NCBI RefSeq assembly: GCF_014697355.1
Contig: NZ_JACJRQ010000001.1
Coordinates: 620,001-684,000 of the forward strand
Reading direction: 5' to 3'
Length of the DNA stretch: 64,000 nt
Source of the DNA: Nostoc calcicola FACHB-3891
GTDB taxonomy: Bacteria > Cyanobacteriota > Cyanobacteriia > Cyanobacteriales > Nostocaceae
The notes beneath the pieces are model-generated. The model made no database searches. It saw only the letters and a list, made by a program, of their open reading frames with translations, and was not told where the DNA came from. Made by a program: the position numbers and the translations under genes. Position 1 is the first letter of the stretch, and each line of letters opens with the position of its first letter. This document shows positions 1-64,000 of this stretch, piece after piece.

Positions 1-2
1 AA

Positions 3-230
3 CCTGTTTCTGATGAAACCAGAGTCTTTAAACAAGCAACAGAAATTATTAAATCCATTGCTGAAGATGTCGCAAGTACATTAAAAGATATTAGCGAGAC
101 AGTCAAGCCAGATAAATTTAGTGTCAAACTAGGTTTACAAATTGGAGTTGAGTCAGGACAACTAACCGCTTTAATTGTCAAAGGAACAGGCACAGCTAAC
201 CTAGAAATTACGATGGAATGGGGTAAATAA
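3..230 (+). CDS. Trypco1-like protein (5' end outside the window)
   Basis: The open frame enters from the left edge and stops with TAA at 228-230, giving about 75 residues. The tail has the pattern KFSVKLGLQIGVESGQL followed by a short strand ending in TMEW. This matches what I remember of the trypsin-co-occurring domain 1 (Trypco1, also listed as CU044_2847 family), whose hallmark is a 'fGvklsaeaGa...f.vtltW' segment. That domain is typically encoded beside trypsin-like or NTPase conflict proteins, and the next gene is a trypsin-ATPase fusion on the same strand, so the call and the context support each other. Function is inferred: a small constant component regulating or sensing for the neighbouring protease/ATPase. 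The N-terminus cannot be seen. Confidence 0.6.
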   Translation, partial: PVSDETRVFKQATEIIKSIAEDVASTLKDISETVKPDKFSVKLGLQIGVESGQLTALIVKGTGTANLEITMEWGK

Positions 231-276
231 CAGTTGATTGTTTTATACCAATTTAATGTGAAATTGCACATATCTC

Positions 277-362
277 GATCCCCCTAAATCCCCCTTAAAA
301 AAGGGGACTTTAATAGATGTTTTTCCGGTTCCCCCCTTATTAAGGGGGGGCTAGGGGGGATC
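277..362. repeat. Dispersed C/G-run hairpin repeat, copy 1
   Basis: The repeat starts GATCCCCCTAAATCCCCC and ends CTAGGGGGGATC, with opposite runs of C and G able to pair. Related copies lie at 15766-15898, 49589-49880, 55930-56004, 56464-56495 and, in frame inside a gene, around 6412-6452. It separates the trypco1-like gene from the protease gene. Such repeats are common in Nostocales intergenic DNA. It may act as a transcript end, but no poly-T tract follows. Confidence 0.8.
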
Positions 363-441
363 GAATTATATGCAGTCTCATAGAAAATTGGTATTACAGT
401 TGTGGTAATCTTTTTACAAAGATGCTAGGTGAGAGCAATTG

Positions 442-2016
442 ATGGGTAACGAAGACGATTTACAACGCTGTACAGTGCGTTTAAATGTTGCCAGTAGTCA
501 GGGAACAGGTTTTTTTGTTGCACCGAATTGGATTCTCACCTGCGCCCATGTAGTTGAATCTGCAAAAGATAACCCCGTGCAAGTATTCTGGAAAGCAGAA
601 AACCAGAATTACACAGCTAAAGTTACGCAATCATACAAATATCCCATTGATTTAGCCCTTTTACAACTGGACGAGGATTATTTGGATCATCCCTGTGTTG
701 AATTGGATGACACAAAACCTAATACCAACGATGATTTATATATTTTCGGTTATCCCAAGAATAGCGAAGTTGATTATTCGCTGGGAGATTCAGCAAGCTT
801 TAAATATGAAGGAATAAGTTTTAAACAGGATATTATTCTCTATAAATTAAAGCAAGGGCAAGTTATCTCTGGCTTTAGTGGTTCGCCTTTACTAAATTTA
901 CTAACAGGAAAAGTTTGTGGAATTGTGCATCTTTCCCGTGATGAGGGTAACGATTTAGGGGGGCGGGCAGTTTCGGCTCAAATGATTGTGCAACAGTTTC
1001 CTGAAATTGCCCTACTCAATCAACAATTTCATCAGCCAAAGCCCAAAGGTGATAATCCATTTGAATTTGGTTCTCCTGTTCCTCCACAACGTTTTTACGG
1101 ACGGAGAAAAGAGATTTTAGAGATTAAAAACCGCATTGGCGCGATTAGTCCTCAATGTGTCAATTTGGTAGGCTTGCGGCGCAATGGAAAAACCTCTCTA
1201 TTGCGATATATCAAAGAAAGAATCAGCGAATTTTGTTCGCCAAAACAAAAGCCTTTAGTTGTTTTTTTAGATTTAACGAGTAAGAATTTTCATACTCCAG
1301 AGGGGATTATTGAAGGCTTAAGGCGAGGGATTCACAAACTAACAGGGAATTCTCCTTGGTTAAAGGAAGATAATGAAGATGGCTTTGCAGTAGAAGATAG
1401 CTTACAGTTTTTAGTAGATGAAGGGTATCGTTTAATTATTTTATTGGATGAGTTTGAAGCCATTGCTAGTAAAAAAGATAGATTAGAATTGTTTCAGGAT
1501 TGGGGAGAAGATTGGCGTTCTAAGGCTTGTGCAGGTTTATTAACAATGGTAATTGGCAGCAAACGCCCTCTTAATGAAGTTTACAAAACTTTGAGTCTGG
1601 GTTCTCCCTTTGACAATATTTTCAGTACGACTATTTTAGGGGCATTAGAGGAGGAAGCTTGGCAAAGCATCATCCAGAAAGGATTTCCGGCTAATTCTGC
1701 GCTATTGGAATGGATAGATGAGTTAGCAGGAGGGTTGCCCTATTATGTGCAGATGGCAGGGGCGATGTTGTGGCAATATGGGAATCAAGAAATAGCTAAA
1801 AATGAGTTTAATTTTCAAGCAAAGCCTCGTTTTGAAGAACTTTGGAAAGATTTAACCGAAGTTGAACGTTTAGCATTGCGTTATGAGTTGGGAGGGGGTA
1901 ATTTACCTATTCGCGATCGGGCAATTATAGATAGGCTTCAACGTCATGGGTTATTACGGAAGAATAGGGGTTTATTTAGCAGTGTGTTTGCAGAGTTTGT
2001 GAAAGGTCAAAGATAA
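442..2016 (+). CDS. Trypsin-like serine protease fused to a P-loop ATPase
   Basis: The protein has 524 residues from ATG 442, preferred over an in-frame TTG three bases upstream because GGTGAG precedes it. Residues 1-190 are a trypsin fold with catalytic His36 (TCAHVV), Asp70 (PIDLALL) and Ser146 (GFSGSP). From about 205 a STAND/archaeal-type ATPase follows: entry motif NPFEFGSPV, Walker A GLRRNGKTS at 244-252, Walker B LIILLDEFE near 335, and a winged-helix-like C-terminus. There is no signal peptide, so it is probably cytoplasmic. The architecture fits NTP-dependent conflict systems, where an ATPase senses invasion and releases a protease effector; that role is inference. The next gene carries a related ATPase. 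Confidence 0.85.
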   Translation: MGNEDDLQRCTVRLNVASSQGTGFFVAPNWILTCAHVVESAKDNPVQVFWKAENQNYTAKVTQSYKYPIDLALLQLDEDYLDHPCVELDDTKPNTNDDLYIFGYPKNSEVDYSLGDSASFKYEGISFKQDIILYKLKQGQVISGFSGSPLLNLLTGKVCGIVHLSRDEGNDLGGRAVSAQMIVQQFPEIALLNQQFHQPKPKGDNPFEFGSPVPPQRFYGRRKEILEIKNRIGAISPQCVNLVGLRRNGKTSLLRYIKERISEFCSPKQKPLVVFLDLTSKNFHTPEGIIEGLRRGIHKLTGNSPWLKEDNEDGFAVEDSLQFLVDEGYRLIILLDEFEAIASKKDRLELFQDWGEDWRSKACAGLLTMVIGSKRPLNEVYKTLSLGSPFDNIFSTTILGALEEEAWQSIIQKGFPANSALLEWIDELAGGLPYYVQMAGAMLWQYGNQEIAKNEFNFQAKPRFEELWKDLTEVERLALRYELGGGNLPIRDRAIIDRLQRHGLLRKNRGLFSSVFAEFVKGQR

Positions 2017-2053
2017 AGCAATAAGCCAAAGATTTAAACATTAAATATAAAAA

Positions 2054-4807
2054 ATGTTGCTGTTTTTGCGAGAAATGTGCGAACTATTTTGGTGGGCAAT
2101 ATTTTGTCCTTCAAGGCTTCAGCACCGAATGAATAAATGGTTGCCTCAAAAGGAAAAAGATGGACATAGATCAGACACAAGTTTTATTGATATTTTAGCT
2201 TTCGGAAATTTACGATTTCTTAGTCAGTATTTATTACTATTATTTATTTTTAATATCCCTCTTATTTTCACATTGATTAAGCGTAATCAATTGTTGGATT
2301 GGTTACAGTTACCTTGTGTAATGTTAATTGCTTATGCGACAGGAGTTTTATTTTTACCTTTAGGACTGGTTATCCCTTTGTTGTGGTTAATAGTTGTATT
2401 AAATCAGCCTGATAGCTCGTTAAAGGGCTTAATAGAAGCTATTGAAATTTTACCTACTTTACCTCAAATGGGGATAAATATTGCAATTTTTGCAGTATCT
2501 ATATCATTAACTGTTTGGTTAATGCAACTGTTGAAAAAACATCTTTCCTTTGCTAGTAATGCTCGTAATGTGATGGTTGTCGGAGGAACAATCAATGTGA
2601 TGTTAGGAACGCGGTTAGTAACTCAAAACTGGTTGTTTCTATTGTTAGTAATTGGAATAACAGGCTTTCTCCTATTTTCAGCAATCGAAAGTATAAAAAA
2701 TAGTGATAATGCGGTCGTCATAGCGGTCGTCGCGGTGATCGTCACACCGGGAGTCATGGCGGTCGGAATGGTGGTCGCAGTGGTGGTCGCAGTGGTAGTC
2801 GGAGTGGCGGTAGGAGTTGCGGTAGGAGTGGTAGTCGGAGTGATGGTTGGAGTTGCGGGAGTTGCTACTTTACCGCTTACTTGGTTTTCGGTTGTTACAA
2901 GTTTAATCACTTTTGCTCTTGCACCAGCAAAAGACAACAGAGTTTTTATCGCCACTACAGTGATTTTAATAGCTCTTTCTGCCCAAAATTCAGGATGGCT
3001 TTCAGCATTAATTATTCCTGTAATCTTAGTCAGCTATTACAGAATTATTGACTATTTTTTCTTTGCTCCTTTCAGTTTTTTTACATTAATTATTAATCGC
3101 CTTCGTCCTCGACCGTTGCAATTACTTCACAGCTTACCTCCTTATACTAGTGAACTTCTTTGGCTACCCTTAGCATTACCTAATCACGAGCAGCTTTTCA
3201 TTTCCGCTTTTCGTAGCAATCCTCAACAGGCTTTAAACATCTTTGAATATACCCAAACTTTTTCCTTATCAGGATTTAAAATAACTCTACAAAATGCCTT
3301 ACCACAAATTGTCGCCGACCAACTCAAGCAAATTCAAAGTATTCCAAAACTAATCTTTACTGCCAACTCAGACCATCCTATATTACCCTTCCTGATTTCT
3401 CCCTTCTATCACCTCGATTCTGACAGCGATACCACCATTTCAGAAACACCTTTACCAAAGGTTAAACCCGAACTTTCTATCCTTCTTCCTCGCTTGCAAA
3501 CTATTATTCAAGATATTCAATCTGCACTTGAAAATCAAAATATAGCCCTACGAGAACGAGGATTAGACAAAATTAATAGCAAGCTTGTTCGATTACAACT
3601 CCAATTACCTTCTCTGGGACTTAAAGGCGAAGCCATTAAACGCTGGACACCTGTACTGGAACATTGGCAAACTCTTATTGAAGTGGAACAACATAAACAA
3701 CGCAAACTCTCTCAAGGCGAACTAATCAATCCGTTCCAATATGGAAATCCGGTGCGACTTGAGCAAAAAAACTTGTTTAAAGGTCGTCAGAAATTTGCCA
3801 ATGAAGTTGTCCGTCGAGTTTTAAACCGCGATCGACCTACCCTTGTGCTGCATGGCCCCCGTCGCTGTGGTAAAACTTCTTTTTTGTATAACTTTCCCCG
3901 CCTGCTTCCCAGTGATATCTTCCCCGTATTTGTGGATATGCAAAGTTCCGCCATTACCACTAGCGAATCTGACTTTTGCTTTGGCTTAGTCCGTGCAATT
4001 CATAAAGACTGCAAAAGTCAAGGGGTTCAATTACCAAACATTCCTAAACGCACCGATTTTCAACCTAGTCCCTACACCACTTTAGAAGATTGGTTGGATG
4101 AAGCATTTGACCAAATCGGAGAGCGGCGCATCCTTCTCAACCTTGATGAATTTGAAAAAATTGGTACTGCTATGCAAAACGGACAGATAACTTTACGTTT
4201 ATTTGACCAACTGCGGCACTTAATTCAACATTACGAACAACTCGGTTTTCTCTTTTCGGGGGTGCAAACTTTAGAAGAATTAGGCCCGAATTGGAGTAGC
4301 TATTTTATCAGCGTTGTCCCGATAGAAATGCTTTATCTCGAACCTAACGAAGCCGAAGAATTACTCCTTAATCCAGATCCAGATTTTGCACTGCGTTACG
4401 ATTCAGGAATTGTAGAAGAAGTATTGAAGCTTACCAATTGTCACCCTTACTGCCTACAATTATTGGGCGCATCAATGGTGAATCAAGCTAACTTTAACCA
4501 TACTGATTTTATTACTACTGAACTCTTGCAAGCTTCTATTAATGACGCCTTTATTTCCGGTCAACCTTATTTTACAAATATTTGGACAGAATTTACAGGA
4601 ACTACACCAGAAGAAATGGTAATTGGTCAAGAATTATTATTACAAGTTGCCAGAACAGATATTTTATTATCTATAAGTACTGAAATTGCTGAAAAGGTAT
4701 TAACCCGCTTGTTGCGTTATCATATTTTACACAAAATCAATGGAGGATATGATTTTGAAATTCCTCTGTTAAAACAATGGGTGAGAGAGCGTGCAGTAAA
4801 AAGCTAA
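2054..4807 (+). CDS. Polytopic membrane protein fused to a P-loop ATPase
   Basis: This is a 917-residue protein. Residues about 50-350 are strongly hydrophobic with several membrane segments. Within them, residues 238-266 place Gly or Ala at every fourth position in a Val-rich stretch (glycine zipper). A soluble linker follows, then an ATPase of the same subfamily as the upstream gene: entry motif NPFQYGNPV, Walker A GPRRCGKTS near 600-608, Walker B ILLNLDEFE near 692-700, and a winged-helix-like tail. It starts 37 bases after the protease gene on the same strand, so co-transcription is likely. The domain order suggests an ATPase that controls a membrane or pore-forming unit; this is inference. 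I know no specific family name. Confidence 0.8.
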   Translation: MLLFLREMCELFWWAIFCPSRLQHRMNKWLPQKEKDGHRSDTSFIDILAFGNLRFLSQYLLLLFIFNIPLIFTLIKRNQLLDWLQLPCVMLIAYATGVLFLPLGLVIPLLWLIVVLNQPDSSLKGLIEAIEILPTLPQMGINIAIFAVSISLTVWLMQLLKKHLSFASNARNVMVVGGTINVMLGTRLVTQNWLFLLLVIGITGFLLFSAIESIKNSDNAVVIAVVAVIVTPGVMAVGMVVAVVVAVVVGVAVGVAVGVVVGVMVGVAGVATLPLTWFSVVTSLITFALAPAKDNRVFIATTVILIALSAQNSGWLSALIIPVILVSYYRIIDYFFFAPFSFFTLIINRLRPRPLQLLHSLPPYTSELLWLPLALPNHEQLFISAFRSNPQQALNIFEYTQTFSLSGFKITLQNALPQIVADQLKQIQSIPKLIFTANSDHPILPFLISPFYHLDSDSDTTISETPLPKVKPELSILLPRLQTIIQDIQSALENQNIALRERGLDKINSKLVRLQLQLPSLGLKGEAIKRWTPVLEHWQTLIEVEQHKQRKLSQGELINPFQYGNPVRLEQKNLFKGRQKFANEVVRRVLNRDRPTLVLHGPRRCGKTSFLYNFPRLLPSDIFPVFVDMQSSAITTSESDFCFGLVRAIHKDCKSQGVQLPNIPKRTDFQPSPYTTLEDWLDEAFDQIGERRILLNLDEFEKIGTAMQNGQITLRLFDQLRHLIQHYEQLGFLFSGVQTLEELGPNWSSYFISVVPIEMLYLEPNEAEELLLNPDPDFALRYDSGIVEEVLKLTNCHPYCLQLLGASMVNQANFNHTDFITTELLQASINDAFISGQPYFTNIWTEFTGTTPEEMVIGQELLLQVARTDILLSISTEIAEKVLTRLLRYHILHKINGGYDFEIPLLKQWVRERAVKS
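2753..2870 (+). repeat. 12-bp tandem repeats inside the membrane-ATPase gene
   Basis: Degenerate GTGGTAGTCGGA-like units repeat head to tail and encode Val-x-Val-Gly tetrads (residues about 234-270). The stretch is much richer in GC than the AT-rich gene around it, which suggests local expansion by slippage rather than shared ancestry with the rest of the gene. Confidence 0.8.
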
Positions 4808-5165
4808 TTATTTAAAGTTATGATGGTGCGTTAGCCTCCGGCATAACACACCCTACTGGACTGACACAGCTAAAATAGTGCATTAGCAAAAATCAAAAAC
4901 CTTGTTTTCTATCAAGACCTCAAAAATCTATTGCATCATTTTAGTCGTGTCAGTCCACTACTGGCGTGGCAAGACTAAAGTTCTGTTGTTGCATATAGGC
5001 TAATACCATTTCACTAAAAGCCTGATACATATAGATTTCGCGTAAGGGCACGGCATTGCCGTGCCCCTACCAATGTATTTGTATCATCATTTAACGTACT
5101 CCGATGGAGTAGCAAGCGACCCGTAGCGTCTGGCAGAAAAGTATTGCTCCTTTAATCAAATGATT
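4808..5165. other. Intergenic region with short dispersed repeats
   Basis: No gene is visible. At 4824-4852 lies an imperfect hairpin of the common cyanobacterial type (GGTGCGTTAGCC...ATAACACACC). Around 5044-5070 is a CG-rich hairpin (GGGCACGGCATTGCCGTGCCC). At 5098-5135 there is a patch resembling small dispersed repeats. Confidence 0.5.
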
Positions 5166-5366
5166 TTGTTGATGAACGGCATGTGTTTGTTGATGAACGG
5201 TATGTGTTTGTTGATGAACGGCATGTGTTTGTTGATGAACGGCATGTGTTTGTTGATGAATGGCATGTGTTTGTTCATGAATGGCATGTGTTTGTTCATG
5301 AATGGCATGTGTTTGTTCATGAACGGGATGTGTTTGTTCATGAACGGGATGTGTTTGTTCATGAAA
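5166..5366. repeat. 21-bp tandem repeat array (about 9.5 units)
   Basis: Units start at 5166, 5187, 5208, 5229, 5250, 5271, 5292, 5313, 5334 and 5355 (partial), with an exact 21-bp period and the core TTGATGAACGGCATGTGT, changing to TTCATGAAYGGSATGTGT in the later units. Period 21 keeps several frames open on both strands, giving heptapeptide ORFs without any gene-like start context. The units are directly contiguous, so this is not a CRISPR array. Confidence 0.9.
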
Positions 5367-5490
5367 ATCATAATTTAAGTAAAATTGTGTAGGCGTAGTC
5401 CCTCGTAAATAGACATCTAGTAATTTTACTGTCTATGAATGTGCCCTAACAGACTTGAAATTTTATCATTGACGGTTCGTTTTTTCAAAA

Positions 5491-6969
5491 ATGCTCGATC
5501 AACACCAAACACCTCTGTTAGACGCCATAAAAGCTAATGCAACACGTTCCCATGCTCCTTTTTACACCCCAGGACACAAACAAGGCAAGGGAATTCCCCA
5601 ATCTTTAGCAGATTTAATTGGCAAAACTGTCTTTCGCGCTGACTTAACCGAATTAGCAGATTTAGATAATCTTTTTGCACCCCAAGGCGTTATTCAAGAA
5701 GCACAACAACTAGCAGCCGAAGCATTTGGCGCTTCACAAACATGGTTTCTTGTCAACGGTTCTACTTGTGGAGTTGAGGCGGCAATTCTTGCTACCTGTG
5801 GCACAGGCGATAAAATCATTTTGCCTCGAAATGTACATTCTTCGGCGATCGCCGCTTTAATTCTCTCTGGTGCCATACCAATTTTTCTCAATCCTGAATA
5901 TGACGCAGTTTTAGATATTGCCCATAGCATTACACCAACTGCTGTTGAATCTGCACTCCAACAGCATCCTGACGCCAAAGCAGTGTTGACAGTGTACCCA
6001 ACATATTACGGTGTTTGCGGAGATTTAAGAGCGATCGCCAACATTACCCACAAATATAATATTCCTCTACTCGTAGATGAGGCACACGGCGCACACTTTA
6101 GCTTTCATCCCGAATTACCCACTTCAGCTTTAGCCGCAGGTGCCGATTTAACTGTACAATCCATCCACAAAGTACTCGGTGCCATGACACAGGCATCAAT
6201 GCTGCACATCCAAGGTAATAGAATAGATAGCGATCGCATTAGTAAAGCTTTGCAGCTCCTACAGTCTACCAGTCCCAGTTACATACTTTTAGCTTCTCTA
6301 GATGCAGCGCGTCAGCAAATGGCACTCCACGGAAAAATGCTGATGTCTCAAACTTTGCAACTTGCCCAAGAAGCCAGAACCAAAATCAACCAACTTCCTG
6401 GCTTATCTGTCTTAAGCCCCCCTTATCAAGGGGGGTTGGGGGGATCTCCTGGCTTTGTGGCTTTAGATAAAACGCGATTAACTGTGACTGTTTCTAATTT
6501 AGGTTTAACAGGATTTGCCGCAGATGAAATTCTAGATGAAAAATTTGCAGTTACTGCTGAATTTGCCTCACTGCAACATCTCACTTTTATTATTAGTTTG
6601 GGCAACACCCCAGCCGATATTCAACAATTAGTGCAAGGTTTTACTACTCTTGCCAAAGAATATCGCTCAACCACCGCTACTATTAAAAACTATATTTGGC
6701 AGGATTTTACCATAACACTGGATACTAATTTGTATTTGTCTCCTCGTGAAGCTTTTTTTGCTCCTAGTGAAACATTACCATTAGCAAAGACTGGCGATCG
6801 CATTTGTGCCGAAATCGTCTGTCCTTATCCTCCGGGAATTCCCGTATTAATGCCAGGGGAACTCATCACCAAACCCGTTCTCGATTACTTGCAACAAATT
6901 CAGATGATGGGAGGATTTATTAGTGGTTGCAATGATACTAGCCTCCAAACTTTGAAAGTTGTTAAATAG
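5491..6969 (+). CDS. Orn/Lys/Arg decarboxylase family, PLP-dependent
   Basis: The protein has 492 residues and begins HQTPLLDAIKANA, then FYTPGHKQGKG, the typical start of fold-type I basic amino acid decarboxylases. NGSTCG lies in the cofactor-binding part, VDEAHGAHF carries the PLP-binding Asp, and SIHKVLGAMTQ holds the Schiff-base Lys. It decarboxylates arginine, lysine or ornithine, feeding polyamine or cadaverine synthesis; the substrate cannot be told from sequence. It matches the short (~490 aa) class without the N-terminal receiver-like wing domain. Residues about 308-321 (SPPYQGGLGGSPG) are encoded by a copy of the C/G-run dispersed repeat and look like an in-frame insertion. Confidence 0.88.
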   Translation: MLDQHQTPLLDAIKANATRSHAPFYTPGHKQGKGIPQSLADLIGKTVFRADLTELADLDNLFAPQGVIQEAQQLAAEAFGASQTWFLVNGSTCGVEAAILATCGTGDKIILPRNVHSSAIAALILSGAIPIFLNPEYDAVLDIAHSITPTAVESALQQHPDAKAVLTVYPTYYGVCGDLRAIANITHKYNIPLLVDEAHGAHFSFHPELPTSALAAGADLTVQSIHKVLGAMTQASMLHIQGNRIDSDRISKALQLLQSTSPSYILLASLDAARQQMALHGKMLMSQTLQLAQEARTKINQLPGLSVLSPPYQGGLGGSPGFVALDKTRLTVTVSNLGLTGFAADEILDEKFAVTAEFASLQHLTFIISLGNTPADIQQLVQGFTTLAKEYRSTTATIKNYIWQDFTITLDTNLYLSPREAFFAPSETLPLAKTGDRICAEIVCPYPPGIPVLMPGELITKPVLDYLQQIQMMGGFISGCNDTSLQTLKVVK

Positions 6970-6999
6970 CGAGTGATTCTCGTTTGGATGCAATACGCT

Positions 7000-7027
7000 G
7001 TAGGGTAGCACAGCTGTGCTACCCTAC
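7000..7027. terminator. Perfect 28-nt palindrome downstream of the decarboxylase
   Basis: GTAGGGTAGCACAG is followed at once by its exact complement, ending at 7027. It lies 31 bases after the decarboxylase stop codon. It could terminate transcription or be a dispersed palindrome; no T-run follows, so factor-independent termination is uncertain. Confidence 0.5.
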
Positions 7028-7245
7028 GAACGGGCGTATTTTACCCAAGTGAGAAGCGCTATATTTGGTGTATTTCGCCACAAACGCAATCAAACAACTT
7101 GTCTAAAATAAGCAGAAATTTTTGGCAGCATGGCGCATGAAGCGAACTTGTTTATAGATTTTCGCTCATGCGCTATTTCCTTGTCCCCACCTTCTACAAT
7201 AAGGATAGACTTTATTGAGATTTGTATAGTTGGGGAAAAGCTGTC

Positions 7246-8265
7246 ATGGCTCCCGCCGTTTTAATTCAAAATTTGCAAAAGTCCTACGGCACGGTAGTTG
7301 CCGTTAAGGATGTTTCCTTTCAGGTAGAGTCAGGAGAAATCTTTGGTTTACTTGGCCCCAACGGTGCTGGAAAAACTACTACCTTGCGTGCCTTGTGTAC
7401 ACTCACCACACCGGATGCTGGCAAAATCGAAGTATCTGGTATCTCTGTATTAGATAATCCGAGAGTAGCAAGACAAAAATTAGGCTATGTCGCTCAGGAA
7501 GTCGCTATAGATAAGGTGTTGACTGGACGAGAACTGTTGCAATTGCAAGCAGCACTTTATCATCTAAAAGGCGCAGTAGCCAAACAACGTATTGAAACTG
7601 TATTGGATTTACTCGGTTTACAAGAATACGCCAATAACAAAACCGGAACCTACTCCGGCGGTTTACGCAAGCGCCTTGACTTAGCTGCTGGGTTACTCCA
7701 CGCACCAGATGTTTTAGTCTTGGATGAGCCAACTGTAGGACTTGACATAGAAACTCGTTTCGTGGTGTGGGAATTCCTGAGAAAATTACGTGCCTCTGGG
7801 ACGACGGTAGTAATTACCAGCCATTATCTAGAAGAGATTGACGCTTTAGCCGATCGCGTGGCAATAATCGATCGCGGCGTCATCATAGCCGTTGGCACAC
7901 CTTCACAATTGAAAGATCGAGTAGGGGGCGATCGCATCACCTTGCGAATTCAGGAATTTTCCCCCATTGAAGAAGCAGAAATTGCCAAACACCTCCTTCA
8001 ATCTTTGCCCTTCGTCCAAGAAGTCATCATCAACAGCGCCCAAGGTAATTCTCTCAACTTGGTGGTAACGCCCCAAAATGACGTTCTCATTAAGATACAG
8101 CAAACCCTAAATACCGCTGGCTTGCCCATATTTGGCATCGCCCAATCTCGCCCCAGCCTTGATGATGTTTACCTCGCCGCCACAGGACGCACACTGATGG
8201 ATGCAGAACTAGCAGCCGTTGCCACTCGCGATCCCAAAGCTGAGAAAAAGCAGAATATGAGGTAG
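7246..8265 (+). CDS. ABC exporter, ATP-binding subunit (DrrA-like)
   Basis: The 339-residue protein starts at ATG 7246; an in-frame TTG at 7222 would add eight unconserved residues. Walker A GPNGAGKTT is at 37-45, the signature YSGGLRKRL near 136, and Walker B VLVLDEPTVGLD near 155-166, followed by a His-loop (TSHYLEE). The sequence and the ~90-residue C-terminal extension fit the DrrA/multidrug or lipid exporter ATPases. The permease gene follows on the same strand after a repeat-filled spacer, so the two form one transporter in the plasma membrane. The exported substrate is unknown. Confidence 0.92.
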   Translation: MAPAVLIQNLQKSYGTVVAVKDVSFQVESGEIFGLLGPNGAGKTTTLRALCTLTTPDAGKIEVSGISVLDNPRVARQKLGYVAQEVAIDKVLTGRELLQLQAALYHLKGAVAKQRIETVLDLLGLQEYANNKTGTYSGGLRKRLDLAAGLLHAPDVLVLDEPTVGLDIETRFVVWEFLRKLRASGTTVVITSHYLEEIDALADRVAIIDRGVIIAVGTPSQLKDRVGGDRITLRIQEFSPIEEAEIAKHLLQSLPFVQEVIINSAQGNSLNLVVTPQNDVLIKIQQTLNTAGLPIFGIAQSRPSLDDVYLAATGRTLMDAELAAVATRDPKAEKKQNMR

Positions 8266-8400
8266 GGAATGGGGCATGGGGCATGGGGAGCAGGGAGCAG
8301 GGAGCAGGGAGCAGGGAGCAGGGGAGAAAATCTTCCCCTCTGCCCCCCGCCCCCCTGCTTCTTCCCACGCCCAATGCCCAATCTAAAATCTAAAATCTAA
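8266..8400. repeat. Heptamer-type short tandem repeats
   Basis: Runs of GGGAGCA and GGGGCAT units are followed by their complement-like CCCCTGC and CAATGCC runs and then by TCTAAAA/TCCAAAA units. This is the short tandemly repeated repetitive sequence class typical of heterocystous cyanobacteria. Confidence 0.85.
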
Positions 8401-8421
8401 AATCCAAAATCCAAAATTCTT

Positions 8422-9309
8422 ATGAGTGTTACTCCTAAATCCGATATCAATTGGCAACCGCTAGCGTCGCCACAAGCAGATGGTAACTCTGCTTCTAACT
8501 TTTTCGGTGAATTGGTACAAGAGACGCTGGCTTTAACTCGTCGCTTGTTTATTCAGTTGCAACGCCGTCCTTCAACATTAGTCGCCGGGATTATTCAGCC
8601 AGTCATGTGGTTAGTGTTGTTTGGCGCTTTATTCCAAAATGCACCCAAGGGCTTGTTTGGCAGTACGACAAATTACGGACAATTTTTGGCTGCTGGAGTA
8701 ATTGTATTTACAGCCTTCGCTGGAGCGCTGAATGCTGGTTTACCTGTAATGTTTGACCGCGAGTTCGGTTTTTTGAATCGTTTACTGGTAGCACCTTTAG
8801 CATCACGGTTTTCCATTGTCTTTGCTTCGGCAATTTTCATCATCAGCCAAAGTTTACTCCAAGCAGCGGTAATTGTAGGAGCAGCGGCGTTTTTAGGTGC
8901 GGGGCTACCTGATGCAGCTGGTTTGGGTGCGATCGCTTTAATTGTCTTCCTCCTAGCTTTGGGTGTGACAGCCATTTCCCTGGGCTTGGCTTTTGCCTTA
9001 CCCGGTCACATTGAACTGATTGCGGTAATTTTTGTCACTAACCTACCATTATTGTTCGCTAGTACCGCTTTGGCTCCTCTATCGTTTATGCCTGGGTGGT
9101 TGCAGGTTGTCGCTACCTTGAATCCCCTCAGCTATGCGATCGAACCCATTCGCTATCTCTATCTCCACAATAGTTGGGCTTTGGATAGTGTAGTCATGCA
9201 AGCTCCTTGGGGTGATGTTACCTTTGGGGGGGCGTTGTTGGTGTTGTTTGGCTTTGCCCTTGTCGCTTTAGTTAGCATTCAGCCCCAACTGCGACGAACT
9301 CTTGCTTAA
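8422..9309 (+). CDS. ABC-2 type transporter permease
   Basis: The 295-residue protein has a soluble N-terminus of about 45 residues and then six hydrophobic segments in the usual ABC-2 arrangement (one pair near 50-95, four from about 125 to 290). The segment RRPSTLVAGIIQPVMWLVLFG is the typical start of the DrrB-like domain, and LNPLSYAIEPIR is the conserved motif before the last helix. It pairs with the ATPase encoded immediately upstream. Confidence 0.9.
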   Translation: MSVTPKSDINWQPLASPQADGNSASNFFGELVQETLALTRRLFIQLQRRPSTLVAGIIQPVMWLVLFGALFQNAPKGLFGSTTNYGQFLAAGVIVFTAFAGALNAGLPVMFDREFGFLNRLLVAPLASRFSIVFASAIFIISQSLLQAAVIVGAAAFLGAGLPDAAGLGAIALIVFLLALGVTAISLGLAFALPGHIELIAVIFVTNLPLLFASTALAPLSFMPGWLQVVATLNPLSYAIEPIRYLYLHNSWALDSVVMQAPWGDVTFGGALLVLFGFALVALVSIQPQLRRTLA

Positions 9310-9341
9310 GATAAAATAGAGCAATTTTCGAGTCAAAATCC

Positions 9342-9821
9342 ATGAAAAAACCATTTTTACAAATTGCTAGATTCTTCTTGGCTACCGCAGCAGGAATTAG
9401 CTTTGCTCCTTTACTGATGGCTCAACCGAGTTTGGCTCAAATCAGTAGCCCGACGGATGCTTTTCCTAGTAATAGTACGACAGACCAAAATACCGATCCT
9501 TTCTCCCGCTCGAACTCAGATAATTTCAACATGTTCGATCTGATTCATCGGGCAAACTTCGGAACTCTCAACTGGAATTCTCAACAACAGAACGAACAAC
9601 TAGATTCAAGCGCAGCAGCCTTTAGAGCCAGACAACAACAATTACTCCAATGTCGTCAACAAGCGCAACAAACAACCCCACCATCGGCGTCTGTGACATC
9701 ATCAACTCAACCAGCAACAGCTGAGCCTTTGAAAGCAAGTCAACAACAAACACTCCAATGCCAACAAGCACAGCAAACGACCCCACAGTTACCATCGTTT
9801 AAATTACCAGCGGGTAACTGA
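9342..9821 (+). CDS. Secreted Gln-rich protein, unknown function
   Basis: The protein has 159 residues. A clear signal peptide (Lys2-Lys3, hydrophobic core FFLATAAGISFAPLL, then an alanine-type cleavage site near AQPSLAQ) is followed by a low-complexity polar chain. Two similar Gln-rich segments, RQQQLLQCRQQAQQTTP and SQQQTLQCQQAQQTTP, each carry one Cys and suggest an internal duplication. It begins 32 bases after the permease gene, so it may be co-transcribed with the exporter. I do not recognise a family. Confidence 0.7.
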   Translation: MKKPFLQIARFFLATAAGISFAPLLMAQPSLAQISSPTDAFPSNSTTDQNTDPFSRSNSDNFNMFDLIHRANFGTLNWNSQQQNEQLDSSAAAFRARQQQLLQCRQQAQQTTPPSASVTSSTQPATAEPLKASQQQTLQCQQAQQTTPQLPSFKLPAGN

Positions 9822-9833
9822 ATTCAAATCAGT

Positions 9834-9865
9834 AACGCCAACCCCAAAGGCTTGGGGTTGGCGTT
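9834..9865. terminator. Hairpin between convergent genes
   Basis: AACGCCAACCCCAA, loop AGGC, then the exact complementary 14-nt arm. It lies between the secreted-protein gene (plus) and prxQ (minus), which converge here, so it probably terminates in both directions. There is no long T-run on either side. Confidence 0.7.
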
Positions 9866-9901
9866 AGACGTTTCAAAAATCGTTAGTTATCAGGCAAAAA
9901 A

Positions 9902-10339
9902 CTACAGCCCAAGTGCAGCTAAAACATCTTCAGCATGGGTGGTGGTATTTACACTTGCGTCAACATGGGTAATTTTGCCGTCAGGGCCAATTACGTAGGT
10001 GACGCGCTTGGCGTAACCGCCGCCATCCACATCGAAAGCTTTGATGAGGGATTTGTCGGTGTCAGCCAGTAAAGGAAAATTCAAATTAAACTTTTGGGTG
10101 AATGCCTGATGAGAGACTTCATCATCTGCACTGACTCCCAGCACTACCACATCTTTACTTTGATATTTAGATTGGGCGTCCCGAAAACTACAGGCTTGTT
10201 TGGTGCAGCCTGGAGTGTCATCTTTGGGGTAAAAATACAAAACAACTGTCTTGCCAGCAAAATCAGATAAAGAGACTGTGTTGCCGTTTGTATCTTTGGC
10301 GGTAAATGCAGGTGCATCCGTACCAACTGCTAGAGGCAT
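9902..10339 (-). CDS. prxQ: Peroxiredoxin Q / bacterioferritin comigratory protein
   Basis: This 145-residue protein carries the PrxQ/BCP motif DDTPGCTKQAC: peroxidatic Cys45 and resolving Cys50 are five residues apart, the spacing of atypical two-cysteine PrxQ enzymes. The thioredoxin fold start (VGTDAPAFTAKDTNG) and the FPLLAD motif are present and the length is normal. It reduces hydrogen and alkyl peroxides with electrons from thioredoxin. There is no signal peptide, so it is cytosolic. Confidence 0.93.
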   Translation of the reverse strand: MPLAVGTDAPAFTAKDTNGNTVSLSDFAGKTVVLYFYPKDDTPGCTKQACSFRDAQSKYQSKDVVVLGVSADDEVSHQAFTQKFNLNFPLLADTDKSLIKAFDVDGGGYAKRVTYVIGPDGKITHVDASVNTTTHAEDVLAALGL

Positions 10340-10536
10340 AATTAACCTTTCCTGTTTCAGATTGTTGATGCACTTGAAATTTTACATTAATTTATAATGA
10401 TTAAATAATATTTACTAAAAAATAACATAACTATATTTTAGGTAATTAAATTCTGCTTAGATGGGGTAACTGGTGCAAAAGAATATATTCTGAAATTAAT
10501 TTTTATTCAAAGAAAAATTTCTCCCCATACACAACA

Positions 10537-10941
10537 ATGCCTCCTGTTGATTCCCAAAACCCAAAAACTTTTGTCTATCCTCCCAGCACAATAGAAAGAG
10601 CGGAGCGATCGCTAATATGTTCGCCCTTTAATCCATCGTTATTTGAAGTCATGCGACACCAGAGTGTATCATTGAATGCGATCGCCCTGGAAAATGGATT
10701 TAAGCAGGGCTATACTCAGCGCCCTTTATCAGAATTAGCATGTGACGACGCTTTGGGCTGGCTAATTCAAGTCGGTGTATTGCGACGAGAAGTCGATGGA
10801 CAGGGAATTACAGATAGTTTTCGCCTCACTCCCTTGGGACGCCAGTTAATAGAACGATACCAAGGAAAAAGTTGGCGTAATCCTTCATGGCGCGATCGTT
10901 TATACAATGCGATCGTTCGCTGGTTGCGGTTACCCTTTTAG
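10537..10941 (+). CDS. Conserved cyanobacterial protein (Npun_F0494-like)
   Basis: A 134-residue soluble protein. The start TFVYPPSTIERAERSLICSPFN and the later LGWLIQVGVLRREVDGQGITDSFRLTPLG resemble a cyanobacterial family I remember under the locus name Npun_F0494. The second half has the helix-turn-helix-wing shape of a winged-helix domain (helix DDALGWLIQVGVL, then a polar wing, then LTPLGRQLIERY). It could be a DNA-binding regulator, but that is inference. It stands alone between prxQ, which is divergent, and cobQ. Confidence 0.65.
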   Translation: MPPVDSQNPKTFVYPPSTIERAERSLICSPFNPSLFEVMRHQSVSLNAIALENGFKQGYTQRPLSELACDDALGWLIQVGVLRREVDGQGITDSFRLTPLGRQLIERYQGKSWRNPSWRDRLYNAIVRWLRLPF

Positions 10942-11034
10942 AACAGAAAACTCAAGAGTTAGCATTAGCGAATCAAAGGGAACAATAAATATACGGAAAC
11001 ATGACACCCATTCATGAAGTCTTTACAATGTGGT

Positions 11035-11140
11035 GAGGGATAGGCTATGGGGAAAGGGAAAGGGGTAAGGGGAAAAGGGGAAAGATTAAATTTATTCTTT
11101 TTTCCTTTAACCTTTTCCCCTGCCTCCCTGCCCCAGTCCC
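11035..11140. repeat. Heptamer-type repeats upstream of cobQ
   Basis: GGGGAAA/GGGAAAG/GGGTAAG units are followed by complementary TTTTCCCC-type units, so the segment can fold back on itself. There is no recognisable cobalamin riboswitch in the 240 bases before cobQ. Confidence 0.75.
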
Positions 11141-11188
11141 CACAACCCTAAAATTTCACCTTATATATTAAAAACCTGAATAGTGACT

Positions 11189-12667
11189 ATGAAATCAATT
11201 ATGGTGGTGGGGACAACATCCCACGCAGGGAAATCACTCTTAACTACAGCTATTTGTCGAATTTTGTCCCGGCGTGGCTGGCGAGTGGCTCCCTTTAAAG
11301 GTCAAAATATGGCTTTAAATGCTTATGTCACTGCCAGCGGTGGAGAAATTGGCTACGCCCAAGCAGTACAAGCTTGGGCTGCGGGAGTCGTACCTTGGGT
11401 AGAAATGAACCCAATTTTACTCAAACCCCAAGGAGATATGACTTCCCAAGTAATTATCAAAGGTAGACCTGTGGGCAAAGTGGATGCCGCAGATTACTAC
11501 GAGCAATATTTTGAGTTGGGGTGGCGGACAATTGAAGAATCTCTACAGCATTTAGGAACAGAATTTGACTTGTTGGTTTGTGAAGGTGCCGGTAGTCCAG
11601 CAGAAATTAACCTCAAGCACCGCGATTTAACTAACATGCGGGTGGCAAAATATTTAAATGCGCCAACGATACTAGTAGTTGATATTGACCGGGGTGGTGC
11701 TTTTGCCCATGTAGTAGGCACTCTAGAGTTATTGGAACCAGATGAACGCGCTTTAATTAAAGGTGTAGTAATTAATAAGTTCCGGGGACAGCGATCGCTC
11801 CTAGAACCAGGAATAAAATGGTTAGAAGAACGCACAGGTATTCCTGTTGTTGGCGTTATACCCTATTTACAAGAAGTATTTCCCGCCGAAGATTCCCTTG
11901 ATTTACTAGAACGTCAATCAAGCAAAGCCCATACTGACCTCAATATTGCCGTTATCCGCTTACCCAGAATTGCCAATTTCACTGACTTTGACCCACTAGA
12001 ATCAGAAAGCACAGTTTCTGTAAAATTTCTTAGTCCGAAGCAAGATTTAGGACATCCAGACGCCGTAATTATCCCAGGTACAAAGACCACAATTGCTGAT
12101 TTGCTCCTGCTGCAAAAAAGCGGTATGGCAGAAGCTATCCAACATTATGCTGCTTCTGGGGGAACGGTTTTAGGCATCTGCGGTGGATATCAAATGCTGG
12201 GACAAATCATAGCTGACCCAGAAGGGATAGAGGGACAAGCTGGCAGATATCAGGCGTTAAATCTTTTACCAATCAGAACTGTAATTACAGGACAGAAAAT
12301 CGCTCGCCAGCGGCAAGTTAGCTCGAATTATCCTCAAGTAGGCTTGCCAGTTAATGGCTTTGAGATTCATCAAGGGCGATCGCGCATTGAACAGCAAGGA
12401 ATAGATAGCCAATCCTACCATGCGCTATTTGACGATATTAACTTAGGGTTAGTTGATAGTTGTCAATCAGTTTGGGGTACTTACCTCCACGGCATTTTTG
12501 ACAACGGTCCTTGGCGACGGGCTTGGTTAAATCGCCTCCGTCAGCAACGAGGTTTAAAATCTTTGCCCACTGGTGTTGCTAACTACCGCGAACACCGAGA
12601 GCAGATTTTGGATTCCCTAGCCACTGAAGTTGAAAACCATTTAGACTTAACTCCGTTTTTGTCTTAA
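11189..12667 (+). CDS. cobQ: Cobyric acid synthase
   Basis: The protein has 492 residues from ATG 11189; an in-frame GTG at 11183 would add two residues. The P-loop-like VVGTTSHAGKS, then FKGQNMALNAY and MNPILLKPQGD, are typical of CobQ/CbiP. The glutaminase half carries the nucleophile Cys in GICGGYQMLG and the C-terminal His in WGTYLHGIFD. The enzyme amidates four carboxyl groups of adenosylcobyrinic a,c-diamide using glutamine and ATP. Length is normal. It is followed by a ferredoxin gene but they are separated by repeats. Confidence 0.95.
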   Translation: MKSIMVVGTTSHAGKSLLTTAICRILSRRGWRVAPFKGQNMALNAYVTASGGEIGYAQAVQAWAAGVVPWVEMNPILLKPQGDMTSQVIIKGRPVGKVDAADYYEQYFELGWRTIEESLQHLGTEFDLLVCEGAGSPAEINLKHRDLTNMRVAKYLNAPTILVVDIDRGGAFAHVVGTLELLEPDERALIKGVVINKFRGQRSLLEPGIKWLEERTGIPVVGVIPYLQEVFPAEDSLDLLERQSSKAHTDLNIAVIRLPRIANFTDFDPLESESTVSVKFLSPKQDLGHPDAVIIPGTKTTIADLLLLQKSGMAEAIQHYAASGGTVLGICGGYQMLGQIIADPEGIEGQAGRYQALNLLPIRTVITGQKIARQRQVSSNYPQVGLPVNGFEIHQGRSRIEQQGIDSQSYHALFDDINLGLVDSCQSVWGTYLHGIFDNGPWRRAWLNRLRQQRGLKSLPTGVANYREHREQILDSLATEVENHLDLTPFLS

Positions 12668-12679
12668 GGTAAAATGCTT

Positions 12680-12760
12680 TGAAATGTCATTAGTCATTGG
12701 TCATTGGTCATTGGTCAAAAAACGAAAGACAAACGACAAATGACAAATGACAAAGAACAA
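12680..12760. repeat. Heptamer-type repeats (GTCATTG / GACAAAT)
   Basis: Head-to-tail TCATTGG units are followed by ACGACAAATGACAAATGACAAA. Similar blocks lie at 22516-22635 and 26080-26230. Confidence 0.8.
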
Positions 12761-12784
12761 TACTAAATTAAATGCGTAAGATTG

Positions 12785-13021
12785 ATGATTGTTCGTGTCC
12801 GCTTTTTACCAGATGATGTCACAGTAGACGCCGAAGTGGGAGAAGCCCTTTTGGATGTAGCAGATCGGGCTGGAGTATTTATTCCCACCGGTTGTCTGAT
12901 GGGGTCTTGTTACGCTTGCACTGTGGAATTAGAAGATGGAGAGAACATCCGCGCCTGTATCACAGCGATACCACCACGTGAGGAATTAACGATTAATTTG
13001 TTTAGTGACCCAACTTGGTAA
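12785..13021 (+). CDS. [2Fe-2S] ferredoxin-like protein, short type
   Basis: The protein has 78 residues from ATG 12785, preferred to a TTG one codon upstream. Cys37, Cys42 and Cys45 form the CX4CX2C motif (GCLMGSCYAC). The fourth cysteine, Cys58, comes only 12 residues later, closer than the roughly 29-residue spacing of photosynthetic PetF. The sequence lacks the C-terminal region of PetF, so this is a compact ferredoxin for a dedicated electron-transfer partner not identified here. Confidence 0.85.
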   Translation: MIVRVRFLPDDVTVDAEVGEALLDVADRAGVFIPTGCLMGSCYACTVELEDGENIRACITAIPPREELTINLFSDPTW

Positions 13022-13078
13022 TGTCGCCCCTGCATTGAAAAGATTGGTATGCTCTGGGGATATTTAAAGGAGAACAAG

Positions 13079-13144
13079 ATGGCACGGCCACCCATACATC
13101 CTGGAAAAATTCTTGCTGATGAGTGCAATCTGACCTTTCTTTGA
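13079..13144 (+). pseudogene. HigA-type antitoxin N-terminal remnant
   Basis: An AAGGAG ribosome site is followed by ATG and MARPPIHPGKILADE, the conserved opening of HigA/VapI-family antitoxins (R.PIHPGEIL.EE). The reading frame then leaves the family pattern and stops after 21 codons. No helix-turn-helix follows and no HigB toxin precedes it. It is a degraded fragment of a toxin-antitoxin locus. Confidence 0.6.
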
Positions 13145-13215
13145 GCGCAGCGAGAACTTTCTAAGACTAGGACAACGAGACGAGCAAAATCTAACAGTAT
13201 TTAGGTAGTTCACTT

Positions 13216-15684
13216 ATGATTCATAGCTTTGCTCTTGCAGGAATTACCTTATCTGATGCTATAAAATTAGAACTTGAGTCTTTAAAGAATATAGATTCTG
13301 TTGGTTCAAATTCAGGAATCTACTTAGATATTGACCATGATTTAGAGTTAAATTTAGATAAAATTTTTAATATTCATAGTCCAGTACCATATATTGATTT
13401 GGCACTAAATAAAATTATTCAAGTAATCTTTGGCAAACCTCAAATAAAAATAGTTGCACCAAAATATAGAATTATTAAAAGTAACAAGCTAGTTGAATTG
13501 AGTTTTAAAGGACTACTAAATAATCAAAATATTGAATTCATATTTGACAAACAAGCCGTACTAAAATATAAATTACCTAAAAATGTTAATTTTAATCAAT
13601 TAATAAATCAAATTCCTATTATCACAGATTTAAAATTAAGCAATACAGAATTAATTATCACTAATGTTGACTATTCTATAACTCATTCAAAGTTAGGTCT
13701 CATTAACTTAAACAGAGGATTCAATTTTATCGGAGACCTTGATTTAAAAAGTCTGCATACAAATTATAGTAATTTTATTAAAAGTAATTTAAAAATAAGT
13801 AGCTTAGGAGTTCTGATAAACTTCGATCCTGTGGGAAAGGTTAGTTTAACAGGCAATATTCCAGGCAATTTTCAGCTATTTTCTCAGCAAGAATTTAAGG
13901 CTACTTTTAATAATTTGCTCATAGGGTTAAATATTGGTGCTGATTTAGAGCCAAATTTGGGATTAACTGGAAATCTCATTATTAAAAACTACGATCTTAG
14001 CCAAAAAAACGAACCTAAATTATTTCTCTCTGGTAATCTCTCCCTCGAACCTGAATCCTTAACAGCATTCTTCAGCCAACAAAGTGAAAAATCCTGGTGT
14101 AATCCCTATGGGTTACTGGGAACTGAACTTCGCAATGTTAGGTTTCAAGGAGGCGGAACGTATTTACCTCCCTACTTCGATAACTTTGGCTTTATTGGTG
14201 ATTTGAAATGGCAAAAAATAGACCTTGAGGTAGCATTTCTCATAGATACTAACGATCCTGAGAAACTAGCTTTAGTTTTAAATCCGAAGCAAGCAGTTAG
14301 CTTAATAGATTTGTGGCGGGGACCAGTCGCTTCTTTCATTGCTAAAGAAGTAGATTATTCCATTGATTTAGTTACTAAAGCACTAGAATTTTTAGAAGGC
14401 TTGGTAAACTTAAATATCGAACCAATTGATGGGGATAAAGACGGAACACTCAATTCTTTAATTAAGTATGTTCCTTTTCCGACAACAATTGCAGGTCAAC
14501 CGATATCAGAAGGGTTAGAAATTAATGGCAAGATTAATGCTTGGGGGGAGGAAGCAATCTTAATCTTTCAAAGTGACAAAACTTTCAAAAATATTGGAGG
14601 TTCGTTAAAAGTTATTGAAATCGATTTAGGATTTATAAAAATTAAGGGAACAGATGATGATAGTTTAGATTTAGCTCTCAAAGTAACGCCTACTGAGCAG
14701 TATCTCCAAGGAGATGGTTATGTAGAGATTTTTGACAATGAAGTTGCAAATGTTGAATTTAAGGTTAGCCCTACCAATGCTACGTTTAAAAACTTTGATT
14801 TAACTTTAGCTAATTTATTGAGTATTGACGTTGATGCCTTGAATATCGATACAAAATCTGGTAATGGTAGTGGTTCAGGAACGATTTCCGTTTTAGGAAA
14901 TAGGTTAGCAGGTATTACGTTTGATGTTACTAAAAATAGTGTTAATCTGAAGAACGTTCATCTGAGTTTAGCAGGGTTTTTAACTTTCAGTATTCCGAAT
15001 CTCGCAGTTAACTTGACAGATAAAAGCGCAACGGGAACAGCAAATATTATTGCTTTTAATCAATCTTTGGGCTGCGGCACGTTATCATTTAATACTCAAA
15101 ACGTCACAATTAATAATGTCACTCTTAATTTGGGCAATGTTCTGAAGTTGAATGTTCCTAATTTCCAACTTGATTTAACAAATAAAAAGCTTTTTGGTTT
15201 AGGCGATATTATACTCCTTGGCAAAAAATTCACTGCCTTAGGTATCAGCCTTAATCAAAGTGGCTTTCAAGCTTCAAGTAATTTGAATTTTGGGATTTTA
15301 GCTTTCAATAATGCTACAGTAATTCTGGGCAAAGGGAATAATGGAAATATCAATAATGTTGCCAGTATCGCCGGAAATCTCAAGTTTATAGGCTACAATT
15401 TTGCAAATATAACTGCTAGTGTTGATAGCAACAAATTAACTGCATCAGGTAGCTTCAATTTTGCTGGTATTCTAATACTTAAAGGAACAAAGAATCAAAG
15501 AAAAGCAACAATAACGCTTAACAAAGGAAAAAAGGGATTCTATTCCGTCAGTATTATGGGTAGCTTTTATCTGTTAAGTCAAGAGTTGACCTCACTTAGT
15601 ATCTGCGATAATAATGGAACTTTGAAAATTTTAGGAATAAAAATTATCAGCAATCCCAACCGTAAAAAAGTAACACATCGGTGA
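13216..15684 (+). CDS. Large beta-repeat protein of unknown function
   Basis: An 822-residue protein, AT-rich and dominated by Asn, Leu, Ile, Lys and Ser. It is built of alternating short hydrophobic strands with Gly/Asn turns. From about residue 430 repeats of roughly 50-60 residues can be seen with a 'G.G.I..lG..l..i.f.....n......l.la..l...iPN..v.lt.k' pattern, for example LSLAGFLTFSIPNLAVNLT and LNLGNVLKLNVPNFQLDLT. There is no signal peptide, transmembrane helix or recognised catalytic motif. An elongated beta-rod or lipid-groove-like fold is possible, but this is speculation. Its base and codon use differ from the neighbouring housekeeping genes, suggesting transfer. Confidence 0.75.
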   Translation: MIHSFALAGITLSDAIKLELESLKNIDSVGSNSGIYLDIDHDLELNLDKIFNIHSPVPYIDLALNKIIQVIFGKPQIKIVAPKYRIIKSNKLVELSFKGLLNNQNIEFIFDKQAVLKYKLPKNVNFNQLINQIPIITDLKLSNTELIITNVDYSITHSKLGLINLNRGFNFIGDLDLKSLHTNYSNFIKSNLKISSLGVLINFDPVGKVSLTGNIPGNFQLFSQQEFKATFNNLLIGLNIGADLEPNLGLTGNLIIKNYDLSQKNEPKLFLSGNLSLEPESLTAFFSQQSEKSWCNPYGLLGTELRNVRFQGGGTYLPPYFDNFGFIGDLKWQKIDLEVAFLIDTNDPEKLALVLNPKQAVSLIDLWRGPVASFIAKEVDYSIDLVTKALEFLEGLVNLNIEPIDGDKDGTLNSLIKYVPFPTTIAGQPISEGLEINGKINAWGEEAILIFQSDKTFKNIGGSLKVIEIDLGFIKIKGTDDDSLDLALKVTPTEQYLQGDGYVEIFDNEVANVEFKVSPTNATFKNFDLTLANLLSIDVDALNIDTKSGNGSGSGTISVLGNRLAGITFDVTKNSVNLKNVHLSLAGFLTFSIPNLAVNLTDKSATGTANIIAFNQSLGCGTLSFNTQNVTINNVTLNLGNVLKLNVPNFQLDLTNKKLFGLGDIILLGKKFTALGISLNQSGFQASSNLNFGILAFNNATVILGKGNNGNINNVASIAGNLKFIGYNFANITASVDSNKLTASGSFNFAGILILKGTKNQRKATITLNKGKKGFYSVSIMGSFYLLSQELTSLSICDNNGTLKILGIKIISNPNRKKVTHR

Positions 15685-15765
15685 TGTAAAAACTGTATAG
15701 CTTGTTTGGGACTTTTAGGATACTACTTAGAGGATGTTTTAAAAGTCATGATTGATGCATCAAAT

Positions 15766-15898
15766 ATTTTTTACCCCACCCTAACCCTCCCCTTATAAAG
15801 GGGAGGGAACCGGATTTTATTGTTTCGCCCCCTTTATAAAGGGGAGGGAACCGGATTTTATTGTTTCCCCCCTTTATAAGGGGGGATTAAGGGGGGTA
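15766..15898. repeat. C/G-run hairpin repeat with an internal duplication
   Basis: CCCCTTATAAAGGGGAGGG, then ACCGGATTTTATTGTTTC, occurs twice in a row (about 15789-15830 and 15829-15870), followed by CCCCCCTTTATAAGGGGGGATTAAGGGGGG. The runs can form stems. It sits between the convergent beta-repeat gene and the SRPBCC gene. Confidence 0.8.
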
Positions 15899-15940
15899 AT
15901 AATTCGATTAAAATCCCAACATACGTCTTTTCAAACTATA

Positions 15941-16384
15941 TCAATTAGCTTTAACATTCAGCGCGTATTGTTTAAACCTTTCCAAATCAGCTTGAATTGT
16001 GGATTCAACTATCCGCCCCAAGAATAAGTTATCCATAATTTTGCCAATAATGCCGGGGATGGCATAGGAAATGGTCATTTTGACGATAGTACTACTATGG
16101 CGATCGTAAAAGCGAATCGCTCCCTGATTCGGTAAACCATCAATGGATTCCCATTGAATAATTTGGTTAGGAATAACTTTAAGAATTCGGGATTTCCAAG
16201 TAAATTCTAGACCGCTACTACTCAATTTCCAAAGAGATATATCCGGATTATCTGGCTGAATCTTTACTGAATCAATCCACTTCATCCATCGGGGCATTTG
16301 CTCCAAATCAGACCAGAGACCCCATACTAAATCTATGGGAGCTTCTACTTCTATTTGTACAGTATGCTCTAACCAATCTGACAT
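15941..16384 (-). CDS. SRPBCC (cyclase/dehydrase-like) protein
   Basis: The protein has 147 residues from ATG 16384 (MSDWLEHTVQIEVEAPIDLVW). Longer in-frame starts would run into the zds stop region. The START-like ligand-binding fold is indicated by EAPIDLVWGLWSDLEQMPRWMKWIDSV and the alternating strands that follow. It lies 53 bases downstream of zds on the same strand; I recall the same pairing in Synechocystis (slr0940-slr0941), so a role linked to carotenoids or another lipid-like ligand is plausible. The ligand is unknown. Confidence 0.85.
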   Translation of the reverse strand: MSDWLEHTVQIEVEAPIDLVWGLWSDLEQMPRWMKWIDSVKIQPDNPDISLWKLSSSGLEFTWKSRILKVIPNQIIQWESIDGLPNQGAIRFYDRHSSTIVKMTISYAIPGIIGKIMDNLFLGRIVESTIQADLERFKQYALNVKAN

Positions 16385-16437
16385 TATTTTTTCTTCCTTG
16401 GCGCCTACTCTTTGACAAAAGTCACTGGGTGTCTTTG

Positions 16438-17877
16438 TCAATTTTTCAAACTTTCCAAAATCGCTTTTGCTGCACGCCGTCCAGAAATAGTAGCCCCTTC
16501 CATGCTGTCAATGTAGTCTTGCTGAGTGTAACTTCCTGCAAGGAAGAAATTATTCACTGGTGTCTTTTGGTTGGGACGATACACATCCATTCCTGGTGCT
16601 TCTCGATAGAGAGACTGAGCAAGTTTTACTACACTGTACCAAGTCATATTTAACTCCCGCGAGGAGGGAAACAGTTCATGGACTTGCTTGAGGACATGTT
16701 GAGCGATCGCTTCATTACTTTGTGCAATAAAGGGATCTCCGGGCGTCAGCACTAGTTGTAACAACGATCCCTGTCCTGGGCGATAATAATCAGCAGGGCT
16801 AGTCAACGCTAAATCGGCAAAACAAGAAAAGTCAGCATCGGCTGTGTAAAGTAAATTATCTATTCCAGCCGCGTGATTTAGCTGTTTGCGCTGTTCTCCA
16901 TCGTTGAGTTCTGTTACCCAACCATCGAAGCGTAACTGTACTGTTGCCACTGGCACTGCATCTAGTTTATAAATATTGTCAAATTCTGACCACTTACGCC
17001 ATTCTTGGGGTAGTATTCGCTGAATACCTGGAACATCACAAGCAAAAACATAGGCATCAGCAGTGATAGTTTCTACTGTATCACCTTGGGCAACTATAAT
17101 GCCTGTGACGCGGGTTTGTTCATCTGTTTCTTTAAACTGAATTTCCCGGACTTGGCGACGGGTGTAAACTTTGGTGCCCCTAGCTTCCAGATATTCCAGA
17201 ATCGGCTTGTGCAAATACTCATTGGGAGAACCTTCCAGCATTCGCAGGACTGAAGCTTCAGTTCTGGCTGCAAAGAACTGGAATATTGTTAACATGCAAC
17301 GGGCAGAAATGTTTTCGCAATCGATAAACCCCAGTGCGTAGGCGATGGGGTTCCACATGCGTTTGATGCTACCATTACTGCCGCCGTGGCTGCGGAACCA
17401 GTCGGCAAAGCTGATTTTATCTAAATTGCGGATGGTTTTCATCGCCCCGTTAAAGTCCACTAAGCCGCGAACTATCGGACTAGTACCCAAGGCGATCGCA
17501 TTTTGCAATTTATCCTGCAATGATAATTGAGAAGTAGTGAAAAATGCTTTTAAGCCATTAAAAGGCGCACCTGTAATAAAGCGAAAATCTAAAGCACCAG
17601 TCCGGCCTCCTTTGTTAATAAAAGTGTGGGTATGTTGTTTGAGGCGTAAGTTTTCTAACACCCCCACTTTTTTCATCAAGTCAAATAATTGGTAGTAGCA
17701 CCCAAAAAATACATGCAACCCCATTTCTAGATGGTTGCCATCTCCATCAACCCAACTGCCAACTTTACCACCCACAAACGGACGAGACTCAAAAATCTGT
17801 ACTTCGCAACCAGCATCAGCTAGGTCTACTGCGGTTGCTAGCCCAGCCAGTCCCGCACCTACAATTGCAACACGCAT
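16438..17877 (-). CDS. crtQ: 9,9'-di-cis-zeta-carotene desaturase
   Basis: This 479-residue flavoprotein starts with the FAD-binding Rossmann motif (GxGxxG at Gly7, Gly9, Gly12) followed by the acidic [13 protein letters not shown] segment. [16 protein letters not shown] is characteristic of the plant-type CrtQ/Zds, and the C-terminal [25 protein letters not shown] is the conserved FAD-interacting end of this family. It converts zeta-carotene via neurosporene to lycopene using plastoquinone, at the membrane. Alternative names are zds and crtQ. Confidence 0.95.
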
Positions 17878-18151
17878 TCCGTCGTTCCTTTTCAGTTTCT
17901 TTACAGATTGTAACTGGGTTAGCGTCGGAATTTGCTACTTAATATCAACTCACCAGCATATTAAGGCCAGGCAATGTCAATACTAAAATGTCTTTGATTT
18001 ACTGCTTTTAGTCCCAGCAAATGACCAGACGCGAGAATAACGCGCCTGTATCGATTAGACAAACTCTTGTCCATTGCAGCGGACTCAAAAAAGTATCACA
18101 GCTATTTTTTAGCGGTCAAGCAGTTATGTGGTAAGTCATGAAAGCATTTTC

Positions 18152-18322
18152 TTACCTATTTACATCTTTGCCGTCGTCAGACACAGGCAAACTTCTAATC
18201 AGTTCACGGATGACATCAGTTGCGGGTCTACCTGTTTGTTGACAATATTTTTCTAGTTTTTCCGCTTCCTGTGTTGCGAGGTTGACAGTTATACGTTTTA
18301 CGGCCCATTTTTTATTTGTCAT
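18152..18322 (-). CDS. Small ribbon-helix-helix-like protein
   Basis: A 56-residue frame starts ATG 18322 and stops TAA 18152. It reads MTNKKWAVKRITVNLATQEA, then EKLEKYCQQTGRPATDVIRELIRSL. A basic strand (VKRITVNL) followed by two helices with a Gly-Arg-Pro turn is the CopG/RHH arrangement. Similar small proteins act as plasmid copy regulators or antitoxins; no toxin gene is adjacent. The sequence is coherent and gene-like, but an experimental role is not implied. Confidence 0.6.
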   Translation of the reverse strand: MTNKKWAVKRITVNLATQEAEKLEKYCQQTGRPATDVIRELIRSLPVSDDGKDVNR

Positions 18323-20188
18323 TATCATGCTATTTGCTGTATATTTACATCATCGAAAAAGGTCTAACTAAAGAGGAAAACGATAACATTATCAGAGTTT
18401 GTGTCAGGAAACAAGTAATACCATTAATATTAAGATTGTTCGTTTTGTCAAAGGATTCATCATTGTCTAAAAAAATCAAAAAACTACACTTTTTGTTACG
18501 ATTGTGACAGCATAAAAAGCACATACTTGCTTTAGAAAATAATAACCTTAGTAACAGCATGAGTAAAGCCTGACAGTTAAATTGTCTCAATGAATTTGAG
18601 AGAACTAGTGTTGACTCAATCAAGATTTCCAAAAATATTTTCCGACGAAAGCATTTGAGCTTCTGTTTTAGCTCTTTTTACCCAATGTTCTTACAGAGAA
18701 CATCTGGTATGACACCTAAAAATCAAGCTTGAGAATCATTTTCTTACTTGAATGCTGACCCTGAGGCAGGTTTGAATGGTATATATAACTAGCGAACACT
18801 TACTTAAAAGTAAGTAAATAAGCGATCGCTCTAGACCAAGCACACATCTACACGTATTACTACAACCGATCGGCTAAGAGTTACTTGAAGGTCATTACCT
18901 TTGGCTTTTGTTGATTGAACTTATTCATTTCCCCTGTTAATCTTGTACTCAAAAAAAATGGGGTGTAAATATTCAAGATTTGCTGGTAAATTTTAACAGC
19001 ATTATCTGTAATATTACACAGATAAATGCATTGAGAATGTGATGTTAGTTGACTGTTGACTATAATAATATTTTAGTTTTGTTTCATAGTTTTACATTAA
19101 CTCCCCGTAAAGATACGATGAATTTTTGGATATTTTTTCTCTTCCCTCTAACGATATAATTTGCTGACTTGACAACAAATTATTTTTCTCTTCATTGTCT
19201 TCATCTATCTGGAGATGATAGAAATTATTTTTAGGCAATTATCGTCTTGCATATTCGAGACTAAAATTTTGGATTGTGTGTAAACTAAAATAGAAATGAT
19301 TGCCAAAAAAGATTTGAAATTCAATCATTCTTTAGTGGTAATTATACTTATAAATAATGATTAGATATTTCAATATTTTTAGGAAGTGTGTTCATTATAG
19401 CCATTATATACGCGCTTTAAATAATCTTTATTTAGACAAAAAAACTCTATTTTTGACTCTTTATAAAAAACTTACAAAGCAAAAGATATACTTTTGAGCT
19501 TTTGCTTAATAATATTGATACACAACAAAATACTAAGCCACAAAAGCGATTAAAAAGAATATTTTAATATTTCAGTGCATCGGTTCAGTTTAATTAAAAG
19601 ACGATTTATAGATAATGTCGATCTTAATGTAATTATTTATACTTAAAATGTATAAATTAAAATACTAGGAAATTTGAGAATATAAGTACTTCATGAAATT
19701 TCCATAAAGTCAACTTTTAATCAGCGGTAGGGTTGATTTTTGGCATAGACATGAGACATTGTAATGACGTTATATAAAACTTACTCAATTACCAATCAAT
19801 CCCACCCCGGCTTTGCTGACACAAAACCTTCCCTCCCAGTGAGATCGGGGAGGGGTAGAGCGTTTCTGGCACAAAGGTTTGAGCTTAAGTTGACACTAAT
19901 GAAATCTGTGCTGCCCTACCAAGGTATTTGTATCAAGCTGAAAGTAAAACTGTATAAACCATAACTCTCAGTTTGGAGAGTAGGAAATAGAAATTTCTAA
20001 ACTATGCTTGTGATTGCAAATTGCTTCAAGTGTGGATTCCAAAGTTCTGCACCCTGAAAGATAGGCGAATGAACAATAGAAAAGGGTAAAGCCTTAGCCA
20101 TTTTGCTTTTTTCGCCCCTTTTTTGACAGAGATAAACTTCATTTCCGATCGCCGCAATCTGACATTGAGATTACGATGATGAGTGCAA
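18323..20188. other. 1.9-kb AT-rich gap without a recognisable gene
   Basis: I see no convincing coding sequence on either strand; the open frames of 60-95 codons lack family resemblance and ribosome sites. Visible items are a perfect inverted repeat ACTTACTT-AA-AAGTAAGT at 18798-18815, a possible -10 box TATATAACT at 18781-18789, a HIP1 site at 18822, and a C/G-rich patch near 19840. The composition is strikingly AT-rich compared with flanking genes. It could hide an sRNA or long leader, but none can be named. Confidence 0.5.
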
Positions 20189-21829
20189 CTATTCAAATTT
20201 CAGTTGGGGCATTAGTTGGAGAGTACCAATGCCTAAATCTTTAGGTGAGAGCGATCGCCCTTCAAACAAAGCCATCATATCTCGTAACTGGGGATTACCG
20301 CGCGAAGCTCCGGTGAGTCCTTTGGCAATGATTAAACCACAGTAGCCCTTAGTATTTTTACACCGCTGATTCCATTTTTTCCGGGCTTCTACATGAATTG
20401 GATCTTCATCTAAAAATTCACCAAAGAGGAACAACTCGCCATTTTGAGTTTGCAATAAACCGAGGTCATAGCGATCGCCATCAAAGGGGTCAGCACCTGG
20501 ATTAAAGCAAATTGCTTTGAGTCCCTCTGCTGCTTCAATCCTTTCAATTACAGTTTTAGCCTTAGGCCGGGAAGTTTGAATTAAAATCACCGGTAAACCG
20601 TCACCTACTGGTTTGATTTCACCAGCCTTATGGTAATTGACGCCTTTTCGTAGATACTCCAACATTTCCCAAGACACCACACCCAAACTGAGGAAAGAAT
20701 CTTCTGGTATCAAGTCATCTTGTAATGAGCGAAAAGTCCCAGATTCAAGGTCGTCAATCTCCTCATCCTCAACACCAAAGCCAGCCATTTCCTCTAATTC
20801 TGCTGCTAACTGCGGCATGGTAGAGACTGTTACAGCCACAGATTTAGTTGATTCTTCAGACTGTGGGGGAGAAATGCGATAGCGGCGGCTGAGGGTGGGG
20901 AAGATTTCAGAATGCAGCTGGCGCCGGTGGTCGCGGAGAAAGCGGATCAAACTTTCGATGGCAACAAAAATTACCAGTGCTTCCTCGTCATACAAAACAG
21001 AACGCAGTCCTTCTAAGGGGTGGATATTACCGAAAGTCGGGTCAATATCTGAAACTGGTAAATCTGCCAAATCATCCATATCATCCTCATCTTCGTCGGT
21101 TTCATCAGCACTCTCAAAAGTGAGAAACAGACAATCTTGCTTGAGGAAGGCTTCTTCTAAACGTTCTTGTGATTCTTCATCTCTTAAAACTGCGGCGCGA
21201 AACCGCTTCAGAGACTCTTCTGAACGATAAAACAAAATGCCGTACTCCATTCCCAGCATTCCCATGATGGAGGCGTAGAGTGTACCAACATCCCACTTAT
21301 TAATTTCTATTGACAAAATTTGCTGTTCTTCCAGAAATTCCCAAGGTGCCGCTTGCCAAATTGCAAATGCCTTCTCTCGCAAAATTTGTGCGTACTGTGG
21401 GGGTAAGTCGGGGGTTTGACTATCGAGGATGTCAGCGAACCCGCGAAACAATTCGTCAATTAAAGGTAGTTCTGGCGCGTAGTCAATGGCGATATCCAAA
21501 TCTTGCAGCACCCCTCGCAGGTAAAATTGGATTTCGCGGTCTCTGACTACAATTCTTTGGGGTCTGGCAGGTTTCGCTGGACTGTGGGGATGTTCCATTG
21601 CTCGCATTAAGGTGCGAACTATTGCTTCTGGGCCGATATCTGAAGCTACCACATCCATACCTCGGACAATACCTTGGGAGAAATCTACCCAAAGAATGCA
21701 TTCTCCCTTATCTTCCGAGTCTGAATGCTGGCTTGGTGATGACAACGGACGACGATCGCCCTCCCATACAGAAGGAATTTGAGTTAATTTCTTCAACCGA
21801 CGACTGGTAGAGCGATTAAAACTTGTCAT
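20189..21829 (-). CDS. Conserved cyanobacterial protein, unknown function
   Basis: A 546-residue soluble protein. A basic Ser/Thr-rich N-terminus precedes a segment ILWVDFSQGIVRGMDVV and RPQRIVVRDREIQFYLRGVLQDLDI, the latter typical of a cyanobacterial family I associate loosely with DUF6930. A highly acidic linker (TDEDEDDMDDLADL) lies near residues 245-265, with a second acidic patch near 360. The C-terminal third (VILIQTSRPKAKTVIERIE and following) reads as a compact alpha/beta domain. No catalytic motif is recognised. Confidence 0.7.
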   Translation of the reverse strand: MTSFNRSTSRRLKKLTQIPSVWEGDRRPLSSPSQHSDSEDKGECILWVDFSQGIVRGMDVVASDIGPEAIVRTLMRAMEHPHSPAKPARPQRIVVRDREIQFYLRGVLQDLDIAIDYAPELPLIDELFRGFADILDSQTPDLPPQYAQILREKAFAIWQAAPWEFLEEQQILSIEINKWDVGTLYASIMGMLGMEYGILFYRSEESLKRFRAAVLRDEESQERLEEAFLKQDCLFLTFESADETDEDEDDMDDLADLPVSDIDPTFGNIHPLEGLRSVLYDEEALVIFVAIESLIRFLRDHRRQLHSEIFPTLSRRYRISPPQSEESTKSVAVTVSTMPQLAAELEEMAGFGVEDEEIDDLESGTFRSLQDDLIPEDSFLSLGVVSWEMLEYLRKGVNYHKAGEIKPVGDGLPVILIQTSRPKAKTVIERIEAAEGLKAICFNPGADPFDGDRYDLGLLQTQNGELFLFGEFLDEDPIHVEARKKWNQRCKNTKGYCGLIIAKGLTGASRGNPQLRDMMALFEGRSLSPKDLGIGTLQLMPQLKFE

Positions 21830-22158
21830 AGAGTAACTTAATCAAAAGAAGCAATTTAGGAACTAAACTTTTGGGGATGGCTAGCCTGGGATAAAATTTT
21901 CATGGCTGCACCAGAAAATTAGTTGTATCTGTGGCTGCCAAAAGGCTCAAACTCCAAAAATACGAATCTATAAAATACAGTGAGTCTCTCAATTCTAGAA
22001 TAAAAATCTTTGGGCGCTTTTGACAGAGTGTTTACAATTTGGCATCTAGCGGCATCTATGTCGCTAGAATGAATACAAAAACACCAATGGGCAACCTAGA
22101 GGCAACAACAAGCCTACACGGGGTAACCCTTAGACTAGTTAAGGAGTTGAAAAAGCAC
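21830..22158. other. Intergenic region between divergent genes
   Basis: This holds the promoters of the minus-strand conserved gene and the plus-strand SufA-like gene. No repeat or RNA was recognised. AAGGAG at 22141-22146 is the likely ribosome site for the start at 22159. Confidence 0.4.
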
Positions 22159-22515
22159 ATGACACAAGCAATTCAGCCTCAACAACGCGGAATTCTGTTG
22201 AGCGAAGCCGCATTGCACCAGGTAAAATCCCTCCAGGAAAGGCAAGGCACAGATTTATGCTTGCGGGTAGGAGTACGTCAGGGTGGCTGCTCTGGGATGT
22301 CTTACATGATGGACTTTGAAGACGCCAGCAAGATCGGTCCTCAGGACGAAGTTTTCGACTACGACGGCTTCAAAATTGTTTGCGATCGCAAGAGCCTATT
22401 ATATCTCTATGGCTTAATGCTCGATTATAGCGATGCCATGATTGGCGGTGGCTTCCAATTTACTAACCCCAACGCTAGCCAAACTTGCGGTTGCGGTAAG
22501 TCATTTGGGGTGTAA
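22159..22515 (+). CDS. HesB/IscA/SufA-type iron-sulfur assembly protein
   Basis: The protein has 118 residues from ATG 22159, chosen because AAGGAG lies upstream and the family begins here; longer in-frame starts add an unconserved leader. The three conserved cysteines are present: Cys44 in GGCSGMSY, and Cys110 and Cys112 in the C-terminal TCGCGKSF. A-type carriers bind and deliver [2Fe-2S] or [4Fe-4S] clusters to apoproteins. It stands apart from a suf operon, as in many cyanobacteria. Confidence 0.92.
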
Positions 22516-22635
22516 TATTGTCATTTGTTAGTTGTCATTTGTCCTTTGTCACTTGTCGTTCGTCCAAAGCAAATGACCAATGACCAATGACCAATGACCA
22601 ATGACCAATGACCAATGACCAATAACTAATGACTA
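22516..22635. repeat. Heptamer short tandem repeats (ATGACCA)
   Basis: TTGTCAT/TTGTCCT units are followed by at least six consecutive ATGACCA units. The two halves are partly complementary and could fold into a long hairpin between the SufA-like and TPR genes. Confidence 0.9.
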
Positions 22636-22649
22636 TTGACTAATTTAGT

Positions 22650-23072
22650 ATGACTCAAACAGTTGAATCCCTGTTTGACACAGGTTTAGAACGTTATAAA
22701 GCTGGAGAACCAGTAGATTCTTTAATCCCTGTGTTTAAAGAAGTGTGCGATCGCGCCCCTAGAACTAGTTCAGCTTGGATATGTTTAGCGTGGTTATATC
22801 TACTCGATAACAAGCCTAACTTGGCTTACAAAGCTGCAAATAAAGCAGTCAAGTTAAATCCACAAGACCCACAGGGGAGAATCAATCTCGCCCTAGCTAT
22901 GCTGGAAACAGGTCAAAAAGGTTTGCGGGAACACATTGATTTTGCACAACAGTTAATTTTTGTCAACCCAGAATGGGCAGATGAAATAAAAAATAGTATT
23001 GAAGACGGTTTAACTAGGAAACCAGATTGGCAGAGTTTGATAAAAGTCAAAAAATGGCTGTTTGAAGAGTAA
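22650..23072 (+). CDS. Small TPR protein
   Basis: A 140-residue helical protein with about two tetratricopeptide units: SSAWICLAWLYLLDNKPNLAYKAANKAVKLNPQDPQG has the W/L-G/A-Y-A-P spacing, and a second, weaker unit follows. It is conserved in cyanobacteria as I recall, with a scaffold-like role. It is followed by a small membrane protein gene after a repeat block. Confidence 0.75.
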   Translation: MTQTVESLFDTGLERYKAGEPVDSLIPVFKEVCDRAPRTSSAWICLAWLYLLDNKPNLAYKAANKAVKLNPQDPQGRINLALAMLETGQKGLREHIDFAQQLIFVNPEWADEIKNSIEDGLTRKPDWQSLIKVKKWLFEE

Positions 23073-23231
23073 GGAGTGGGGAGTGGGGGATGAGGGAGAT
23101 GAGGGAGATGAGGGGGATGAGGAAGTGTGGGAAGATAATAAAAAAGCTTCTCGCCTTTCCAACACCTCCCACTTTCTCAATGCCCTGTTTGGCTAATTCC
23201 CAATCCCCAGTACCCAATCCCCATCCCAATC
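23073..23231. repeat. Heptamer repeats (GGGATGA/GGAGATGA)
   Basis: G-rich tandem units at 23078-23122 are followed by CCCAATCCC-type complementary units at 23195-23228. The next gene starts directly after them. Confidence 0.8.
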
Positions 23232-23477
23232 ATGAAAGATAAGTTGTTAAATTGGCTAAACCTGTTTTTAGTCGCAGATGTGTTTTTGGTTTTGTTTGGC
23301 TTTGGTTGGTTAGCGATCGCAGCCGTTGGCGATGCTGCGGGAGTAAACTTGGGTTTGGATTTGTGGCATCAATTGTGGCAACCCTTATTTAACCCAGCAA
23401 TTGGTATCCTGATGGGCGGCGCCATTCTCAGCGGTATTACCAGTTGGGTTTCCAAAAAATTTTTCTCTAGTCAATAG
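23232..23477 (+). CDS. Small two-helix membrane protein
   Basis: The protein has 81 residues and two hydrophobic segments (about 8-33 and 55-70) joined by a loop with LGLDLWHQLWQPLFNPAIG. It has a Lys-rich C-terminus, probably cytoplasmic. Small proteins like this are widespread in cyanobacteria without known function. It is probably real because of its clean start and amino acid make-up; no family name is offered. Confidence 0.65.
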   Translation: MKDKLLNWLNLFLVADVFLVLFGFGWLAIAAVGDAAGVNLGLDLWHQLWQPLFNPAIGILMGGAILSGITSWVSKKFFSSQ

Positions 23478-23635
23478 TTAAGGGAGTGGGGATTGGGGAT
23501 TGGGCATGGGGAAAGAGGTGTGGGAGGTGTGGGAGGTGTGGGAAGTATAAATTTTCTTTCTCCCCACACTCCCTCATCCCCCCACACTCCCTCATCCCCC
23601 TCATCCCCCTCATCCCCACTCCCCACTCCCAAACT
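23478..23635. repeat. Heptamer repeats between convergent genes
   Basis: GGGGATTG and GGTGTGGGAG units are followed by CACACTCCCTCATCCCC units. The halves are complementary and lie between convergent genes, so they may act as a transcript end. Confidence 0.8.
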
Positions 23636-24556
23636 CTATTTGAGAATTTCTTTTAGTGCTGCTTGTAAATTAGGATAACGGTACTCAAAGCCTGTTTCTA
23701 CAGTGCGCTTGGGTAGGACTTTTTGACCTTCTAGAACTACTATTGCCCCGTCTCCTAAAAGGGCTTCGATCGCAAAACCAGGGACGGGTAACCAAGAAGG
23801 ACGATGCATCACTTCTCCTAAAGTATGACTTAAATCTGCCATCCGCACTGGGTTAGGAGCAGTGGCATTATATACGCCTTCGATTTCTGGTTTCGTTAAA
23901 GCTTGCACAATCAGGTTAACTAAGTCGTCTACGTGAATCCAAGAGAACCACTGACGACCACTGCCAATGGGTCCACCAGCAAAGAGTTTAAATGGTGGAA
24001 TCATTTTAGCCAAAGCACCGCCGTTGCCTAAAACAATACCGAAACGCAGAATTACTAGCCGCACACCAGCGTCTTTTACTTTTGTAGCTTCTGCTTCCCA
24101 GGCTTGGCAGACTTCGGCGAGAAAATCCTTACCAGATGAACTTGTTTCATCAAAGGTAGCTGTTTCACTGGTGCCGTAGTAGCCAATAGCCGAAGCGTTG
24201 ACTAACACTGTTGGCTTAGGGTTAGCATTGACTATCGCTTCCACGATTTTTTGTGTGCCTAACTTTCGACTATTGAGGATTTCTTGCTTGCGTTCTGGTG
24301 TCCAGCGTCCCTCACCAATGGGTTCTCCTGCCAAGTTAACTACCGCATCAGAAAGTGCGATCGCGCTTTGCCAAGAACCCGATTTAGTGGGAGTATAGGC
24401 AACAATTTCAAGATTAGGGAAAGCCCCAGATGGAAAAACTTTTTGAGCAAAAGTAACGTTCCGAGTTAACACCAGTATTCTATGGCCTTCCCGGTGGAGT
24501 CTTTGTACCAAAAGACTACCAACAAACCCCGTTGCTCCAGTAACTGCTACTTTCAT
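23636..24556 (-). CDS. TIGR01777-type NAD(P)-dependent epimerase
   Basis: This 306-residue extended short-chain dehydrogenase has the Rossmann motif TGATGFVG at 7-14 and the conserved pairs VNLAGEPI and WTPERKQEI typical of the YfcH/SDR39U1 group, then NASAIGYYG with Tyr in the active-site region. Length and ending ([17 protein letters not shown]) are exactly those of the family. The physiological substrate is not established; a role near chloroplast division or tetrapyrroles has been suggested for plant relatives. Confidence 0.92.
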
Positions 24557-24707
24557 TTTTTACCTCTACCAAAGCCTTATTTTAAAGTTTTTTATCGCGT
24601 TGAAAGCTGAAAACCCAGTGGCCTCGATTGCTTGGAATCAGTGTCAGAGTATGTCACATGCTTCGGTATCATAGGATGGACGGAGTGTTGCAAGGCGTGG
24701 GGCTATT

Positions 24708-25055
24708 ATGGGTCGCTATACCTGTTCATTTCTTGTTTCTGTTCCTAGTGACCATCTCCAGCCGTTACTGGTAGAACTTCTACAGGACTGTCAGTTGGAT
24801 ATTCAATACCAGACGGGCGACTACATTATCGCTCGTGAGTTTCCTGGTAATGTTTCTTTTTCTAAATTAGTCACAGTGGAAGTACTGATTGATAAATCAA
24901 AAAGTACTGAAACAGAAACCCGGATGAGTATTGTGATTAAGAATGAAGAACTGCCACTGCAAGTGGATAATTACTGCCGACAAATGTTTGAATTCATCAA
25001 GCAGGCGATCGAAAGTAGCCGTCATTGGCATTTGATTGAAATTCTTGCAGGATAG
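24708..25055 (+). CDS. Conserved hypothetical protein
   Basis: A 115-residue soluble alpha/beta protein. It begins MGRYTCSFLVSVPSDHLQPLLVEL and later has EFPGNVSFSKLVTVEVLIDKS. The pattern strand-helix-strand-strand-strand-helix suggests a small sandwich or SRPBCC-like fold. No motif is diagnostic. The start is a clean ATG after a spacer with no overlapping genes. Confidence 0.65.
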   Translation: MGRYTCSFLVSVPSDHLQPLLVELLQDCQLDIQYQTGDYIIAREFPGNVSFSKLVTVEVLIDKSKSTETETRMSIVIKNEELPLQVDNYCRQMFEFIKQAIESSRHWHLIEILAG

Positions 25056-25484
25056 CTGTCAACTACCCACACTTCCCTAACGGGTCAGTATGGGCTTGAA
25101 AAAGCCAGATTTGAACGCAAGAGATGACTAGCCTATGAGACTTGTTTTGCTAGGGACTTCCGAATATTTGCCTAGTTCGGATTATCTCCAAGCCTACTGG
25201 CTGTAGGTGCTTGCACAAAGATCTAGTTGATAATAAGGCAGAGGTGCTTCAGGGGCAAAGGAGAAAAATTATTTTCGGTACAAATCCTGCCCCTTGTGGG
25301 CGGAATCTTCTCTTATTGGAGGAGGTTCATGGCCAGCTCCTTGTGGGCGGTCTTCTTTCCCCTCTGCTCCCCTGCTCCCCTGCTCCCCCGCTCCCCTAGC
25401 TCTTTTTGATGCTCCCACAACTAGCTTTGGGCTGTGGGATTCCCAGACTTTTATTGGTGGGCTTTCCACTTTAGTGGTTCTAAT
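25056..25484. other. Intergenic region with heptamer repeats
   Basis: No gene is visible. CTCCCCTG/CTCCCCCG units occur at 25350-25400. The rest is unique sequence. The neighbouring genes converge here. Confidence 0.5.
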
Positions 25485-25994
25485 TCAGTCTCCTAAATCC
25501 TCTAAATCCTCGGTCATACCGGGGTTTATTAATGTAATATCGTACTCGCTTGAATCCGTTTGCCCCAAACGCTGAGAGTTTCTTAAGAGGTAATAAATGG
25601 CACGTACTTGAGGACCAAAAACGATCTCGTCTTCATTTTTTAGATCGTGGGCTGGCATCTTGCGTCCATTAATCATCAAACCGTTGGAACTGGGCTTTCC
25701 TTTGGCATCGCCATCTACTATTCGATAATAGTAGCTATGACTATTATGCTCTCGTGGCAATCTCACTAATGTGGCATGACGGCGGGAGACAAACTGCGAC
25801 ATCAAACGGATATTACATTCGCGGTCTCTACCAATAGAATAGACGGGCTGCTCTAAAGAAAATTCCTTGCGACCTTGATCGTCTTCAATAATCAGTAGAT
25901 GGTTTTCATTGATTTCTGCTGCCATTGACAAATCGTTGCTAAAATCGGTGGAACTTTGATTAATCAAGATTTGTTTAGTATCATATCTTGCCAT
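25485..25994 (-). CDS. FHA domain protein
   Basis: The protein has about 169 residues if started at ATG 25994 (MARYDTKQI); another ATG at 25925 (MAAEINENH) is also possible. The forkhead-associated domain follows: VYSIGRDRECNIRL (phosphothreonine-binding Gly-Arg), VSRRHATLVRL with the conserved Ser-Arg-Arg-His, and SSNGLMINGRKM with the Asn-Gly pair. Such domains bind phosphothreonine peptides, so a partner Ser/Thr kinase is expected but is not in this window. The tail has no catalytic domain. Confidence 0.88.
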   Translation of the reverse strand: MARYDTKQILINQSSTDFSNDLSMAAEINENHLLIIEDDQGRKEFSLEQPVYSIGRDRECNIRLMSQFVSRRHATLVRLPREHNSHSYYYRIVDGDAKGKPSSNGLMINGRKMPAHDLKNEDEIVFGPQVRAIYYLLRNSQRLGQTDSSEYDITLINPGMTEDLEDLGD

Positions 25995-26314
25995 TCTCAC
26001 GCACCATAGTTTGTGGTGGCGATTTAAATCAGGTTTAAAACTGCATAATACCTTGAAAGAGTAGAACATGGCCGTTCTACTCGTCATTTGTCATTTGTCC
26101 TTTGTCATTAGTCCTTTGTTATTAGTCCTCTTTTACAAAGTCTCGATCTAACGGAGGCTGAGCTTTTGACTTTGCGCTTTGTCCTTTGTTAGTTCAGAAT
26201 AACGAATAACCAATGACTAATGACGACAACCTCCACGACTAAATAAGCAACTCAAATGCGTAACAGTTTAGAAATAAGCAAGATTTGTGCTTGAAAATCC
26301 TGCTTGGGAATATT
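25995..26314. repeat. Heptamer repeats upstream of the FHA gene
   Basis: TCATTTGTCCTTTGTCATTAGTCC units at about 26080-26125 and AACCAATGACTAATGACG at about 26207-26225 are of the same class as at 12680 and 22516. No gene is seen between the FHA gene and the copper ATPase gene. Confidence 0.7.
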
Positions 26315-28816
26315 CTATGGGTGATGAGCTAAGCGCCGTAATAATATTGAGTTTGTGACGACGCTAACAGAGCTAAAAGCCATTAATGCAGCAGCACCGG
26401 ATGGGTTAAGAACAAAACCGAGACTAGGGAACAAAACACCTGCTGCTAAAGGAATACCAACTGTATTATATGCAAAAGCCCAGAATAGATTTTGGCGAAT
26501 TTTGTTGAAGGTGGCGCGACTGAGTTGAATAGATTCGACGACATCGTTTAAGCGATCGCGCATTAGAACAATTTCAGCAGTTTCCATGGCCACATCTGTC
26601 CCTGAGTATAAAGCAATTCCGACATCGGCTTGGGATAAAGCTGGGGCATCGTTGATACCATCGCCGACCATTGCAACAAAGGAGTGGGGAGTGGGGAGTG
26701 GGGAGTTTTCTTTATCTCCTTGTCCCCGCGTCAGAGCGTCCCCGTGTCTTCGCGTCCCTTCTAACTGGAGAGACTGTATTGCCGCCGCTTTTTTAGCCGG
26801 GGGGACACCTGCGATCGCATCAGCACTATCTAATCCTAATTCTTTGGCTATGGCGTTGGCTGCTTCTGGGCGATCGCCACTGAGGAGTATTACCCGTAAG
26901 CCCATGTGACGTAGCTTGTCTACGGTGGTTTTAGCATCTGGTCTCAGGGGATCGCAAACACCAATCAGTCCGGCTAAAGTTCCGCCAACTGCCACGAAAA
27001 CCACGGTTTTACCAGCTGTTGCCCAATCATGTGCTACCTGTTGTGCAGTTTCGCTGATGGCAATTCCATGCCAACTCAACCAGTCCGAATTACCCAATAG
27101 CACGATTGTGCCTTCTACTACAGCGGATACCCCCAGTCCTGGTTCCGTGTGAAAGTCCACAGCCTCTGGAATCGATAACTCCTGCTGCTGTGCTTCTTGC
27201 TGAATCGCTTTTGCTAGGGGATGGTGAGTACCGCTTTCTACGGCTGCGGCGAGTTGGAGGAGGGATTGGGAATTCCCAGTCCCTAGTCCCCAGTCCCTAG
27301 TCCCCAGTCCCTCAATTAGCAAACAATCTGTGACGACGGGGTTACCTGTGGTCAAAGTACCGGTTTTATCAAAAACTACGGTGTTTAGCTTGTGTACTTT
27401 TTCTAAAACATCGCCGCCTTTGATTAACAGACCCCGTTCTGCGCCGATACCAGTGCCGACAAGAATAGCTGTTGGTGTGGCTAGTCCCAAAGCACAGGGA
27501 CAGGCGACTACCATGACGGCGATCGCTAATTTTAAGCTAATTAATAGGGGGGAGTAGGTAGAGACGGGATTAATCGCGTCTGTACTGAGTGGGGAGTGGT
27601 GAGCCATTTCCATGCCGCCAGACATGGTGACATCAGTCCAGATGTGAGTACCAAAAAAGTACCAAAAGATAAATGTTAATACAGATGCTGTCAGTACCCC
27701 GTAGGTAAAGTAACCTGCCACTGTATCTGCTAATTTTTGTACTGGGGCTTTGCGGGTTTGGGCGGCTTCTACTAGGGCAACAATTTGAGCTAAAGTTGTA
27801 TCGCTGCCGACACGTGTTGCTTGAATTGCGATCGCCCCTGAGTAGTTTAGTGTTCCAGCTGTCACCAGATCTCCTGGTTGCTTGCTCACTGGTACTGCTT
27901 CCCCAGTTAACATCGACTCATCGACTGTTGTTTGACCAGCTATCACTTCACCATCAACGGGGACTTTATCACCTGGCAGCACTTGTAAGCATTCTCCAAC
28001 CCGCACCTGTTCAGCGGGAATCTCTACACTAGAAGACCCGATTCCTGCTTCCTCTGGGTTGGCAATCAACCGCGCTAAGAGTGGCTGGAGTGCCAGCAAT
28101 TGCCGAAATGCAGCGGCGGCGCGACCTCTAGCTTGTTGCTCTAATGTTCTTCCTAAGAGAATAAAGCCCAGCATCATTACTGGTTCGTCAAAGAAGCACT
28201 CCCAACCCATTTGGGGAAACAGCAGCGCTACTAAACTAGCAATATAGGCTGTGAGGGTTCCCAATCCCACCAAGGTATTCATGTTAGGTGCGTTTCGCCG
28301 CCACCCCAGCCAACCATCTACAAAAATTGGGCGGCCAGGAATTAGGATGGCGATCGTTGCCAGTCCACAGTGGAACCAGATATTATCCAATATTGGCAGC
28401 ACTGAACTGCCAATATTACCAAAATGTCCACTTGCCGACAATACCAGCAACAGGGCAGCGATCGCCAACTGCCTGAGTGAAGAGTGCATTTGTTGGCGTT
28501 GTCGTTCTGCTGGGTCTGGTAAGTTAGATATCTCCCCTGCTACTGTACCACTGGCTTTTCGGGGTTGAGTCGGAAATCCAGCGGCTGTTAATTGCTTTGC
28601 CAGTGCATCTGCATCTACCACACCCGCTTGTGACTCTACAACTGCTACCTCTGTTGCCAGGTTCACACAGGCGCTTTTGACTCCTGGATGCTGGGTTAGC
28701 TGTCGCTCTACAGCCTTCACACACCCAGCGCACTTCATACCTCCAACATCTAGAATAATTTTCTCTAGGATTGGGGCAAATTCTCGGTCTACCTTAGTTT
28801 TGGGAACAAGTTGCAT
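26315..28816 (-). CDS. Cu+-type P1B ATPase (CopA/CtaA/PacS family)
   Basis: This is an 833-residue pump. One N-terminal metal-binding domain carries GGMKCAGC (Cys29, Cys32). The CPC motif in the sixth membrane helix (VACPCALGLATP) is near residue 438, the phosphorylated Asp in DKTGTLTTG near 480, and the hinge GDGINDAPAL near 715. YN in helix 7 and MAFSSVSVVTNS in helix 8 are the Cu+ (P1B-1) signature. It moves Cu+ across the plasma or thylakoid membrane; which one cannot be told. Two stretches, about 501-517 and 684-712, are encoded by dispersed short repeats and look like in-frame insertions in the nucleotide-binding and phosphorylation domains. Confidence 0.93.
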   Translation of the reverse strand: MQLVPKTKVDREFAPILEKIILDVGGMKCAGCVKAVERQLTQHPGVKSACVNLATEVAVVESQAGVVDADALAKQLTAAGFPTQPRKASGTVAGEISNLPDPAERQRQQMHSSLRQLAIAALLLVLSASGHFGNIGSSVLPILDNIWFHCGLATIAILIPGRPIFVDGWLGWRRNAPNMNTLVGLGTLTAYIASLVALLFPQMGWECFFDEPVMMLGFILLGRTLEQQARGRAAAAFRQLLALQPLLARLIANPEEAGIGSSSVEIPAEQVRVGECLQVLPGDKVPVDGEVIAGQTTVDESMLTGEAVPVSKQPGDLVTAGTLNYSGAIAIQATRVGSDTTLAQIVALVEAAQTRKAPVQKLADTVAGYFTYGVLTASVLTFIFWYFFGTHIWTDVTMSGGMEMAHHSPLSTDAINPVSTYSPLLISLKLAIAVMVVACPCALGLATPTAILVGTGIGAERGLLIKGGDVLEKVHKLNTVVFDKTGTLTTGNPVVTDCLLIEGLGTRDWGLGTGNSQSLLQLAAAVESGTHHPLAKAIQQEAQQQELSIPEAVDFHTEPGLGVSAVVEGTIVLLGNSDWLSWHGIAISETAQQVAHDWATAGKTVVFVAVGGTLAGLIGVCDPLRPDAKTTVDKLRHMGLRVILLSGDRPEAANAIAKELGLDSADAIAGVPPAKKAAAIQSLQLEGTRRHGDALTRGQGDKENSPLPTPHSFVAMVGDGINDAPALSQADVGIALYSGTDVAMETAEIVLMRDRLNDVVESIQLSRATFNKIRQNLFWAFAYNTVGIPLAAGVLFPSLGFVLNPSGAAALMAFSSVSVVTNSILLRRLAHHP
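26676..26766. repeat. Repeat insertion 2 within the copper ATPase gene
   Basis: GGAGTGGGGAGTGGGGAGTT units and a following GTCCCCGTGTCTTCGCGTCCC-type patch lie in frame just before the codons for the conserved hinge motif MVGDGINDAP. The same units occur in intergenic DNA at 32440 and 63905. Confidence 0.8.
27262..27316. repeat. Repeat insertion 1 within the copper ATPase gene
   Basis: Tandem CCCAGTCCCTAGT units lie in frame and encode RDWGLGTG-like residues shortly after the phosphorylation site. Equivalent units are normally found between genes. Confidence 0.8.
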
Positions 28817-29167
28817 GGCAAGTGTTTAGATTCGCTACAAAAATTCAACGCCTGACTAAAAGCGTCTCTAATTCGAGCGTAGGCGAAATCTGGAACTACG
28901 ACTGAATGTCAACCATATTAAATTTATTAATTTATCCTACCGCGCCGAGCGTCAATTACCGACCTTCGGTCGAGGGAATAGGCAACAGGCAACAGGCAAG
29001 AGTAAAGATTTTTGGTGAGACGCCAAAATTGTTGCCTGTTTCCTCCACCAACAATCAAAGGTCAAAAGCCCCGCCTCGAAGGTGAGATTCCGTGGGGCGG
29101 GGTTTAAATTCCCGTCCCACGCCAACACTTATGCCTGTTGCCTATTGCCTGCTGCCTTTAACCTGTC
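28817..29167. other. Intergenic region with repeats and a GC-rich hairpin
   Basis: AGGCAACAGGCAACAGGC units lie at about 28980-29000 and similar TTGCCT units at 29130-29155. AAAGCCCCGCC at 29064 pairs with GGGGCGGGGTTT ending at 29105, a strong stem with a loop of about 20 bases. No gene is visible. Confidence 0.55.
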
Positions 29168-29365
29168 TTACTTCCCAATTCTGGATTCTGAATTCTGAAT
29201 TCTGCTGTAAGTCACATAAATAATAGCTGCAACCTGGATTGGTATGAGGACAATGAGGCTTTTCCAAAAATTGTCAATTTCCAAATGAGACATGACGTTG
29301 AAATACCCTATGCCCAAGAAGAAAAACATGACCCAGTTCAGGTGTTTAGGTTTGAGAATGACCAT
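29168..29365 (-). CDS. Possible small membrane protein with a repeat-derived tail
   Basis: A 65-residue frame with two hydrophobic segments (about 10-25 and 35-53). The last dozen residues (RIQNSESRIGK) come from an ATTCTGAATTCTG dispersed repeat that also occurs at 32900 and 44820. Either a real small gene has been extended into a repeat or the frame is chance. The hydrophobic part reads as a plausible helix pair. Confidence 0.4.
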   Translation of the reverse strand: MVILKPKHLNWVMFFFLGIGYFNVMSHLEIDNFWKSLIVLIPIQVAAIIYVTYSRIQNSESRIGK

Positions 29366-29811
29366 ATTAATAAGAATAAATGTAAAAGTGCTGTATAACT
29401 GCTGCTATCAATTGGCTTAGTACAGCACAGCGTCAAGCCAGTTACCGAGAAGGGGGAAAGGGGAAAGGGTAAGGGGAAAAGGGTAAGAATTAAAAACAGG
29501 GGAAAAGGTTAAAGGGTAAAGGGTAAAGGGATAAATTTAACCTTTCCCCCTTACCCCTTTCCCTTACCCCCATCACTTTTTCCCCACACGGTATAGAGCA
29601 AGTATCTTAATTGCGGAGAATATTAAAAGAAGGTTTTACCAGACACGCAGTGCGATAAAAATTGCCGACTCCATATTTTGAAACCCCTATTTTTCAAGTA
29701 TGGGGTTACCTTTCCCCTTTCCCCCTTTCCCCTTCCCCTTCTTCATGATTACTTAACAGACAAGGGGCTTTAGCCCCTTGTTCAATGTAGGCAAACTTCC
29801 GCCACGGTCTA
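29366..29811. repeat. Repeat-filled gap (GGGGAAAGG heptamers)
   Basis: GGGGAAAGGGTAAGGGG units at 29450-29530 are followed by CCTTTCCCCCTTACCCC at 29540-29580, complementary to each other; another CCTTTCCCC block lies at 29710-29745. GGGGCTTTAGCCCC at 29764-29777 is a short palindrome near the end of the TM2 gene. No gene is visible. Confidence 0.7.
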
Positions 29812-30087
29812 CTAGAACCAACCCTGCTTATTCACAAAGTAGGTATTCACAAATTCTTCAGGGGACTTATTCAAGTAGATCATGCCTTCAATTAAACCTA
29901 CAAGTTGCATAACTAATAAGGCAACGCCGTAGGTAAAAGAACCTCCGACTACGGAGATTACCAACATGATAAAGCCTTCTGGGGCATATCCCAGAATCAA
30001 CTTATGAACGCCAAATCCTCCAAGGATAATGCCACAGTAACCAGCTAAAAGTTGTTTAGTAGGATGACTGGGGTTGAGATTTGCCAT
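29812..30087 (-). CDS. TM2 domain protein
   Basis: The protein has 91 residues. Two membrane helices are joined by a short turn, and the first is preceded by the Gly-rich signature GIILGGFGVHKLILG of the TM2 family (usual form GxFGxHxFYxG). The last membrane segment runs through VALLVMQLVGLIEGMIYL. TM2 proteins are small bacterial membrane proteins of unknown exact role. A clean ATG start is preceded by AGGAG. Confidence 0.85.
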   Translation of the reverse strand: MANLNPSHPTKQLLAGYCGIILGGFGVHKLILGYAPEGFIMLVISVVGGSFTYGVALLVMQLVGLIEGMIYLNKSPEEFVNTYFVNKQGWF

Positions 30088-30830
30088 ATGAGTGCTGCTC
30101 CTTAAGAAGTGAGGTATAAAAATAAAGTCTTTATTGTAATAAGAGCGACTAAATATATTTGTTTAGCAAATATATTTTTAATTTTTTTAGTGTGAATAAG
30201 TGCCAGGATCGAGAACTAAAATCAGCGTGCTTTTAGTTTAGAAGAGATGCTGGCAAGATTCAGACATCAAATGTCTTTCAACATAGCCCGAAAATTTGTA
30301 GCTCGTTGACGGCTTTTGCTGGATTTGATTGCAAATCCTGGTGCAGCAATTGTACTGATTTTCAGACAAGAGATTTATCTTGAAAAGAATCAACCTCAGT
30401 CATCAGCAATAATTGCTATGCATACCACTTTTTACAAGTCCATCAGTATTATTTCCGGAGTTTTTGGCGATCGCAGCAATAACGAGTATTGGTTGTTTGG
30501 GTAGTAAAAATGTGTAATTCTAACTTCTTTCTTAGTTATCAATAACTATTTGCGCTAGTGCAAACTGGATTTGCAATCCAATTAATTACGACAAAAATAA
30601 CTTGGTAAGGCAATTAACATCTCGAAAATAGCTAAAATTACCCTAATTAAGAATAAATGCTTAGCTGGATAGTTTGTTGTCTATGTTCAGAGCATTATTT
30701 AATTTGCTTTTGCCGTTGTTTGGCTTTTAGCGAGTATTTATGCTTACAACCAATTATGACTAGTAAATTGTTGCTATCTATGGAGATAAAATCAGATATT
30801 TCCATTTTTAGCAACAGTATTAAAAATGTA
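30088..30830. other. AT-rich gap without a recognisable gene
   Basis: This presumably holds the TM2 gene promoter. Two short open frames of 62 and 67 codons on the plus strand have no family resemblance or ribosome site. No repeat or RNA was recognised apart from a HIP1-like GCGATCGC near 30467. Confidence 0.45.
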
Positions 30831-32408
30831 CTAATTACTACCAAGTATAAACAGGCTTAATAAAGTACCACTATTCCAGAGGCTGTGGAGGAGGATAGGA
30901 GCGAGGAGATTGCGCGATCGCGTGTAGACTACCCCCAATACAATGCCTAATGCGGTGAGTGGTAGAATTTCCGACAAGCTCAGGTGAGCGATGGCAAACA
31001 GCGAGCTACTGACAAGAATTGATGCCCACACAGGTAAATAACGAGTGAGAGAGGGTAACAAAAAGCCGCGAAATAGAAGTTCTTCAAAAAATGGAGCTGC
31101 GATCGCCGCTGTAAAGAAAAACATCCCAAGTGCTACACCATCTTGGCTTTCGAGCGCTAATTGCAACAAGGGATTGCTACCACCTTGTCCTTGCCAGAGT
31201 TGTTGATTGATTAAAGATACTACTACAACTATGGGTAAAGCAGCGCAATAGCCCCCCAGTCCCCACAAAAACCAGTTATCTTGAAAACGGAAGCGAAACC
31301 AGAATTCCGGTAGTGGAAAAAAGCGTTTAATAGAGAAATACAGCACTGACAACGCCCCGGATGCTACCAGTATGTAACTAACTAAAACAGAAAAAGCTTG
31401 AAGTCGGACATCAGTAACGGGACGCGGTATAGGGAGCAGTGATAGTAGTACGGGCACAAAAAGTTGTCCCATGAAGAAAAAGCCGACGACAAAAACCTGC
31501 AAAACCGTTTCCACATCCCAAGGCGTTGACCAAGCTAAATCAGCATTTTGACCTAATAAAGAGACTTTTCCTTTGAGTAAACGTTGAGCAAACAAGAAAA
31601 CCAACAGTATTAGACCAATTAATGCCGCCAAAGTCGGAATAGTACCAATAATTGCTAATTTCAACACTGCACCAGCAGCGGCTTCTTGTTGTGCAGCTTT
31701 CACTGCTGATAGGGCTTGTTGTCGCTGATCGAGTTGATATAGCTGAACTAAAGCAGTAGAGCGAAACCAACCTTCTAAATTCTTTTGAATAGGTTGTTGA
31801 GCATCGGGGAGCAGGCGGGGAGGATTACTCCACAGTCCACTCAATACAGCAGCAGTTTGCCCAAATTCTGGATTGATATCTGAGCGTTTCTGTAATTCGC
31901 TCCAAGTTTTGAGGGCTGCATCCGTCTGTCCTTGCTGTGCTTGTAAAATTCCCAGCCGCAAGTCTAATTCAGCTAGTAATTTTTGTAGTTCCTTAAAAGA
32001 CTTCTGTAACTGTTGCTGCTGTGATTGTTGGGCAGTTTTAGTAGTAGGAGAAACATCTGGTAGAGGTTTAGGAGGTGTGGGAGTTATTTCAGGTTGAGAA
32101 CCCAACTGTGCAAGTTTGTTGTTAACTTTGTCCAAATTAGTTTGAACAGATTGACGCGCTTCCTGATATTGCTTGGTAGCGCTTTCTAGGGGTTGCTCGC
32201 CCAGTATCGCTTCTCGAATCGCCTGGAGATTGTCATCGCTGGTATCTTGTGATTGCCAAGCTTGGGCTTGTAGAGCAATATTAATTTGATACAGTTCTAA
32301 GCGGCTTTGAAACTGAGGTTCTTGCCAACTACTGAATAAAGACAAAACTGCCAACAGAACTGCTATTGGCGTCATGATAAAAATTAAAATCAACCGCTTG
32401 AGTGTCAT
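30831..32408 (-). CDS. CPBP family intramembrane metalloprotease
   Basis: A 525-residue membrane protein. After an N-terminal helix comes a long soluble helical region (about 30-225) rich in Gln with TPR-like character (LGILQAQQGQTDAALKTWSEL). Membrane helices follow. The CAAX-protease/Abi motifs are present: EELLFRGFLLP near 443 (EExxxR), then FAIAHLSLSE and LLAPILLHSLWN with the zinc-binding histidines. Substrate is unknown; the family includes prenyl-protein proteases and bacteriocin-immunity proteins. Long N-terminal extensions of this kind are known in cyanobacterial members. Confidence 0.88.
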   Translation of the reverse strand: MTLKRLILIFIMTPIAVLLAVLSLFSSWQEPQFQSRLELYQINIALQAQAWQSQDTSDDNLQAIREAILGEQPLESATKQYQEARQSVQTNLDKVNNKLAQLGSQPEITPTPPKPLPDVSPTTKTAQQSQQQQLQKSFKELQKLLAELDLRLGILQAQQGQTDAALKTWSELQKRSDINPEFGQTAAVLSGLWSNPPRLLPDAQQPIQKNLEGWFRSTALVQLYQLDQRQQALSAVKAAQQEAAAGAVLKLAIIGTIPTLAALIGLILLVFLFAQRLLKGKVSLLGQNADLAWSTPWDVETVLQVFVVGFFFMGQLFVPVLLSLLPIPRPVTDVRLQAFSVLVSYILVASGALSVLYFSIKRFFPLPEFWFRFRFQDNWFLWGLGGYCAALPIVVVVSLINQQLWQGQGGSNPLLQLALESQDGVALGMFFFTAAIAAPFFEELLFRGFLLPSLTRYLPVWASILVSSSLFAIAHLSLSEILPLTALGIVLGVVYTRSRNLLAPILLHSLWNSGTLLSLFILGSN

Positions 32409-32434
32409 TTATCCCCCTTTTATCTGACTCAGTG

Positions 32435-32530
32435 CTGAGTGGGGAGTAGGGAGTAGTGAGTGGGGAGTTAGGAGTTAGGAGTTATTCTCCCCCTGCTCCC
32501 CCTGCTCCCTCATCCCCCTGATCCCCCTTG
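32435..32530. repeat. Heptamer repeats (GGGGAGT)
   Basis: GTGGGGAGTAGGGAGTAGTG and AGTTAGGAGTTAGG units are followed by CCCCTGCTCCC units. Same class as at 63905 and inside the copper ATPase gene. Confidence 0.85.
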
Positions 32531-32591
32531 GGAATTATCGCAAGAAAAAGTCAGAGGTGGATAGATATTATCGATATTATGAGTCTGCGAT

Positions 32592-32612
32592 GTCTACGAC
32601 GGGCTACGCCTA
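32592..32612 (+). repeat. 21-bp element interrupting a HIP1 site, copy A
   Basis: GCGAT (32587-32591) and CGCAC (32613 on) are the two halves of a HIP1 site GCGATCGC, separated by a 21-bp element that starts GTCTACGACGGG and ends CTACGCCTA. Identical copies interrupt HIP1 sites at 54906-54926 and 55047-55067. This fits the class of small dispersed repeats described for Nostoc. Confidence 0.85.
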
Positions 32613-32622
32613 CGCACCTGCT

Positions 32623-32736
32623 ATGTTAAATTACAACCCATTGCACTGCTTCCCCTCCGCCGAGGATCTGCCTGATTCTGACGATGAACCTGTGGATAAT
32701 CAACTACAACACTTGATTCCTGGCTTGCTAGAAGCG
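32623..32736 (+). pseudogene. Uma2-type N-terminal fragment
   Basis: MLNYNPLHCFPSAEDLPDSDDEPVDNQLQHLIPGLLEA matches the usual opening of one Uma2 (DUF820) subgroup, with the LPDSDxxPVDNELQ motif. The match ends exactly where a 113-bp inverted-repeat element begins at 32737, and the rest of the domain is absent. Confidence 0.6.
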
Positions 32737-32849
32737 AATACGCTTGGGTTAAGAATTTTTTGGAGAACCATAGACCTGTAGAGACGTTGCATTGCAACGT
32801 CTCTACATTGTTCGCAGGATAAAGGTTTTAGTCTTATCCCAAGCGTATT
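32737..32849. mobile_element. 113-bp inverted-repeat element (MITE-like)
   Basis: The ends AATACGCTTGGGTTAAGA (32737-32754) and TCTTATCCCAAGCGTATT (32832-32849) are inverted repeats with one mismatch in 18. Inside is a perfect hairpin, GTAGAGACGTTGCA plus its complement at 32778-32806. There is no coding capacity. No clear target duplication was seen. Confidence 0.6.
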
Positions 32850-32964
32850 GAGATTTAAGGGACTTCCAATAAAAACAACATTATCCCCCATTGAAAGATT
32901 GCTGAATTCTGAATTCTGTATTCTGTATTCTTCTTCAATTTTTAGAAGTCCCTAAATATTTGGT

Positions 32965-35900
32965 TTAGCTAACAAGTTTTTCTCCTTTGAGCATCCGTGA
33001 TGCAGCTTCGAGTAACGCTTCTTCGAGATAAGGCTTGGTAAAGTAGCCACTTGCACCGAGTTGAACTGCCATTTGTCTGTGCTTGTCTGCACCCCGTGAG
33101 GTAAGCATTGCGATGGGTAGGTGGTTGAGGTTAGAGTCTTTCTGAATGCGAGAGAGTAACTCCAGACCATCGCAACGGGGCATTTCGATGTCGCAAAATA
33201 CGATATCACAAGGCAGACCGGAGCGGAGTTTATCCCAAGCTTCCTGACCGTCACGTGCTTGTTCTACGCGATAACCTGCTTTGTTGAATGTCAGAGAGAG
33301 TAGTTCTCGGACTGTGATTGAGTCATCGACAATCAGCACTGTCGGGTCAATCTTGGTAGCGGGGATGTCTGTAGGAGTAGATTTTTGCTGCCAAGAACCG
33401 CCACCAATTTGTGTGGAAATTCGTCCTTGGAAGATGTCGATGATCTCTAGCACGTCAGCGATGGGCATAATCCGACCATCACCCAGAACTGTAGCACCAG
33501 CTACACCAATGGGTTTGGGTGCTGGCCCTTCAAATTGTTTAATTACAATTTCTTGTTCGCTCAACACCAAGTCAATCTGTAGGGCAATCAGAGTATTTGC
33601 CGATCGCACCACAACCACAGAAACCATATCATCATCTCGGTTACCGCCATACACATTACCGCGACTAATTTGGCGATTGAAGGTTAAAAGTTCCTTCAAC
33701 GGTCGGAATGGTAGCAGGGTATCACGCCAAGAAATAAATGATTGTCCATTGGCGTTATGCTGAATATTTTTGAGTGGGATATCGAGGGTATCTTCTACAC
33801 CATCCATCGGGAAGGCAACTCTGGCTCTATCGGAGACACAACACAGAGCTTTACAAATACTCAGAGTTAGTGGCAAACGAATTGTGAAAGTGGTTCCCTT
33901 GCCGATGGCAGAATCGGTGTTCACTGTGCCCCGAATTTCGCTAATGGCAGAACGCACTACGTCCATACCCACACCACGACCAGAAATTTCGTCTGCCTGG
34001 TCTTTGATGCTAAAACCAGAGTGGAAAAGTAGATCGTAGACTTCTAGGCGAGATATGGTTTTTGCCTGAGCTTCCGTAATCATGCCAATTTTGACTGCCT
34101 TAGCCTTAACCCGTGCGGGATCGATACCTGCACCGTCATCGCCTACAGAAATCACAGTTTGGTTTCCTTGGTGGAAGGCACGAATAGTAATGATTCCCAC
34201 GGGTGGCTTACCAGCAGCTTGCCTTTGTTCTGGCGTTTCAATACCGTGAGCGATCGCATTATTCAGCATGTGCGTTAGCGGATCGCTGAGATGATCTAAA
34301 ATCATCTTGTCAATTAAGGTATCACCGCCTTCAATTACCAACTCCACTTGTTTGCCACACTTGATGGCGTTGTCGCGCACACCTCGCCGCCAGCGATCGA
34401 TAGTTTGGGCAAAAGGCACCATTCGCGCTCTTGTTAGTCCTTCTTGTAGCTGGGTGGTTACCTGGCGGAATTGCCGTGCTACTCGTTCAGTTTCTTCGGT
34501 GACAAAATCAATGTCACTAGCTGATTCACGTACTCGGACAATGCGCTCAATCATTTGCTGGGAGAGTGTATGGAAGGGAGTAAAGCGATCCATTTCTAGT
34601 TCGCTAAAACCTCTGTCAGAATTCGAGTCTTCGGAATGGAAGCCAGAGTCTTTGGTTTTGCGTCCGGCTAATAGAGAAGCTTCCAAAAGCGATCGCTCGT
34701 ACAACTCTTGCATCCTCGCTCCCACATCTGAGAGTTGTTGTACCTGAATCAACAAGTTATCTAATGATTGTCGTAGTCGTTCGTGATCCTGCTCTAAGGT
34801 GTTGCGGTTTACCACCAACTCCCCAACTAAATTACTCATATCGTCCAGTTGCTTAACTGGAACCTTCATGGTTTCTTCAAATCTCGCAGCACGACGAGTA
34901 GAGGGGCGTGCAGTTTTATTTGTGTTCGATTTTGCCAGCGCTGAGTGTGATATTGTTTGATCTGCTTCTGCCAGCAACTTTTCCAAGTCGCTAAATTCAT
35001 CTATGCGCGGTGGAGGGGAGATTTTCGGTGGGATTGGTTGAGTTAAGGGCTGGCGGCTAGATACAGGAGCCTCATTCTTATCTGTACCTAGCAATTCTTC
35101 CAGGGCAGCAAAATCTAGCTCTGGTATCTGCTTCGCTTTAGGAACAGGTGCTAATTCCTCTCCTAGTAATGCTTCCAAGTTTGCAAATTCATCATCTGAA
35201 GCAACTACTTCAACGGTTTCTGTTTCCGTCAATTTTTGAGTCAGGGCAACAGCATTTGCTTCCTCTAACACTGGTGCAGTTTCAGATGTCTCTTCTAAAT
35301 TCCAGAAATTCGCTTCTAGATTTTCATCTTTTTCTGTTAATTCATTTATAATTAATTCATTAATTGTTACCGCGCTTTCTCCTTCTGTTAAAGCAGTTTC
35401 TGTAAACAATAAATCATTTTTAAAACTCAGATCTGCATTTTCTGGAAATTCAAAATTTGTTTCTAAAGTATTATTTTCAGTACCTAAAACTTCTGGTTTT
35501 ATTTGGGATAATTCTGAAATTTCTAAAGTGGATAATTCATCCACATCATCTGTAATTTCCATCTGAATATAGGTGGAATTATCAACTGCTACATCCTCAA
35601 ACAGTAGTTGCGGATTTTCATCAAAGGAGCCGAACAAATCACCTAGCTGTGCTTGGGATAATTCTGAAGTTTCTAAAGTTGATAGTTCACCCACAACATC
35701 ATCTGTAATCTCCATCTGAATATAGGTGGAATTATCAACGGCTACATCTTCAAACAACAGTTGTGGATTTTCATCAAAGGAGCCGAACAAATCACCTGGC
35801 TGTGCTTGGGATAATTCTGAAGTTTCTAAAGTTGATAGTTCACCCACCACATCATCTGTAATCTCCATCTGAATATAGGTGGAATTATCAACGGCTACAT

Positions 35901-38859
35901 CTTCAAACAACAGTTGCGGATTTTCATCAAAGGAGCCGAACAAATCACCTGGCTGTGCTTGGGATAATTCTGAAGTTTCTAAAGTTGATAGTTCACCCAC
36001 CACATCATCTGTAATCTCCATCTGAATATAGGTGGAATTATCAACGGCTACATCTTCAAACAACAGTTGCGGATTTTCATCAAAGGAGCCGAACAAATCA
36101 CCTGGCTGTGCTTGGGATAATTCTGAAGTTTCTAAAGTTGATAGTTCACCCACCACATCATCTGTAATCTCCATCTGAATATAGGTGGAATTATCAACTG
36201 CTACATCTTCAAACAGCAGTTGTGGATTTTCATCAAAGGAGCCGAACAAATCACCTGGCTGTGCTTGGGATAATTCTGAAGTTTCTAAAGTTGATAGTTC
36301 ACCCACCACATCATCTGTAATTTCCATCTGAATATAGGTGGAATTATCAACTGCTACATCCTCAAACAGCAGTTGTGGATTTTCATCAAAGGAGCTAAAG
36401 GAATTAAATTCTAAATCTGAAGATGTTTGAGGAAAATCAACAGCAGATATCTCTGGGGGCTGATTAGTAAATTCTGGGATGAAATCTACAGTTTCTGGTT
36501 GTTGCGATAAGCTATGAATTTCTTCTACTACAGGATGCAGTGTGAATGACAGTACTGATTCTTGTAATGTCGCTAGTTCATTACTTTCAGAAAAAATCGT
36601 TGAATTACTTGGTGCTAATTCTTCAAATAAATCATCTCCAGCATCTGCTGATAATATCAGATCTAGTTCTTCTTCGTCCTGGAAATTCAGACCAAAATTT
36701 TCTATATCCAAACTGTCTATAGGAGCAGATGTGGACTGCTGACTCTCAGCAAAAATATCATCAGTGTTGGCAGTAAATAGATTTTCTTCTAATGCTTTTT
36801 TTACATTTTCTTCAACTAAATAATTTGATTCTTCTGTATTTTCTTGGTTCCAGAAGTTACTCAAATCATTTTCTGCCGAAGAAACATTCGATGTATCTAT
36901 CGAGGATATATCAAATAAATCACCAGTTTTAGAATTGTTTATAGGTAGTATTAAAGGCTCTTCTGTTTCACCAAATAGATTATCTAAAGACAAGTCTGTT
37001 GGCTGAGATAATTCTATGTAATCATTAGCGGTAATTTGTTGTACCCAATTTTTATTTTCAGTTTCTAAAAATAAGTTATCAAGACTGTTTTCTTGGTTGC
37101 TGGATAGTTCTACACTACCAAAAACATCATTTTCTGGTTGAGTTACTTCGCCTGTAATCAACAGTTCACGATCGTCATCTACTGTCAGTGCCAATAAATC
37201 TGCAACTACATCGTTTTCATCCAGACTATTTGCGACAACCTCTTCAATTGGTTGTTCCGTAAGTTCTGGTAAAATTGCCTCAGAATCAGCATCTAAATTT
37301 AAATCGAGTTCGTTGATATCACTGAAGTCTAAATTCGTAGCAGAGAGTTGTTGATTTCGCGGTTCTGAGTTTTCTTTTTCTAAGAAGTTGTCGCCAAATA
37401 ACAGAGATAAATCTTCTGTCTTAGGAGTGGTTTTGGTCTGTTGTTCATTGCTGGCATCATCATCAAATGAAAGTAAATCTGATAAATCGCCATCAGTATC
37501 TTCAGTTTCATTGCTGCTAATATCAATTCCCAATTCATCGGTAGCAGTAATATCTAAAGTTTCTTCTTGTTGCCAAGGTTCATCTAAATCAGGAGTCTCG
37601 CCTTCAAATAAATCGGCAAGGGTATTTAACTCAGCTATTCCTACCTCTGGACCATTGGGGTCATGATTCCTACTGATTGGATGCGCTTCTTCATGTGGAG
37701 TGAAAGTAAAGCTATTTCCAGTTGCAGCGGTTGATGATGTTTTTTGTAACTCAAAAGAAGCGTGTTCACTAGTATTTTCTTCTAAATTTAGTTCTTCAAT
37801 TGGCTCAGATAAATTATTTATGATTAACTGTTCGGCGTCCTCAGTTTCTTGAGCAATTGACTCTGCTGGAGATTCAAGGTTAAACAAATCAGGGGGAATT
37901 TCTAACAACTCAATTTCTGCAAAATTCAACAGTGCTTCTAGTTGTTGACTAATTGCAATTTCGGCTTCCTTACCTTGCAGAACTAATTCTTGAGCTTGCT
38001 TGATTTCAGTAATAACAATTTTAGCTAAAGTTAGATAAGTATTTTCGGTATTGGCGATCGCACTTGCTGCCGCTTGACACAAACCGCACCACTTGGACAA
38101 ATTCCAAGTTTCACCAAGTTTGACTAACTGATAACAGCATTCCTGGAGGTTTTGGCGAGTTGAAGATGTTGTGGTTTGCTTAAACAATTGCAACATTTCC
38201 CGCAGGGTTTGTAACACCTGGGTTTGAAACTCGCTCCAATCATGATTTTCTTTGGCACTGGCTGAGGATGACACCTCCTGGGATGCGACAGCGAACGATA
38301 TTTCTGTCGATTCCTGATGCCCGTCTTCTGTCAAACTGGGAATATCTCGCCGCAAGAAAAGTTCTGTGAGTGTGGAGACATTATCTACAGAACCTGTAAG
38401 TTCCGTTCCAGATGAACTGCCTACTCCACTGTTTCCCTGTTCTACAAGCTGTTCTAGATGCTCATTCAGCCACTGAAAAACAGGCTCAGTTTCTGACATC
38501 AATGTATTAGCTGTCTCTTCAGAAAGACCATATGGGCCGCTCAAATGCTCTAACAGCGCTTTCAGGGTATCAGATACACCAAGAAATAAAGACTCTAACT
38601 TTTGGTCAATCTGAACCGGATGTTCTTTAAGAACTTTGAAACAATCTTCCAGACGGTGGGATGTATGCTGGATACTAGTCAATCCAAGCATCGCCGCTCC
38701 TCCTTTAATAGAGTGAGCCGCCCGGAAGACCTCACTGATCATTTCCGGGTCGTTCAGGGTACCCTCTAGATTCAGCAACCCCTGTTCAATGGTGTTCAGG
38801 TGGTCTCTGGCTTCTTCAATAAAGTAACCCAAAATCCGCTGTTGTTGTTCCGGCAGCAT
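32965..38859 (-). CDS. hmpE: CheA-type hybrid histidine kinase, HmpE
   Basis: A 1964-residue kinase. The N-terminal Hpt domain carries His49 (AAHSIKGGAAM). A long acidic, low-complexity linker runs from about 110 to 1320 and contains six near-identical 51-residue repeats (about 823-1127). Then come the CheA dimerisation and HATPase domains (N box THMLNNAIAHG near 1520; GRGVGMD), a CheW domain, and a C-terminal receiver with Asp in FCDIEMPR near 1892. In Nostoc the Hmp system drives hormogonium development and type IV pilus motility. It ends the minus-strand set hmpA-B-C-D-E. Confidence 0.93.
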   Translation of the reverse strand: MLPEQQQRILGYFIEEARDHLNTIEQGLLNLEGTLNDPEMISEVFRAAHSIKGGAAMLGLTSIQHTSHRLEDCFKVLKEHPVQIDQKLESLFLGVSDTLKALLEHLSGPYGLSEETANTLMSETEPVFQWLNEHLEQLVEQGNSGVGSSSGTELTGSVDNVSTLTELFLRRDIPSLTEDGHQESTEISFAVASQEVSSSASAKENHDWSEFQTQVLQTLREMLQLFKQTTTSSTRQNLQECCYQLVKLGETWNLSKWCGLCQAAASAIANTENTYLTLAKIVITEIKQAQELVLQGKEAEIAISQQLEALLNFAEIELLEIPPDLFNLESPAESIAQETEDAEQLIINNLSEPIEELNLEENTSEHASFELQKTSSTAATGNSFTFTPHEEAHPISRNHDPNGPEVGIAELNTLADLFEGETPDLDEPWQQEETLDITATDELGIDISSNETEDTDGDLSDLLSFDDDASNEQQTKTTPKTEDLSLLFGDNFLEKENSEPRNQQLSATNLDFSDINELDLNLDADSEAILPELTEQPIEEVVANSLDENDVVADLLALTVDDDRELLITGEVTQPENDVFGSVELSSNQENSLDNLFLETENKNWVQQITANDYIELSQPTDLSLDNLFGETEEPLILPINNSKTGDLFDISSIDTSNVSSAENDLSNFWNQENTEESNYLVEENVKKALEENLFTANTDDIFAESQQSTSAPIDSLDIENFGLNFQDEEELDLILSADAGDDLFEELAPSNSTIFSESNELATLQESVLSFTLHPVVEEIHSLSQQPETVDFIPEFTNQPPEISAVDFPQTSSDLEFNSFSSFDENPQLLFEDVAVDNSTYIQMEITDDVVGELSTLETSELSQAQPGDLFGSFDENPQLLFEDVAVDNSTYIQMEITDDVVGELSTLETSELSQAQPGDLFGSFDENPQLLFEDVAVDNSTYIQMEITDDVVGELSTLETSELSQAQPGDLFGSFDENPQLLFEDVAVDNSTYIQMEITDDVVGELSTLETSELSQAQPGDLFGSFDENPQLLFEDVAVDNSTYIQMEITDDVVGELSTLETSELSQAQLGDLFGSFDENPQLLFEDVAVDNSTYIQMEITDDVDELSTLEISELSQIKPEVLGTENNTLETNFEFPENADLSFKNDLLFTETALTEGESAVTINELIINELTEKDENLEANFWNLEETSETAPVLEEANAVALTQKLTETETVEVVASDDEFANLEALLGEELAPVPKAKQIPELDFAALEELLGTDKNEAPVSSRQPLTQPIPPKISPPPRIDEFSDLEKLLAEADQTISHSALAKSNTNKTARPSTRRAARFEETMKVPVKQLDDMSNLVGELVVNRNTLEQDHERLRQSLDNLLIQVQQLSDVGARMQELYERSLLEASLLAGRKTKDSGFHSEDSNSDRGFSELEMDRFTPFHTLSQQMIERIVRVRESASDIDFVTEETERVARQFRQVTTQLQEGLTRARMVPFAQTIDRWRRGVRDNAIKCGKQVELVIEGGDTLIDKMILDHLSDPLTHMLNNAIAHGIETPEQRQAAGKPPVGIITIRAFHQGNQTVISVGDDGAGIDPARVKAKAVKIGMITEAQAKTISRLEVYDLLFHSGFSIKDQADEISGRGVGMDVVRSAISEIRGTVNTDSAIGKGTTFTIRLPLTLSICKALCCVSDRARVAFPMDGVEDTLDIPLKNIQHNANGQSFISWRDTLLPFRPLKELLTFNRQISRGNVYGGNRDDDMVSVVVVRSANTLIALQIDLVLSEQEIVIKQFEGPAPKPIGVAGATVLGDGRIMPIADVLEIIDIFQGRISTQIGGGSWQQKSTPTDIPATKIDPTVLIVDDSITVRELLSLTFNKAGYRVEQARDGQEAWDKLRSGLPCDIVFCDIEMPRCDGLELLSRIQKDSNLNHLPIAMLTSRGADKHRQMAVQLGASGYFTKPYLEEALLEAASRMLKGEKLVS
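35480..36393 (-). repeat. Six tandem 153-bp coding repeats in hmpE
   Basis: Six copies of a unit opening SFDENPQLLFEDVAVDNS and closing LSQAQPGDLFG lie head to tail. The last copy has lost two codons and diverges at its end. Near identity at DNA level points to recent expansion; copy number probably varies among strains. Confidence 0.95.
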
Positions 38860-38869
38860 AGCAAAAGTT

Positions 38870-39045
38870 ATGAGTTGTGAGTTGTGAGTTATGAATTATG
38901 AATTATGAGTTATGAGTTGTGAGTTGTGAGTTGTGAGTTATGAGTTGTGAGTTGTGATTTTTATTTCTAACTCCTCACTCCTAACTCCTAACTTGATTTC
39001 AAGTTGTAATTTTTATTTTTAACTCCTCACTCCTAACTCCTAACT
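38870..39045. repeat. Heptamer repeats (TGAGTTG / CTAACTC)
   Basis: The whole hmpD-hmpE spacer is made of TGAGTTG, TGAATTA and TGAGTTA units followed by TAACTCC/TCACTCC units that are their complements. The second half appears twice (38960-38995 and 39010-39045). Confidence 0.9.
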
Positions 39046-39048
39046 TTT

Positions 39049-41991
39049 TTACCTAGTTTCAAGGGTTTCTACTCGGAAACGTTCCACGGAGGCGATCAAG
39101 TCACGGGACACACCTACTAGGTGTTGTAGGGCACCTGAAACTCGCTGTGCTTCTTGGGAAGTTTCTTGGGCTGTGAGTTCTACTGATTGCATTACGTGAG
39201 CGACGGCGCGGGAGGTTTCCGTTTGTTCTACAGTATCGCTGGTAATGGAACGCACAAGAATATCGATGCGATTCGCCACTTGAATAATGTTTTCGAGCGA
39301 TCGCTTGGCTTCTTCTGCCAATTTTGTGCCTTTAATTACTTGTTGTGTGCCTTCTTCCATTGCGGTCATTACGGAGCCTGTTTCGCTTTGAATTTGCATC
39401 ACAATTTGTTCAATTTCTTTCAAGGATTTGGCAGATTTATCTGCTAACTGGCGCACTTCATCTGCTACAATTGCAAACCCGCGTCCAGCTTCTCCCGCCC
39501 TCGCGGCTTCAATACTCGCATTGAGTGCCAGCAAGTTTGTTCTGGAAGCAATCTGAGAAATCAACGCCACAATTTTAGAAATTTCTTGAGAAGATTCCGC
39601 CAACCGCTTCACTTTGCGAGTTGTTTCGGCAACAGTTTCTCGAATTTCCAAAATCCCCGCCACAGTATTTTCTACTGCTTCGCCACCCTTGAGAGCGATC
39701 GTACTTGCATCACGGGCGACGGTTTCGGCTTCCCGCGCCGCTTCTGCTACCCGCTGAATCGAGTCGGTCATCACCTGTACAGAATTCAGCGTCACTGCCA
39801 ACTCTTCTGCTTGCCGCAAAGCATCACTAGATAAGGCTCTAGCAAAGGTTTCGGAGTTGGTTGCACCTTTTGTCACTTCCTTGGCTGCTACTTTTACCTG
39901 TTGGACAATATCCCGCAGGTTTTGAATTGTCAGGTTAAAAGCGTCAGCTACGGCTCCCAGAACGTCGGCTGTAACTTCAGCTTGTACTGTTAAATCGCCT
40001 CTGGCAGCTCCTTCCACATCGTCCAACAGGCGAATCACCTGGCGTTGCAGATTTTCTTTGGCTTCCTCTTGTTCATCGGCTTTGCGTTGGGCTTCGTTTG
40101 TGGTGGTGAAAATGACTCGCGCCATTTCATTAAAGCCACTAGCTAAATGCCCCAATTCGTCTTCGGAATACACCGTGGCTTGAGCATTCAGATTTCCTTG
40201 GCGTACAGCCTCAAACTGAGTTTCCAAATCCTTGGTTGTGCGGCGAATTTGCTTGAGTGTGATATTCCCCATGAAGCCCGCGGTAGCAAAACCCGTCAGT
40301 CCGGCAGCTAGTGCCATTGCCCAACCTGTATTTCGTACACTTTCCCTTTGTTGGGGAACAGAAAATGTTGTGGCGAGAAAGCTGACTGTGGCTACAACCA
40401 GCGCCGAGGCAATACCCACACTCCCAGCAATTAACCATTGCTTCCTTTCTATGGGGGCATTTTCTAATGGTGCTAACCAGCCTTGCTCAACGTTGACATT
40501 GGGTTCTACCTTGGAGACATCTGCTTGGTTAAAGGCTGGAACTGGTTCGTGTGAACCCGTAATCGTGAATAGTTCTTCTTCACGATCTGCTGCATTACTT
40601 GAAAAAGCCTGCACAACTTGAGAGCGTCCAGTACCATTGGTTTCTGCTGCGGCAGAATGCATTGCGATGTCAGCGAAGTCAGAATCTCCTTCGATCAGGT
40701 CAAATCCTGGAATATTCCCTAAATCATCAAATTCTTCAAAGTCATCTAAAAATTCTATATTGCTCTTAGAATTTTCTCGATGCATTACATTGTTTGACTC
40801 TTCATCAGAGGCTAAGCTCTCTGAACCAAAGGCAGACTCAAATGCTTCCAGATCGAAACTTTCATCCTCATAAAACCTATTTTTTTCTGAGAATTGAACT
40901 GATTGAAACTGCTTTTTATCCGAAATAAAATTTTTGTTCAAAGATGAAGAATCATCCGAAAAATTTGGTTGGAATTCTTCTTCAGCTTCTACTTCTCTTT
41001 TCCCCAACCAACTCTTAGGTTGAGTTTCCGACAAATTTTCTTGACTATTGTATTCTAAGTTATTGGTTGCAAACCTATTGCTCGGTTCTTTCTCAGCAAT
41101 CAGTACAGTTTCATCTGCAAAATGATGCTGTGGAAGTTCTAAACTTTCAACACTGAAATCTTGAGGCTCTGACTCACTCAACAAATCAGCAAAATTATTC
41201 TTACTATTACCAGTTTGTGAATTAGAAGCTGAAGAGTAGTTATTATTGTGAATATCTGAATTTTCGTTAGTAGAATTTATTTCATTGTCTGCAAAATGAT
41301 TATTCACTAATGATTCTTCCAGACTCTCTTCGGAGCTATCTTCTTGCCAAAAAGCAGGTAATTCTAATTCTGTGTTTTCCTCCCAACGGTTGCTATTCGA
41401 CTCTTGTTCGTCTAATTCTTCATTTAAGGCAAAAGGATCTTCACCAAAATTTATAGAAGAATCTGATATGTTTTCTGTTTCAATACTGCCTTCTGTGGCT
41501 ATATCAAATGGATTGTTTGAAGATAGTTCTTCAACTGTATTCACAGTTTGTCGATCCTCTTCAAAAAAGTTCAAGTCCAGGTTTTTGCTGTCAAATTCCT
41601 CACTAGCAGGCAAATCTTCTAATTCTTCTTCCCTATATGCCAGCGGATCAGACATCTCTAAGGAATTTATTTGCTCTTGACTTGCTGATGTATCAATCTG
41701 ACCACCAAACGACTCTAGATATTGATTAATATTCTCAATTCCATTATTAGCAAAAGCAATAATTTCTGGGTCTTTAGTCAAGTCTAATACCTGTTGATAT
41801 TCTTGTTTTGCAACATCATACTGTTGCAAAACGTAGTAGATGTGACCCCTTAATAAATGAGAATTTGGATCGTCTGGTAAATTTTGCACCACTTGGTCAA
41901 CTAAAGTGGCGGCAACGTCATAATTTCTTTGAACATAGGCGGTCATCGCCTGTTGATATGTTGGCTCGTAACCATCAATACTTGCTGCCAT
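39049..41991 (-). CDS. hmpD: Methyl-accepting chemotaxis protein, HmpD
   Basis: The protein has 980 residues from ATG 41991, chosen because GGAGGAGG sits just upstream; a longer frame would overlap hmpC. N-terminal TPR-like helices (about 10-100) and an acidic, disordered region (about 120-490) precede two membrane helices near 515 and 555 joined by a very short loop, so there is no periplasmic sensor. HAMP segments follow, then the signalling hairpin with [19 protein letters not shown] near 830. It presumably forms the array with HmpC and HmpE and takes its input from the cytoplasm. Confidence 0.92.
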
Positions 41992-42005
41992 TTCCTCCTC
42001 CAATT

Positions 42006-42536
42006 TCATCCTGCCCATCGCGCACTCCGTATAATTGCCATTTGATCGAGCAGTCGTAGACACTGATTGTTTTTAGCACCTAATACCCACTCTCCACGTA
42101 AAAAAGGAGCCATAGTATCTGGAACACTAGTTGGTGGCATGAGATTTTGGACATCCAACCAGTCCATACCACCGATTTCTTCTACTGCTAAACCCACGAT
42201 TGTGTCTTGTTCTTCAATGGCAATCACCGGAATTTCAGCTTTATCTGTGTTTAATGCACTTGGTTCCCCCAGAAATTGACCCAAATCAGCCACCCAAATA
42301 ACTCGACCTCGTAAATTTAGAGTACCCAAAAGTAAAGGAGAAGCATTAGGAATCGGGGTGATTCTATCAGGACTTAGTTCAATTACTTCCCGGATGCCAG
42401 TTGCTTGTAATGCAAACTCCTGATGCGAGGGAATGTAAAACCTCAAATGTAACTCACCTTCAGGACTTTCTACTTGTAATTCTGGTCGGAAATGATCTTG
42501 ACCACTGCCACTTAAAAAGTCCGGTTTGCTGACCAT
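42006..42536 (-). CDS. hmpC: CheW-like adaptor, HmpC
   Basis: The 176-residue protein is a single CheW domain: [24 protein letters not shown] at the start, [26 protein letters not shown] (the conserved P.....G..NLRG....v.DL core), and [10 protein letters not shown]. CheW couples the receptor to the kinase. It lies 14 bases before hmpD and 13 bases after hmpB, so the three are clearly co-transcribed. Confidence 0.93.
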
Positions 42537-42549
42537 ATTGCTTTTATCC

Positions 42550-42915
42550 TTATCCTCGCAGCAGTTGTTTGACTGTTCCTACCAACTCAGTTGGTTGAAA
42601 GGGTTTGGCGATGTAGGCGTCTGCACCTTGCTTCATGCCCCAGTAGCGATCGAATTCTTCACCTTTGGAAGAACACATAACTACAGGAACATTTTGGGTT
42701 TTCGGATCGGATTTTAACCGCCGACAAACTTCGTAGCCGTTCATCCGGGGCATGACAATATCCAATACCACTAAATCGGGAGGTGCTACTTGAATTGCCT
42801 CCAATGCTTCTAATCCGTCACTGGCATGGGTGACTGTTAGTCCAGTTGCTTTCAGGAGGTCTGTAATCATCTCCCTTTGCGCGATACTGTCTTCTACAAT
42901 CAGAACTGTACTCAT
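42550..42915 (-). CDS. hmpB: CheY-like response regulator, HmpB
   Basis: The 121-residue protein is a lone receiver domain. Acidic pocket residues are in VEDSIAQRE, the phospho-acceptor Asp in LVVLDIVMPRMNGYEV (near 52), the conserved Thr/Ser switch is Ser in VVMCSSKGEEFD, and Lys in YIAKPFQPTEL. It is phosphorylated by the HmpE kinase by analogy with the Nostoc system. Confidence 0.93.
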   Translation of the reverse strand: MSTVLIVEDSIAQREMITDLLKATGLTVTHASDGLEALEAIQVAPPDLVVLDIVMPRMNGYEVCRRLKSDPKTQNVPVVMCSSKGEEFDRYWGMKQGADAYIAKPFQPTELVGTVKQLLRG

Positions 42916-43419
42916 AAGTGTCTATCTACCTCCTGATGTAACGTTCCTATTTGGAACATTCCCTGATTCCCCCGCAAGTATTAACTGTATAAATTAAATT
43001 TAGTTTTTCGCTAATTTCCTGGATAGTGAGGTTTCACTGGGTTGGCTCATTCTGTGATAACATCTTTTACCTCATCTTTTAGTAGATCCACAAGTATTGG
43101 ATCTGTTTATATTTTGGATTTTGGATTTTAGATTTTAGATTGTTCAAGCCAAAATCTGTCTTGAAAAGCTTTGATGCCTGTGTCTTGCCGCCCTCTGAAC
43201 CTCTACGCCGGAAGCCCTAGCTATTTTGGATTTTGGATTTTAGATTTTAGATTGTTCAAGCCAAAATCCGTCTTGAAAAGCTTTGATGCCTCTGTCTTGC
43301 TGCCCTCTGGGCTTCTGTGCCGAAAGCGCTAGCTGAAACTTTTGTCTGCGACACGCACTCGCGTTCGCAAAATCCAAAATCTAAAATCTAAAATCTAAAA
43401 TTTTTCTGCCCCATTTTCA
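42916..43419. other. Spacer between hmpA and hmpB
   Basis: It contains a 112-bp tandem duplication (43111-43334) and TTTTGGATTTTAGAT-type repeats with their inverse CTAAAATCTAAAATC at 43370-43400. No gene is visible. A separate promoter for hmpB-E may lie in the first 150 bases. Confidence 0.6.
43111..43334. repeat. Tandem duplication of a 112-bp unit
   Basis: Unit 1 (43111-43222) and unit 2 (43223-43334) both run from ATTTTGGATTTTGG to a CTAGCT end and differ at roughly a dozen positions. Confidence 0.85.
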
Positions 43420-44595
43420 TTAGTTATTGATATATTTCCCTACGAGCATGAGTAATTCATTGTCTGTAAATGGTTTTGTGAGATAATCTGTTGCGCCGAC
43501 CATGCTAGCTTTGACTCGATCGATAAATCCATCTTTACCAGTAAGCATGATAATCGGTGTGAGCCGAAATGCCGTTGAGTGTCGCAGCATGGCGCAAACT
43601 TCGTATCCCTCTAATTCCGACATGGCAATGTCACATAAAATTAAATCCGGTTTGAGTTGAAAAACCAGACTGATTGCCTCTAGGGGGTTAGTGAGGACGA
43701 TCGCTTCATAACCTTGTGCTTGTAAGATGGAATTTACAGTCTCACCGATGGCGATCGCATCGTCAATACATACTATCCGCCCCCTGTTTTTTTGATTCAA
43801 TTCCCAGTTCTCAGTGTGACTCTCCGGTTGATTTGTCGCTGAATATACTAACTGTAGCCAACTCTGCTGCACATATGGATATATTGCCTTAGCGACTGTC
43901 AAAATATCTCGGTTGAGATAACGAGCCAGTTGACGCAGGGATGTTTTACCATCAGCCCAATGTTGTAGTTTATTGACGGTTGCTGCTGGTAGCGATGAGT
44001 GTGTCTGAATTTTGTCAGATAGCACCAGTAATTGTTCGGGAGACTGAATGTGTGGATAAAGTTGCTTCCACTCTTGTACCTGCTTAGTAATTTTTGTCAC
44101 AAAGCGGCTAATCTCAAAGGTGTTTAATTGCGGGGCAAGTGCCGCGCCTTGACGGAAAATAAAATTACCTTGATGTAAGCTCAGCAGCTCAAACAGGCTT
44201 TCATGTACCAAACCCTGGATAATACTAGCAGCTATCTTGGGGTTGATGATATTCTGTTCCAGGAGTGCCCAAAGGTACGCATATTCTGGTGCGTCGGTTG
44301 ATGATAAAGAGGCAATTTGTTTGTCGGCAAGTCGCATCTCAACTCGGTAATGACGTAAATAATCGCTAATCCTGGATAAGCTACTTTCTCCTTGTTGGCA
44401 ATAGATGATTTGACCATTGAGGAAAAAAACGAACCAAGACCGTTGTTTTGAGAGATATTTACTAGCTCCGTCTCCATCAAGTTTGTTGTTATGGTAAGAG
44501 CTATGAGCTTCTACCCATAGTTGCCCTGTTCGTTGTCCCAACTCAATTAATTGCAGAATACTGCAAATATCAATTTCATTTAAATTTCCCTGCAT
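43420..44595 (-). CDS. hmpA: PatA-type response regulator, HmpA
   Basis: A 391-residue protein. The N-terminal PATAN/DUF4388 domain starts MQGNLNEIDICSILQLIELGQRTGQL, with a helical middle domain (to about 250). The C-terminal receiver domain (about 265-390) has DDAIAIGE, phospho-acceptor Asp in LILCDIAMSELEGYEV, Thr in MLTGKDG and Lys in YLTKPFTDNEL. This is the PatA class of cyanobacterial response regulators, often the first gene of a chemotaxis-like operon, as here. Confidence 0.92.
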   Translation of the reverse strand: MQGNLNEIDICSILQLIELGQRTGQLWVEAHSSYHNNKLDGDGASKYLSKQRSWFVFFLNGQIIYCQQGESSLSRISDYLRHYRVEMRLADKQIASLSSTDAPEYAYLWALLEQNIINPKIAASIIQGLVHESLFELLSLHQGNFIFRQGAALAPQLNTFEISRFVTKITKQVQEWKQLYPHIQSPEQLLVLSDKIQTHSSLPAATVNKLQHWADGKTSLRQLARYLNRDILTVAKAIYPYVQQSWLQLVYSATNQPESHTENWELNQKNRGRIVCIDDAIAIGETVNSILQAQGYEAIVLTNPLEAISLVFQLKPDLILCDIAMSELEGYEVCAMLRHSTAFRLTPIIMLTGKDGFIDRVKASMVGATDYLTKPFTDNELLMLVGKYINN

Positions 44596-45185
44596 TGAGC
44601 TAAAAAGTACTCCTCATGATGGCGTTTATATTATTTGTTAATTACGTCAGGTAGTTTAATTTAGGAGTTAGGAGTTATTTCTCTTACCCTGCTTTACCCG
44701 CTTCAAGTATTGGTGAATTCACCAATTCTAAATTCTGACTTTTTGTTTACAGCAGATTTCAAGGAAAGTGAAACACGCAAACTTAGCCTCAAAGCCAGGT
44801 TTTATCCCTGTTTTACTTCTGAATTCTGGATTCTGGATTCTGAATTCTGAATTCTGCTGTAAGTATCGATCGCAGGGAATTGGAAAGATTGTGACCTTAT
44901 CCTTTGTTCTCATCAAGTCAGAAATTAAGCTATAAACCTTAATTTTTCGTAATACACTTTCACAAAGCTAGTGTTAACACGGAAGTCATCATCACTGTCA
45001 TCAGTACAAAATATAAAGGCGTGGTCAAGTCGCTTCTATAAGTATCAAGACGTAGCATCTCGCGTCTATAAATAGTTTTGTCTGTTTTGTTCTCCTCAAC
45101 TCCGGTTCAGTGAGACAAATTAACAGAATTATCTCAGGTATATCTCAAAACACTAACTTTAAGTGCATCAATAAGGACTAACAGT
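44596..45185. promoter_or_regulatory. Divergent hmpA/hmpF promoter region
   Basis: The 590-base spacer between the oppositely oriented hmpA and hmpF genes must hold both promoters. An ATTCTGAATTCTG-type dispersed repeat lies at 44818-44865. TATAAATAG at 45067-45075 could be a -10 element for hmpF. No gene was recognised here. Confidence 0.45.
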
Positions 45186-46946
45186 GTGCTGTATTTAGCA
45201 GAAGTACAAAAACAGAAAGGTGGTTTACTCAGTGGTGGTGGCAAAACCGAACTGAAACTACTAGCTTGTCAGCGAACTGACCAGAATTGGAGTACTGTGT
45301 CCGAAGAAGTGATTGCCGCTGAGGACGCAAGTAAATTAAATGATGGCGCCTTGGTACTGGTTGAACTGAATCCGAATCGTCAAGTACAACGGATTCAAGA
45401 AGCAGGGCGGCCGCTAGTCAATATTTTGCAGAATTTTTCCCGCCAATTGGAAAAATTTAAGCTCAAGGAAGATGAGATCGATCAGTGGAAACAGTCGCTG
45501 ACGTTTCAGGCGCAAGAGTTGAATCGCCGTGAAATGGAAATGGAAGCACGCCTAGAACAGTTGCAAAACATGGAAGATGAGTTGCAACAACTGGAGCAGC
45601 AAAAACAGGAAGTTGATACATCCCGTGCGGAAATTGAACGGTTACAAGCAGAAATTCAGCGCAATCATCAGGAATTGGAAGGGGCTTGGGAGCATTTGCG
45701 CGGCGATCAGCGTCGTCTAGAGGAGCGTCAAGCTGATTTCAAGCAAGGAACGGTTTTGGATGAGGAGCAAAGTCGGGCGATGAGTGAGTTGCTCGATCGC
45801 TTATCAAGTCGCGTTCCTCCCACACAAACACTAACAGAACACGTTAATCTTGGCTTTGAATTAGTAGAAAATCAGCAAGCTATTCTGACTTCACACTGGG
45901 AACAACTCCAGCAGCAAAAAACTGCCATTGCTCAACAACAGGAAGAAGTTGAGCGCTTGTCACAAATATTGGGCGATCGCCAAAATGCATGGCAACAAGG
46001 ACAAAATTCTCTCGCCCAACAAACAGCCCAATTGCAGGTCAGTACAGCCGAGCTTAACAACAAGCAAGAGTATATTAAGTTACTTAAAGAACAGTTACGC
46101 AATCAAGAAGATTTATATCAACAAATTCACACCTTGGCTGCAACATCTGGTGATGTAGTTCTGGGGCAGCAAGTTGATGTCGAAGCTTTACAGAAAATGC
46201 CTCTAGAAGAACTACAAAAGATAGTCCAAGACTTACAGCATAAGTTAGAAATAGACGCTAGTTTTGTTCACGATCAAGAACAAGAACTTAAATATAAGCA
46301 AGAAGCTATAGAAGAACTGCAAAATAAATTAAACCAAGCATCTGACCAGGATCACATTAATTTAGAACTGGAATTAACAGATGAAAACGATCTCTATCAG
46401 ATGTTAAACTCCAGTTTGGTCGGACAACGCCGCAACATGTTACAGCATCAAAAGTTTCTCAAGCAACATCAAAATGTATTGCTGCGGCGGCAAGGACATA
46501 CTGTTGCTGATGAAGAAGAAGGTAATCAAATTAATTTAGCACCAGTTCTGTTACAAATTGAAACCCAGCGACAACAATATTCACAGGAAATCCAAAAATT
46601 AGAACGTGAGATTGAGCAGATGCGTGCTGGTATCGATCTAGCTCAAGGAATGATTGACAATCAAACCCACGATTTGGATGAGAAGCAGCAAGAACTCAAA
46701 GCGATCGAAGAAAACTTGCTGTCTCTAAGAACAGCAACCGCTCAATGTCGTGGTCGAGTCAATCTCTATGAAGAAGCACTACAACCAGTTCAGGATTGTC
46801 TAGACGGGTTACGGCAAAAGCTTCAAGGAATTGGAGAATCTTTGGATCGATTCCAGGAAACTGGCGATTCTCAACTCCAAGCGATCGCTCAGATGCGCCA
46901 AACTCTTCAAAGTTTGATATCTCAACCAGAATTGTTAGCGTCTTAA
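45186..46946 (+). CDS. hmpF: Pilus motility taxis protein HmpF
   Basis: A 586-residue protein starting with GTG. The conserved N-terminal domain begins MLYLAEVQKQKGGLLSGGGKT and ends near residue 75; the rest is almost entirely coiled coil, rich in Gln, Glu and Leu. This is the HmpF type; I recall that in Nostoc punctiforme HmpF localises to cell poles and activates type IV pilus motors under control of the Hmp system. Its position, divergent from hmpA, matches that locus. Confidence 0.9.
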   Translation: MLYLAEVQKQKGGLLSGGGKTELKLLACQRTDQNWSTVSEEVIAAEDASKLNDGALVLVELNPNRQVQRIQEAGRPLVNILQNFSRQLEKFKLKEDEIDQWKQSLTFQAQELNRREMEMEARLEQLQNMEDELQQLEQQKQEVDTSRAEIERLQAEIQRNHQELEGAWEHLRGDQRRLEERQADFKQGTVLDEEQSRAMSELLDRLSSRVPPTQTLTEHVNLGFELVENQQAILTSHWEQLQQQKTAIAQQQEEVERLSQILGDRQNAWQQGQNSLAQQTAQLQVSTAELNNKQEYIKLLKEQLRNQEDLYQQIHTLAATSGDVVLGQQVDVEALQKMPLEELQKIVQDLQHKLEIDASFVHDQEQELKYKQEAIEELQNKLNQASDQDHINLELELTDENDLYQMLNSSLVGQRRNMLQHQKFLKQHQNVLLRRQGHTVADEEEGNQINLAPVLLQIETQRQQYSQEIQKLEREIEQMRAGIDLAQGMIDNQTHDLDEKQQELKAIEENLLSLRTATAQCRGRVNLYEEALQPVQDCLDGLRQKLQGIGESLDRFQETGDSQLQAIAQMRQTLQSLISQPELLAS

Positions 46947-47155
46947 AAAGTGCCTAGTGCTGAAGGTAGTGGCTGAAACCATTTTGGATTTTGGATTGAG
47001 AATTGCCTTCTGCATCTGGGTTGTATAAATCCATCTGTCAGAATCATTTTTTAAATTGGTATGAGACCTGTAGATAAGCGGGTTTAATTAATTGCCTTGC
47101 CTGCTCTGCGATCGCTTTATTGGAGGTGATTGTTAGCAATGAAAGAGCTTAGTTA

Positions 47156-47557
47156 TTATTCCCTAAATAAACTAGATTCTACATGAAAAAATTCTCCCAG
47201 CTTACGCGCTTGTTCTATATTTATCTTCTTTTGTCCATTTAAAATATTATCAACCAAATCCTTTGTCCCGAAGATCGCTACTAAATCATCTCTACTTCTC
47301 TCAGATTCCTCTAAAATAAATAACAACATAGATACAGGATTATTCTGCTGGTTTGGCTGATAATATTCTTGTTCAAATTTTTCAATTAAAGTAATTAATA
47401 ACTTATACAGTTCGTCTTCTTCTGGGGTACGTTCCCGGTGCATTAAATCTTCCACTATCCCTAAAGCTTTCTCATTTTCCGCTTCACTTTTGATCAGCTT
47501 GGGAAGATAAGCTGTTAATAATTCCTTGTATTTATCTGGATTAAAAGTAAGGGTCAT
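47156..47557 (-). CDS. higA: HigA-type antitoxin
   Basis: The protein has 133 residues from ATG 47557 (MTLTFNPDKYKELL). The helical N-terminal half is followed by a helix-turn-helix (SERSRDDLVAIFGTKDLVDNILNGQKKINIEQARKLGEFF), the DNA-binding part typical of HigA from HigBA modules. It neutralises the upstream-encoded toxin and represses the operon by family analogy. The start lies 17 bases inside the toxin gene, so translation is coupled. Confidence 0.88.
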   Translation of the reverse strand: MTLTFNPDKYKELLTAYLPKLIKSEAENEKALGIVEDLMHRERTPEEDELYKLLITLIEKFEQEYYQPNQQNNPVSMLLFILEESERSRDDLVAIFGTKDLVDNILNGQKKINIEQARKLGEFFHVESSLFRE

Positions 47558-47840
47558 CTTTCCAGTTCTCCTTATCGTATTCCGCATGGGTGAGGATATA
47601 CTTAATATAAATTAACTGCCCTTCATAATCTATACTAACAATCAAGCGATATTTATTTCCTTTAATATTGAAAACTGTAAAATTCCCAACAGCTTCAGCT
47701 TTAGGAAAAACCTGCTGCACTTCAAGTAAATTTGACCATTTAGCTTTAGTAGCAACTTTATACCAATTGCTTAATACTTCCTGAGAATCTGCATGAGTTT
47801 CTGCATATTCTCTTAAGATTCTAAAACTAATAATGTGCAT
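47541..47840 (-). CDS. higB: HigB-type toxin (RelE-like mRNA interferase)
   Basis: The protein has 99 residues from ATG 47840 (MHIISFRILREYAETH). The family pattern is complete: HADSQEVLSNWYKVATKAKWSNL, then VGNFTVFNIKGNKYRLIVSI, YIKYILTHAEYDK and the Trp-Lys end. HigB toxins cleave translated mRNA on the ribosome. Gene order toxin then antitoxin is characteristic of hig loci. Both members look intact. Confidence 0.9.
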   Translation of the reverse strand: MHIISFRILREYAETHADSQEVLSNWYKVATKAKWSNLLEVQQVFPKAEAVGNFTVFNIKGNKYRLIVSIDYEGQLIYIKYILTHAEYDKENWKDDPYF

Positions 47841-47870
47841 CGTCCCCGATCGCAAAAAGACTTTAAATAA

Positions 47871-48881
47871 CTATTTCAAATAGATCCAATCGCCTTGTAC
47901 TTGAGCGATCGCACCACCAGGAAATGGATCGGTTTGCGATCGATTTGGCGCTATAATCAAAGCCGTTAATTTTTCAATATGCTCAAAACCAGGCGCATCA
48001 GCTAGTACTTCGTGCAACACCTGACGCATCACCCGACGTTGCAACGCCAACGGTGCTTTCTGCAACACCCGACGATTTAACCGCAAGTAAACGAAATCTT
48101 CTCCATGCTCCATGCCCAATGCCCCATCCCCCATACCCCATACCATCGCCTCTTCGCGCAACTGCTGGGCAGCTTTTTCCAAATATTCCACTTCTGCTTG
48201 GAGAAGTTCTGCTGTTTGGGCTAAGGCGGATTCTACTTGGGGGTTGAAATTTTTTTGTAAATATGGTATAAACTCTTGGCGAATGCGGTTGCGGGCGTAT
48301 TGCAAATCTTGATTAGTGGAATCTTCCCAAATTGGTAGTTGAAAATCTTGGCAAAATTGCTGTGTTTGCGTGCGAGTAATTTCTAAAAGTGGACGCACTA
48401 GCATAATGCCCGTAGTTAGGGGGCGTTGCCAAGTCAGGGCTTGTAAGCCATCAGCACCACTACCGCGAATTAAGTTGTAAAGGAGAGTTTCGGCGCGATC
48501 GCTAGCCGTGTGTCCTGTAACTATATATTGATAATTATTTGCTTGGGCGATCGCACTTAAAGCTTGATAACGCCAATCGCGTGCAGCAGCTTCACTATTT
48601 ATCGGTTCCTTGGCTGTTTCTAAATAAAACGATACACCCCAAGTTTTCGCTAAATTTTCGACGTGATGAGCATTGGCTTGGGAGTCAGAACGCCAGCGAT
48701 GATCGCAGTGGGCAATACCTAAATCCCATCCCCATTTGGATTGTAAATCTAACAGTAATTTTATTAAGCATAAAGAATCTTGTCCGCCAGAGACAGCGAC
48801 TAATAGCCGTTGGTTGCGCTCAAATAAATGGCGCGATCGGATTGTGCGATGGATTTTTGCGTGTAGAGGAGTCCATACCAT
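47871..48881 (-). CDS. tilS: tRNA(Ile)-lysidine synthase
   Basis: This 336-residue protein has the PP-loop SGGQDS at 31-36, AHCDHRWR and VTGHTASDRAETLLYNLIRGSGADG as in all TilS enzymes. It modifies C34 of the CAU-anticodon tRNA-Ile to lysidine, changing its codon reading from AUG to AUA, an essential step. It is the short cyanobacterial form. Residues about 243-262 (WGMGDGALGMEHGED) are encoded by GGGCAT/GGGGATG heptamer repeats, an in-frame insertion in the C-terminal half. Confidence 0.93.
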   Translation of the reverse strand: MVWTPLHAKIHRTIRSRHLFERNQRLLVAVSGGQDSLCLIKLLLDLQSKWGWDLGIAHCDHRWRSDSQANAHHVENLAKTWGVSFYLETAKEPINSEAAARDWRYQALSAIAQANNYQYIVTGHTASDRAETLLYNLIRGSGADGLQALTWQRPLTTGIMLVRPLLEITRTQTQQFCQDFQLPIWEDSTNQDLQYARNRIRQEFIPYLQKNFNPQVESALAQTAELLQAEVEYLEKAAQQLREEAMVWGMGDGALGMEHGEDFVYLRLNRRVLQKAPLALQRRVMRQVLHEVLADAPGFEHIEKLTALIIAPNRSQTDPFPGGAIAQVQGDWIYLK

Positions 48882-48893
48882 TTTTAGAACTTC

Positions 48894-49520
48894 TCATAGT
48901 TTTTGGATTTGACTTGCAGCAACAACTTGTTTAACACTTAACGCTAGTTCGGGGAAAGTAGTAGAGAGAATACGGTCATTGCCCGTAAACTTTTGAACTT
49001 GGTATTGACCCTCAATTAATTGGTAAACAAAAATTGTGGGGAGTTTGGGATTACCGAGATAAGCGCGAGAAGCGATCGCCAGATAATCTACAATCCAATA
49101 CTCAGGGATGCCCAGTCGTTGATACTCATCCAGCTTGTCAACATAATCATCATCCCAGTTGGTTGAGGTAACTTCTACAGCAAGTTGAATCGGCTCAATC
49201 AGCGCCCCGTAGGCTAAAACATTGCTGTTCCACTGTGATGCACTAACTACGCTCACATCTGGATTTCTACCTTGTTCTTGCCCAGCATCAGTAAACGTCC
49301 TGATGATGATATCTTTGTCAGCAATATATTCAAGTCCCAAGCGTCTAATTTCATCATTGAAGGCAAACATTAAAAACCTTGCCACATTCTTATGTGCTCT
49401 AGTTGGCTCCACTGGTATAATCTCTCCATCTATCAGTTCGTAAATGCCACCATCAGGGTATTGCTCTAGAAACTCTTCAAAAGTTAGTTTTTTAACTGGA
49501 GTTTGAACCATATTGTTCAC
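48894..49520 (-). CDS. Uma2 family (DUF820) putative endonuclease
   Basis: A 208-residue PD-(D/E)XK-like protein: KKLTFEEFLEQYPDGGIYELIDGEIIPVEP at the start, RNPDVSVVSASQW (catalytic Asp), then LAVEVTSTNWDDDYVDKLDEYQRLGIPEYWIVDY with the E-x-V and K/Y residues. The family is enormously expanded in cyanobacteria with unknown biological targets. It lies 12 bases upstream of tilS on the same strand and may be co-transcribed. Confidence 0.88.
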   Translation of the reverse strand: MNNMVQTPVKKLTFEEFLEQYPDGGIYELIDGEIIPVEPTRAHKNVARFLMFAFNDEIRRLGLEYIADKDIIIRTFTDAGQEQGRNPDVSVVSASQWNSNVLAYGALIEPIQLAVEVTSTNWDDDYVDKLDEYQRLGIPEYWIVDYLAIASRAYLGNPKLPTIFVYQLIEGQYQVQKFTGNDRILSTTFPELALSVKQVVAASQIQKL

Positions 49521-49588
49521 CTGCTAAAAAAGGACTTAAACTAAGAGGTTGTTTGAAAATTAGTTAGCTGTGATTTTAGGCACTTATT

Positions 49589-49880
49589 GATCCCCCCTAA
49601 CCCCCTTAAAAAGCAGGGCTGTTTCATTCCCCAAAGAGCTTTAAAAATCAAGGGTTCTAGCAATTAAAAATTGGTTATTTTGTTACTAACGTGCCGAGGA
49701 AATGAACTATTTTACTGATATTTAAGTGCTTAAATGTTCATCCGATCGTTACCCTACTTACAATTTTCTCGCTAACCATCTTGACAAATCCTGTTTGAAA
49801 TGGAATGAAACAGCCCTGCCTTAAAAAGAGGGGGGAACTGGAATTAAAGTCCCCCTTTTTAAGGGGGATTTAGGGGGATC
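49589..49880. repeat. C/G-run hairpin repeat split by a MITE
   Basis: GATCCCCCCTAACCCCCTTAAAAAG at the left and CCTTAAAAAGAGGGGGG...TTAGGGGGATC at the right form one copy of the dispersed repeat, interrupted at 49614-49818 by an inserted element. Confidence 0.85.
49614..49818. mobile_element. 205-bp MITE with perfect 17-bp terminal inverted repeats
   Basis: The left end CAGGGCTGTTTCATTCC (49614-49630) and right end GGAATGAAACAGCCCTG (49802-49818) are exact inverted repeats. CCTTAAAAAG flanks both sides directly (49604-49613 and 49819-49828), as expected for a target-site duplication. The 170-base interior has no coding capacity, so it would depend on a transposase encoded elsewhere. Confidence 0.85.
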
Positions 49881-50130
49881 TAGAACGTTTTATTACCGAG
49901 AAGAGGACTTGTTCATTCAACCTCTAATTTGTAATTGATAATGACGATCCTACATTGTTAACGTAATTTATAATTTTTGAAAGTCAGATTCAATCTGGGT
50001 TTCCAGGTTTGCATCTGTTGCCTTATTTTAGACAATTGGTACAACACAAAATAAATAATTTAGAAATCCTCTTTGCGCCTTTGCGCCTTTGCGTGAGATA
50101 AAAATCCTGTATAAATTCCCAGATAACTTT
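49881..50130. other. Upstream region of the EACC1-like/CHAT operon
   Basis: Unique sequence with a short repeat TTTGCGCCTTTGCGCCTTTGCG near 50072-50093, no gene. It should contain the promoter for the two-gene operon that follows. Confidence 0.4.
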
Positions 50131-50457
50131 ATGGCACAAATTCAAATCGGAATCGAAGGCGAAGACGCACCAACAGCAGCCGCAGCATTGCTAGAAATCC
50201 CCGGAATATCGGGAACCTACGAAGTTCCGACACAAAAAGAGGGAACTCTAGCGGCGATCGCTACTATTATCGGCATTGTCGGCGGTGCTGCTGCTTTAGC
50301 TGAACAAATTCGCAAATGGTATCAAGAATGGCAGAAATCTCATCCAGGAAAGCAATTTGATGTGATAATTCTTGACCCTGATACAGGCAACAGGATTTTA
50401 CTCGAAGAAGCTACCATAGAGGAAATCACCGAAATCCTCAAATCTCTCAGCAAATAA
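50131..50457 (+). CDS. EACC1-like small protein
   Basis: The protein has 108 residues from ATG 50131; an in-frame GTG upstream would add 14 residues derived from repeat-like sequence. A beta-strand start (AQIQIGIEGED) is followed by a helix, then the hydrophobic GTLAAIATIIGIVGGAAALA segment, then an amphipathic helix KWYQEWQKSH and a final beta hairpin with DPDTGNRILLEEA. This order resembles the effector-associated constant component (EACC1) family I recall from NTP-dependent conflict systems. It ends one base before the CHAT gene. The assignment is by pattern and is moderate. Confidence 0.55.
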   Translation: MAQIQIGIEGEDAPTAAAALLEIPGISGTYEVPTQKEGTLAAIATIIGIVGGAAALAEQIRKWYQEWQKSHPGKQFDVIILDPDTGNRILLEEATIEEITEILKSLSK

Positions 50458-50458
50458 A

Positions 50459-53400
50459 GTGCAAACTATCCGCATTCAACTTCGGGAAAGTACGCAGGAA
50501 ACAGTTGAACTCAGGTATTGGCTACCTCAAAAAAATCATTACGAATCACGTCGCCTGAAACTAGCAGAAATCGCTGATTTCCTCAATCAAGGCGAACGAG
50601 ATTACTATAAACTGCTGCCCAATTTACCAGGAATCGGGAAGCAGTTATTTTTTTGGTTGGATGGTGATGGACGGTGGTTGAGTCGGGGAATTGCTAACTG
50701 TCGCGGTGAGGGGTTGGTAATTGCTATTGATACTGATAAACAACTGGCACATCTACCTTGGGAAGTGCTGCATGATGGTGAGGATTTTTTGGTTAAGCGG
50801 GTTAATCCAGTGGTGTTACCTCTGCGCTGGATTGAGAAAGAAACGGCAGGGTTTTCTGTGGAACCACGACAATTGCGAGTATTGTTTATGGCAACCGACC
50901 CGGAAGATGTGGAACCAAAGTTAGAGTTTGAACAGGAAGAAGCGAGAATTCTGGCAGATACGCGAGATTTTGCTGTTGATTTGCGGGTGGAAGAAAGCGG
51001 TTGCGTGAGTGAGTTGGGTAAGGTGTGGAGTCGCTATCTTAATGACTTTGATGTGTTTCACCTCACAGGACACGCCTCAATTAAAGATGAAGCGCCTTAC
51101 ACGCCTTACTTTATTACTGAGACGGAAATCGGGGAACGCCACGAAACCACAGCCGCAGAACTGGCTGAAGTCTTTCGGTTTCGCTTTCCCAAATTGGTGT
51201 TTTTATCTGGGTGTCGGACTGGACAAGCACCAGATAAAGGGGCTGTCCCTTCGATGGCTGAGGCGCTAATTGCCCAAGGAGCTAGGGCGGTTTTAAGTTG
51301 GGGGCGGCCTGTGGAAGATCGGACAGCCACAGCCGCAGCCGCACACCTCTACGGTAAATTAGCAGCCGGATATCAATTAGCCCAAGCACTCGCTAGCACT
51401 TACCGGCAGTTGTTTAAACAGAATGTGCGGGACTGGCATTTGTTACGGTTATATGTCCAGGGAGAATGTCCGGGTGCGTTGGTGGAAGTGTTGGGAGATG
51501 TGCCACCCTCTGCGCCGGAACCTGCATACCAACAGTTTTTAGATCCCGATACCCAACAGGTGCGGGTGGCGAAACCCTCTGAGTTTGTTGGCAGACGGCG
51601 GACTTTGCAACGTTGTCTCAAAGCTATTCGCACTTCATTAGGGGTACTAATTCACGGACTGGGGGGTGTGGGTAAGAGTACTGTGACGGCGCGACTTCTG
51701 GAAAGGATGGTTGGCTATCACAGGCTGGTGAACTTTCGGCAACTGGATGAGGACAAACTGCTCAAAACCCTTGCTGAACAATGTACCTCGGAACGGGGGC
51801 ATGAAATTCTCAATGGCAAGTTACCCTTGATGCAGCGTCTCACCAAGTTTTTCACAGAAGGACTGAATACCAAAGAACAGCGCTTTGCCTTTGTGCTGGA
51901 TGACTTTGAGGCTAATTTGGAATTACGCAATGGGGTTTATGTCTTGCAACCACAAGTTGTGGATGTTCTGCTGGCGTTGCTGAAGGCGATGCAAAATTCC
52001 CAACTTCCCCACAAGGTAATTATTACCTGTCGCTACGATTTCACATTGTCGGAACTGAATCATCGTCTGTACCGCGAACCTCTGGGTGCTTTGGGTGGGG
52101 CAGATTTAATTAAAAAGTATAATCGTCTGGATTCGTTTAATGGCAGTTGTCAATTTGAGTTAGATTTGCCGGAACGTGCCAAAAAAGCAGCAGATGGAAA
52201 TCCTCGGCTGTTGGAATGGTTAGATAAGATTTTGCAAAATTCCCCGAAGTCGCCGGAAGCTGAGAGGGGAGTTGAGATGATCCTGCAAAAGATGGCTGAG
52301 AAGGAAAAGGAATTTCGTGAGGATATTTTGGCTGAGGAATTGCTGAAGCAGCAAACTCCAGCTTTGCGGAAGATGCTGGGGAAGTTGTTGGTGTATGAGT
52401 TACCTGTTCCTCTAGCTGCGATTTCACCAATTTGTGAGGATATCTCAAGTTGGGAAAGTCATATTCAACGCGCTGAAATTTTGGGTTTGTTGGAAGTGAC
52501 GCTTACCAACAAAGAGAGGTTGTATCGTGTTCCCCGGATTTTGTCACCGTTGCTAGAGTTTCCAGAAAACCCCAAGGGTGAAGAGTTGTATAAACAAGCT
52601 GCACAAATTTTGTATCGTCTGTGGTGGGAGGCGGGAATTTCTACAGAAGCGCAAAAGTTAGAAATTCATCGCTTAGCTCTACTGGGACAGGATGAAGGAA
52701 TTGCGGGGAAAACAGCTAATTTCTTGGCGGAACACTTGCGGGATCAAAGTCGATTTCGGGAAGCAATATATCTGTGCAAATCAACTTTAGAAATTACTAA
52801 AAATCATACTCTTCTCAGACAAATTGCTGTTTGTGAACACCAAGTGGGTGAGGTTGACCAAGCATTAAACTATTACCAACAAGCTTTAAATATTTGTCCC
52901 GCAGAAGACGAACAAGAATTAGCATCAATTTATCATCATTTTGGGATACTAAAAGCCGACAAAGGGGAAGTGGATGAAGCGATCGCACTCTACAATCTGT
53001 CTTTGGAAATAAAAGAACGCATTGGTTACGTCCAAGGCAAAGGGGCGACGTTGCACTGTCTGGCAGGTATTTACGCCAACCAAGGGGAAGTAGATGAAGC
53101 GATCGCACTCTACAATCAGTCTTTGGAAATAACACAACGCATTGGTGATGTCCAAAGCAAAGCGGTGACGTTGAACAATCTGGGAATGATCTACGCCAAC
53201 AAAGGGGAAGTGGATGAAGCGATCGTACTCTACAATCAGTCTTTGGAAATAAAAGAACGCATTGGAGATGTTCAAGGCAAAGCGGTGACGTTGCAAAATC
53301 TGGGAATGATCTACGCCAACAAAGGAGAAGTGGATGAAGCGATCGCACTTTTCAATCAGTCTTTGGAAATAAGTGAACGTATTGGAAATGTTCATACCAA

Positions 53401-54055
53401 AGCGATGACGTTACAAAATCTGGGAATCATCTACGCCAAAAAAGGAGATGTGGATGAAGCGCTCGCACTTTTCAATCAGTCTTTGGAAATAGAAGAACGC
53501 ATTGGTAATGTCCAAGGCAAAGCGTCGGCGTTGCACAATCTGGGAATGATCTACACTAATAAAGGGGAATTGGATGAAGCGATCGCACTTTTCAATCAAT
53601 CTTTGGAAATAAAAGAACGCATTGGTGATATCCAAGGCAAAGCGGTGACGTTGCAATCTCTGGCAGCTATCTACGCCAAGAAAGGGGAAGTGGATGAAGC
53701 GATCGCACTTTTCAATCAGTGCTTGGAAATAAGTGAACGTATTGGAAATGTCCAAGGCAAAGCGATGGCGTTGCAATGTCTGGCATCTATCTACGCCGAC
53801 AAAGGGGAAGTGGAGCAAGCGATCGCACTCTATAATCAGTGCTTGGAAGTTTTTGAACGTATTGGAATTGCTGATTGGAAAGCACTAACGTTGACTTCTC
53901 TGGGAATTCTCTATGCCAAGAAAGGGGAAGTGGATGAAGCGATCGCACTTTTAAATCAGTCTTTGGAAATATCTGAACGCATTGGAAATGTCCAAGGCAA
54001 AGCGGCGACGTTGCACTGTCTGGAGTATCTACGTCAACAAAGGGGAAGTGGATGA
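50459..54055 (+). CDS. CHAT protease / NB-ARC ATPase / TPR protein
   Basis: A 1198-residue protein starting with GTG. The CHAT (caspase-like) domain has catalytic His205 (HLTGHAS) and Cys252 (LSGCRTGQ). A STAND NTPase follows: FVGRRRTLQRCL, Walker A GLGGVGKST near 400 and Walker B FAFVLDDFE near 480. From about residue 790 to the end run 40-residue TPR units with a 120-bp DNA period. The last unit is two bases short, which throws the frame and ends the protein at EYLRQQRGSG. CHAT-NTPase-TPR proteins act as invasion sensors that activate a protease; that role is inference here. Confidence 0.88.
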   Translation: MQTIRIQLRESTQETVELRYWLPQKNHYESRRLKLAEIADFLNQGERDYYKLLPNLPGIGKQLFFWLDGDGRWLSRGIANCRGEGLVIAIDTDKQLAHLPWEVLHDGEDFLVKRVNPVVLPLRWIEKETAGFSVEPRQLRVLFMATDPEDVEPKLEFEQEEARILADTRDFAVDLRVEESGCVSELGKVWSRYLNDFDVFHLTGHASIKDEAPYTPYFITETEIGERHETTAAELAEVFRFRFPKLVFLSGCRTGQAPDKGAVPSMAEALIAQGARAVLSWGRPVEDRTATAAAAHLYGKLAAGYQLAQALASTYRQLFKQNVRDWHLLRLYVQGECPGALVEVLGDVPPSAPEPAYQQFLDPDTQQVRVAKPSEFVGRRRTLQRCLKAIRTSLGVLIHGLGGVGKSTVTARLLERMVGYHRLVNFRQLDEDKLLKTLAEQCTSERGHEILNGKLPLMQRLTKFFTEGLNTKEQRFAFVLDDFEANLELRNGVYVLQPQVVDVLLALLKAMQNSQLPHKVIITCRYDFTLSELNHRLYREPLGALGGADLIKKYNRLDSFNGSCQFELDLPERAKKAADGNPRLLEWLDKILQNSPKSPEAERGVEMILQKMAEKEKEFREDILAEELLKQQTPALRKMLGKLLVYELPVPLAAISPICEDISSWESHIQRAEILGLLEVTLTNKERLYRVPRILSPLLEFPENPKGEELYKQAAQILYRLWWEAGISTEAQKLEIHRLALLGQDEGIAGKTANFLAEHLRDQSRFREAIYLCKSTLEITKNHTLLRQIAVCEHQVGEVDQALNYYQQALNICPAEDEQELASIYHHFGILKADKGEVDEAIALYNLSLEIKERIGYVQGKGATLHCLAGIYANQGEVDEAIALYNQSLEITQRIGDVQSKAVTLNNLGMIYANKGEVDEAIVLYNQSLEIKERIGDVQGKAVTLQNLGMIYANKGEVDEAIALFNQSLEISERIGNVHTKAMTLQNLGIIYAKKGDVDEALALFNQSLEIEERIGNVQGKASALHNLGMIYTNKGELDEAIALFNQSLEIKERIGDIQGKAVTLQSLAAIYAKKGEVDEAIALFNQCLEISERIGNVQGKAMALQCLASIYADKGEVEQAIALYNQCLEVFERIGIADWKALTLTSLGILYAKKGEVDEAIALLNQSLEISERIGNVQGKAATLHCLEYLRQQRGSG

Positions 54056-54186
54056 AGCGATCGCGCTTTTCAATCAGTCTTTGGAAATAAGTGAACGTAT
54101 TGGGAATGTCCAAACCAAAGCAGTGACGTTGCAATGTCTGGAATATCTATGCCAACAAAGGGGAAGTGGATGAAGCGATCGCACTC
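52975..54186 (+). repeat. TPR-coding tandem repeats of 120 bp, last two units 118 bp
   Basis: The landmark GATCGCACT recurs at 52981, 53101, 53221, 53341, 53461, 53581, 53701, 53821 and 53941 (exact 120), then at 54059 and 54177 (118 each). Most units carry a HIP1 site at this landmark. Confidence 0.92.
54056..54186 (+). pseudogene. Frame-shifted continuation of the TPR array
   Basis: After the stop at 54055, a further unit reads in another frame as GEVDEAIALFNQSLEISERIGN...LEYLCQQRGSG and then stops again because it carries a 2-base deletion at the same place. The array breaks off immediately after a HIP1 site GCGATCGCACTC at 54175-54186. Confidence 0.8.
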
Positions 54187-54281
54187 AATCACCAAAAACC
54201 CCACAGCTAGAGACGCGCTACGGGGTGAGAATTGGGGTTGGGAATGGGGTGATTGAATGGGTGTGATGGGGTTAGTGCAGG

Positions 54282-54470
54282 TTAGGGTGTTGACTCCGCT
54301 TGTATTCTCTTCCTAAATTCAATTAGGGCTTGTTCTTCTGTACTAACTACAACTCGGTTAGGTTTTGCCCTCATAATTGTTAAATAATGTTGAAAAGCCT
54401 CCTCATCATCTGGATGTGTTTTTACATAAGTCCTCAGTTCGGCTTCGCTTAATTGTTGATAGTTACTCAT
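54282..54470 (-). CDS. DUF6887-like small protein
   Basis: The 62-residue protein begins MSNYQQLSEAELRTYVKTHPDDEEAFQHYL, the pattern of a cyanobacterial family I know as DUF6887 (short helical proteins with an 'LSEAELRaYVlaHrdDeeAf' core). Its ATG overlaps the stop of the upstream gene by ATGA. The pair occurs widely in cyanobacteria; function is unknown, and a toxin-antitoxin-like role has not been shown. Confidence 0.7.
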   Translation of the reverse strand: MSNYQQLSEAELRTYVKTHPDDEEAFQHYLTIMRAKPNRVVVSTEEQALIEFRKRIQAESTP

Positions 54471-54652
54471 TGAATTAATTCCTCGCCGTTACTTAAAATT
54501 TCTACTTGAATTGTTTCGCCTATTAACACTACGATTCTTTGAGAGCGTGTATCATAGCGAGTTAATTCAATTGTTCTTAATAGATTGCTTGCTCGTACAC
54601 ATACGCGGTAGAATGTTTCTAGCTGTTCTATTGTAGGATGCAGTGGTTTTAT
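54467..54652 (-). CDS. DUF6888-like small protein with an ATA start
   Basis: A 61-residue frame. KPLHPTIEQLETFYRVCVRASNLLRTIELTRYDTRSQRIVVLIGE has the 'P t.eQ......C......l..i.lvRyD.r...i.iLaGe' pattern I associate with DUF6888. A strong AGGAGG lies five bases before an ATA codon, and an in-frame TGA lies directly before that, so no ATG, GTG or TTG start is available. Either ATA initiates weakly or the gene is decaying. The stop overlaps the next start as ATGA, so the two genes are coupled. Confidence 0.6.
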   Translation of the reverse strand: MKPLHPTIEQLETFYRVCVRASNLLRTIELTRYDTRSQRIVVLIGETIQVEILSNGEELIQ

Positions 54653-54888
54653 TCAAACCTCCTCAGAATTTTTATCTTTTGTACTACCATCTCTAGTTTC
54701 ACCTAAAGGTCAAACAGTTATGCAAATTATGTGTCATTGGGGAATAGAGACTTGACCTGTTTTTCCTAGCTTGATGACTTCCATAAATCTAAATAACCAT
54801 AATCCGGCAACCCGGAATTTAATTAAATCATAACTAATCAGGTTTACTCGCACCAACCTTTCTGTCGATTGATTTAGTTTACAGGCAT
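54653..54888. other. Rest of the insertion between TPR fragments
   Basis: AT-rich unique sequence with no gene. It ends just before the HIP1 half-site at 54901, where TPR sequence resumes. Confidence 0.4.
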
Positions 54889-54905
54889 TTGGTACAAAAA
54901 GCGAT

Positions 54906-54926
54906 GTCTACGACGGGCTACGCCTA
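54906..54926 (+). repeat. 21-bp element interrupting a HIP1 site, copy B
   Basis: Same element as at 32592. GCGAT ends at 54905 and CGCACTC resumes at 54927; the TPR units upstream have uninterrupted GCGATCGCACTC here. Confidence 0.9.
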
Positions 54927-55046
54927 CGCACTCTACAATCAGTCTTTGGAAATAAATGAACACATTGGTAATGTCCAAGTCCAAGCCGCAACGTTGCACC
55001 AGCTGGGAATTCTCTACGCCGACAAAGGGGAAGTGGGTGAAGCGAT

Positions 55047-55067
55047 GTCTACGACGGGCTACGCCTA
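55047..55067 (+). repeat. 21-bp element interrupting a HIP1 site, copy C
   Basis: Same element as at 32592 and 54906. GAAGCGAT and CGCACTTTTC on either side are identical to the uninterrupted TPR units upstream, so the insertion boundaries are visible to the base. Confidence 0.92.
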
Positions 55068-55393
55068 CGCACTTTTCAATCAGTCTTTGGAAATAGATGA
55101 ACGCATTGGTAATGTTCAAGGTAAAGCAATGACTCTGTGGTGGTTAGGACATTTGGCAGAACAGCAGGGTGAATACACTAAAGCGATATCCTATTTGCAA
55201 CCAGCTTTAGAGATTTTGCAGCGATTGAAGTCACCGGATGCTGAAAGTGTGAGTGCAAGTCTCAATAGGGTAATTCGTAATTCGTAATTCGTAATTACAG
55301 CACTGAAAGTTTTTTGTCTCACGCAGAGGCGCAGAGGCGCAAAGAAGAAGGCAAGAGTGTGGTTTAAGTAAATGAAAATTGCTGTAATGAGTC

Positions 55394-55834
55394 TTTGATA
55401 TTCACGCGAGAGTCTTTGATATTCGCGTGAGAATCTTTGATATTCACGCGAGAGTCTTTGATATTCGCGCGAGAATCTTTGATATTCGCGTGAGAATCTT
55501 TGATACTCATGAATGAGTCTTTGATATTCGCGTGAGAATCTTTGATATTCACGCGAGAGTCTTTAATATTCGTCGGCGAGTCTTTGATATTCACGCGAGA
55601 GTCTTTGATATTCGTCGGCGAGTCTTTGATATTCGCGCGAGAGTCTTTGATACTCGTGAATGAGTTTTTGATACTCGCGGACGAGTCTTTTATACTCGTG
55701 GACGAGTCTTTGATACTCGCGCGAGAGTCTTTGATACTCGCGCGAGAGTCTTTGATACTCGTCGGCGAGTCTTTGATATTCGCGGACGAGCCTTTGATAC
55801 TCGTGAATGAGTCTTTGATACTGATTAACGTAGT
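55394..55834. repeat. 21-bp tandem array of hairpin units (21 copies)
   Basis: TTTGATA recurs every 21 bases from 55394 to 55814. Each unit has the form TTTGATAYTC-(6 variable)-GARTC. The two arms stay complementary in sequence-changing pairs: ACTC with GAGT and ATTC with GAAT. The other combination is ATTC with GAGT, a G-U pair in plus-strand RNA. Long open frames on both strands follow from the 21-base period and look incidental. Confidence 0.92.
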
Positions 55835-56057
55835 GTGCAACTTCTTTCTCTCAAACTTAACCCCCAACCTCTTACCTACAAGAGACGCTACCGTGTACAT
55901 ACATCTAGATGCTGTGTAGAATGTGGTTTGATCCCCCTAAATCCCCCTTAAAAAGGGGGACTTTAATCTAATCCCCCTAAATCCCTCTTAAAAAGGGGGA
56001 CTTTAAGAAATTTTTCCCATGTTTTCAAGGAGTGTAAAGGGATAAACACTAGAAACT
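55835..56057. other. Gap with a C/G-run repeat pair
   Basis: Contains GATCCCCCTAAATCCCCCTTAAAAAGGGGGAC at 55930-55962 and a second copy at 55970-56004. No gene is visible. The first 90 bases are the unique flank of the 21-bp array. Confidence 0.6.
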
Positions 56058-56462
56058 ATGATGAACAACCTCAACAGTAGCAATTTACATTTACCTTACA
56101 ATCCAAAGCTTGTAGAAAGAGCAAAAGAACTTCGCAAAAATATGACCCCAGCAGAAAAAAAGCTGTGGTGTGAATATCTGAGTGATTTTCAATTTCGGGT
56201 TTTAAGACAAAGACCAATTAATCATTTTATAGTTGATTTCTACTGTCCTACTTTACAAGTAGTTATTGAAATTGATGGGGACAGCCATTTTACAGATGAA
56301 GGTCAAGATTATGACATAGAGAGAACACGTATTCTAGAAGGCTATGGTTTAAAGATTATTAGGTTTACAAATAGTCAAGTTTTAAATCAATTTGATAGTG
56401 TGTGCGAGCAGATACAGGGTTTAATCCCTTCTAAACCCTCTTTTAAAGGGAAAAATTCTTAA
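56058..56462 (+). CDS. DUF559 family putative endonuclease
   Basis: The 134-residue protein is a Vsr-like nuclease relative: MTPAEKKLWCEYLSDFQFRVLRQRPINHFIVDFYCPTLQVVIEIDGDSH shows the family pattern with FIVDFYCP and the acidic EIDGDSH. It is followed by RTRILEGYGLKIIRFTNSQVL. DUF559 genes are often found near mobile or restriction elements. The last dozen residues (KPSFKGKNS) come from the adjacent C/G-run repeat, so the original C-terminus has been replaced. Confidence 0.88.
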   Translation: MMNNLNSSNLHLPYNPKLVERAKELRKNMTPAEKKLWCEYLSDFQFRVLRQRPINHFIVDFYCPTLQVVIEIDGDSHFTDEGQDYDIERTRILEGYGLKIIRFTNSQVLNQFDSVCEQIQGLIPSKPSFKGKNS

Positions 56463-56463
56463 A

Positions 56464-56495
56464 ATCCCCCTTTTTAAGGGGGATTTAGGGGGATC
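56464..56495. repeat. C/G-run hairpin repeat, partial copy
   Basis: ATCCCCCTTTTTAAGGGGGATTTAGGGGGATC, followed by CTAAAACGTTTTGCTACCGA, which closely matches the flank of the 49880 copy (CTAGAACGTTTTATTACCGA). The element therefore extends about 20-40 bases beyond the C/G runs. Confidence 0.8.
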
Positions 56496-56538
56496 TAAAA
56501 CGTTTTGCTACCGACCAGAGAACTTTTAAAACATTCTC

Positions 56539-56658
56539 TTAGATTAAATCAGTATCTATGCCGAGCGATCGCAAGTGTTCTGCTAATAATTCAGCACGTC
56601 GTCGTGCTTGTTGAGCTTCTTGCTGTGCTTGCAGATTTAATAAATCGGGGTTCTTTTG
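56539..56658 (-). pseudogene. Uma2-type C-terminal fragment
   Basis: Read on the minus strand, QKNPDLLNLQAQQEAQQARRRAELLAEHLRSLGIDTDLI ends with TAA. The alternating Ala/Gln/Glu/Arg helix and the LxSLGIDPD end are characteristic of the tail of many cyanobacterial Uma2 proteins. A TAG stop precedes it and the catalytic domain is missing, so it is a remnant. Confidence 0.65.
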
Positions 56659-56669
56659 CTAATTGGATA

Positions 56670-56984
56670 TTAATTTTCTACTTGTTTGAGTTTTTGAAAA
56701 ATTTCATCAAGTGGTGATTCAGATCCCTCAGGACAAAATTCTAAAGCAAGTCTAACTTTTCCTTTTTTCCATCCCTGAGTACTGAATTGCAGAACTTCAC
56801 AATTTAATCCTTGAGTATACAAATTTACTTCATCTGTTTCATCTGCTCCAATATACTCCTTAATTGCTGTAATCAAATCACGGACTTTAAAAGTTTTAGC
56901 AATATTTAGCTTATTAAAAGTGTCTGGTTCTATAGACACAACTTCATCGTGATTTAGTCTCTCAAATCCATCTTGCATAAACAT
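56670..56984 (-). CDS. KGK domain protein
   Basis: A 104-residue soluble protein. The C-terminal half has GWKKGKVRLALEFCPEG, the KGK motif and following strand that define this small cyanobacterial family; the N-terminal half has FKVRDLITAIKEYIG. Function is unknown. It lies upstream of a Uma2 remnant on the same strand. Confidence 0.8.
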   Translation of the reverse strand: MFMQDGFERLNHDEVVSIEPDTFNKLNIAKTFKVRDLITAIKEYIGADETDEVNLYTQGLNCEVLQFSTQGWKKGKVRLALEFCPEGSESPLDEIFQKLKQVEN

Positions 56985-57140
56985 CTCCTGTCACTAAATC
57001 TATCCTTTCCACAGATTTAGCAGTTCATCCGAAATAAAATAATGATTTTATGGATTTAGTGGTTGTAATAAGTTAGGAGTTAGAAGTGCTAAGTGATGAG
57101 TAAAAAATACTTAACACTTAGCACTATTTTGATGAGGTTT

Positions 57141-58214
57141 TTAGAAAAACCAACCGTAAGAATGCAAACCTTTACCCAAAAGATTTACACCGAGATAGCA
57201 AACCCAGACAACAACAAAGCCGGTGGCGGCTAAAATTGCCGGACGACGCCCTTGCCAACTGCGAGTAATTCTGGCATGAAGGTAAGCTGCGAAGACTAAC
57301 CAGGTGATTAACGCCCAAGTTTCTTTGGGGTCCCAACTCCAATAGGAACCCCAAGCTTCGTTAGCCCAAACGCCACCGGCAATAATACCAATTGTCAGCA
57401 GGGGAAATCCTAATCCGATGATGCGATAGCTGATATTATCGAGAGTTTCGGCAAGGCTAAGGCGCTGGGGTGAAAGAGGTTCCGAATTTTGGATTTCGGA
57501 TTTTGGATTTTGGATTGGGGTTGTTGTGACTAAACCCAAAACAGCGGTGTTAGCGTTACCGTTGCCGTTGCTACTAGTTTCAAAACGGGCAAAGCCGTTA
57601 TTTTCGGCAGAGGGGGCTGGTGATTCAGAAATAAGTTCTGTTGCTTTGTGCAAGCGATAGCCGTTGCTACGATAGCCACCAGTACCAACAGAACTGCCTT
57701 GTAGTTGGATGTCTTGACCGCGAGTGACAATTAGAAAAGCGATCGCCAATAACGAACCCACCATCAAAGCAGAATAACTCAACATCATGACGCTGACATG
57801 CATCATCAGCCAATTTGACTTCAAGGCAGGTACTAGGGGTTCCGACAGTTGCATCTGAGATGGTAATGTCAGGGTAGCAAAAGCCGCGATCGCCATTGCC
57901 ACTGGAGCTGTAGCAACTCCTACTAAACGGCTACGGCTGCTGTTTTCAGCAATTAGATGAACTGTAGTAATTCCCCAAGTTAAGAAAAACAGAGATTCAT
58001 ACAAATTGCTCAGGGGAAAATAACCAGCTTCGATCCATCGTGCCCCTAATAGTGTAGCTATACACAAATTAGCGATCGCCATCCCAGCTGTCCCCAAAGC
58101 GGCTAGATAAGGCAGATTCGGAAAAGCCGCTCCTCCCCAATACACCAGCATTGTCAGGAATAATACGGCAAAGGAAGCATTGTCCAGCCAGTTCTGGAGT
58201 ACAACCAGATTCAT
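57141..58214 (-). CDS. ccsA: Cytochrome c maturation protein CcsA (TIGR03144 'CcsB')
   Basis: A 357-residue membrane protein with about eight helices. The heme-handling WWD-type motif is [19 protein letters not shown], near residue 300, and conserved histidines occur in membrane helices. In the System II pathway it delivers heme to apocytochromes at the periplasmic/lumenal side together with Ccs1. Databases use both ccsA and ccsB for this protein. Residues about 232-246 ([14 protein letters not shown]), in the loop before the motif, come from a GGATTTTGGATT-type dispersed repeat. Confidence 0.92.
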
Positions 58215-58261
58215 AAAGTCTTCTCTCCGTGGATTCTTTAAAATATCGATTCTGACTGTTC

Positions 58262-58434
58262 TGATCCTATCTGGTTATAGGGGAATGGGGAATGGGGAAT
58301 GGGGAAGAGGCAGGGGAGCAGTTCTTGCTGGGAGCAGAGGGGAGGAACTTCTCCCCTGCCCCCAGCAAGAACTGCCCCTCTTCCTCATCTCCCCATCTCC
58401 CCATCCCCCTCATCTCCCTCATCTCCCCACTCCC
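58262..58434. repeat. Heptamer repeats upstream of ccsA
   Basis: GGGGAATGGGGAATGGGG and a GAGCAGAGGGG patch are followed by complementary CCCCATCTCCCC and CTCCCTCATC units. The next gene ends directly in this block. Confidence 0.85.
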
Positions 58435-60135
58435 CTATTTACTCACTTTTTTAAGTGCTATAAAAATGTCGTAACGGTTACTACGATTGTCGCTGACAGC
58501 AGATGTCATGCCAATTGAGCGCGTTGCACTTAGTAAGGTTTGTTGATTGGGGATCAGAGTTGGTAAGGGAAAGTTTTTCACGGTTCGTTCCACATCCAGG
58601 AAAAATTGACCATTTGTCGGATTGGGTTCTGTAGGAACTGTTTGCTGGAATGGAAGAGTGCTAGCTAGTGTGGTGTTTGGTTTGGGAACAATTTTATCAG
58701 TGATGGGAGCGCCCACTACTAAGAAAGCAACATCTCCATCTAACCAGCCGTGGGTGGCGGTTAATGTACCATAAGGTGATACCCAGTTAACAACGGGTTG
58801 ACCTGCGACTTTCCCCGGTTGGACTTGGAATTGGTATTGATTTGTCATGACTTCATCAAGCTGAGTGATAGACGCTTGGGCTGATTTGCGATTGCTTGTC
58901 TGTACCATGAACAGCAAACCCGCACGAAAATTATCTGGTGAACCTTCTTTTGGCGTATTAGGAATCACTGATAAGGAAAATTCGCCTTTCATCCAACTGA
59001 GTAAATCTTTATCTAAATCGAGATCGGTAAGAGATTTTACACCACCTCGCAGTTGTTCTGGTGCGATCGGTGAGAGGGGATTTCCCTGAGATGTTAAAAC
59101 ATATTCTCCCCACAACCGCTGTAAATTACCGCCGGAGAGCATCATTAAGGTTTCTGCTGGTATGCGGCTTTGCATTTTCCCCGCTTTGTTTTCCACCGCC
59201 AGCACGCGTTGACTATTAGGATTGAGCCAAGAAACGCCTTTTAAGCGGATTCCTTCTGATTCTAAGGTCATTGTTGCTGCTAAACCTTGGTTATTTTGCA
59301 GTTGAGCTAAAACTTGAGCAGGTAAAGGGCGATTTGGAGAAGCAGCGGCTATTTTAGCTGCTGTTGGTACATTGACGTAAAACTGGGCAAAGGGTTGATT
59401 ATTGGCGATTTTTGGCAAATTTTCGGCAAAGCCCCCTGTTGTAGCGAGGGATGTTTGATTTTTGTAGGCATCAATCGCTCGTTCTGTGGCTTTGGGACTA
59501 TCAGTTATCACTAGGAAACGACTATCTAGCAAGGCTGCTGAAAAGTTTTCGCCTGGTTTTCCCTGATTTTGTTTGATGGCAATTCCTTGATAAATGCGGT
59601 CAACCCATTTGCCTTGTTTGAGGGTTTTGGGTTGTGAGAAGATGTTTTTGGCTATTTCTGGGTTTTTTACTGGCAAGACCATTACCATCGACTGCTGATC
59701 CCCAGTCACATCTTCATCGGTGGCAACTGGTTTGGTTGCAGATTTACTCGCTGTTTTTGGCGCGAGAATCGCAATTGTAACGTTATTGCCTACCCAAGGA
59801 GCAATATCTTTCTGGAAGTCATAACCATTATTAGTCAGAAAGCGATCGCGTAACTGTACTAAATTTTTATCTAGTTCTGCTTGGGTTTCTTTTGTCCCAA
59901 ACTGCCGTAATTTCTGCCATTGCTGGGGATCTGTTGTTAAGGAAACCGCAAATAGAGCATCACCAGGAATAATATTTGCACCTACTAGCAAATCGTTCCA
60001 AGATGGTTGTCTTTGGGTTAACAACCAATATGCTGCACTCCCCGCAGTAATTAATAACCCAGCAGACGACAGCGCCAGCACCAGAGACGGTTTCTTATTT
60101 TTCTTCATGGGAACAGACACAAGAGGCGGTGCCAT
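58435..60135 (-). CDS. DUF3352 domain protein, membrane-anchored
   Basis: A 566-residue protein. One N-terminal membrane helix (SLVLALSSAGLLITAGSAAYWLL, about 17-39) precedes a large extracytoplasmic domain. IIPGDALFAVSLTTDPQQWQKLRQFGT and the following LAPWVGNNVTIAIL are typical of cyanobacterial DUF3352 proteins, as is the later YKNQTSLATTGGF region. ATG at residue 10 (MKKNKKPS) is an alternative start. Function is unknown; an envelope or thylakoid-lumen location is likely. Confidence 0.85.
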   Translation of the reverse strand: MAPPLVSVPMKKNKKPSLVLALSSAGLLITAGSAAYWLLTQRQPSWNDLLVGANIIPGDALFAVSLTTDPQQWQKLRQFGTKETQAELDKNLVQLRDRFLTNNGYDFQKDIAPWVGNNVTIAILAPKTASKSATKPVATDEDVTGDQQSMVMVLPVKNPEIAKNIFSQPKTLKQGKWVDRIYQGIAIKQNQGKPGENFSAALLDSRFLVITDSPKATERAIDAYKNQTSLATTGGFAENLPKIANNQPFAQFYVNVPTAAKIAAASPNRPLPAQVLAQLQNNQGLAATMTLESEGIRLKGVSWLNPNSQRVLAVENKAGKMQSRIPAETLMMLSGGNLQRLWGEYVLTSQGNPLSPIAPEQLRGGVKSLTDLDLDKDLLSWMKGEFSLSVIPNTPKEGSPDNFRAGLLFMVQTSNRKSAQASITQLDEVMTNQYQFQVQPGKVAGQPVVNWVSPYGTLTATHGWLDGDVAFLVVGAPITDKIVPKPNTTLASTLPFQQTVPTEPNPTNGQFFLDVERTVKNFPLPTLIPNQQTLLSATRSIGMTSAVSDNRSNRYDIFIALKKVSK

Positions 60136-61150
60136 TGAAACCTAATACCTCATACTTGCAAACTCATTACTTGCTTGATTGCTTCAGTTAATCAATTTTA
60201 AATTTTAAATTTTGGATTTTGGATTCACCCCGATTACTGGCTTGATAGCGCAGCGTCAAGCCTTCTCTTCTCCTTCTCCTGTGGTGGCCGCTGCGCGTAG
60301 CTTGCTTCCCCGGAGGGGTACAAAGACGCACTCGCTCTCGAGAGGCAACGCCTTCTCTTTCAGAGACGCTAACGCGAACGGCATAGCTTTGCTTAGAGTA
60401 AGTCAGACGCTCCTATGTGGCTAATGCAACGCTTACGAGCGTCGGATTTGAAATTTTGGATTTGTTCGGCACAGGAGGGGCGGGACATGTAGCTTGCTTC
60501 TTTGTTCGCGTAGCCTTCCGTAGGAAAGGAGTACCGAAATAATCTAAAATCTAAATCTAAAATCGGCACGGTAAACCAAAAAGTTTCTCGTTATTTAGGG
60601 CTGCTAACTCCATAAATTTGTCCACCTAGATATTGATGATATTTCCGTAATCAATTTTCCAACTGTTTCAAAAGCGCTGTTTTAGTGTTTAGTTACCTTT
60701 TTTAACACGCTTTGTTAAATTTCGCAGGACACTTCCTTTAAACGGATGCCTCTGCGGAAAGTTTTCGATAGTTTAATCGGTTATTTCAAGCACTTCGAGG
60801 ATATAACTAAGTTGACAAAGCTGCAAGTCATCAGATGAAAATAGGGATTAGGGATTAGGGACTGAGCAAGAATATTTATAATATGTAATACCCAGTATCC
60901 AGTCGCCAATTTTCAGTCTCTTGTCCCCAATTTATATACCAACTCACATATATTGTTGAATTATAAATTTTGATAATTTGTATCATTATGATACCAGACC
61001 GTTGTTATTTTTGCTGATAAGCCGCTGCTAATTTTGCAAATGAAAAATTCAATAATTAAGATTTAAATAATATCTTAATTGGCAATATGTAGTAGAGACA
61101 CAAAATTTTGCGTTTCTACTATACCCGCCCCAATCCTTGCTTTTTCGTCA
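60136..61150. other. 1-kb gap rich in small dispersed repeats
   Basis: Between about 60235 and 60545 many short GC-rich pieces follow each other (GCGTAGCTTGCTTCCCCGG, AGAGACGCTAACGCGAAC, GTTCGCGTAGCCTTCCG), with variants of AGCTTGCTTC appearing twice. TTTTAAATTTTGGATTTTGG repeats flank them. The remainder, to 61150, is AT-rich unique DNA without a recognisable gene. Confidence 0.6.
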
Positions 61151-61780
61151 CTATGCCTCAGTATTCACTCCACTCAGCTGCATAGACCCCAAATATTTGG
61201 TTAAATAAGGCGAAAAAACCTCATAAATCAAGGTAAGTGGCTGTCCATGATGCCAAAATAGGTAGTGGCGACCCCAAAAAGGCCCGGTTACATTAAAACC
61301 TGACTGTAGCGCGGGAGAGTAACCGTAATAAATTCCTCGCACATCCCGATACAATTCTGTGCGAAGACGAGCTAAACTCGCCCAAATTGGTAATGAGCGA
61401 TTTTGCAAATATTCATCTACGTGGCTGGCTTCCCACCAAGAAGTAGCATATGCTAATCGCTGACCAGAAGATGTACGCAGCCACACTTGTCGCCGTAGTC
61501 GTGGTCCTGGGACAGCTTGGATTAAGTCAGGGGCATTATCCAAGTCCATGCCAATTAATGACATATCAATGACATCTACTTCTATCGGCTCACCTGTGAG
61601 TAATTCTAAGTGACGTGTTGGCGAACCGTCCCCCAAAAGCATTAGTTGCCAAGCTGGTGCCAGCTGAGTGTGAGGCAAACTTTTTTGAATTACTTCCTCT
61701 CCTCCTTGCCAAATCGGAGTCAGGCGGTGCCAAGCCCCTGGCAGTGTTAAATTGTTCGTTGGCGTAAAAGTAATAGTCAA
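61151..61780 (-). CDS. Chorismate lyase
   Basis: The 209-residue protein belongs to the cyanobacterial chorismate pyruvate-lyase family (PF01947-type; I recall sll1797 in Synechocystis). Features are WQLMLLGDGSPTRHLELLTGEPIEVDVIDM, then RRQVWLRTSSGQRLAYATSWW and a C-terminal FWGRHYLFWHHGQPLTLIYEVFSP with the conserved Glu. It splits chorismate to 4-hydroxybenzoate and pyruvate, the first step of plastoquinone ring supply in cyanobacteria. Length fits the family. Confidence 0.9.
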   Translation of the reverse strand: MTITFTPTNNLTLPGAWHRLTPIWQGGEEVIQKSLPHTQLAPAWQLMLLGDGSPTRHLELLTGEPIEVDVIDMSLIGMDLDNAPDLIQAVPGPRLRRQVWLRTSSGQRLAYATSWWEASHVDEYLQNRSLPIWASLARLRTELYRDVRGIYYGYSPALQSGFNVTGPFWGRHYLFWHHGQPLTLIYEVFSPYLTKYLGSMQLSGVNTEA

Positions 61781-61819
61781 TGTTTTTTACAAAACTTCAC
61801 CTATCTCTATAAAAGCATA

Positions 61820-61990
61820 AAATACCATAGCCATAGCAGTCATTAGTCATTAGTCATCTCTTACAAATTTCTGATGCCTGGGCAAGCCGCAAAGCGTCTA
61901 ATCTCGCAAGAGATTTTGCGCTTTGTCCTTTGACCAATCACCAATGACCCACTAGATTTAAGGGTCAACAGTCTCAGGTGTTTTGATCCT
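61820..61990. repeat. Heptamer repeats near the tRNA gene
   Basis: TCATTAGTCATTAGTCAT, CAATCACCAATGACC and a TTGACTGTTGACCC patch lie between the chorismate lyase gene and the tRNA. Confidence 0.6.
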
Positions 61991-62023
61991 TTGACTGTTG
62001 ACCCTTGATTAATAAACGAAAAA

Positions 62024-62104
62024 TGCGGATGGCGAGACTCGAACTCGCAAGGCAAAGCCACACGCACCTCAAGCGTGCGCGTATACCAATTCCGCCACAT
62101 CCGC
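62024..62104 (-). tRNA. tRNA-Leu(GAG)
   Basis: Read on the minus strand, the acceptor GCGGATG pairs with CATCCGC. The D arm carries GCGG-AATTGGTATA-CGC, the anticodon stem is CACGC/GCGTG with loop TTGAGGT (anticodon GAG), then a long variable arm (class II), a T arm GCGAG-TTCGAGT-CTCGC, and discriminator A. It reads CUC/CUU leucine codons. CCA is not encoded. Confidence 0.95.
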
Positions 62105-62565
62105 GCAGGTTGTCTGAATATAGACTATAGCATAAAAAAATAATTATAGTAAGGTGAGTTCTAAGTTTCGGTTTGGAAAAATTTCAGTGTACGGTTTTAT
62201 AAATTTTCTCAAGGCGGTATCAGACTGACAGAAATGCAGCAGATGCATAAGTGATATTAAAAAGGGTTAGAGCTAGTGTAAGAGACACGGTGGGGTGCAA
62301 AAGCTGTCGCTCAAAGGGCAATGCCTTTTGAGGTCAAAAAGCTTGTGTGCGATCGCCAAAGACTAATTCGGGAAACTGGACAAGACTGGCAACAACAATG
62401 TTGTTAGTCTAGTTAAGCCCCGTAGAGGCAGCAAGCCCAATTCTTGACTTTGGTAAAGATGAAGGTTGAGAATCTCTTGTCATAATTTGAAATAACGCCA
62501 AAGCGTTGTTGCACATCAGATGGGAGAAAATGTCAATCTACTGGTACTAATATCGAAACTCCAAA
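62105..62565. other. Upstream region of accC
   Basis: No gene is visible. It should contain the promoters of accC and, in the other direction, of the tRNA. AACAACA and TGTTGTT form a short inverted repeat at about 62391-62405, next to a HIP1-like GCGATCGC at 62349. Confidence 0.4.
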
Positions 62566-63909
62566 ATGAAGTTTGACAAAATATTAATTGCCAATCGGGG
62601 AGAAATCGCGCTTCGCATTCTCCGCGCCTGTGAAGAAATGGGGATTGCGACAGTTGCGGTTCACTCTAGTGTTGACCGTAATGCTCTCCATGTTCAACTT
62701 GCTGATGAAGCGGTTTGCATTGGCGAACCTGCTAGCAGTAAAAGTTATTTGAATATTCCCAATATCATTGCTGCTGCATTGACTCGCAATGCCACTGCTA
62801 TTCATCCAGGTTATGGGTTTTTGGCAGAAAATGCCAAATTTGCAGAAATCTGTGCTGCCCATGATATTGCCTTTATCGGCCCAACTCCTGAAGCTATTAG
62901 GCTGATGGGGGATAAATCCACTGCCAAAGAAACCATGCAAAAAGCTGGAGTTCCGACAGTACCGGGTAGTAATGGGTTGGTTGAATCCGAGGAAGAAGGA
63001 TTACAATTCGCTAAGGATATCGGCTATCCAGTGATGATTAAAGCCACGGCGGGTGGCGGTGGCCGGGGTATGCGCTTGGTACGTTCGGAAGATGAATTTG
63101 TCAAACTTTTCCTAGCAGCCCAAGGGGAAGCAGGAGCAGCTTTTGGTAATTCTGGCGTTTACATAGAAAAATTTATTGAACGTCCTCGGCACATTGAATT
63201 TCAAGTTTTGGCAGATAACTACGGTAATGTTATCCACTTGGGTGAACGAGATTGCTCAATTCAGCGGCGAAATCAAAAGCTACTAGAAGAAGCTCCGAGT
63301 CCCGCTCTCGATTCAGACCTGCGTGAGAAAATGGGACAAGCTGCTGTCAAAGCTGCCCAATTCATTAACTACACTGGGGCAGGCACTATCGAGTTTCTCT
63401 TGGATAAATCCGGTAAATTTTACTTTATGGAAATGAACACCCGGATTCAAGTCGAACATCCTGTAACAGAGATGATTACTGGAGTAGATTTGGTTGTGGA
63501 ACAAATCCGCATTGCTCAAGGGGAAAGACTCAAGCTTACGCAAGACCAAGTAGTTTTGCGTGGTCATGCGATCGAATGTCGTATCAATGCTGAAGACCCC
63601 GATCGCGATTTTCGCCCATCTCCGGGAAGGATCAGTGGCTATCTGCCCCCTGGAGGCCCTGGTGTTCGCATTGATTCCCACGTTTACACAGATTACCAAA
63701 TTCCCCCTTATTACGATTCTTTAATTGGCAAGTTAATTGTTTGGGGACCAGATCGCCCTACTGCTATTAACCGTATGAAACGCGCACTAAGGGAATGTGC
63801 CATTACGGGATTACCTACTACTATTGGGTTTCACCAAAAAATTATGGAAACTCCACAGTTTTTGCAGGGTAATGTCTATACAAATTTTGTGCAGGAGATG
63901 AACGGGTAG
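62566..63909 (+). CDS. accC: Biotin carboxylase subunit of acetyl-CoA carboxylase
   Basis: A 447-residue protein with normal family length. [20 protein letters not shown] starts the biotin-carboxylase N domain; the ATP-grasp Gly-rich loop is [12 protein letters not shown], and [39 protein letters not shown] and the [16 protein letters not shown] segment carry the catalytic Glu, Asn and Arg residues. It carboxylates biotin on AccB with bicarbonate and ATP, the first step of fatty-acid synthesis. The gene stands alone here. Confidence 0.96.
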
Positions 63910-64000
63910 GGAGTGGGGAGTGGGGAGATGGGGAGCAAAGGGGCAGGGGAAAAGGTTAAAGGTTAAAGGGTAAAGGGTAAAGGGATAAATTTAACCTTTC
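63910..64000. repeat. Heptamer repeats after accC
   Basis: GGGAGTGGGGAGTGGGGAG units and GGTTAAAGGTTAAAGGGTAAAGGG units run to the right edge of the window, where a complementary AACCTTTC begins. Confidence 0.85.

Follow-up and report, generated by a model that had tools for sequence, protein, structure and literature searches.

The two adjoining ATPase genes examined here lie at the beginning of a 64,000-nucleotide stretch of Nostoc calcicola FACHB-3891 DNA (hereafter the window) and represent one form of a gene pair that is widespread in bacteria: a soluble ATPase bearing an exchangeable enzyme, in this case a protease, is co-inherited with a membrane ATPase that often contains a repeated glycine motif. 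The constant core of the locus is made up of the two ATPases, and not of the trypsin-like protease and the membrane unit. In the window the 3' part of a Trypco1 gene is followed by the trypsin-ATPase and then by the multi-pass membrane ATPase (Table 1), and the pair has the look of a switch for alarm or cell death that is linked to the membrane and so far unstudied.

Table 1. Features of the locus (window coordinates; residues are numbered within each protein)
Feature	Position	Strand	Remarks
Trypco1 (trypsin-co-occurring domain 1) gene, 3' part	1..230	+	start 82 bases upstream of the window
Interspersed repeat, about 150-bp	243..398	.	between the Trypco1 and trypsin genes
Trypsin-like protease fused to soluble STAND-type ATPase (exchangeable-module partner)	439..2016	+	called from TTG
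Trypsin-like domain	502..924	+	Trypsin_2 over residues 22-162, E 2.4e-20
Catalytic triad codons	His 547-549, Asp 649-651, Ser 877-879	+	
Soluble-partner ATPase core from NPF motif, helical tail	1054..2013	+	alignment, conservation, AlphaFold model
Soluble-partner ATPase residues			Walker A Lys251, Walker B Asp337, Arg360
Multi-pass membrane STAND-type ATPase (constant partner), 917 aa	2054..4807	+	AAA_22 exceeds cut-off
Multi-pass membrane part (approximate)	2201..3103	+	hydrophobicity scan: 8 segments
12-bp tandem repeat, 8.1 copies (alternatively 36-bp, 2.7 copies)	2757..2858	+	encodes GxxxG run
Membrane-partner ATPase domain from NPFQYGNPV	3740..4804	+	
Membrane-partner residues			Walker A Lys607, Walker B Asp698-Glu699, Arg721
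Winged-helix tail of membrane ATPase	about 4607-4792	+	AlphaFold model

A preliminary description of the locus had placed a trypco1-like gene ahead of the ATPases, and the profile comparison identified it as a real Trypco1: the complete gene (L009:7919-8230, beginning 82 bases ahead of the window and ending at its base 230) exceeds the curated cut-off of Pfam Trypco1 (PF19493; E 1.3e-16, 61.4 bits vs a cut-off of 24.6) as well as that of NCBIfam CU044_2847 (E 4.8e-20), and the adjoining gene encodes a trypsin-like protease. The same description was right about the intact trypsin triad (its numbering, His36/Asp70/Ser146, results from taking the ATG at 442 as the start), about the NPF..G.PV motif ahead of Walker A in both ATPases (NPFEFGSPV in the trypsin-ATPase, NPFQYGNPV in the membrane ATPase) and about the multi-pass nature of the latter. 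The triad is kept in 21 of the 22 aligned rows (window included; 20 distinct sequences), the exception being L118, which has lost most of its trypsin domain and retained the ATPase pair. Among the matches listed, the structure search of the trypsin-ATPase model returned trypsin-like proteases only (fold type MarP/DegS/HtrA), and the window's trypsin matched the PADLOC profiles LmuA, Avs1b, HamA and RT-Protease. As for the winged-helix-like tails attributed to both proteins, the one of the membrane ATPase is clear in the AlphaFold model (helices 852-868 and 877-888, strands 892-895 and 898-901, helix 904-913), whereas the case is weaker for the trypsin-ATPase, the modelled tail of which is largely helical, with two very short strands.

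When loci were selected via the membrane ATPase alone, a soluble partner ATPase was found upstream and on the same strand in 65/67 and 26/28 of them. This count used 32 of the 40 regions fetched in two further rounds (hand-picked among the stronger matches) and left out L290 (no membrane-ATPase match), L300, L301 and L317-L320 (tandem ATPases of a different build) and L321 (paired); a separate set of 39 loci (38 paired) was not counted as linkage evidence, because it had been chosen partly for a nearby partner. The genes overlap by a few bases in 12/64 pairs, and L314 represents a natural fusion, with two TIRs, the soluble ATPase and the membrane-type ATPase in a single 1120-aa chain. Furthermore, the distances of the soluble and membrane ATPases are correlated (r 0.968, n=99; maximum over 1000 permutations 0.12), in a comparison for which 123 loci were reduced to 114 by removal of identical rows and to 99 by thinning of near-identical ones. 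Within these 99 rows the membrane partner keeps the Walker Lys, the Walker Asp and a downstream Arg without exception (each 99/99), and the soluble partner keeps the Lys in 98 (1 gap), the Asp in 99, an E or D as second acidic Walker B residue in 93 and the downstream Arg in 97; in all 86 full-length pairs (86/86) each partner has a Walker A motif. This Arg (aligned to the one that follows the Walker B Asp at a distance of 23 residues in the window proteins) is, judging from its conservation, a candidate arginine finger in both partners. A regex count of it (47/70 membrane, 69/70 soluble, 46 both) was set aside for the alignment count, since the regex scanned a fixed short range. The shared sensing design previously proposed for the two proteins fits the co-variation, the shared arginine and the L314 fusion. 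That two related ATPases arose by mere duplication and stayed adjacent without joint function would agree with their belonging to the same broad class and with the weak matches of both to the same Pfam models; we consider it extremely improbable, given that the two genes remain linked in organisms as far apart as Nostoc, Chloroflexota, a Desulfococcaceae bacterium, Acidobacteria and an ANME-1 archaeon, that the two ATPase sequences co-vary and that a fusion exists.

The assignment of the pair to the STAND class comes from relatives that exceed Pfam cut-offs: the membrane partner of L158 does so for nSTAND1, and the soluble partners of L143, L144, L145, L173, L191 and L286 do so for nSTAND2. 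Neither window protein matched nSTAND2 (PF20702) at E<=1, and AAA_22 stayed below its cut-off in the trypsin-ATPase (23.7 vs 27 bits). The best PDB matches of the membrane-ATPase model were 2qen and 2fna (which we take to be STAND proteins), followed by RPP1; as Orc1, RuvB, MalT and Avs3 rank close behind, the ranking of folds is by itself not specific to STAND.

The front of the soluble partner is the changeable part of the system. A Pfam scan of 35 soluble partners recovered, over cut-off, Trypsin_2, CHAT, TIR_2, Pkinase, Guanylate_cyc, EAD1, NNH2, HTH and BTAD modules (with Sigma70_r4, HTH and BTAD on several partners), and passages of two surveys (PMC7159879, PMC8195603) list most of them as effectors or adaptors in predicted conflict systems. 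In 5/60 soluble partners fewer than 30 residues precede the ATPase, and these therefore have no front module. Protease and membrane unit had been read as a pair, expected to occur together with Trypco1: the linkage held for the two ATPase genes, and trypsin, which can be replaced by many other modules, and Trypco1 proved not to be constant members. Trypsin plus membrane unit as a constant system was rejected, 121 of the 142 distinct membrane-type-ATPase loci being without trypsin (26 of these 121 have less than 4.5 kb upstream of the ATPase domain). Trypco1 goes with trypsin and not with the ATPase pair: it lies directly upstream of trypsin in 21/21 distinct loci with trypsin and membrane ATPase and is present in 1/121 loci without trypsin (23 and 130 loci, respectively, before removal of nine duplicates and L300/L301). 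Moreover, in L080 and L309, both with Trypco1, the trypsin is 52% and 49% like that of the window and the ATPases only 26-31%, a pattern showing that the trypsin has moved between lineages of the pair. Owing to this strict company with the fused trypsin, we predict that Trypco1 is a substrate or a regulator of the protease, and the association offers a clean test of its role.

The membrane partner is often distinguished by a glycine zipper encoded by a tandem repeat. Units of 12 bp encoding GxxxG were detected in 84/118 membrane-ATPase genes vs 4/81 multi-TM controls, and GxxxG spacing is enriched 2.7-3.0 fold, the zipper being individually not unusual in 33/123 proteins (several trypsin-type ones among them). 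The copy number ranges across the family from no detectable array to 43.8, and among 40 close pairs the stretch ahead of the membrane-ATPase domain varies in length by a median of 33.5 aa. Changes in four-residue steps between close relatives were seen in 12/40 pairs only, which is no better than chance, because other parts of the membrane region vary too. In the window's protein the glycines of the run occupy residues 250, 254, 258, 262 and 266, and the AlphaFold model of the membrane part consists of helices only, with low confidence at residues 231-259; this low confidence across the zipper counts against the switch reading set out below. Glycine zippers occur in channel and pore proteins, and the membrane ATPase might itself be the executioner, its zipper helices forming a depolarising pore or leak, with the front module as a second, optional output. 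Such a role would suit both the enrichment of the GxxxG spacing and a membrane part that stays constant while front modules change or are absent, but the spread in repeat number and the length differences between close relatives are odd for a pore of fixed build, and the membrane-type ATPases of L314 and L299 have no membrane part; we hold this alternative to be unlikely. The 12-bp repeat is absent from the preliminary description. We regard it as an unusual membrane design, and as its length differs between close relatives, its role is testable through changes in repeat number.

Within the family, the window's trypsin-type pair occurs in 5/145 genomes, together with one remnant. A location near defence islands had been anticipated; none was seen at the window, where the ten neighbouring ORFs gave ordinary cellular families or nothing and no recognised defence gene. 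Some subfamilies recur beside acetolactate synthase or YacP-like genes (names read from the sequences), neighbours that look house-keeping, and seem to sit at conserved chromosomal places. None of the 31 pattern stretches in the viral collection was a relative, phage records held no relative that we could find, and plasmids yielded one weak match to the membrane protein and two trypsin-only matches, on which grounds phage or plasmid cargo was discarded. These surroundings, together with the HTH, Sigma70_r4 and BTAD modules of several partners, would agree with membrane-state signalling devoid of a defence role, in which the membrane ATPase acts as a sensor of stress in the envelope or membrane and its soluble partner relays the signal to a regulatory or enzymatic module. 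We find this quite unlikely in view of the CHAT, TIR, trypsin and EAD1 modules, which are typical of predicted conflict systems, and of the patchy occurrence of the trypsin-type pair.

Taken together, we propose a two-gene STAND switch, linked to the membrane, that turns on an interchangeable effector and in which trypsin acts on Trypco1, a reading to which we give an even chance. A membrane or infection signal would arrive at the membrane ATPase, held in place and probably clustered by its GxxxG glycine-zipper repeat of varying copy number; the soluble and membrane ATPases would act jointly, probably in a single membrane-located ring or cluster, and their ATP-driven assembly would gather the front modules. 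In the trypsin version the activated protease may cut (or free) its partner Trypco1 and thereby set off an arrest or cell-death response, and elsewhere the output may be transcriptional, given the HTH or DNA-binding-type modules found on many partners. Besides these modules and the low model confidence across the zipper, several observations speak against the switch: the neighbours of the window's locus and of some subfamilies, the soluble partners that have no front module, the zippers that are individually not unusual, the second acidic Walker B residue missing from some soluble partners, and L118, where the pair has outlasted most of its trypsin domain. If true, the pair found across cyanobacteria, Chloroflexota and beyond would be a membrane-linked STAND switch with swappable outputs, tying membrane sensing to the STAND immune logic of plants and animals. 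More tentatively, and with some doubt on our side, it may represent an undescribed and widespread class of membrane-anchored immune or cell-death switch, a bacterial membrane counterpart of an inflammasome: in these paired STAND ATPases a zipper partner (with a frame-safe 12-bp repeat of rapidly changing length) would sense or cluster, and a soluble partner would freely swap protease, caspase-like, TIR, kinase and cyclase modules.

The closest published kind is that of the two-gene nSTAND2 operons, which likewise consist of two adjacent STAND NTPase genes, one of them with variable effector modules, and for which an arginine finger is reported in both NTPases (Kaur et al. 2021, eLife 70394, PMC8195603). 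According to the accessible parts of that paper, these operons have one eroded NTPase, and most of their effectors belong to GT4 or HEPN; in contrast, neither ATPase of the present pair is eroded (Walker A being kept in both), neither GT4 nor HEPN turned up in the Pfam scan of 35 soluble partners, which carry other modules, and one of the two partners is a multi-pass membrane protein, often with a glycine zipper, although the source data of the paper may list membrane versions. An MNS-clade STAND 'Npun2340/2341 family' is also named there (PMC8195603). Going by the name only, its genes are numbered consecutively and may thus be neighbours in Nostoc punctiforme; neither module exchange nor the repeat was seen described for it. 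The original STAND paper behind this family reportedly dates from 2004.

Judging by the excerpts available to us, the arrangement around the protease resembles the trypsin-MBL nuclease modules of Hachiman, AVAST, Lamassu and DRT (PMC12799240), where trypsin stands at the protein front with its partner gene just upstream, the two have moved between systems as a unit, and (in Hachiman and AVAST) the fused trypsin activates the product of the upstream gene; here, however, Trypco1 replaces the MBL-fold nuclease, and the host is a different ATPase pair. Trypco1 beside trypsin and overlapping front modules are shared with the VMAP and iSTAND ternary systems, as far as these are covered in the consulted sections of Kaur et al. 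(2020, PMC7159879), unlike which the core consists of two STAND ATPases; no MoxR, vWA or VMAP/iSTAND was found among the ten ORFs in the 20 kb around the locus (E<=1e-5). The EACC1 two-gene membrane system, in the same sections (PMC7159879), also couples a membrane component with small/glycine residues to exchangeable domains, but has one TM helix and a membrane protein without ATPase. Among the matches listed, openly licensed papers (supplements aside) described neither this pair nor its repeat.

The gap between the Trypco1 and trypsin genes measures 214 bp in the window vs about 63 bp in most close relatives, and the interspersed repeat lying within it has 8 more copies in the genome (86-95% identity), in addition to many shorter partial ones.

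The core of the system is a pair of ATPases encoded by neighbouring genes, namely a soluble partner (fused in the window to a trypsin domain) and a membrane ATPase. The trypsin domain and both ATPases named in the preliminary description were borne out by a Pfam scan and by alignments of both proteins, and the preceding gene, there called trypco1-like, proved by its profile match to be a genuine Trypco1 (gene calls were mechanical). The AlphaFold model of the trypsin-ATPase was good (mean pLDDT 88.6, pTM 0.67), while that of the membrane ATPase was fair (mean pLDDT 80.3, pTM 0.56) and poor at residues 231-259, where the repeat region starts. The gap between Trypco1 and trypsin (214 bp, vs ~63 bp in most close relatives) is widened by an interspersed repeat, which has eight more copies at 86-95% identity and dozens of shorter ones in this 9.03 Mb genome.

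Features of the window locus and its upstream flank (L009, the fetched locus that covers the window start)
Feature	Position	Remarks
ORF of repeated SPFIQNT-like units	L009:7139-7585	Just upstream of Trypco1
Trypco1 gene	L009:7919-8230	Runs into the window from upstream; Pfam 61.4 bits, cut-off 24.6
Interspersed repeat, ~150 bp	window 243-398	Between Trypco1 and trypsin-ATPase genes
Trypsin-ATPase gene	window 439-2016	
Membrane ATPase gene	window 2054-4807	917 aa; 37 bp past the trypsin-ATPase end
21-bp tandem repeat	window 5165-5365	9.6 copies, 96% matches; between membrane ATPase and decarboxylase genes; region open on both strands

Among 145 genomes of the same family, the trypsin-type pair of the window was found in five (G000, G059, G102, G025 and G023, the last with a membrane gene interrupted in its front part) and as a remnant in G073; many more genomes hold membrane ATPases of ~30% identity, preceded by a ~360-residue ATPase without trypsin. 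The pairing of the two ATPases held among homologues, their genes being usually linked: in loci selected via the membrane ATPase only, the soluble partner lay upstream on the same strand in 65/67 (the best 80 of 289 relatives in named genomes, minus one duplicate and 12 with short upstream sequence), and upstream in 26/28 of a second set (32 loci picked from stronger search matches, four without upstream room). The four unpaired loci are L142, L298, L187 and L294, the genes of the first two being short or broken-looking, and in L314 a single chain holds both ATPases behind two TIR domains. The nearest named relatives of the window's membrane ATPase are from Nostoc and close kin; within family limits drawn with profiles built in this analysis, carriers among the best 80 of 289 relatives include further cyanobacteria (Calothrix, Crocosphaera, Pseudanabaena, Prochloron, besides Nostoc), Chloroflexota, a Desulfococcaceae bacterium, Acidobacteria, Latescibacterota and an ANME-1 archaeon.

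The two ATPases co-evolve: the pairwise distances of their ATPase domains correlate with r 0.968 over 99 pairs (permutation maximum 0.12, 1000 permutations), a value possibly raised by near-identical trypsin-type rows left in. Walker A is present in both partners of all 86 full-length pairs. In the 99-pair alignment the Walker Lys, the Walker Asp with its neighbouring Glu, and an Arg further downstream are invariant in the membrane partner (99/99); for the soluble partner the counts are 98 for Lys (one gap), 99 for Asp, 93 for an adjacent E or D and 97 for Arg. This Arg, 23 residues past the Walker B Asp in both window proteins, is a candidate finger between ring neighbours.

The front module of the soluble partner is exchangeable (following table), and 5/60 soluble partners are module-free. 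In the membrane-ATPase tree (a quick tree with 40/96 inner branches open) the trypsin type falls within a 29-row clade (SH-aLRT 100) whose partners carry TIR, EAD7, kinase, EAD1, CHAT, HTH or trypsin modules; five changes between trypsin and other modules are needed on each tree, one possibly reflecting a broken locus (L136). The trypsins of loci L080 and L309 are 52% and 49% identical to that of the window, but their ATPases only 26-31% (compared with 48-65% between these ATPases and their closest counterparts from pairs without trypsin); therefore, the module moves between pairs. Trypsin loss is seen in L118, where just the domain end remains, 15 bp from Trypco1 (6548-7999; Trypco1 and soluble ATPase kept). 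Locus L131 (411-6305) has three consecutive ATPase genes (CHAT-ATPase, bare ATPase and membrane ATPase).

Front modules in 35 soluble partners scanned with Pfam
Module	Over cut-off	Under cut-off
Trypsin_2	window, L309	
CHAT	L137, L321; L131 (on extra ATPase gene ahead of bare partner)	L138
TIR_2	L143, L314	
Pkinase	L145 (HRD and DFG motifs present)	
Guanylate_cyc	L182	
EAD1	L148	
EAD7		L144
EAD10		L287, L289
NNH2	L289	L297
HTH or Sigma70_r4	L283, L312	
HTH		L128, L132, L150, L288
BTAD	L174, L175, L190	

In many cases the membrane part is a glycine zipper encoded by a 12-bp repeat. In 123 membrane parts (the other three of 126 lacked a hydrophobic stretch), the frequency of glycine pairs relative to shuffled values was 3.0, 2.7 and 2.4 at spacings 4, 8 and 12 and 0.57-0.92 at other spacings, 90 parts being individually unusual at p 0.05 and 33 not. 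With duplicates removed, DNA tandem arrays whose period is divisible by 12 occur in 84/118 membrane ATPase genes, vs 4/81 other multi-TM genes of the same loci (spacing-4 enrichment 2.73 vs 1.32), with 8.1 copies in the window and up to 43.8 (12-bp unit, L159 1986-4679); L289 (4667-7414) shows a run of 32 glycines at spacing four. The membrane part may either sense or kill: its constant position and the module-free soluble partners speak for an own output, whereas a fixed pore is disfavoured by membrane-less forms (L314, L299) and by a freely changing length. In 40 close pairs (ATPase identity at least 88%; pairs not independent of each other), the stretch preceding the ATPase domain shows a median length difference of 33.5 residues and a maximum of 95.

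Trypco1 goes with trypsin, lying 15-307 bp upstream of it in 23/23 loci with trypsin and membrane ATPase (21/21 distinct). The trypsin-Trypco1 cassette also occurs outside the ATPase pair: in both of two such loci Trypco1 sits directly upstream of a trypsin, whose fusion partners are TPR-like repeats in L081 and NB-ARC plus TPR in L082. Near membrane-type ATPases without trypsin, Trypco1 was found in 1/121 distinct loci (L291, weak, 25 bits), 26 of which have <4.5 kb upstream sequence; the remnant L079 lacks Trypco1, and a further locus in the genome of the window, L320, contains it without trypsin of the window's type.

In this system the two ATPases are linked, co-vary and keep their nucleotide motifs intact, the front module can be exchanged and the membrane part is built from a repeat; in the window, an intact protease is accompanied by a companion gene. 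We suggest that the two ATPases would assemble at the membrane, that assembly would switch on the front module, and that in the window the activated trypsin would then act on Trypco1. This last step is likely by analogy with Hachiman and AVAST, in which, according to the available part of PMC12799240, the protein encoded immediately upstream is activated by a trypsin that forms a fusion with another protein of the system, such pairs hopping between systems; among PADLOC models, the window trypsin has matches to those of Lamassu, Avs1b, HamA and RT-Protease.

The pair follows the plan of a predicted mobile two-gene operon with an nSTAND2 NTPase in each gene (Kaur et al. 2021; PMC8195603, available part). 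There, however, one NTPase is eroded and carries GT4 or HEPN as a fusion, whereas in the window-type pair neither partner is eroded, the effectors differ and a membrane zipper is present in addition. 'Npun2340/2341', named in the same text, may represent an early record of this kind of pair; no description of the pair or its repeat was found in the openly licensed literature. The same group named Trypco1 beside the trypsins of VMAP systems (PMC7159879, available part), and a profile scan of ten ORFs around the window found no MoxR, vWA or VMAP family. Moreover, the window's genome holds another multi-gene ATPase system, with further tandem runs of NPY-type ATPases (~550-1050 residues; L317, L318, L319), headed in L317 and L319 by an ATPase of 425-432 residues.
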